The position numbers and the translations under genes were made by a program. Below the pieces are notes generated by a model. It saw only the letters and a list, made by a program, of their open reading frames with translations. It did not search any database and was not told the origin of the DNA. A stretch of 34,795 bases of DNA from Acidimicrobiia bacterium. GTDB lineage: Bacteria > Actinomycetota > Acidimicrobiia > Acidimicrobiales > JANYDT01. Below, piece by piece: positions 1 to 34,795 of this stretch. How positions within the stretch are numbered: position 1 is the stretch's first letter; the number at the start of each line of letters is the position of its first letter. The stretch is taken from the NCBI GenBank assembly GCA_025359845.1, contig JANYDT010000125.1, positions 1 through 34,795 of the forward strand, given 5' to 3'.

Positions 1-257
1 TGGCCAAGACCATGCGGGCCGCCGCGGATGTCGGCGCCCGCAGCGTATGCCTAGGCGGCGGGGTGGCCGCCAACTCGGCCCTGCGAGCCCGGCTCGAATC
101 CGCAGCGTCCGACCGAGGCCTCCGAGCGTACCTCCCGCCCCGAGCGATGTGCACCGACAACGCCGCCATGGTCGGTGCCGCGGCGTGGTGGCGATCGTCG
201 GTCGATCCGCCCACCCCCCTCGACGCGGCCGCCAATCCGAACCTACGGCTGCGCTGA
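1..257 (+). CDS. tsaD: tRNA N6-adenosine threonylcarbamoyltransferase TsaD, C-terminal part (5' end outside window)
   Basis: ORF 12..257 contains GGVAANSALRARL and CTDNAAMVGAAAWW, typical of the TsaD/Kae1 C-terminus; frame is open to the window edge. Confidence 0.88.
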   Translation, partial: AKTMRAAADVGARSVCLGGGVAANSALRARLESAASDRGLRAYLPPRAMCTDNAAMVGAAAWWRSSVDPPTPLDAAANPNLRLR

Positions 258-318
258 CGAACAGTAAGGGCCTGCCTCGCAATGTACGAAGGGCGGCAGC
301 GCCCGTTAGGGTCGGGGT

Positions 319-1197
319 ATGCGCAACACTCTCGCCGCCGGGGCCCTCGATCGGGTCAGCGACCAACGCAAGGACGCCGACTGGGTGGCCCAAGGCCTCG
401 AGGCCGGCCACATCCACCTTGTCTGGCAGGGCCGCTTTGGCGTTGTCGGCGACCGTTCGGCGGCCACCCGCTGGGCCGACGTACGCGATCTGCAGGGTGA
501 CTACGGTCCGATCCTTCTCGGAGTGCTCAACGGAGACGCCCATTTCGTGCTCGACGTGTCGCACATGTCGCAGCCCGAGGTCGAGAAAGCGCTCCACGAA
601 GACGCAATGATGACGGGGTTGCGCGAGGTGGCGGGTCTGCTGCACATCGATCACGCCAACGTTCTGGCCTTCGCCAGTGGGATCACCACGTGGCACAGGC
701 GCAGCCGATTCTGCGGGGCCTGCGGGGCCGAAACCGAGGTCCATGACGCCGGCCACATGCGCCGCTGTCCGGCCTGTAAGGCCGAACACTTTCCTCGGAC
801 CGATCCCGCCGTGATCATGCTTGTACACGACGGCGGCGACCGGTGCGCTCTCGGCCGACAAAAGGTGTGGCCGTCCGGTATGTATTCGACCCTGGCGGGG
901 TTCGTGGAGCCCGGTGAAAGCCTCGAAGACGCAGTCGCCCGTGAGGTATTGGAGGAGGTCGGCCTCGTCGTCGATGAAGTCAAATACCACTCAAGTCAGC
1001 CGTGGCCGTTTCCTCAATCGATCATGCTTGGCTTTCACGCGCTGGCTACCGAAGGCGACCCGGTCGGCAACCCCAGCGAGATCGAACACGCCCGCTGGTT
1101 CACGGCCGATGAAATCCGCAACGGGGCCATCAAGTATCCCCCCAAGACCGCCATCTCGGGTGTTTTGATCCACTCGTGGCTCGACTCCTTGGGGTAG
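319..1197 (+). CDS. nudC: NADH pyrophosphatase-like Nudix hydrolase (NudC)
   Basis: Zinc ribbon CGACG..RRCPAC, Nudix box GFVEPGESLEDAVAREVLEEVGL and the SQPWPFPQS motif characteristic of NudC. Confidence 0.93.
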   Translation: MRNTLAAGALDRVSDQRKDADWVAQGLEAGHIHLVWQGRFGVVGDRSAATRWADVRDLQGDYGPILLGVLNGDAHFVLDVSHMSQPEVEKALHEDAMMTGLREVAGLLHIDHANVLAFASGITTWHRRSRFCGACGAETEVHDAGHMRRCPACKAEHFPRTDPAVIMLVHDGGDRCALGRQKVWPSGMYSTLAGFVEPGESLEDAVAREVLEEVGLVVDEVKYHSSQPWPFPQSIMLGFHALATEGDPVGNPSEIEHARWFTADEIRNGAIKYPPKTAISGVLIHSWLDSLG

Positions 1198-1439
1198 CCG
1201 AATAATGTCCGCCCGACGCTAACCGCGTCCAATCGCGACATCGCCTCAGCTCCTAGGACCTCAGCCCCTAGAACCGGTCCAGTACCGACTTCGAAGTTGT
1301 ATGTATTTCTCGACGACGCCCTCGCTCTTGTGTGTTGCGGTGTCCCGACTGACGGGCGCCCTCAGTCGACCGATGCAGGCCGGGTCTGGCTATCGCTATC
1401 GGGAACGAAAACACGACAACAACCGAAGGAGTGCGAGTC

Positions 1440-4400
1440 ATGACTATTCGAAACATCTACCTCAAGATCGAGGCGATACCCGACTACAGCCCCGTCGAAC
1501 CTAGCGGACACGCCGGCGCGCATTATCGGCGCGACTGCATGCGTAACTCCGGCCACGAAGACGGGACAATCCCGGTCTCAGAGGTCGACGCACGACGACT
1601 CGACGCCCTGATCTACCGCGAGTACCTCGACCCGGGCTACCTGATCCCCAAGCCTGACAAGCTGATCCTGACCGACGTCAACGAGCCCGTGTTCCCGCAT
1701 CGGGTCCCCGGCACGGTTCTCTACGCAAACCCTGGCGACCATCTCCACATCCGAGTCGTCAACGCCGACACGATGCCGCACAGCTTCCATGTCCACGGTT
1801 TGGGGTACGGCATCGATTCCGATGGGTCGTGGCCCTTCGGAACGCAAAGCACGGACGGGCGCCGCTCCGACGAAATCTGCCCGGGGCAGTACTGGGTATA
1901 CCACTACAAGGTCACCCGCGAAATGGTCGGGGCGTGGCCGTTCCACGACCATTCCCGCCACATCGCGCAGAGCATCAATCGGGGACTCTTCGGTGGGATC
2001 GTCGTGTTGCCCGACGACTGCGAACGGCCGCGCCCGATGGTCTTACCGCCAATGGTCGCCGAGTATCTGGCCATGAAGTTCCCGGCCCCCGATCCGCATG
2101 CCGACGCGGCCCACGACCACATGCCCGGCGTTGCTGCGCTCGGTGAAGCGGTCCACTTCCACGGGGCCGAACACGACCATGGCGGCCACGGCCCACTCCC
2201 GTTAGCAGTCGCCGACTTCGATCTGCGGGCGAGACGCGACTTTCTGGAGGAGTGGTCCCAGCTCGACTATGCGCATCACCACCCGGCCCACCACGAACCG
2301 CTACACGTCCCCGTTTTCATTCACCAGATGAGCAAGGTGAAAGGGGCGCCGGCGTTCAACAAGAGCCCGTTCTCGCCCGGCGATCCGCCCTTCGAGACGG
2401 TGTTCGGTGCCGCTGGCACCTTCGGCTACCACTGCGAAATTCACCCCTCGATGCAGGGGACCGTGATCGTCGAACCGGGCGGTGTGCCCGAAGCGGTCGT
2501 CGCCATTGTCGACACCGATCCGATGAACATGCGATTCAATCCGACCGAGGTCCACGTCTCGCCAGGCGGTAAGGTCCGCTGGACCGCGCCAACCGTGAAC
2601 ACGCACACGGTCACCGAGAACGGCGCCGGACTACCCAGCTACTGCCTCAACGGACGATCTTTCGTCGGGAACACACCGACCGTCGCGGCGCACGCCGGAC
2701 AGAAGATCATCTGGTATGTGTTCAACCTCGACCTGGGCATGGGCTGGCACAACTTCCATCTCCACGGGCAGCGCTGGAAATTTGCGGGCGAAACTATCGA
2801 CTCGCGAAGCATCGGCCCCGCCGAATCTTTCGTCGTCGAGACCATCGCGCCACCAGTCATTTTGCTCCCCGCCGACATCGCCGCGACACAGGAACCCGAC
2901 TGCCGACACGACGAAGCAAGGCCGTACCGCCTCCGCGGTGACTTCTTGTTCCACTGCCACGTCGAGATGCACATGATGCAAGGCCTCACCGGACTGGTCC
3001 GCTCCACCCAGACCGTATGGCTGACACCAGAACAAGCGAAACGGCTTAACGCCGAAGTCGGCCTGCAACTCGACCACGGTGACAACAGTTGCCCGGTCGT
3101 CGATGAGCATCGCTGCGAAGAGTTCAACTGCGGCAAATGGGAACTCGTGGCCGGCTCGACCGAGGTGTGCATGATGCACGCGGCCTTGCTTCCGAACACC
3201 GAACGAGTACTCATCTTCGGATACGGCGACACGCGCGACGACCTGAGCCGAGTGTGGGACTACAGCACCCCCGCCGGCAGCTTTACGGTCCCGGCCAATC
3301 AACCCTTCGACGTGACCGTCCCGCTCCACAGTCGACCACTCGCGAATATCTGGTCCGCGGAACATGCATTCGTCAACAATGCCGCGGGAACCATCGTGGT
3401 CCACGGCGGTTTCACGCCTCGCGAAAGCTTCTCGTTCGACCCCGCGACCCTTCAATGGGCCCATGAACCAGGGACCGCCGAGGAACGGTTCTATTCGAGC
3501 ACGCTCACGCTCGACGACGGCAGACTCGTCACGCTGTTCGGGTCCGGGTCGAAATCACTCGAGATCTTCGATCCCGCGACGAACACCTGGGGCGCACCGA
3601 TCGCAGTTCCGGCGAGCATGCACCACCACCAGTACTACCCGTGGACCTACGAGCTGCCCAACGGCCAACTGTTCATCGCCGGGCCCCACGTACCAACCCA
3701 ACGGTTCGACGCCATCCCGGCCGTCGCCAACGTCGAATCATTCGCCACGCTGGCCGGCAATCGCAGCACCGGTGGTGAACACGGCACGTCGGTGCTACTC
3801 CCATTGCGACCACCCGCATACACGCCCCACGTGCTCATCGCCGGAGGCGACCCGACCGCCGCACAACTGACCGCAGAGACCATCGACTTGTCGGCCGCGA
3901 CGCCGGCATGGGTAGCTCTTCCCAACCTCAACCGGCCTCGCGCCCAGCAAGTCAACACCGTGCTCCTGCCCGACGGCCGCGTCCTGCTCGCCGGCGGCAT
4001 CGACGGCACCGACGGCGGCCCCGCCGAAATCTTCGACCCCCGCAACCCCGCCGCGGGATGGGAGCTGTGCGCCACAATGTCGATCCCTCGCGGCTACCAC
4101 TCCGCCGCGATCCTGCTTGCCGACGGCAGTGTGCTCATGGGCGGCGATCGCCCCGGCGCCTGGAAATCCGGCGAAACGACCGCCCACGAGCGGTACTTCC
4201 CGTGGTATTACCCCCTCGCACGGCCCGCCATTACCAACGCCCCCGTCATCACGGCATACGGCGCCGCCTTCGACATCTTCACGCCAACCCCGAACGACGT
4301 CGCCGAAGTAGTCCTCCTGAGGCCTGGAGCCGTCACCCACGGCTGGAACCAGTCACAACGCCTGATCGAATGCACCATCACCGCCCGCACCGCCGCCACG

Positions 4401-4514
4401 GTCCAAGTGCAATCACCACCCAACGGCCGCGTGGCACCTCCCGGCTACTACCTCCTCTTCGTCCTCACCGCAACACGAATCCCGTCACACGGACGATGGA
4501 TACGCCTAACCTGA
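1440..4514 (+). CDS. Multicopper oxidase / galactose-oxidase-like (kelch + DUF1929) fusion protein
   Basis: Copper motifs HSFHVHG, WPFHDHS, WHNFHLHGQRW, FHCHVEMHMMQGL; extra cupredoxin motif YHCEIHPSMQG; then kelch-like repeats (DGRLVTLFGSG, DGRVLLAGG, RGYHSAAILLADGSVLMGG) and a galactose-oxidase C-terminal domain (VTHGWNQSQRLIE..PPGYYLLFVL). Track ORF starts at GTG 1431; ATG 1440 has GAAGGAG about 8 nt upstream. Confidence 0.9.
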   Translation: MTIRNIYLKIEAIPDYSPVEPSGHAGAHYRRDCMRNSGHEDGTIPVSEVDARRLDALIYREYLDPGYLIPKPDKLILTDVNEPVFPHRVPGTVLYANPGDHLHIRVVNADTMPHSFHVHGLGYGIDSDGSWPFGTQSTDGRRSDEICPGQYWVYHYKVTREMVGAWPFHDHSRHIAQSINRGLFGGIVVLPDDCERPRPMVLPPMVAEYLAMKFPAPDPHADAAHDHMPGVAALGEAVHFHGAEHDHGGHGPLPLAVADFDLRARRDFLEEWSQLDYAHHHPAHHEPLHVPVFIHQMSKVKGAPAFNKSPFSPGDPPFETVFGAAGTFGYHCEIHPSMQGTVIVEPGGVPEAVVAIVDTDPMNMRFNPTEVHVSPGGKVRWTAPTVNTHTVTENGAGLPSYCLNGRSFVGNTPTVAAHAGQKIIWYVFNLDLGMGWHNFHLHGQRWKFAGETIDSRSIGPAESFVVETIAPPVILLPADIAATQEPDCRHDEARPYRLRGDFLFHCHVEMHMMQGLTGLVRSTQTVWLTPEQAKRLNAEVGLQLDHGDNSCPVVDEHRCEEFNCGKWELVAGSTEVCMMHAALLPNTERVLIFGYGDTRDDLSRVWDYSTPAGSFTVPANQPFDVTVPLHSRPLANIWSAEHAFVNNAAGTIVVHGGFTPRESFSFDPATLQWAHEPGTAEERFYSSTLTLDDGRLVTLFGSGSKSLEIFDPATNTWGAPIAVPASMHHHQYYPWTYELPNGQLFIAGPHVPTQRFDAIPAVANVESFATLAGNRSTGGEHGTSVLLPLRPPAYTPHVLIAGGDPTAAQLTAETIDLSAATPAWVALPNLNRPRAQQVNTVLLPDGRVLLAGGIDGTDGGPAEIFDPRNPAAGWELCATMSIPRGYHSAAILLADGSVLMGGDRPGAWKSGETTAHERYFPWYYPLARPAITNAPVITAYGAAFDIFTPTPNDVAEVVLLRPGAVTHGWNQSQRLIECTITARTAATVQVQSPPNGRVAPPGYYLLFVLTATRIPSHGRWIRLT

Positions 4515-4567
4515 CCACGGCGGATAGGTTGTGCAAAGGCAGAGGCACCAAATGCGAGAATCGGTCA

Positions 4568-4765
4568 GTACGCAAGCAGTACCACTTCTGGCCCGGAGCG
4601 GAAGGCCTTGATGCGTGGGACGTTGACCGTCTGGTCGAACTGAGCCGCAGTCCCAACGCCGACACGACAGCGGCGTTGGCGGACAGCGCTCGCTTCCGCT
4701 TGGCGACAGCCATGATCGGCGCCCCGCCGACGGAGAAACGGCCGTGGCGTGCGGACTTTTGGTGA
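4568..4765 (+). pseudogene. Possible 5' remnant of a small conserved KQYHFWPG protein gene
   Basis: In-frame peptide VRKQYHFWPGAEGLDAWDVDRLVELSRS resembles, from memory, the N-terminus of a small hypothetical protein family; the following sequence does not look like that family. Confidence 0.25.
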
Positions 4766-4813
4766 GCATCGGAACGGACCCGATCTGATCGCAGTAACCG
4801 CGCTGGCAACAGG

Positions 4814-5706
4814 CTAAGGCGGCAGAAGTAGCCAGTTGCGAATGAGGTCGATGCAGTCTGGACGGTCGGCCCAGACGAAGTGGGATGCGTGCGCGATGAG
4901 TTCCAGTCTGGCGTTCGGGCCGATGGCATCAGCGATTGCCACGATCCCGCTGGCCGGCGTCACTGGATCCTCGACACCGCCAAGAACGAGGGTGGGCGTA
5001 GTGGTACCGGCAAGCCCGGGAAGCAGATCCATAGTCTGCATTTCCCCTGCAGAAAGTGAAACATGACGTCGTAGTTGGAAACAGATCTGCTCGGCGGAAG
5101 CGGTGCAGCAACGGCATAGATGGGTCCTGAAAGCGGAAGAAATGCGGCACCATTTTCCGGAGTTGGGTTCCGCCAAAATGTCTCAGCCGCCTCTCTGATC
5201 TCAGGCCGAACTCCGCGCTTGTCGAGCACCGCAAGCTGTTCTTCGACGACTACTCGTGCGGTGCCGGACACCAGGACGACCTTCGTTGCGTGGGTTGGGT
5301 GCCGGGCGAGGTACCGCATCGCGACCATCGCACCGAATGATGCCCCTAGGACGAATGGCTTTTCGATTCCGAGTACGTCGCAGACCCGGATCACGTCATC
5401 GGCCCACTGGTCGAGGTTCCACTCGCTCGAGTCGCGTCGATCACTGCGTCGGTGGTCGACGAACACCACCTGCATGTCTTCGGCGAGCGGGAGGAGATCG
5501 GGCTTGAAAGAGGAGTGGTCATGGCCTGGTCCACCGTGGAGCAACACGAGAGTCGGATACTTTTTCAACCGGTCGCCATCAGGTCGATGCGAACAACCGT
5601 CCACGTCGACGAATAATCGGACACCTGGCTCGATCTGAACTCGCACAACCCTACGGTCCCACCCCGACGAGACAAGATCAACCTCACCTCCCACCGATGG
5701 TGGCAC
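4814..5706 (-). pseudogene. Alpha/beta hydrolase (proline iminopeptidase-like), interrupted by a single-base frameshift
   Basis: ORF 4960..5706 carries oxyanion motif HGGPG and nucleophile GASFG; the C-terminal part with EDPVTP (acid) and HASHF (His) is in another frame (4814..5176). The frames join at GGGGAAATG on the minus strand (plus 5044-5047 CCCC). Confidence 0.82.
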
Positions 5707-5832
5707 CTTTGTGCTGGGATGTCGACGGAAAGCGTCATTCTGGGATCCGCTGACAAGTCAGCGGGCAGGGAGCGGCATGTCGCTCGACGTCAACCACTGG
5801 TTTGGGATGTAGATTCCGCGACCGAGATCAGC

Positions 5833-6879
5833 TCAGCGGGGCACGAGGGGCGCGACTGATCTGGCTAGCAAGATGATCTCGGTGACGGGGTTGCGGGTGG
5901 CGGGGTGGTAGGAGAGCAGGATGCTCACCCAGGTGTCGCCGGTGTAGAACGTGAGCGATGCTGACGTGAACGCCTTGTCGGCGCTGGCACCGGACCCGAT
6001 GACGAAGGCCCCGTCGCCGATCCCCGGGAGCGTGTCGTAGATGACCTCGCCCTTGGTGTCGCGTGCCTTTGATGCCAGCGCGCTTGCGTTGGCATTCATG
6101 ACTGCCTCCTTCGCCGTCTTGCCCAGTGCTGACATTCCTATGACGGTGGTCACGATGAGTCCGCCTCCATCGGTGCCGTAGGAGCACTGTCCTCCGTTCA
6201 TGGTGGCGGTGGAGTCACCGTTGCCGGGACCTGCGCCTAGTACGGTGGCTGCCAGTTGGGACGGAATGATCGCGCACGGATCGAACGCCGTTGCGGGCCC
6301 GCTACCGGGCGGGGTGGAGGCACGGGCCGGGTTGGGACGGGCGGTGGTCGGTGTCGTGGACTTCGCGACCTTCGTGTCGGGACCGATGGTGACGACGTCG
6401 ATCGTGTCGGGCACGCGGCAGCGCCCTTCGAGCCACTTGACCGCCGCTCGTCCAGAGACCGACGATACGACTGCAACCGATTGGCGGGCTAGCCGTTTCG
6501 CTTGGGCCGCCGACGCGACCTTGATTGTTTGCTTCGCGATGGCAAGGTCGCCGGCGAACAGCACTCGCACGTAATTGGGCGCATCTGCAGGAATCAGTTT
6601 GAGCACCTGTTGCATGACAACAACTTGTCCGGCGGCGGACGAGCGGACGGCGGCGAAGGGCTGACCGAAGTCGATCCCGATCCCGTCGCTGGTGGGCGAC
6701 AGGTCGCAGAAGGTGTCGGCCTCGGCGACCGGTGCGCTCGCCAGCATCGCGCCGAGCACGAGCGACGCCGTGACCATGAGCACGGCCCACGTCGGCCGCG
6801 CACAGGTGCTTCGCAGTGCCCGCTGTTGCGATTCTGTGCCGAGTCTCGTCATGGATGCTCTGTACGGCGGTTGAAACAT
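5833..6879 (-). CDS. Secreted protein of unknown function, C-terminal region DUF3558-like
   Basis: Start at MFQPPYRAS with GAGGAG upstream; hydrophobic signal VLMVTASLVLGAMLASAPVAEA; C-terminal DPCAIIPSQLAATVLG..GGQCSYG pattern. Track ORF extends upstream to 7044. Confidence 0.65.
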   Translation of the reverse strand: MFQPPYRASMTRLGTESQQRALRSTCARPTWAVLMVTASLVLGAMLASAPVAEADTFCDLSPTSDGIGIDFGQPFAAVRSSAAGQVVVMQQVLKLIPADAPNYVRVLFAGDLAIAKQTIKVASAAQAKRLARQSVAVVSSVSGRAAVKWLEGRCRVPDTIDVVTIGPDTKVAKSTTPTTARPNPARASTPPGSGPATAFDPCAIIPSQLAATVLGAGPGNGDSTATMNGGQCSYGTDGGGLIVTTVIGMSALGKTAKEAVMNANASALASKARDTKGEVIYDTLPGIGDGAFVIGSGASADKAFTSASLTFYTGDTWVSILLSYHPATRNPVTEIILLARSVAPLVPR

Positions 6880-7042
6880 CGTGTCTCCTCGTTCGCGGTG
6901 GATGGTGTGGTTGCCGATGGCAAGGAGCGAACCTCTGCCGCCACGCCTTCGTCGCACGGGGGGGTCAGACGTGAGCCGGAGCGATGATACCGGGTGATCT
7001 CGAGTCGTCACGTCGTGGGGCGTGTCACGACAGAATGGGTGC

Positions 7043-7867
7043 ATGGAGAGGGTGGAGCACCAAGTCGGTCGCGTGTTTGACGAGGTGCCTGAACTGTACG
7101 ACCGCGTGCGCCCGGCCTACCCGGAAGATCTGTTCATCGACCTCGCGGCCGTCACCGGAATCGACGAGCGGTCGTCGGTGCTGGAGGTGGGTTGCGGCAC
7201 CGGGCAAGCGACACGCCCACTCGGCGCGCTCGGATGCAAGGTGACGGCCGTCGAACTCGGTCACAACATGGCTGCGCTCGCCCGACAGCGACTCGCCTCA
7301 ATGCCGAGCGTGCAGGTTGAGACATCTTCGTTCGAGGACTGGGACGATCGTGGGAGGCGCTTCGATGTCGTGGTGGCTGCCTCGTCGTGGCACTGGGTCG
7401 ACCCTTCGATCGGCTGGACCAAAGCGCATCGCGCGCTCAAGCACGGTGGATGGCTCGCGTTGCTTGGTCACGTCGTGGTGCGTCGGCCTGGCGAAGCCGA
7501 GGTGTACGCAGAGACGGTCGACCTTCACGAGCACTTCGTGCCCGGCCACCCAGGTTGGGGTCACCCGCCCCTCGAGACCGAGGTGCGATCGACCGATCAG
7601 GGGTGGGGGCCACCAAACGAGGATTCGAACGGACTGTTCGGCTCGACGATCGTGCGCTGGTACCCGACCGTGCAGTGGTTCAACGGGGAAGGATTCGCCG
7701 ACCTTCTCCGCTCAACCTCGCTATATCGGACACTCGACGATGCGGTGCGTGAGTCGCTTCTCAACGCGATCGCCGAGCGGATCAGGACACAGTTGGGCGA
7801 CCGGGTATCGCGCCGCTACTTGAGCGTGCTCCGAGTCGGTCAACGCGTAGAAGTGTCCACCACGTGA
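7043..7867 (+). CDS. Class I SAM-dependent methyltransferase
   Basis: Motif I VLEVGCGTGQATRPL, motif II VTAVELG, FDVVVAASSWHWVD; start chosen at MERVEHQ. Confidence 0.88.
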   Translation: MERVEHQVGRVFDEVPELYDRVRPAYPEDLFIDLAAVTGIDERSSVLEVGCGTGQATRPLGALGCKVTAVELGHNMAALARQRLASMPSVQVETSSFEDWDDRGRRFDVVVAASSWHWVDPSIGWTKAHRALKHGGWLALLGHVVVRRPGEAEVYAETVDLHEHFVPGHPGWGHPPLETEVRSTDQGWGPPNEDSNGLFGSTIVRWYPTVQWFNGEGFADLLRSTSLYRTLDDAVRESLLNAIAERIRTQLGDRVSRRYLSVLRVGQRVEVSTT

Positions 7868-8010
7868 CGCGCATGGCAACGACGCTGACCCAGACGATAA
7901 CCCCCCATCCTCCAGTACACTCAAAATGACCCCCCACCACGACCCTCCCGGCAAGCCCAACTGCGGTCTGAACCGAGCCGGATGCGTGGCGAAGGGTCAT
8001 GAACACCTAA

Positions 8011-10293
<2,283 letters not shown>

Positions 10294-10320
10294 ACCCAGC
10301 CCGACGACCACCATCTCGTC

Positions 10321-10355
10321 GTCCGACCCGATGTCGCACCGACTTGGGGTCGGAC
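10321..10355. terminator. Hairpin between convergent genes, candidate terminator
   Basis: GTCCGACCC (10321-10329) pairs with GGGTCGGAC (10347-10355), 9 bp stem between katG and the minus-strand lipoprotein gene; no T-tract. Confidence 0.4.
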
Positions 10356-10428
10356 CCCGGCCGAGGCGACTCCCTCGTGGAGGCGCCACGAAACCTTTGT
10401 CACGGCCATGTGAATGAACCGCGCCAGT

Positions 10429-12246
10429 TCAGCCGCCGCAGATCGGAACTTTCGGACGCACTGCGGTGCGTTGGAGGATATTCAACGCGAACGGCACATA
10501 CTCGGTCTGAAGCTTGACGCCCGGAAGGGACTTCAGCACTTTCTCGGCGCCAGGCGCGATCTTGAAGCCCACACCGGCTTTGGCGTCGATCGACACCGTC
10601 ACACCCCGGCATTTCACGATGCCGAGATCCGATCCGACGGTCGCCCCGACGGCCACCGTGAGGGCGCCGAACGGACCGGCGTTGGCCGCCGTCACGCCCA
10701 AGCCGATCTGAGTCTTCAGCTGCACCGCGAGCACGATGCCGTTCACGCCGACCGACAACCCGCCGAGGGTGTCGAGCAAGGGCCTCACCACCGTGAACTT
10801 CGGGGTCTCGGCGATGGCGCCGCCGGTCCCGGTGTAGCTGGCGCCCAGGTCTCCCTCCAAGCCGTACTGAGCGAAGCCCTGGATGGTCGAGTTCTTGGCG
10901 CTGAAAGCGGTGTCGACGAGCAGCGCCAGTTTCACCGACACGACATAAGGGATGCCCGCCGCTGAGATTCCTTGGTACTGCGACTCGAAGGGCAGTTCGG
11001 CCTTTACCTTGTAGTTGTCCGACAACCCGTTCTCCGACCCGGCCGCCAGCGAGACCACAACGCCCTTCACTCCTTGCAGTTTGAAGTCGCCGCTCTCGAC
11101 CTTCCCGCCATGGATGTTCAGCGACGATCTGATGTGCAGCCGTTCGACGTCGAAGCACATCTGCAGCCCGAGCTTCAGCTTGGTGTTGCTGCGGATCCAC
11201 AGACGCAGCGTGGTCGGCGTGATGTCGCTCTCGACCCCCACTTTCCCGACCTCGAGCTTCACGTTGCCACTCGACCGCGGTTGGGGCTGCGCGGCGTCGG
11301 CCCCGCTCCCGTCCGAGGCGCCGCTTGCCCCTGAGGAGGTAAGGCTCTGGCCCCCTTGGAGCCCGAACTGCTTGAACAGCGGATCGAACGCCGTGTTCTG
11401 CTCGCCTTGGGGTGCTCCGGCCGCACACGAGCCAGCCGCGGGCGCCTTGTCGCGCGTGAACGACTCCGACGATCGCGTCGGCACCGTGTTGCGGGTGGTC
11501 TTCCCATCCGGGCGCGGCTTCGGGGCCGGGGGTGGCGCGGGAGACGGTGTCGCCGCGGTCAGCGCGAATGGAGCACGGAGCACGCGCCGCAACAGCCGCC
11601 CCATCGAGGCGGCCGGAGCAACTACCACTCGCACTGCGGGCCCGAGTATGTGGGCCGTGCTCGAGGAGTCAGGCCCCGGCGCGCTGGTCGTCGTGGCCCC
11701 GGTGTCGGCGGTAACCGGGCCGCTGGCCAAGTGGGGCGTTTCGACGCTGAGCAGTCCCGGCGAGAGCTGCGTAGCGAGGGTGGCGGTATCGATGGGCTGG
11801 TCGAAATCGAGGCGCCCCTCCCGGATCACGTCAGTGATGTCCGCCGGTCCGAGGGTGACCACGAGATCGGTGCCGCGCTTCTCGATCGCGGCGACCCGGC
11901 CCATCCCGCGAGACGTGAGGAACATCACCTTGCCCACGGCCAGTTCCGAAGCCCGCGAGGCCGACGCGTTGATGGTCCACACCGCGCCGGTGTCGCTCAC
12001 GGACTTCACCGAATCGGCCCCGCCACCGACCATGACGACGTCGGGCTGCAAGGCGATGTGGCTGTCGGGATGGGGCGCCAGCCCGTACTGCTCCTCGGCC
12101 GATGTCAGGTTGCCGAACTTCGCGGGCGTATCCAAAGCCGGCGACGCCTTGGACGACGATCCGCCGCTGTTGCACGCCGCCAGCCCGAGGGCGACCGCCA
12201 ACCCGGCCAGCGTGGCGCCCGCCCGGCGGCGGGACCGGGCGTTCAC
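10429..12246 (-). CDS. Predicted lipoprotein, beta-rich C-terminal region, unknown function
   Basis: GTG start overlapping the upstream stop (GTGA); lipobox-type signal LAVALGLAAC; Pro/Ser-rich linker then long alternating beta-like segment. Track ORF extends upstream to 12642 but overlaps the neighbouring gene. Confidence 0.7.
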   Translation of the reverse strand: MNARSRRRAGATLAGLAVALGLAACNSGGSSSKASPALDTPAKFGNLTSAEEQYGLAPHPDSHIALQPDVVMVGGGADSVKSVSDTGAVWTINASASRASELAVGKVMFLTSRGMGRVAAIEKRGTDLVVTLGPADITDVIREGRLDFDQPIDTATLATQLSPGLLSVETPHLASGPVTADTGATTTSAPGPDSSSTAHILGPAVRVVVAPAASMGRLLRRVLRAPFALTAATPSPAPPPAPKPRPDGKTTRNTVPTRSSESFTRDKAPAAGSCAAGAPQGEQNTAFDPLFKQFGLQGGQSLTSSGASGASDGSGADAAQPQPRSSGNVKLEVGKVGVESDITPTTLRLWIRSNTKLKLGLQMCFDVERLHIRSSLNIHGGKVESGDFKLQGVKGVVVSLAAGSENGLSDNYKVKAELPFESQYQGISAAGIPYVVSVKLALLVDTAFSAKNSTIQGFAQYGLEGDLGASYTGTGGAIAETPKFTVVRPLLDTLGGLSVGVNGIVLAVQLKTQIGLGVTAANAGPFGALTVAVGATVGSDLGIVKCRGVTVSIDAKAGVGFKIAPGAEKVLKSLPGVKLQTEYVPFALNILQRTAVRPKVPICGG

Positions 12247-14111
12247 AGCCCCCCTCCCAATCCGCCGGCGAGCACAGCCTTGAACGTGGTTTCGGGGAAC
12301 GCGTCGGTCGTGACGTCGACAGTCTCGTCGCCGCCGCGCAGGACCACGCCGAGCGGACCGGGACGAAACGAGTCGGGCACGTGGAACACGACGCTCTCCC
12401 GATGGGTCTCCCCCGGCCCGAACTGCACCAACCCGCCATCGCCGACGGCCTGCTGGAGGTAGCCATCGGGCCGGGACAGGAACACCTGCACGGACGGACG
12501 GAAGGAGAGCCCCAGCGCCTTGGCCTGAGCGTCGGCGGCGATCGTCACGTCCATAGTGAGTTCCAACTCGGTGCGTCCGGGCGGCGGCGGGAGGGTGGTC
12601 TGGAGGCGGCCGAGCCGATACGACCGCATCGTGATCGTCCACTCGCCGGCGGTGACGGCGGGCGCGGTAACTTTTGCCTCAACCGGCAGCGGCGGATACA
12701 GACCGATGGCCGAGCCGTCGGTCAACGGAACAGTCGACGCGGACCCGTGGTTCGAGCCGATCGCCAGAGCGAGGTCCTTCGGGTCGAGCGAGTCGACCCG
12801 AAGGAACTGGATGGTGACCACGGCCGGTTTGGCCGGGTCGACCTCGGTCGGACCGGAGACGATGCCGGTGTACCACTGGCCGGCCGACCCGAGGAGAGCC
12901 GAGAACGAGAACTGGGGCGGGGTGTCGAGCAGCCCCGCCACCGCGCCGGGCGCGGTCGACGTGTCGGCTGGCGCGCTGTCGCGGCGTTCCAGCACGGTGG
13001 CCGTACCCGTGAGGTCCGCGGTCTTGGCGACCGGGTCCCAGGCTATCCGCGTCGGCTGGAACAAGAACCCAGGCACGTTCACCGCGCTGCCGTGGAGGGC
13101 GAGGTGGAACGCTTTCGCCGGGGCGACGGGCGCGCCGCTCGCGAACACGGACAGGTCGGGTCGGGGCGGCTCGGCGGGCGATAGCGGACTCGGAGCGACC
13201 TCGGGGAGCGTGAAGTCGAGCGCCGACCGTTCAAGCAGCTCGGGGTGGAACGTCGAGAACCCCTTGGTCGATAGGCTTGTCAGCATCAGCTGATACCGGC
13301 CCGCCGCCTTGGCCGCGATCGGGAACTCGATCCAGTGCCCGGCGTCGGCCGTCCAACTGACCGGGGCGATCCCGTCGCTGCTCTGATCGGTCTGCGCGAC
13401 GGTGCCGTCTGGCTGTTTCAGCGAGAGATGCTCGACCGGATAGAAGCCGTTGACGGGGTCCTCAGCGGCCGCCCATTCGTCGAAGTCGAGCCGCAGGACT
13501 CGCAGCGACGGGTCGGCCTCGGCGTCGAGGTTGAGGAACCCGCTCAGCACCCGCCCGCCTGTGACGTGCACGCCGTACTTGCCGACGCGGACCCATCCGT
13601 CGATCTTGACCGGTGTGGGCGTCCATCCGGCGAGGACCTTGCCATCGGCGAGCCGGACCTTGGTGACCGTGCGATCGGGCCGTCCCCAAAGGAGGGTGGC
13701 CGTGGCCGTGGGGTCTCGGATGAGGTTGGGGAAGGTGACGGTCTTTTCGGCCGACTGCCCTGGCGGCACGGTCACGGGTTCGGTGAGAAGGGCCGAGGTG
13801 TTGTCTCCGTCACGCAGCTCAGCCTGTCCCAGCGCGTCATGCCACTCGCCCCCGATGTTGGTGTAGCGCACACCCACGGCGAGGGTCTTGTGGGTCTCGT
13901 CGTACACGGCATCGCCGAGCCTGACCAGGAAGCCGCCATACTCGTATGCGGCGCCGAGGTGATGGAGGATCTGCCCGGGACCGAGGGCGAGCGGAGCCAC
14001 GGTGCTCGAAACAGGAGTCGTTGGCGTTGTCGGCTTCGTCCCGCCACCACCGCATCCCGCCGCGATGACGGCGATCACGGCGCCGGCCGCCAACCGTCGG
14101 AGTCGCCTCAC
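12243..14111 (-). CDS. Predicted lipoprotein of unknown function
   Basis: Signal peptide MRRLRRLAAGAVIAVIAAGC (lipobox); 622 aa; start overlaps the preceding stop (ATGA). Confidence 0.75.
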   Translation of the reverse strand: MRRLRRLAAGAVIAVIAAGCGGGGTKPTTPTTPVSSTVAPLALGPGQILHHLGAAYEYGGFLVRLGDAVYDETHKTLAVGVRYTNIGGEWHDALGQAELRDGDNTSALLTEPVTVPPGQSAEKTVTFPNLIRDPTATATLLWGRPDRTVTKVRLADGKVLAGWTPTPVKIDGWVRVGKYGVHVTGGRVLSGFLNLDAEADPSLRVLRLDFDEWAAAEDPVNGFYPVEHLSLKQPDGTVAQTDQSSDGIAPVSWTADAGHWIEFPIAAKAAGRYQLMLTSLSTKGFSTFHPELLERSALDFTLPEVAPSPLSPAEPPRPDLSVFASGAPVAPAKAFHLALHGSAVNVPGFLFQPTRIAWDPVAKTADLTGTATVLERRDSAPADTSTAPGAVAGLLDTPPQFSFSALLGSAGQWYTGIVSGPTEVDPAKPAVVTIQFLRVDSLDPKDLALAIGSNHGSASTVPLTDGSAIGLYPPLPVEAKVTAPAVTAGEWTITMRSYRLGRLQTTLPPPPGRTELELTMDVTIAADAQAKALGLSFRPSVQVFLSRPDGYLQQAVGDGGLVQFGPGETHRESVVFHVPDSFRPGPLGVVLRGGDETVDVTTDAFPETTFKAVLAGGLGGGL

Positions 14112-14623
14112 AGGTCACCGCTCTCGTTCGCGCCGCCCTCGGCCCCGCACGGCCCGACCTCAGGCACCGCGAGGATCACGGGCTGGACCGCCTTGGCCGG
14201 TTTGGTGTCACTTGGCGCGACCGTCGTCGAGTCGGGGCCCGCGGGCCGCGTGTCCGCGCCGGGCGGCGCGCTGAGCACCTTGCCGTCGGGCTGTCGGGCG
14301 GCGACGTTCTGGTCAGGGTCGGGCGGACGGGCGAAGGTGCGGGTAATCGGCGCGGCCGGCAGCGTGGTGAGGGCCATGCCCGGTCCGGGTCTCTGGCGGG
14401 CCCCCGCAGCCGCGTACGGATCCACGTCGTTCGGTCCCGACAACTTGACCGTCGCCGGTTTTGTGCACGTCGGAGGGGAGGTCACGACGGGGGGCAGCTG
14501 CTCCAGGGTCGTTGGCGTCGTGACGGGAGCTGAACCCGAGCCCCCGCACGACGCGAGCACGGTGGCGCAGCCCGCGGCCAACGCGACCCGGATCGCAGCG
14601 CGCCAACGGCACGGTTTCGGCAT
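14108..14623 (-). CDS. Predicted small Pro/Thr-rich lipoprotein
   Basis: Signal ALAAGCATVLASC lipobox; stop overlaps the next gene's start. Confidence 0.68.
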   Translation of the reverse strand: MPKPCRWRAAIRVALAAGCATVLASCGGSGSAPVTTPTTLEQLPPVVTSPPTCTKPATVKLSGPNDVDPYAAAGARQRPGPGMALTTLPAAPITRTFARPPDPDQNVAARQPDGKVLSAPPGADTRPAGPDSTTVAPSDTKPAKAVQPVILAVPEVGPCGAEGGANESGDL

Positions 14624-14767
14624 CGGATCCCTTCATGTTCGGACGTTTCGCGCATCATAGGCCGGGAGCAAGTCAGTCGCAACTTCCTCATCGTAACTTC
14701 ATAAGTGCTTAACAAGTGGTTGCGACATTGTGTCGGTCCGTGAGGTCCACGGACAGAAAAGGAAATA

Positions 14768-15334
14768 ATGAGCGCTGTTGGGAAGTTCGTGATGTCTGTC
14801 GTGTCGGTGGCCGCGGCCGGGACGTGTCTTGTGGTTGGTTCGGCTGTGACCGCCAATGCCGCTCCGATTGCGGTGACATCGAAAGCAAATAAGGATTGTC
14901 TACCCGAGGGACGCGACGATCAGTGGCCCGGTGTCATCAACGGCCGACCGGACGGGTTCGATCCTGGCGATCTCGGTGGTGTCTACTTGTGGCACGACAC
15001 GAACGGCTTCCATCTTCGGGTCACTCATCACGGTGATGACAAGGCCGTGTTCTCGGGCGAGATCGGCACACCCCGGGGCACGTTGACCGACGTCACAGGT
15101 GTTCAACTCGAAAAGAACGACAGATTTGCGGTGGGCCCGCAAGGACATCATCTCAATTTCCGGTTCAACAATTATGGCCATGACGACGGTCTCGATTTCC
15201 GTACCAAGTGCGCGCCGGCCATCACTTTTTCTTTCAAACGTGCCGCCAACACCTTGCCTGCGGAGCGCGTATTCCTGGGCGACCAGAAGGCGCACCCCGC
15301 CAGCGACCCGTTCAGCATCGCACGCGGCATATAA
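14768..15334 (+). CDS. Small secreted protein of unknown function
   Basis: Signal peptide MSAVGKFVMSVVSVAAAGTCLVVGSAVTANA; AAGGAAATA upstream of ATG. Confidence 0.7.
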   Translation: MSAVGKFVMSVVSVAAAGTCLVVGSAVTANAAPIAVTSKANKDCLPEGRDDQWPGVINGRPDGFDPGDLGGVYLWHDTNGFHLRVTHHGDDKAVFSGEIGTPRGTLTDVTGVQLEKNDRFAVGPQGHHLNFRFNNYGHDDGLDFRTKCAPAITFSFKRAANTLPAERVFLGDQKAHPASDPFSIARGI

Positions 15335-15510
15335 CCAGCAGCAATTCCTCCTCGCCGTGAGACGCTACCCCTGCGTTGCCGTCAACGCCGCCTTCCTCCG
15401 GGCACCACCCCCGGATGGAGCGGCTCATGGTGTCTCACCGCCGCCCGGTGGCCCGTCGATAGGGCCGCCTCGTCGTTCCCACCTACTCGGCCGGGCCATA
15501 ATGTAGGACA

Positions 15511-15744
15511 ATGATGACCGGATGGGAATACGCGACGATCGAACTGGTACACGACGAGTCTCGCTCAGAATGGTCGGCTAACTTCCCATCGGGACGGATC
15601 GTCGGGTACACCAGCGTGCTCGACGCGCTCGGCCAGCAGTCGTGGGAGCTCGTCGCGATCACGCCTCACCCCCTCGGCCGGTCCCATATCGCAGCGTTCA
15701 AGCGTCAGCTCCCCGAACAGACTGGGCGCTCCAAAAACGGATAG
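15511..15744 (+). CDS. DUF4177-like small protein
   Basis: WEYATIELVHDE..LDALGQQSWELVAI..AAFKRQ pattern typical of short DUF4177-like proteins. Confidence 0.55.
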   Translation: MMTGWEYATIELVHDESRSEWSANFPSGRIVGYTSVLDALGQQSWELVAITPHPLGRSHIAAFKRQLPEQTGRSKNG

Positions 15745-15795
15745 GCGGCCAAGTACCGCCCGGGACAGCCCAAGAGTCGTCCGGAGCGCCTTCGG

Positions 15796-17181
15796 TCAAT
15801 TCCCTTCGACCCCGGCTAGGAGCCAGTCGTCGGCATTGCGATCAATCGGAGCCTGGCAATACTTACAGCCTTTGGCATCGGTATCGGGAATGGGGCCACC
15901 ACAAACCGGACATCCGAGTGGATATAGACCCTCCGGCGATTTGGCATTGATATTGCGAACGAGCGTCAAGGTGTTCACGTGATGGGCAGGATCGCCGTGA
16001 GCCGCTGGCGCGGCGCTCCACTCCACCTCAATGTAGGCCACGCTCTTGTCGCCGTTCGTACCGGCCCGCTGCAGTCGTACCGCGCCGACCGCCGGATCAA
16101 ACGCGGCCACCGCCCAAGTTGGCGGCTGCCCATCTTGCGCGCCGTAGCGTTCGAGCCGGTCGCGAGAGCCGGTGACCCGAGCATCGAGCCATTTCCAGAA
16201 CAGCATCGACGCCCGATCTTCAATGGCCTGCTGGCTCACCGCGGGATCGTGGGCCTGTAACTCGCTCAGGTCTACGAGGGGACGATTCAGTTCTTCGAGG
16301 TACTCACCGGCTTGCGTTATTTCGGCCAACACCCAATCAAACGTGCCCGAGTTCGTGAGTTTCTTGCATGATCCGCACCGCACCACTTCACCTGACTCGA
16401 TCAGCGCCCCACACGATGGGCACGCCCGCTTCTCACCTTGAACGATTGGCTTGGTCGTGACTCCGTGTCGGCGAATGAACGACCACACCTCGGTGTACGG
16501 CTCGGTGGCCGCGTGCGCGAGCCGTCGAGTCTTTTCTTCGGGCGCATCGTTGATGTCGACAGTCACGTCTTTGGCTCGGGCGTCGAGTCGCACATCCAAG
16601 CTGTCCCAGCGGTCGTCACTGGCGGCGGCGATAATCTTTCCCGTCGCCGTGAACCCCTCCATGGCATCACGCTCACCTTGCGCGGCTTGCAACCGAAGCT
16701 GCGTCTGGAAGCGGACGTATACCGCGTCGGAAATAAGCCCACGAGCGGGGCTCATGTCTCCGGCACACCACGCGTCGTTGACGAGCTTGGCGGTACCGAC
16801 CACCCGTTGACAGAACGCGGCCTCATCAAAGGCAGGGTCGCGTGCCTGCAAACCGGAGAGATCGGCGGTGGGAATCGACTCCGGGAGCGCTGAAACCGGA
16901 CGGGTCTTGCGCTGTTTCACCTTCGACCAAATCACCACGCCGCCAATACCCAACGCGAATAGCGCAACCACAGGACCGGGAACGCTGCCGCCGCTTCCAC
17001 CTCCGCCGCCGCCGAAACCGCCCCCGCCGAATCCCCCGCCGCCGCCGCCGCCACCTCCACCTCCGCCGGAGTAGTGGCCTCCACCCCCGGCTCGCGAGAT
17101 CAAGGCCAAGGCTCGGCCGGCCCCGACGCCAAACAACACCGAAGCAACCAGGGCTACGAACGCGACAGTCTTCTTTCGCAT
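15796..17181 (-). CDS. Membrane protein with Tim44-like domains, Gly-rich segment and two zinc ribbons
   Basis: N-terminal TM segment, poly-Gly run, second TM (VALFALGIGGVVIW), repeated DLSxLQAxDPA segments, CPSCG..CGSC and CPVCG..CKYC. Track ORF extends to 17283; start chosen at MRKKT. Confidence 0.72.
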   Translation of the reverse strand: MRKKTVAFVALVASVLFGVGAGRALALISRAGGGGHYSGGGGGGGGGGGGFGGGGFGGGGGGSGGSVPGPVVALFALGIGGVVIWSKVKQRKTRPVSALPESIPTADLSGLQARDPAFDEAAFCQRVVGTAKLVNDAWCAGDMSPARGLISDAVYVRFQTQLRLQAAQGERDAMEGFTATGKIIAAASDDRWDSLDVRLDARAKDVTVDINDAPEEKTRRLAHAATEPYTEVWSFIRRHGVTTKPIVQGEKRACPSCGALIESGEVVRCGSCKKLTNSGTFDWVLAEITQAGEYLEELNRPLVDLSELQAHDPAVSQQAIEDRASMLFWKWLDARVTGSRDRLERYGAQDGQPPTWAVAAFDPAVGAVRLQRAGTNGDKSVAYIEVEWSAAPAAHGDPAHHVNTLTLVRNINAKSPEGLYPLGCPVCGGPIPDTDAKGCKYCQAPIDRNADDWLLAGVEGN

Positions 17182-17315
17182 GCGCGTCACCGTAGCGCCC
17201 ACCCAGGCGTCGACCGGAGCGGCCCAAAGGGCCGCGGCGCGGAGCGGGCGTCGGACCTGAGCCGCCCACAACGATGAAGACACATGAAGACTTTGATGTG
17301 CAAAGGTGACAGCCC

Positions 17316-19139
17316 ATGGCTGTGATGACTCGACTACGTAGTCGCCAGGAGTGGAAATTCTTCGCCGTGCTGTTTCGCGCGTCGCCTGGGCTGGCGACGG
17401 CCTGGTGGACGTTGCTCGTGTTGCGGGGCCTGCTCCCTGCGCTCGTCGCCGTGGCCATGGGCACGCTGGTCAGCGCCATCCAACGCCACCAAACGCTCGG
17501 CGGTCCGCTCACCTTCGTCGGTGTCGTATTCGTCTCCTTCCAAGTATTCGTGCCCATCCATCAAGGCGTGAGCGCCAACCTCGGCAGCCGCGCCGCCAAT
17601 TGGATGAACGATCGACTATTGCGGGCCACGGTCCACCCGCCCGGCATGGCCCACTTGGAGCGATCGGGGTTGATCAGCGACCTCACTGTGGCGCGCGATT
17701 TCGACCTCGGCATCATGGGACCGCCGTTGTCGATCAGCATGGACTTCATCGCCGGCGGCCTCGTCGAACTGTTGGCCGGCGTGGCGTCGGCGCTCGTGCT
17801 CATCCGGTACCGGTGGTGGGCGCCCCTGCTGCTCGTCGTCGCGTGGGGTTCGACGCATTGGTTGCTGCGGGAGAGCGCGGTGTGGAAAGACCGCAACACC
17901 GAGGAGGTGCGCGACGCACAGCGTCACGCCGACTACGCCTATCGGCTGGCCGTCGATCCGCCTGCGGCCAAGGAGGTACGGCTCTTTGGACTCAGCGGCT
18001 GGGTCGTCGACCGATTCGCGGCCCGAAGGACCCGGCTGTACGAGTTGCAATGGAAGGCGACCCGACTGCGGGAGAGATCGGTCGTCACCTGTCTGGTCGT
18101 CGTGCTCGGCGCCAACCTGGCGGTGTTCTGGACGCTTGCGCAAGCGGTCGCCGACGGACGCGTATCGCTCGCGTCGATGATCGTGTTCTTGCAGACCGCG
18201 ATCGGAACGAGTGCCATCGCGTTCGGTGGACTCAGTTGGGCTCTCGACGGATCGGCTGCGCCCGCCGCCGCAGTTCTGCGCCTCGACGCGGCTATGGCGG
18301 CAGCCGGCGCGCTACCCCTCGGTCACACACCGGCCACCGGTTTACCGGCGCGAGAAATCCGGTTCCGTGACGTCACGTTCGGCTACGCCACCGAATCCGG
18401 AGAGGCGGGGCGGGCCGTGCTCGCCGGTTTCGATCTCACCATCCCGGCCGGCTCGTCGATGGCCATCGTCGGCCAGAACGGAGCCGGTAAGACGACGCTG
18501 GCCAAGCTCTTGTGCCGGCTCTACGACCCGACCTCGGGCGCGGTCGAGATCGACGGAACCGACTTGCGCGAACTCGAACTCGACGAATGGCGATCGCGAT
18601 TGACGGCCGTCTTTCAAGACTTCATTCGGTTCGATCTGTCGCTGCGGGAGAACGTCGCCCCCAATGGCGCGTCCGACACCGACATAGTCGCCGCGCTCCA
18701 GGGCGCCGGCGCGTCCGACCTGTCCGCGCTCGACACGATCCTCGCTCGGGGGTACGACGGGGGGACGGACTTGTCGGGCGGCCAATGGCAGCGGGTGGCG
18801 TTGGCCCGAGCACTGTGCGCCGTGCGACTCGGCGCCGGCGTCGTGCTGCTCGACGAACCCACCGCGCAGCTCGATGTGCGCGGCGAGTCCGAGATTTTTC
18901 AGCGCGTGCTCGAAGCGACGCGTGACTGCACGACCATCTTGATCTCGCACCGCTTCTCGACAGTGCGGCGCGCCGATTGCATCTGCGTGCTCGAAAATAG
19001 CCGAGTCGTCGAGCTCGGCACTCACGACGAACTCATGGCCTTGGGTGGTCGCTACCACACCATGTTCGAGATGCAGGCGTCGCGATTCGTCGAACTCGAC
19101 GACAAGGGTGAGGAGGTGATTTATGAAACCCTCGGCTGA
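17316..19139 (+). CDS. ABC exporter half-transporter (TMD-NBD)
   Basis: Walker A GQNGAGKTT, signature LSGGQWQRVALARAL, Walker B VVLLDEP, H-loop ISHRFS. Confidence 0.93.
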   Translation: MAVMTRLRSRQEWKFFAVLFRASPGLATAWWTLLVLRGLLPALVAVAMGTLVSAIQRHQTLGGPLTFVGVVFVSFQVFVPIHQGVSANLGSRAANWMNDRLLRATVHPPGMAHLERSGLISDLTVARDFDLGIMGPPLSISMDFIAGGLVELLAGVASALVLIRYRWWAPLLLVVAWGSTHWLLRESAVWKDRNTEEVRDAQRHADYAYRLAVDPPAAKEVRLFGLSGWVVDRFAARRTRLYELQWKATRLRERSVVTCLVVVLGANLAVFWTLAQAVADGRVSLASMIVFLQTAIGTSAIAFGGLSWALDGSAAPAAAVLRLDAAMAAAGALPLGHTPATGLPAREIRFRDVTFGYATESGEAGRAVLAGFDLTIPAGSSMAIVGQNGAGKTTLAKLLCRLYDPTSGAVEIDGTDLRELELDEWRSRLTAVFQDFIRFDLSLRENVAPNGASDTDIVAALQGAGASDLSALDTILARGYDGGTDLSGGQWQRVALARALCAVRLGAGVVLLDEPTAQLDVRGESEIFQRVLEATRDCTTILISHRFSTVRRADCICVLENSRVVELGTHDELMALGGRYHTMFEMQASRFVELDDKGEEVIYETLG

Positions 19140-20937
19140 ACCGGGCATCGACCACAGCGCCGATCTACCTCCGGCGCTGTCGTCGCTGTGGCGCACCGTA
19201 AAACTCGGATACCGGGCCGAGCCGCGGCTCCTGGCGTTCTCGTTCGCCATGACCTTGTTCACCGCGCTGCCCGACGCACTGCTGGCGCTTTGGCTCAAGA
19301 TTCTCGCCGACGGCGTCATCAACCATCATCGCCGGGCGGTGGTGATCGCGGCCATCGGCATCGCCATCTCGACCACGGCCACGTGGTATCTCAAAGTGCT
19401 CTTCGACCGATTGCAGCGCCGCTTTCGTGACCGCGTGGCTATTGCGTTGGAGTCCCATGTCGCCCGCCTCCAGGCCTCGGTGGCGACGATCGAGCATCAC
19501 GAGCGACCCGACTACCTAGACCGGCTGTCGGTGCTGCGGGATCAAGTGTTCGCGCTCGATCACCTCTTCATGTCGCTGTTTTCAACTGTCGGCTGGATCC
19601 TGCGCCTGGCCGTCACCATCGTCTTGTTGGCCACCATCCATCCCGCGCTCATCGCCCTGGTGTTATTCGCCATTCCGACAGTCGTCATGGCCACGTGGCG
19701 ACCTGGGGTGGAACGCAAAGTCGAAGAACGGGCGGCCCCTCACCAGCGTCGAGCCCGGCACCTCTTCGCCCTCGGCACGACCGCCCCTCCGGGTAAAGAG
19801 ATACGCGTGACCGGAACCGGCGCGGCGCTGATCGAACGCCGCCAAACCGCTTGGCAGCAGTGGTACCGGCCGATCTCCGCCACGCGATGGACCAGCGCGG
19901 TTTGGCACTCGATGGCGTGGGCGATCTTCGGACTGGCCTACGTGGGCGCCATCGTGTTCGTCGCATCCGGGCTCGAAGCCTCCGCCGGCTCGGTACTTCT
20001 CGTGCTCGCCGCCGGCAGTCGGCTTTCGCAATACGTCGGCGGTGCGGTGGGCGAACTCGGATTTCTCCGGGGCATCTGGCTCGACTCGTCGCGACGCCTT
20101 AGCTGGCTGGAGGATTACGCCGCGTCGATCGACGAGCACGCTGATCAACCGGCGCCGAACCGACTCGCGACCGGCATCCATCTCGATCATGTGTCGTTTC
20201 GGTATCCGGGCACCGAGAAGCTCGTGCTCGACGATGTCACGCTCGACCTGCCGGCCGGCGCGGTCGTGGCCATAGTGGGCGAGAACGGCGCCGGTAAAAG
20301 CACGTTGGTCAAGTTGTTGTGTCGCCTGTACAAACCATCGGCCGGTCGCATCCTGATCGACGACGTCGACCTCCTGTCGATCCCGTCGAGTGAGTGGCGG
20401 TCGCGTCTCGCCGGGGCCTTCCAAGATTTCTTCCGGTTCGAGTTCCACGCCCAGCACTCGGTGGGCCTTGGCGAGGTGGGTCGCCTTGATGACCGGCCGG
20501 CCGTCGAGTCGGCCGTAGGCCGGGCCGGCGCCGACGATGTGATCGACCGCCTGGCGTACGGCCTCGACACCCAACTGGGTCCGACCTGGGAAGAGGGCGT
20601 CGAGGTGAGTTTCGGGCAATGGCAGAAGCTGGCCTTGGCCCGCGGGTTCATGCGCGACGCGCCGTTGCTGTTGGTGCTCGACGAACCCACCGCCGCGCTC
20701 GACGCAGAGACGGAGCACGCCCTGTTCGAGCGCTACGCCCAAGCGTCTCGCGAGGGCGCCAACACGGGGCGGATCACGGTGCTCGTCTCGCACCGCTTCT
20801 CCACCGTGCGTATGGCCGATCTCATCGTCGTGCTCGACGGCGCCCGGCTGGTCGAAGTCGGCTCCCACGAGCAACTCATGGCTCGACGGGGGCAGTATCA
20901 CGAGTTGTTCGAAATCCAGGCCGCGGCGTTTCGATAA
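19123..20937 (+). CDS. ABC exporter half-transporter (TMD-NBD), partner of the preceding gene
   Basis: Walker A GENGAGKST, variant signature VSFGQWQKLALARGF, Walker B LLLVLDEP, H-loop VSHRFS; ATG inside the preceding ORF with GAGGAGGTGATTT upstream. Confidence 0.93.
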   Translation: MKPSAEPGIDHSADLPPALSSLWRTVKLGYRAEPRLLAFSFAMTLFTALPDALLALWLKILADGVINHHRRAVVIAAIGIAISTTATWYLKVLFDRLQRRFRDRVAIALESHVARLQASVATIEHHERPDYLDRLSVLRDQVFALDHLFMSLFSTVGWILRLAVTIVLLATIHPALIALVLFAIPTVVMATWRPGVERKVEERAAPHQRRARHLFALGTTAPPGKEIRVTGTGAALIERRQTAWQQWYRPISATRWTSAVWHSMAWAIFGLAYVGAIVFVASGLEASAGSVLLVLAAGSRLSQYVGGAVGELGFLRGIWLDSSRRLSWLEDYAASIDEHADQPAPNRLATGIHLDHVSFRYPGTEKLVLDDVTLDLPAGAVVAIVGENGAGKSTLVKLLCRLYKPSAGRILIDDVDLLSIPSSEWRSRLAGAFQDFFRFEFHAQHSVGLGEVGRLDDRPAVESAVGRAGADDVIDRLAYGLDTQLGPTWEEGVEVSFGQWQKLALARGFMRDAPLLLVLDEPTAALDAETEHALFERYAQASREGANTGRITVLVSHRFSTVRMADLIVVLDGARLVEVGSHEQLMARRGQYHELFEIQAAAFR

Positions 20938-20953
20938 GAGCCCAAGATCAACC

Positions 20954-21838
20954 TTGGGGCCGACTGCGCCGATAGATCTGGATGTGAGTCTGGGAGTGGC
21001 CGTCGGCGCCATGGATGTGAGTCTGGGAGGGGCCGTCGGCGCCCTGGGAGGGGCCGTGCTCGGCGCCGCAATTGCCTTGGCCGTACTGCTTCGGACACGG
21101 TGGCCCGTGGCGGCCCCGTCCCCATCCCCAGGTTTCGATAAGCTGGCCGAGACCTTGTCGGAGGTGGCGAGATCAGCCCACGCCCAGGCCGAATCGATGA
21201 GCCGTTTGGCCGTCATGACCGCCGAGTCGGTGCGGCTGGCCAGTGGCTCATACGTGTACGAACTGCGCGACCGATTCGATGCCGCTTTGGGGCCGTCGGT
21301 GGTCGGCGTGGCTCACGTCGAACTCAGCGGCGGCTCCGATCTCGGACCGGTGGAAGCGCTCGCCTTTCAAGCCGGAGACCGCGTTCGCGCCGAAGTGCGC
21401 ATCACCGTCAATCAGTCCTTTGTGCGGCGCATCGTGACGGCCCAGTGGGACCCGACGCCGGGGCGGTGCCAGGCCCATCCCGCCACGTTTGCGGCGGCCG
21501 CCGGAGTTCCAATCGCCGGCAACCGCTGGGAGCTGCCCACCGATGTCTCGCTATTCATCGATATGGCGCTCGATCTCGACGTCGGCTCATTGGCGCCAGG
21601 ACCCTTCGAGACCAAAGGGCAATTGGCGCTCGAGCTGACCGACTCGCGACCGGAGGGAGTCATTTCCCGCTTCGTGATCGACGTGCGCATTGCCGCCACC
21701 GTGGTGCCCGACGATGACGGCATCGGCCTCGACGGGCCGGTCATCGACGCCGTTCTCGGCGATGAACATCGCTCCTACTTGCTTGAGAAGTCGAGCAATC
21801 TCGTTCTCGAACTGCCTCGCCTCCGAGAGTTGAACTGA
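20954..21838 (+). CDS. Predicted membrane-anchored protein of unknown function
   Basis: Single hydrophobic N-terminal segment (GGAVLGAAIALAVLL), long soluble region; start uncertain (TTG 20954 or ATG 21011). Confidence 0.6.
   Translation: MGPTAPIDLDVSLGVAVGAMDVSLGGAVGALGGAVLGAAIALAVLLRTRWPVAAPSPSPGFDKLAETLSEVARSAHAQAESMSRLAVMTAESVRLASGSYVYELRDRFDAALGPSVVGVAHVELSGGSDLGPVEALAFQAGDRVRAEVRITVNQSFVRRIVTAQWDPTPGRCQAHPATFAAAAGVPIAGNRWELPTDVSLFIDMALDLDVGSLAPGPFETKGQLALELTDSRPEGVISRFVIDVRIAATVVPDDDGIGLDGPVIDAVLGDEHRSYLLEKSSNLVLELPRLRELN
20981..21043 (+). repeat. 33-bp imperfect tandem repeat at the 5' end of ORF 20954
   Basis: GATGTGAGTCTGGGAGTGGCCGTCGGCGCCATG then GATGTGAGTCTGGGAGGGGCCGTCGGCGCC; encodes DVSLGVAVGAM/DVSLGGAVGA. 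Confidence 0.85.
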
Positions 21839-21872
21839 CCCGTACCCTGGCCCGTACCTGGCCCGTACCTGG
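21839..21872 (+). repeat. Short tandem repeat directly after a stop codon
   Basis: CCCGTACCCTGG, CCCGTACCTGG, CCCGTACCTGG. Confidence 0.85.
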
Positions 21873-22036
21873 CCGGTCGGAGGCTCGCCGGCGATGAGAA
21901 GGACTGAACATCTCATGAGTAACTGAAGCACGCTCCAGAGGTGAGCGCGATGAGGGGTACTACGACGAAGGTCGCATAGACAAACCGTCTACCGCGCCGT
22001 CACAATGAGGCCCCTCAACAATGGAAGCGGTTCAAC

Positions 22037-22501
22037 ATGCGATCGTCAACGAAGTGGTCAGCGGTTTGTTTTGCCTTGGTGGCGTTGGTCGGCGGGTCGG
22101 TTCCGGCCCTGGCCTCAGGATCGGGAAGTGGCGGCGGAGGAAGTAGCAGCGGCGGCGGTGCTCCGGGCTGTGCCTCGGTGGTTCCTGACGCGCCGTACTA
22201 CTTCGGCCGTGGAAACCTGAAGTTCGTGTTCTCCGGCACTGTGACCAACTGCGGGACCGCCCCCTCTACATACACCATGCGAGTCACCGATGTCGGTGTG
22301 CACGCCGATCCACTGTGCTCGGTCGGCTCGACGAGTTACCGCTTGATTCCTGTCGCGGCCGGCGCGTCACAGTGGTGGTGGCAAGCCACCGGCTCTGGGG
22401 TTTGCCTGTACGACTACTACACCCTCCAGGTTGACGTGCTTGAGAACAACACGGTGCTGACAAGTGCGGTCGCCCATTGGGGAACGCCGCCGGCACCCTA
22501 G
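22037..22501 (+). CDS. Small secreted protein of unknown function
   Basis: Signal MRSSTKWSAVCFALVALVGGSVPALA, Gly/Ser-rich linker, Cys-containing mature region. Confidence 0.65.
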   Translation: MRSSTKWSAVCFALVALVGGSVPALASGSGSGGGGSSSGGGAPGCASVVPDAPYYFGRGNLKFVFSGTVTNCGTAPSTYTMRVTDVGVHADPLCSVGSTSYRLIPVAAGASQWWWQATGSGVCLYDYYTLQVDVLENNTVLTSAVAHWGTPPAP

Positions 22502-22517
22502 CAAGCTCAGCATCCTG

Positions 22518-22546
22518 AACCGGCCCGGCTCTCAGTAGGGCCGGTT
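22518..22546 (+). terminator. Candidate hairpin terminator
   Basis: AACCGGCCC (22518-22526) and GGGCCGGTT (22538-22546), perfect 9 bp inverted repeat with 11 nt loop, 17 nt after the stop of the secreted-protein ORF; only a short T run. Confidence 0.5.
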
Positions 22547-22640
22547 TCGCGTGAGTTCGAATCTCGTACCCACGGCAACCGTCTCTATACTCCGGCGCCG
22601 AGGTGTTCGCGATCGTCGAATCCATGAAAGCAGGAGCGTG

Positions 22641-23498
22641 ATGAAGCTCGCCCGGTTCACCCACGACGGACGGACCCGACTCGGCGTGGTCGAAGGAGAG
22701 ACAATCGCCGACATTGGATCGGCCGATCCGACCCTGCCCACCGATGTGCTGGGCGTTGTGGGCCCCGATGGTTTGGCTCGCGCTGCGTCGTTGGTGGCCG
22801 GCGCGCCGCGTTTGGCCCTAGCTGACGTGCGCCTCGAGGCGCCGATCGCGGTTCCGCCGGTGTTTCTGGCCATCGGCCTCAACTACGCCGCTCACGTGGC
22901 CGAATCAGGCATGAAGAAGCCTGATGCGCCGGTGGTGTTCAACAAGCAAATCACATGCGTGGTCGGTCCATACGACCCGATTGAGGTACCCAACGTCGCC
23001 CCGGATTGGGTCGACTACGAAGGCGAGCTCGGCATCGTGATCGGGACGCGGTGCCGCAACGTGTCCGTCGAGCGGGCCCCCGAGGTGGTCGCCGGCTATC
23101 TCGTGGTCAACGACGTGTCGGTGCGCGACTGGCAAAGCGCCACTCCCACGATGACTATGGGCAAGTCGTGGGACACTCACGGCCCCATCGGTCCGTGGCT
23201 CGTCACGGCCGACGAGGTGCCCGACCCGCACAATTTGCGGCTACGCACGTGGGTCGACGACGAGGTGCGACAAGATTCGTCGACCAGGCAGATGATCACG
23301 AACTGCTGGGAACAGATCGCCCATCTCTCGACCGCGTTCACGTTGCTACCGGGCACAATCATCGCCACCGGCACGCCCGAGGGGGTGGGCATGGCGGCCA
23401 AGCCGCCCCGTTGTCTCAAGATCGGCTCCCGGGTTCGCATCGAGATCGAAGGTATTGGCACCATCAATAACCCCGTCGTCGCGCAGCCTTTGGCGTAA
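22641..23498 (+). CDS. Fumarylacetoacetate hydrolase family protein
   Basis: FLAIGLNYAAHVAESG, PVVFNKQITCVVGP, DYEGELGIVIG, VNDVSVRDWQ, ATGTPEGVG; AGGAG upstream of ATG. Confidence 0.93.
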   Translation: MKLARFTHDGRTRLGVVEGETIADIGSADPTLPTDVLGVVGPDGLARAASLVAGAPRLALADVRLEAPIAVPPVFLAIGLNYAAHVAESGMKKPDAPVVFNKQITCVVGPYDPIEVPNVAPDWVDYEGELGIVIGTRCRNVSVERAPEVVAGYLVVNDVSVRDWQSATPTMTMGKSWDTHGPIGPWLVTADEVPDPHNLRLRTWVDDEVRQDSSTRQMITNCWEQIAHLSTAFTLLPGTIIATGTPEGVGMAAKPPRCLKIGSRVRIEIEGIGTINNPVVAQPLA

Positions 23499-23581
23499 CA
23501 CCACCGTATAGGTGGCTTTGTGGGCGGCTCCGGGACGCAACGGATTGTCCTTGCGCGGTCAAATGACTCTATGTTCAGTGC

Positions 23582-24409
23582 ATGAATGCAGGGGTGCTCT
23601 TAGCTCCAGAGGACGTGAATCGCTCAACGTGGCAGGGGTCGACGACCCTGCGGTGGTTCGCCGAATATGAGGGTTGGTCCGACGACGGCGAGCGGGCGGC
23701 CACAGAATCCCTTCCGCTTGGAGTTCACGGACAGCCGATTCTCGACATCGGGGTCGGGGCAGGGCGGACCACGCCTCTGTTGCGCGCGCTCAGCACCGAC
23801 TATCGGGCAATCGACTTTGCGCCGGCGATGGTCGACCTATGCCACAGGAAGTATCCAGACGTCGATGTGCGACATGGAGACGCCCGCGACTTGTCGCAGT
23901 TCTCGAACAACAGCATGGGGCTCGTCGCGTTCAGCTGGAACGGAATCGACGCCGTCGGCGACACCGATCGCGCCGCCATCTTCGGGGAGGTATTTCGCGT
24001 ACTGCGACCCGGCGGCGTGTTCTTCTTTTCGACCCATAACAAGCTCGGCCCCGGCCATCGTGAAACCCCTTGGCATTTCGGGCTCCGCGATCTGAAGCAT
24101 CCAAAAAGCACGGCCCGCCGTCTCGCCTCCTTGCCCCTCGACGTACGCAACCGCCGACGCCTGCGACCCCTCAACCACGACGCCGGCGAGTGGTCGATGA
24201 TGAACGCCGGCGCGCATCATTTCGGCATCGTCATCCATTACACGACCTTGCTTCACGCCGTCGCCGAAGTTGAGACTGCGGGCTTTCAGCCCGAGCCCGA
24301 GGTGTATGCGTCGTCCAACGGTCGCCGCCTCGCGGTCGACGACGAAACCAGTGATGTGTGGTGGTTCCATCTGTTGGCCGTCAAGGCCGCCCTACGATGC
24401 GACCCATGA
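23582..24409 (+). CDS. Class I SAM-dependent methyltransferase
   Basis: ILDIGVGAGRTTPLL, AIDFAPAMVDLCHRKYPDVDV, LRPGGVFFFSTHN. Confidence 0.88.
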   Translation: MNAGVLLAPEDVNRSTWQGSTTLRWFAEYEGWSDDGERAATESLPLGVHGQPILDIGVGAGRTTPLLRALSTDYRAIDFAPAMVDLCHRKYPDVDVRHGDARDLSQFSNNSMGLVAFSWNGIDAVGDTDRAAIFGEVFRVLRPGGVFFFSTHNKLGPGHRETPWHFGLRDLKHPKSTARRLASLPLDVRNRRRLRPLNHDAGEWSMMNAGAHHFGIVIHYTTLLHAVAEVETAGFQPEPEVYASSNGRRLAVDDETSDVWWFHLLAVKAALRCDP

Positions 24410-25056
24410 CCGAACTTCTGCCGCTGAACCCTGACGAACTCCTGACCACCACTCGGGCGGTGCGCAAGCGGCTGGATTTCGATCGGCCCGTCCCGCGGGC
24501 GCTCGTAGAGGAGTGCGTCGAGATCGCGGTGCAATCACCCTCGGGCTCGAATCGCCAAAGTTGGCAGTGGGTGCTGATCGACGATGTGGCCAAGAAGAAG
24601 GCGCTGGCCGACCTCTACGGCGAAGTTTTCGACGAATACATGCTGGCGCCGGCGAGCGCGCAGTACGAGGAGGGAGACACCCGGGCCGAGCGACGGGAGA
24701 AGGTCACCGAGTCGGCGAAGTACTTGCGCGAGCGCTACCACGAGGTGCCGATCATGTTGGCCGCGTACCAGGAAGGGCGGATCGACACGCAGCCGGCGTC
24801 GAGTCAAGGTGGTTACTGGGGCTCCGTGATCCCCGCGGTCTGGAGCTTCATGTTGGCGTTACGGGCCCGCGGCCTCGGCTCGGCTTGGACCACTATGACG
24901 TGTCGACGAGAGGAAGAAGTGGCCGCGGTGCTTGGCGTGCCTCACGACCAATACACCCACGTGGGCCTGTTCCCCGTGGCCTACACCCTCGGCACCGATT
25001 TCAAACCGGCTCCCCGCCTCGACACCGCCTCGGTCATCCACTGGAACCAGTGGTGA
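24406..25056 (+). CDS. Nitroreductase family protein
   Basis: TTTRAVRKRLDFDRPV, AVQSPSGSNRQSWQWV, GSVIPAVWSFMLALRARGLGSAWTT; ATGA overlap with the preceding gene. Confidence 0.87.
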   Translation: MTELLPLNPDELLTTTRAVRKRLDFDRPVPRALVEECVEIAVQSPSGSNRQSWQWVLIDDVAKKKALADLYGEVFDEYMLAPASAQYEEGDTRAERREKVTESAKYLRERYHEVPIMLAAYQEGRIDTQPASSQGGYWGSVIPAVWSFMLALRARGLGSAWTTMTCRREEEVAAVLGVPHDQYTHVGLFPVAYTLGTDFKPAPRLDTASVIHWNQW

Positions 25057-25169
25057 CTACGGGCTGATCAAGCGCTCGCGGACGCCTCAGAACGTCTGAC
25101 CGACTCGACATCGGCTACGCAGGGGTGGCTAAGGTGCGGTCGTCGCGCCCGCCAACGAAGGAGACCCCG

Positions 25170-26444
25170 ATGTCAATGACCGAAGTCCGAGCCGATGTCA
25201 TCAACCTCGGCGAGCCGTCGTTTTGGGGTCGACCACTGCCCGAGCGCTACGAAGCGTTCGCCGAACTGCGACGCACTCCCGGCCTCACGTTCCACGAGGC
25301 ACCGGTCTTTTCGGGCATGCCCGAGTCGCCCGGATGGTATGCCGCGGTGCGGATGGACGACATCCACGAGATCTCGCGCCACCCCGAGATCTACTCCAAC
25401 GGCGTGGGCGCGATTAGAACTTTCGACTGGCCCGAGCCGTTCTGGGACGTCTTCGAATCGATCATCGCCATGGATGACCCGCGCCATGCCCGGCTGCGGC
25501 GCCTGGTGAGCCGCAGCTTCACCCCCGGCATCCTGCGCCGCGTCGAGGAGTCGATCCAGCGTATCGCCGCCGAGATCGTCGACTCGGTGCAAGCCCGGGG
25601 TGAATGTGACTTCGTGCACGATATCGCGGCCGCGCTCCCGCTCAAAGTGATCTGCGACATGGTCGGCATCGCCGACGACGAGTACGAGTTCGTGTTCGAA
25701 AAGTCGAGCATGATCCTTGGCGCGGAGGACCCCGAATACGCTGCCCAATTCCCCGACTTCTTCACCGCCCTCATGAGTTCCGCGCACGACCTCATCGGCC
25801 TGATCGAGAGGCATTGCGACGAGCGAGAGAAGAACCCGACCGAAGATTTGACGTCGGTGCTCGTGCACGCCGAAGTCGACGGCGAGAAACTGACACGCGC
25901 CGAAATCGGCCGGTTCTTCATACTGTTGCTCGTGGCCGGCAATGAGACTACGCGCAACGCGATCGCCCACGGCATGCGCTATCTCACGGAAAACCCCGAT
26001 CAAAGGGCGATCTGGGCGGCCGACTTCGACGGTGTCGCGCCGACCGCGGTTGATGAAATCGTGCGCTACGCCAGTCCCGTCATATACATGCGCCGCACCG
26101 TCGCCGAAGCCACGACCTTGAGCGGTCAGCCCCTCGCCGTGGGCGACAAGATCGTCATGTACTACCAGGCTGCTGATCGCGACGAGGCCCACTTCGAAGA
26201 CCCCGAGCGGTTCGACGTGCTGCGCAGCCCCAACCTCCATGTCGGTTTTGGCGGACCGGGGCCACACTTCTGTCTGGGCGCCCATCTCGCCCGCCGCGAA
26301 ATCACGGTTATGTTCCGCGAGCTTTTCCGCCGATTACCCGACATCCACACCACGGCCGCGCCCGACCTGCTCTTGGGCGACTTCGTGTTCGGTGTCAAAC
26401 GCCAAGCCTGCGCGTTCACACCAGTTACTGCCGCGAAGGTCTAG
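25170..26444 (+). CDS. Cytochrome P450
   Basis: I-helix LLLVAGNETTRN, heme motif FGGPGPHFCLGAHLAR; AAGGAG upstream of ATG 25170. Confidence 0.95.
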   Translation: MSMTEVRADVINLGEPSFWGRPLPERYEAFAELRRTPGLTFHEAPVFSGMPESPGWYAAVRMDDIHEISRHPEIYSNGVGAIRTFDWPEPFWDVFESIIAMDDPRHARLRRLVSRSFTPGILRRVEESIQRIAAEIVDSVQARGECDFVHDIAAALPLKVICDMVGIADDEYEFVFEKSSMILGAEDPEYAAQFPDFFTALMSSAHDLIGLIERHCDEREKNPTEDLTSVLVHAEVDGEKLTRAEIGRFFILLLVAGNETTRNAIAHGMRYLTENPDQRAIWAADFDGVAPTAVDEIVRYASPVIYMRRTVAEATTLSGQPLAVGDKIVMYYQAADRDEAHFEDPERFDVLRSPNLHVGFGGPGPHFCLGAHLARREITVMFRELFRRLPDIHTTAAPDLLLGDFVFGVKRQACAFTPVTAAKV

Positions 26445-26454
26445 ACGACTCGTG

Positions 26455-28032
26455 TTAGTGACCGGGCGTGGCCGCAGCTGCGGGCGAACCGCCGATAAGG
26501 GGCAACTCCCGTAACCGTTGCAGCACGAAAAACAACACGACGAAGATCGCCACTACTACAAGGAACACGACTCTTGCCCCCTGTCCGAGCCCGACGGCGA
26601 TGGCGTGTCGAGTGGGTTCGTCGAGCTTGGCGATGGCCTTCGGGTCACGAATGATGGTGCTCGCTTTGACGTCCGGCCCGAGGCGGCTCTTCACTGTTGC
26701 GGCAACCCGTTCAGTGAAGAGCGAACCAAAGATGGCCAGACCGATCGAGCCCCCCAGAGATCGGAAGAAAACTTGCGTCGCCGTCGCCACGCCCATGTCG
26801 CCCGGTCGATCGCTGCGCTGAATGCTGTTCTGCATGGCCACGCTACTAACGGTAAAGATAGCCCCCGTGCCGAGTCCGGCCAGCAACAGCGGAAAGGCCA
26901 AGATCGTGTAGCCGATATCAGCATCGATGCGCGCCACCCCGAGAAACCCAACCCCGGCCACGACGCACGCAACGACGACAAAGGCTTTGTAGCGCCCGGT
27001 TTTGGCGATGAGGCGACCCACGATGATCGTGCCGACGAGGGAGCCAAGTATTTGCGGAACGAGATACAGACCCGATCGGGTCGGCGAAACCCCACGGGCG
27101 TCCTGGAAGAACAACGGCAGGAAGATATTCGTGCCGAACACCGATGCGCCGATCAACACGCTCACCAAATAGATGTTGGCGCAGACCTTGTTGCGGAACA
27201 GGCTCAACGGAATCATCGGTTCCACCGCCCGCCGTTCTTGGGCGATAAAGCCCGCAACAAGGACCGCGGCTCCGACGAACAACCCGACGACGCGGCCCCG
27301 ACCCCACCCTTTGCGACCCTCCTCCAGCCCGAGCATGAGGAAGATCAGCGCGACCGACAACAAGGCCGCACCCAGCAGATCGAGGCGCGTCTTGCGGCGT
27401 TTGAATGGAAGTCGAAGCTGCCAAATCGACGCGCCCAAGGCGATCAATCCAATGGGGATGTTGATCAGGAAAACCCATGGCCACGACCACCGATCGACGA
27501 TGAACCCACCCACCAACGGACCGCTGATACCGGCCACGGTATAAGCCCCGACGTACAGCCCGATGTAACGGCCCCGCTCACGCGGCGTGATCAGATCACC
27601 GAGGATGGCGAACGTGATGGCCTGAATGCCACCTCCGCCGACTCCTTGCAGTCCCCTTGCGGCAATGAGTTGGCCGATGCTGTGCGCACCCGCACATAAC
27701 ACCGAAGCAATGAGGAAGATGACAATGCTGATGTGAAAGAGCCGCTGGCGCCCATAAAGGTCGCTGAGCTTGCCGAGGATCGGCATGGCGATGGTCGAAG
27801 TGAGAATGTACGACGTTCCGACCCACGCGTAGCCCGAGACGCCATTGAGTTTGCCGGCGATGGTCGGCAAGGCGGTATTGACGATGGAGAGGTCGAGCGC
27901 GGCCAATAACGTACCCATGAGAAGCGCGCACAACACGACTACGAGCTGCGCCATCGTCATGCCGGGGATTGTCACGCCTGGCGCTTGGCGGCCTCCAGTC
28001 GAGCGATCGTTGGTCTTGGGTTTCACCAACAC
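26455..28032 (-). CDS. MFS transporter, DHA2/EmrB-like drug exporter family
   Basis: LDLSIVNTALPTIAGKL, WVGTSYILTSTIAMPILGKLSDLYGRQ, RGLQGVGGGGIQ; multiple TM segments. GTG start, exact start uncertain. Confidence 0.9.
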   Translation of the reverse strand: MLVKPKTNDRSTGGRQAPGVTIPGMTMAQLVVVLCALLMGTLLAALDLSIVNTALPTIAGKLNGVSGYAWVGTSYILTSTIAMPILGKLSDLYGRQRLFHISIVIFLIASVLCAGAHSIGQLIAARGLQGVGGGGIQAITFAILGDLITPRERGRYIGLYVGAYTVAGISGPLVGGFIVDRWSWPWVFLINIPIGLIALGASIWQLRLPFKRRKTRLDLLGAALLSVALIFLMLGLEEGRKGWGRGRVVGLFVGAAVLVAGFIAQERRAVEPMIPLSLFRNKVCANIYLVSVLIGASVFGTNIFLPLFFQDARGVSPTRSGLYLVPQILGSLVGTIIVGRLIAKTGRYKAFVVVACVVAGVGFLGVARIDADIGYTILAFPLLLAGLGTGAIFTVSSVAMQNSIQRSDRPGDMGVATATQVFFRSLGGSIGLAIFGSLFTERVAATVKSRLGPDVKASTIIRDPKAIAKLDEPTRHAIAVGLGQGARVVFLVVVAIFVVLFFVLQRLRELPLIGGSPAAAATPGH

Positions 28033-28113
28033 GAGGCCCGATCAAACTCGGTCAGCGCCGGCGCGCGCCATTCGGATGCCTCCGTCGGCCACCCGGTGTG
28101 CCACGATCCCACC

Positions 28114-28845
28114 ATGGATACGCAACTTCTAGTCGACCAGGCTTGTTCCAAGATCGGGGCGCTCGGAAGCGCGTTCTACTTCACGCCCGAGACAGTGGGG
28201 GTGGGCAAGAGCCTTGGCCTCAACGGTTTCACTTTCTACTTTCTAGGACGAGGCGGAGTGCTCGGCGACGTCGAGGCGCCGGTGATCACCAGCGCCTTCG
28301 GGTATTGGAACCCTGAGCTGATTACCAAGTCGTGGGAAAGCGCCCGCGAAAAGATGGCGCCGCGCGACGCCGGCCGCCGCTACATGCAGTGCGCTCACGA
28401 TCTCGGCCGGTCCAAGTTCGCCGGCGTTGCTGATCTCGCAGGCTTCTGCGCCGCGGCCGAGGCCGTCAACAACGCCGCCGATCCTTCGGGCCTGGCCTTG
28501 TACGCCGGCACCGCCGCTGAGCCGTTGGCTGACGACCTGCCCGGCCGGGCCATGCAGCTCATCACCGTCTTGCGCGAGTTCCGCGGTTCAGCCCACCTGG
28601 TGGCGGTACTCGCATCGGGCGTAGCCCCCAAGATTGCCCACTACATCAAGCGACCCGACATGTACAAGACCTTCGGGTGGGGCGAAGACGCACCCCAAGT
28701 TACCGACGCCGACCGTGCCCACTTGGCCGCCGCTGACACGACGACAGACCGGATGGTGACGAGCGCATTCGGCGTGCTCGACGACGACGGGGCGAAAGCC
28801 CTGTTGGCCGGACTCGACAACATTGAGGCAGCCCTGAAGGGCTGA
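28114..28845 (+). CDS. SCO6745-like actinobacterial protein
   Basis: Overall pattern (FYFTPE..GLNGFTFYFLGRGGVLGDV, AFGYWNPE, CAHDLGR) resembles the SCO6745 family. Confidence 0.7.
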   Translation: MDTQLLVDQACSKIGALGSAFYFTPETVGVGKSLGLNGFTFYFLGRGGVLGDVEAPVITSAFGYWNPELITKSWESAREKMAPRDAGRRYMQCAHDLGRSKFAGVADLAGFCAAAEAVNNAADPSGLALYAGTAAEPLADDLPGRAMQLITVLREFRGSAHLVAVLASGVAPKIAHYIKRPDMYKTFGWGEDAPQVTDADRAHLAAADTTTDRMVTSAFGVLDDDGAKALLAGLDNIEAALKG

Positions 28846-28855
28846 CCCGCCGTGA

Positions 28856-28900
28856 CCGTAACCGCGAGCGGCCTCTCGACCGAGCCGGTCGCGGTTACGG
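28856..28900. terminator. Hairpin between convergent genes, candidate bidirectional terminator
   Basis: CCGTAACCGCGA (28856-28867) and TCGCGGTTACGG (28889-28900), perfect 12 bp inverted repeat; no T-tract. Confidence 0.55.
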
Positions 28901-28915
28901 GGATGACACCGAAGG

Positions 28916-29542
28916 TCAGGGCTGTCGCCCGTTATAGGCCACCAGCCGGTCGATGAGCGGGGCATTCTCAGGCACCGTGACGGCGTCAGCGAACGGCGCG
29001 TCGAAATCGGGCATCGTGGACTTGAACTGCTCCCATAGTGCAGGGCGATTATCGGCCGGCAGCTGGGCTCGGATGCCTTCGAAGCCGAACGAGAGCGCCC
29101 GCTCGTCCCACGCCGGTGACTGGCCAGTCGCCTTCGCAAGGTCCCACGTATGGACCGAGAGTTCGTTGGAGTAGGAGGCCAGCATGGCCGCGCCGGGGGC
29201 GTCGGCCCAGGGCAAGTGCACCATACGGGTGAGCGTGGCGTCGTCGGTCCATGCTTGGCGCAGCTCGTGCGCGGCCGCCACGAACGTGTCACTCCACGCC
29301 CCGTCAGGCACGCCAACTCGATCGCCTACGGCCATCGGTTCCTTCTGGCGACCGATCGCGGTCAGGCGATCGAGGACTCCGACGATGTGGGCCAAGAGAT
29401 CACGCACGTTCATGGACGTGCACGGGGTGGGTTGATCGAGTTGATCGAGGCGGACATTCTTTATCGCGACGCCGGCGGGAATGACGGAGGCGGCGAACAC
29501 AGCCCTCGGATCGTCGATAGCAAGGGAGTTGGTGGTTGTCAT
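28916..29542 (-). CDS. TIGR03086-like (maleylpyruvate isomerase/DinB-type) metal-binding protein
   Basis: TPCTSMNVRDLLAHIVG and SNELSVHTWDLAKATGQ match the family pattern; start chosen at MTTTNSLAI. Confidence 0.8.
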   Translation of the reverse strand: MTTTNSLAIDDPRAVFAASVIPAGVAIKNVRLDQLDQPTPCTSMNVRDLLAHIVGVLDRLTAIGRQKEPMAVGDRVGVPDGAWSDTFVAAAHELRQAWTDDATLTRMVHLPWADAPGAAMLASYSNELSVHTWDLAKATGQSPAWDERALSFGFEGIRAQLPADNRPALWEQFKSTMPDFDAPFADAVTVPENAPLIDRLVAYNGRQP

Positions 29543-29583
29543 GAGGTATTGTGCATGCGAAAACAGGACACCTCCTGACCGGT

Positions 29584-29596
29584 TTGTCTGAGACAA
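29584..29596. promoter_or_regulatory. Candidate operator palindrome for the adjacent WYL regulator
   Basis: TTGTCT-G-AGACAA, perfect 6+1+6 palindrome in the divergent intergenic region, 9 nt before the regulator GTG start. Confidence 0.5.
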
Positions 29597-29605
29597 TCAG
29601 AAATT

Positions 29606-30589
29606 GTGAGAGCCGATCGACTCGTGGCCGTCCTGCTGTTGTTACAAGCACGCGGTCAGGTCACCTCGGCCGAGGTCGCGGCCGAACTCGAGGTCTCGGA
29701 GCGAACGGCTCGGCGTGATTTGGAGGCCCTCGGCATGGCCGGGCTGCCCGTCTATTCGACACAAGGCCGCGGGGGCGGGTGGCAACTCGCGGGAGGCGGC
29801 CGCATCGACCTGTCCGGCCTTAACGCGAACGAAGCAAAGGCCCTGTTTCTCGTCGCCGGTAGCGCTCCGACAACGCCGGAGCTACGGGCGGCTCTACGAA
29901 AGCTCGTACGGGCCCTACCCGAGCCGTTGCGCGGCGGCGCGAACGCAGCAGCCGAGGCGGTGGTCGTCGATCCGACCCGATGGGGCGCCGAGTTTCGACC
30001 GACCACGCCGGCGCATCTTGACGCGGTTCAACTGGCCGTGATCGACAGCCAAGAACTCGACATCGGCTATCTGGCGCGGGACCGGTCATCGACGCAACGG
30101 CGGGTCGAGCCCTACGGCATCGCCGCGAAAGGGCCGGCGTGGTACCTGATCGCCAACACCGACACGGGTTTGCGGACGTTTCGCATCGACCGCGTCACGT
30201 CAGTGGCGAAGACCGGAAAAACGTTCGTACGGCCGCTCGACTTCGATCTGCTCGCCACTTGGCGAGGTATCGCCAACCGGGTCGACCACCTGCGGGCGCC
30301 GACCGAGGCCACTGCGGCGGCGAGTTTGGAGATACTGGCTTGGGTGCGATCGGCACTCGGAACAAGGATATCGATCGGGGCCCGGCGAGCCGACGGACGA
30401 GTCGACGTCGAACTGCGCGGCCACAGCGCTCATTCCCTGGCCGCCGAACTGGCCCCGTTCGGCGGGGCCATCGAAGTGTTCACGCCCGATACCGTCAGAC
30501 AGCGGCTGGCGGAGATCGGTGGTGAGTTGGTCGATCGCTACGGCGCTCCACCTGCGCTCAGCGAACCATCGGCTCGGTCGCGCCGATAA
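29606..30589 (+). CDS. HTH/WYL-domain transcriptional regulator (YafY-like)
   Basis: N-terminal HTH (TSAEVAAELEVSERTARRDLEAL), RVEPYGIAAKGPAWYLIA..RTFRIDRV typical of WYL domains. Confidence 0.93.
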   Translation: MRADRLVAVLLLLQARGQVTSAEVAAELEVSERTARRDLEALGMAGLPVYSTQGRGGGWQLAGGGRIDLSGLNANEAKALFLVAGSAPTTPELRAALRKLVRALPEPLRGGANAAAEAVVVDPTRWGAEFRPTTPAHLDAVQLAVIDSQELDIGYLARDRSSTQRRVEPYGIAAKGPAWYLIANTDTGLRTFRIDRVTSVAKTGKTFVRPLDFDLLATWRGIANRVDHLRAPTEATAAASLEILAWVRSALGTRISIGARRADGRVDVELRGHSAHSLAAELAPFGGAIEVFTPDTVRQRLAEIGGELVDRYGAPPALSEPSARSRR

Positions 30590-31094
30590 TGGGTACCGGA
30601 AGGTCGATCGGGAGGAGACATCCGTTGTGCACGTCGTAGATAGCACCCCACACGACCGAGTCGCGGGGCAGCGCGGCGCACCGACGGATGCGTTCCACGT
30701 CGCCGCGTACGCTGGCTTCGATGTCGTCGAACGGTAAGAAATCAATGTTTGGACGTATGCCCGTCGCCGACTCCACCTTGGTGGCTATGTCTTCGTTCGT
30801 CACCCCGAAGAGGCCGCAACCGGTGTGGTGGATCACCGCGAATTCACGGGTCCCGAGCCAGTGCGCGGACAACATCAGCGACCTGATCGCGTCGTCGGTG
30901 GCTCGGCCCCCGGCGTTGCGAAGAATGTGAGAATCGCCGACTTCGAGGCCTAACATGCGGAACAGATCAAGGCGAGCATCCATGCACGTAAGTATGACGA
31001 TGCCCCGGGTAGGCGCCGCCGTCAGCATGTCTGGCTCGAAGGTCGAGGTATAGCGACGCGCCGCGTCGAAGATGAGGTCGCGCTGCCAGGCCAT
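30558..31094 (-). CDS. Beta-carbonic anhydrase
   Basis: ILTCMDARLD, ILRNAGGRATDDAIRSL, IHHTGCGLFG zinc-site motifs. Confidence 0.92.
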   Translation of the reverse strand: MAWQRDLIFDAARRYTSTFEPDMLTAAPTRGIVILTCMDARLDLFRMLGLEVGDSHILRNAGGRATDDAIRSLMLSAHWLGTREFAVIHHTGCGLFGVTNEDIATKVESATGIRPNIDFLPFDDIEASVRGDVERIRRCAALPRDSVVWGAIYDVHNGCLLPIDLPVPIIGATEPMVR

Positions 31095-31238
31095 GTTTCA
31101 ACCTTATCGGTCCGGCCGAGCGATCGTGATCTACTTGCGCATGATGTCCGGCGGGCAGACGGGGAGCGCCTGGTCCCAGTCGTACTCCCCGCTGCGAGAC
31201 AAAGCCGATTAGGAACGGTTCGACCATTCGACTGGGAT

Positions 31239-32441
31239 GTGAGCGTGACGCAACTCGATACCCCTGGCTTTGACGCCGCCGATTTTCGGCATCGTGTACG
31301 GGCTTTTCTCGAAGCCAACGCGCCCGACTTGGCCTTCCGAACCGGGACCCGTTCCCCGGAGAGCGACGCCGAAGCCGACATCTTGCGGTTGTGGGGCCGT
31401 GATGTGTACGCCGCCGGGTTCTTCGGAGCCGACTGGCCGGTCGAGTATGGCGGACAACCGGGCTACGACGCCGACCAAGATTTCATCGTCAGCGAAGAAT
31501 TCGCCCGCCTTCGGGCGCCAATGCCGATTGGGGCGGGCAGCCTCTCGGCCCACACGCTCATCCAATTCGGCACTACCGATCAGCGTGGTCGGTATCTGCC
31601 CGCCATCCGCCGCTACGAGCACGTGTGGTGCCAGTTGTTCAGCGAGCCCGACGCCGGCAGCGACCTCGCGTCAATGCGCACTACGGCGATCCGAGATGGG
31701 GACTGCTTCATCGTCAACGGCCAGAAGGTGTGGAGCACGAATGCCTTTTACGCCGACATGGGCTATCTGTTGGCGCGTACCGACCCGTCGGTGGCGAAAC
31801 ACGCCGGTATCAGTGCGTTTGCGCTCGACATGTCGCTACCCGGCATCGAGACCCGCCCGTTGCGCGAGATGACCGGCACGTCCGACTTCAACGAAGTGTT
31901 CTTCTCCGACGTGCGGGTGCCGGCCGACGCGCTCATCGGCGGCCTGAACGACGGTTGGCGGATCGCCACCGACAGCCTCGCCGCGGAACGAGCCGGCGTC
32001 GGCGCGCTCGTGGTTCGATTGCGCCAGAACCTTGACGCCCTCATCGACCTCGCCCGCCGTGTGCCGCGAGGCTCGGGCACGGCCGCGCAGGACCCGGTGG
32101 TTCGCCAAGCCCTTGCCGGGTTCTCCGCCCGCGTCGAGATCGCCACGCTGCTCTCTCAAGCGACGATGGACCGGCGCTCTCGCAACGAGGTCAGGGCGAT
32201 GGACGTCCCGATCAGCAAGCTGTCGTTCGCCAACCTCAACTGGGACATCGCCGAATACGGGGTCAACCTGGAGGGCGCCTACGGAACATTGAACGACGCC
32301 GACGCCACAGATCACGGTCGGTGGCAGGACGAACTGCTTTACGCCAAGGCTTACACGATTTCGGGCGGGAGCAATCAGGTCATGCAGAACCTGCTTGCGG
32401 AACGAGCGCTCGGGCTCCCGCGGGAGCCGAAGGGCGCATAG
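31239..32441 (+). CDS. Acyl-CoA dehydrogenase
   Basis: FSEPDAGSDLASMRTTA, VNGQKVWSTNAFYAD, C-terminal ISGGSNQVMQNLLAERALGLPRE; GTG start. Confidence 0.94.
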   Translation: MSVTQLDTPGFDAADFRHRVRAFLEANAPDLAFRTGTRSPESDAEADILRLWGRDVYAAGFFGADWPVEYGGQPGYDADQDFIVSEEFARLRAPMPIGAGSLSAHTLIQFGTTDQRGRYLPAIRRYEHVWCQLFSEPDAGSDLASMRTTAIRDGDCFIVNGQKVWSTNAFYADMGYLLARTDPSVAKHAGISAFALDMSLPGIETRPLREMTGTSDFNEVFFSDVRVPADALIGGLNDGWRIATDSLAAERAGVGALVVRLRQNLDALIDLARRVPRGSGTAAQDPVVRQALAGFSARVEIATLLSQATMDRRSRNEVRAMDVPISKLSFANLNWDIAEYGVNLEGAYGTLNDADATDHGRWQDELLYAKAYTISGGSNQVMQNLLAERALGLPREPKGA

Positions 32442-32487
32442 GGCAAGCGACCCACACCGGGCGCTCAAGACGTGCCAAAGTGGCCGC

Positions 32488-33057
32488 ATGGAAGACCGCG
32501 TCGCTCCCGTCGTTCCCCAATGGCGAGGCGTACTCGGCCACATCCACGTCGCTCCGTACGCCTCGCAACCAATGCAGGCCCTCGAGAATTGCACCGTCGT
32601 TGCCGGGTTGGGTATACCGGAGGACCGCTACGCGACCCGAAAAGGGACGTATTCCGAGCGCCACCATATCGACCGTCAGATCACCCTCATCGAGTCCGAA
32701 ACCCTCGACGCACTGAGCCGTGACCACCAAGTCACGGTGGCTCCGAATGAGCACCGCCGCAACCTCACCACGATCGGCGTTCCCGTTTCGCACCTCGTGG
32801 GCCAGTACTTCAGCGTCGGCGAGTGCGTGTTGTACGGCGGTCGGCTGAACGTGCCCTGCAAATACCTCGAGCAGCTTCTCGACCGGCGGGTGTTTCGACC
32901 TTTGATCCACCGGTCCGGGCTCAATGCGAGAGTCATCATCGGCGGTGTCATCGCCGTCGGCGATGCCATCGAACCGTGCGACGCGACTCATATCGACCCG
33001 ACGTTGCGAACCGAGAACGAAACCCATGCTCTGGAAGTCCCTCCCGAGGTGTTCTGA
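32488..33057 (+). CDS. MOSC domain-containing protein
   Basis: DRQITLIESETLDAL, GVPVSHLVGQYFSVGECVLYGGRLNVPCKYLE, GLNARVIIGGVIAVGD. Confidence 0.85.
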   Translation: MEDRVAPVVPQWRGVLGHIHVAPYASQPMQALENCTVVAGLGIPEDRYATRKGTYSERHHIDRQITLIESETLDALSRDHQVTVAPNEHRRNLTTIGVPVSHLVGQYFSVGECVLYGGRLNVPCKYLEQLLDRRVFRPLIHRSGLNARVIIGGVIAVGDAIEPCDATHIDPTLRTENETHALEVPPEVF

Positions 33058-33178
33058 GTCACACCGCCGCTTCACATTTGGCGAACTCCGCAATCGGCAC
33101 AGGCACGACCCTAAGGCTCTGTGCGGCACTCCCCTTTACAGCTCTCAAAGTAAGAACGCCCATCCAAACGAGGCTCCA

Positions 33179-34306
33179 ATGTTGAACAAACTCGACGACT
33201 ACCCGATCCACCAAACTCCTGAACCGATCGCCCATCCGGCCACCTCGGATCGAAATGTTTATGACCGAACGTGGTTCAACGGTTACTCGAACGACGGCTT
33301 ACGGTACTTCGGCATTGGAATGGCGATCTACCCCCATCGGGGCATTCTTGACTGCGCCTTCAGCGTGGTTGAAAAAGGCGGGCGCCAGCACTGCTTCTTC
33401 GGCTCTCGACGGGCACCGCTGGAGCGAACCGAGATGCAGGTCGGCCCCTTTCGAATTGAGGTCATCGAGGCGTTGCGGCGAACTCGAGTGGTGCTCGACG
33501 ACAACAGCAGCGGCATCGCCTGCGATCTCACGTTCTCGGCTCGGACTGCACCCATCCAGGAAGCTCGACAAATCCTGTGGAACGGGGGTCGCCGCATGAT
33601 GGATGCCACGAGGTTCGACCAATTCGGGCGCTGGTCGGGTGAGGTCCGACACCCCGACGGCCAGTTCCACGTCGACGACTCGACCTGGCACGGCACCAAG
33701 GACCGGTCGTGGGGAGTTCGCCGAGTGGGTGAAACGGAGACCGGCGGAGCCCCGGAACGGTCGCACGGTGCCTTCTTTCTATGGGCCCCGATCATCTGGG
33801 ATGACCAAATTTCTCACGCCATCTTCTTCGATGGCTCGAAGGGCGAGGCGCTGGTCAGGGAAGGCATCGAGGCTCCTCTGTACGCCTCTGAGGCCGACGT
33901 GCCCGACGCCCTTGAAGGTACCGACGAACGCATGGCGACGGCCGATCATCGAGTGAAATATCACCCGGGTACCCGACTTGCGGCGTCGGCCGAAATAGAC
34001 CTGATCAATCGCGCCGGACGCAGCCGGACGATTTCGTTGACTCCTCTGCTGAAGTTCCAAATGAAGGGACTCGGCTACGGGCATCCACGCTGGGGTCAAG
34101 GCATGTGGAAAGGTGAGTTGGAAACGGGAAGTGAGTCGTTTGATCCCCAAGCACTCGATATGTTGGCCCCTCAAAACATTCATGTTCAGCAAGTCGTTCG
34201 AGCTAGTGATGGTGAGCGCACCGGGATCGGAGTGCTTGAACAGGTCTGTATAGGACCGTATGAGCCGGCCGGATTCACGGAGCTTTTCGACGGCGCAAAG
34301 GGTTAG
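33179..34306 (+). CDS. Uncharacterised protein, possibly AttH/CrtC (lipocalin-like)-type fold
   Basis: RTWFNGYSNDGLRYFGIGMAIYPHRGILDCAF..DSTWHGTKDRSWGVR pattern; ATG 33179 chosen within a longer ORF. Confidence 0.5.
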   Translation: MLNKLDDYPIHQTPEPIAHPATSDRNVYDRTWFNGYSNDGLRYFGIGMAIYPHRGILDCAFSVVEKGGRQHCFFGSRRAPLERTEMQVGPFRIEVIEALRRTRVVLDDNSSGIACDLTFSARTAPIQEARQILWNGGRRMMDATRFDQFGRWSGEVRHPDGQFHVDDSTWHGTKDRSWGVRRVGETETGGAPERSHGAFFLWAPIIWDDQISHAIFFDGSKGEALVREGIEAPLYASEADVPDALEGTDERMATADHRVKYHPGTRLAASAEIDLINRAGRSRTISLTPLLKFQMKGLGYGHPRWGQGMWKGELETGSESFDPQALDMLAPQNIHVQQVVRASDGERTGIGVLEQVCIGPYEPAGFTELFDGAKG

Positions 34307-34361
34307 ACGGCTGCCCGGTTCCGAAGGGTTCCCCACAACCCCGACAAAGGCGACGGCGCCC

Positions 34362-34795
34362 TTACTTTGTCACGGTCAACACGAAGGTCGCCGAGTGGGT
34401 CGTGCTTCCACTCGTCGCGGTCACCACGAGCGTGAAAGAGCCAGTCTTCGGTCCGCCCGAGACGGCCAGCACCGACGTTCCAGAGGTGAGCGACGACGGA
34501 GAGAACTTCCCTGTCGGCCCGACCGGACTGCTGCTCATCGAGAGGGTCACGACGCCGATGAAGCCCCCTGTCGGCGTGACGCTCAGCGTATAGTTGCCGG
34601 TGGAGTTGCGGGGTACCGACTGACTCGCCGGCGATCCCGAGAGCGAGAAGTCGGGCTTCGCCGTGACGCTCAGCGACACGTTGACGGTGCGGGTAAGCGA
34701 ACCGCTCACCCCTGAGATCGTGAGCGGAAACGTGCCGGTCGGTGTAGCTGAACTCGTCGTCACCGACATCGTGGAACTGCCCGAGCCCGTGATCG
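34362..34795 (-). CDS. C-terminal part of an Ig-like/Ser-Thr-rich repeat surface protein (5' end outside window)
   Basis: Frame open to the window edge; repeated Ig-like modules (TPTGTFPLTISGVSGSLTRTVNVSLSVTAKPDFSLSGSPASQSV; VTLSMSSSPVGPTGKFSPSSLTSGTSVLAVSG). Confidence 0.75.
   Translation of the reverse strand, partial: ITGSGSSTMSVTTSSATPTGTFPLTISGVSGSLTRTVNVSLSVTAKPDFSLSGSPASQSVPRNSTGNYTLSVTPTGGFIGVVTLSMSSSPVGPTGKFSPSSLTSGTSVLAVSGGPKTGSFTLVVTATSGSTTHSATFVLTVTK

Follow-up and report, generated by a model that had tools for sequence, protein, structure and literature searches.

GlxA of Streptomyces lividans (PDB accession no. 4unm; equivalog NF052501) combines a kelch propeller with an E-set domain and carries a Tyr, Tyr-His, His set of copper ligands, a fold and ligand set also found in galactose oxidase (GO) and the AA5 copper radical oxidases. 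Two residues matter for its Tyr-Cys radical cofactor: the C121G variant of the Streptomyces enzyme is unable to form the cross-link (PMC4736821), and cofactor formation depends critically on Trp288 (PMC13094651). Among multicopper oxidases (MCOs), ceruloplasmin and the two-domain laccases have trinuclear copper motifs in their first and last domains, while amicyanin and plastocyanin hold their type 1 (T1) copper with a C-x2-H-x2-M motif and an upstream His.

The protein described here is encoded in a window of 34,795 nucleotides from an Acidimicrobiia bacterium (contig JANYDT010000125.1) and resembles each of these systems in part. Like GlxA, it has the propeller, the E-set domain, and the aligned ligands, but Ser replaces Cys121, Phe replaces Trp288, an MCO precedes the propeller, and a signal peptide is absent; unlike galactose oxidase and the AA5 enzymes, it has no Tyr-Cys pair and is fused to an MCO. 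Ceruloplasmin and two-domain laccases are the closest sequence and fold neighbors of its MCO half, which differs from both in an amicyanin-like middle T1 site and the fused GO module and has fewer domains than ceruloplasmin. In contrast to amicyanin and plastocyanin, this T1 domain is embedded inside an MCO. No description of the MCO-GO architecture was found in the openly accessible papers searched. The proteins make up a naturally occurring, conserved family that retains the copper ligands of a radical copper oxidase but not its Tyr-Cys cofactor, joined to an enzyme predicted to reduce O2 by another route. The family thereby makes two ideas testable, namely, that a GO copper site can work without a radical and that two copper-oxidase folds can share electrons.

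Gene layout and the multicopper oxidase half

The fusion gene (1024 amino acids) lies at positions 1440 to 4514 of the window on the forward strand (+), as do all of its features given below. The uninterrupted open reading frame (ORF) spans 1431 to 4514, with the stop at 4514. We preferred the ATG at 1440 over the GTG at 1431 because a Shine-Dalgarno-like AAGGAG (1426 to 1431) ends 8 nt upstream of the former and because the complete relatives begin with M-A-I-R-N at the equivalent alignment position. The single chain begins with a ceruloplasmin-like MCO that contains an additional T1 site of the amicyanin type; a kelch propeller and a GO-type C-terminal domain come after it. Pfam matches, whose coordinates run 3 amino acids above the ATG 1440 numbering since translation began at GTG 1431, comprise Cu-oxidase_3 (91 to 194; 3e-10) and Cu-oxidase_2 (384 to 524; 2e-12), both above cutoff, Glyoxal_oxid_N (639 to 806; 8e-9), slightly below its cutoff, Kelch matches in the second half, and GO-like_E_set, the former DUF1929 (931 to 1025; 2e-24), the last being the sole E-set match in the entire 4.69-Mb genome. 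The kelch-like repeats and DUF1929-type C terminus noted in the initial annotation are thus borne out, as is its central proposal of one polypeptide joining an MCO to a galactose-oxidase-like module. That separate genes or an assembly join could mimic such a layout has practically no probability left: the gene is in two pieces in one genome (G017), though each piece stops at a contig end, and the same single-ORF architecture recurs in full-length relatives from independent assemblies of several phyla, which excludes a join.

The first MCO domain (1440 to 2030), assigned from Pfam, profile matches, and motifs, is ceruloplasmin/two-domain-laccase-like and holds the trinuclear-copper motifs HSFHVHG (1779 to 1799; residues 114 to 120) and WPFHDHS (1935 to 1955; residues 166 to 172). 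A His-rich linker between domains 1 and 2 (2052 to 2225; 8 His in 58 amino acids), low in confidence in the model, is found by alignment in the five closest members and differs in sequence among relatives. The middle cupredoxin domain (2301 to 2490), which matches an amicyanin model, carries a complete T1 site that the initial annotation had missed, with His295 in FIHQM (2316 to 2330) and Cys332, His335, and Met338 in FGYHCEIHPSM (2421 to 2453); these four ligands are invariant in all eight MCO halves aligned. A second plastocyanin-like stretch (2499 to 2640; Pfam, alignment) has an invariant His389 and no Cys. Finally, the C-terminal MCO domain (2640 to 3060; Pfam, alignment) bears T1 ligands, with Leu at the axial position, and trinuclear ligands, in the motifs WHNFHLHG (2745 to 2768; residues 436 to 443) and HCHVEMHMMQGL (2952 to 2987; residues 505 to 516). 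All four quoted motifs had been read exactly, and they supply the full MCO series HxHG, HxH, HxxHxH, and HCHxxxH; T1 and trinuclear ligand motifs are kept in every fusion member that covers them. A profile of this half retrieves ceruloplasmin first from the PDB (1e-25) and then two-domain laccases, and a fold search agrees, although with a low-confidence model (AlphaFold2 of the MCO half alone, mean pLDDT of 62.8) that weighs against the explanation we favor below. The MCO should be functional.

No hydrophobic N-terminal signal is visible in the window protein or in any fusion member (the ORF of one, L044, begins at a contig end), unlike the free-standing Burkholderia and Streptomyces enzymes, which have such a segment. 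This is unusual for an MCO or a copper radical oxidase and makes cytosolic copper loading hard to explain, a further point against the favored explanation. An Hcp-like or secretion-tag reading of the conserved N terminus, IYLKIExI..YSP, was set aside because this segment, which lies beyond the profile alignments, may correspond to the leading strand in the A domains of ceruloplasmin and factor V.

Copper ligands without cofactor residues in the galactose-oxidase half

The propeller (3117 to 4200) is of the galactose-oxidase type according to Pfam, its PDB sequence neighbors, and the model, and is followed by the GO-like_E_set domain (4227 to 4514; Pfam). Among solved structures, those closest in sequence to this half are GlxA and bacterial galactose oxidase, and the AlphaFold2 model of the complete protein, which is confident mostly here, matches galactose oxidases first. 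We aligned 23 GO-type domains, seven of them from the clade of the window protein (itself plus the six fused proteins closest to it). The copper ligands equatorial Tyr685 (GO Tyr272), axial Tyr886 with His887 (4095 to 4100; GO Tyr495-His496), and His966 in the E-set domain (4335 to 4337; GO His581) are present in all 23. The cross-linking Cys (GlxA Cys121, GO Cys228), in contrast, is found in all 16 other domains but is Ser in seven of seven clade members (Ser639; 3354 to 3356), and the stacking Trp, likewise present in 16 of 16, is Phe in every clade member (Phe684, adjacent to Tyr685; 3489 to 3494), at the residue that aligns with position 288 of the GlxA W288A structures. No conserved substitute for the Cys was found, a candidate near the axial Tyr (LCATM) being missing in two members (L044 and L047). 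The window protein thus has the fold and the Tyr, Tyr, His, His ligands of a copper radical oxidase without the cross-linking Cys and stacking Trp, and it scores 133.3 bits against the GlxA equivalog NF052501, whose cutoff is 800. While the loss of Trp alone would not exclude activity, since some fungal AA5_2 enzymes have another aromatic residue there, the missing Cys argues that the protein should not be classed as a copper radical oxidase.

These substitutions, which the initial annotation had overlooked, undercut its suggestion of a second half that makes H2O2 as a Tyr-Cys radical oxidase. Two copper-oxidase folds do share one chain, as proposed, and the GO ligands are retained; however, two active oxidases, the second a radical H2O2 producer coupled to the MCO, are very unlikely here, because the window protein and the rest of its clade have Ser for the cross-linking Cys and Phe for the stacking Trp, the positions whose importance is known from the GlxA variants cited above. 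A distant gammaproteobacterial fusion (L045) that retains both residues could be such an enzyme. In the window protein, the GO half probably does not act as another oxidase of the ordinary type.

It would very likely still bind copper, as its ligands are invariant in all seven clade members down to about 50% GO-half identity while other positions change freely. The same observation speaks against a metal-free propeller serving only to bind a glycan, a surface, or a partner, which we consider unlikely, even though the cofactor residues are lost and kelch propellers often bind rather than catalyze. Another reading is a different catalytic copper site, with either an unmodified Tyr or a cross-link of a new kind, rebuilt by Trp638, His729, and His730. 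The residue before the Cys position changes from Phe to Trp (Trp638) in seven of seven members, so that the F-C...R-W-Y found elsewhere becomes W-S...R-F-Y throughout the clade, an aromatic swap that looks compensatory. Moreover, His729-His730 (3624 to 3629), which phmmer aligns to the RSDNHAW segment of bacterial galactose oxidase, is invariant in the Cys-less clade and absent outside it. No precedent for such a site was found in the literature searched, and we hold it to be doubtful.

The explanation we favor, with about an even chance of being right, is that the MCO does the redox work and the radical-less GO half is a copper or substrate module. The MCO would accept electrons singly at its T1 copper and reduce O2 to water at the trinuclear center, and the amicyanin-like second T1 copper would let electrons in at another point or relay them. 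The GO half would bind one copper through Tyr685, Tyr886, His887, and His966; being unable to build the Tyr-Cys cofactor, it would not act as a standard two-electron, H2O2-making oxidase but, as a site for metal or substrate, could feed or dock substrate to the MCO. The predicted copper content is at most six per chain (three trinuclear, two T1, and one in the propeller), and the protein may have a role in handling copper or another metal. This explanation draws support from the MCO motifs, the amicyanin-type site, the ceruloplasmin match, the GlxA and galactose oxidase matches of the GO half, the loss of Cys and Trp with ligands kept, and the selection and Rhizobacter gene context described below. 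It is also conceivable, if distinctly improbable, that the GO copper site, without radical or O2 chemistry, passes electrons via the amicyanin-like T1 site to the trinuclear center; such a hand-over would oxidize an alcohol, an aldehyde, or a metal with water, not peroxide, as the end product.

Distribution and ancestry of the fusion

A scan of 84,980 species genomes returned four full-length relatives that are 71 to 82% identical to the window protein, in metagenome-assembled genomes (MAGs) labeled Acidimicrobiales, Rhizobacter, Nitrospira, and Fimbriiglobus. Genome searches turned up three more: another fusion in Nitrospirota (about half identical), L045 (41% overall identity), and, in the order to which the window genome belongs, a copy interrupted by contig ends. 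The fusion gene is rare: it occurs in 1 of 347 genomes sampled from its own phylum (the window genome itself), 2 of 246 from Nitrospirota, 1 of 343 from Planctomycetota, 1 of 351 from the Rhizobacter family, and 2 of 274 from the Rhizobacter class. Because identity between phyla equals that inside the window's family, with dS of about 1 in both, the comparison points to older horizontal transfer, although mis-binning of single contigs into MAGs is possible. GC content of the Nitrospira gene (59.1%) exceeds that of its flanks (55.2%), while gene and flanks are close in the other genomes. Carriage by mobile elements was rejected, as viral contigs held no match and no plasmid record contained the full fusion. 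Values of dN/dS between 0.05 and 0.15 for the MCO halves and between 0.05 and 0.11 for the GO halves indicate purifying selection, as strong on the GO half as on the MCO half; the GO half is therefore functional rather than decaying.

The Cys- and Trp-bearing L045 combines halves of different affinity. Its MCO half is 49% identical to that of the window protein, as near as other diverged members, whereas its GO half shares only 33% identity with that of the window protein but 42 to 44% with free-standing Streptomyces and Nostoc enzymes, and groups in the tree with free-standing GlxA-type enzymes (support of 100/99). An approximately unbiased (AU) test on the GO half, chosen after the tree was seen and with long branches in play, rejects a single all-fusion clade (p = 0.0007) and with it a single origin of the fusion. 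Since the MCO half stays near the window's while the GO half sides with free-standing enzymes, the simplest reading of these comparisons suggests that one kind of MCO recruited GO partners twice or swapped its partner. That one kind of MCO is found with two different GO lineages in turn suggests a functional partnership. Upstream of the L045 fusion, an ORF of at least 212 amino acids (3235 to 3875, -) overlaps it by 4 bp (ATGA); this ORF matches no Pfam family, has one hydrophobic segment, and is possibly a translationally coupled partner.

Genomic neighborhoods

In Rhizobacter, the fusion gene is part of a copper-resistance cluster and lies directly downstream of cusS/cusR on the same strand, in the vicinity of genes for a copper-type P-ATPase, an outer-membrane efflux protein, a second MCO, a cupredoxin, and a DUF411 protein. 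This copper-gene context is confined to one genome, the other neighborhoods being unrelated and having mostly nothing in common, which counts against the explanation of a copper or substrate module serving the MCO. No Sco copper chaperone was found in the window's own genome (93% complete).

Several other genes of the window were recorded. A KatG-type catalase-peroxidase with two peroxidase domains (8074 to 10293, +), 3.5 kb downstream of the fusion, was given no weight. An alpha/beta hydrolase (4814 to 5706, -) is apparently frameshifted: the ORF at 4960 to 5706 (-) covers its N-terminal part, matching Abhydrolase_1 up to profile position 141, and is overlapped in another frame by an ORF (4814 to 5176) that appears to be the C-terminal part, with a His motif at its end. 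Adjacent lipoprotein-like ORFs (12243 to 14623, -), with a Cys close to where a signal-like start ends, have no Pfam match, and neither does a 737-amino-acid ORF that overlaps them (10429 to 12642). Outside the window, the gene for a galactose-oxidase-type enzyme overlaps that for a Sco copper chaperone on a conjugative plasmid of Burkholderia ambifaria (L055, 1400 to 4749), an overlap also reported in other Burkholderia (PMC4736821).
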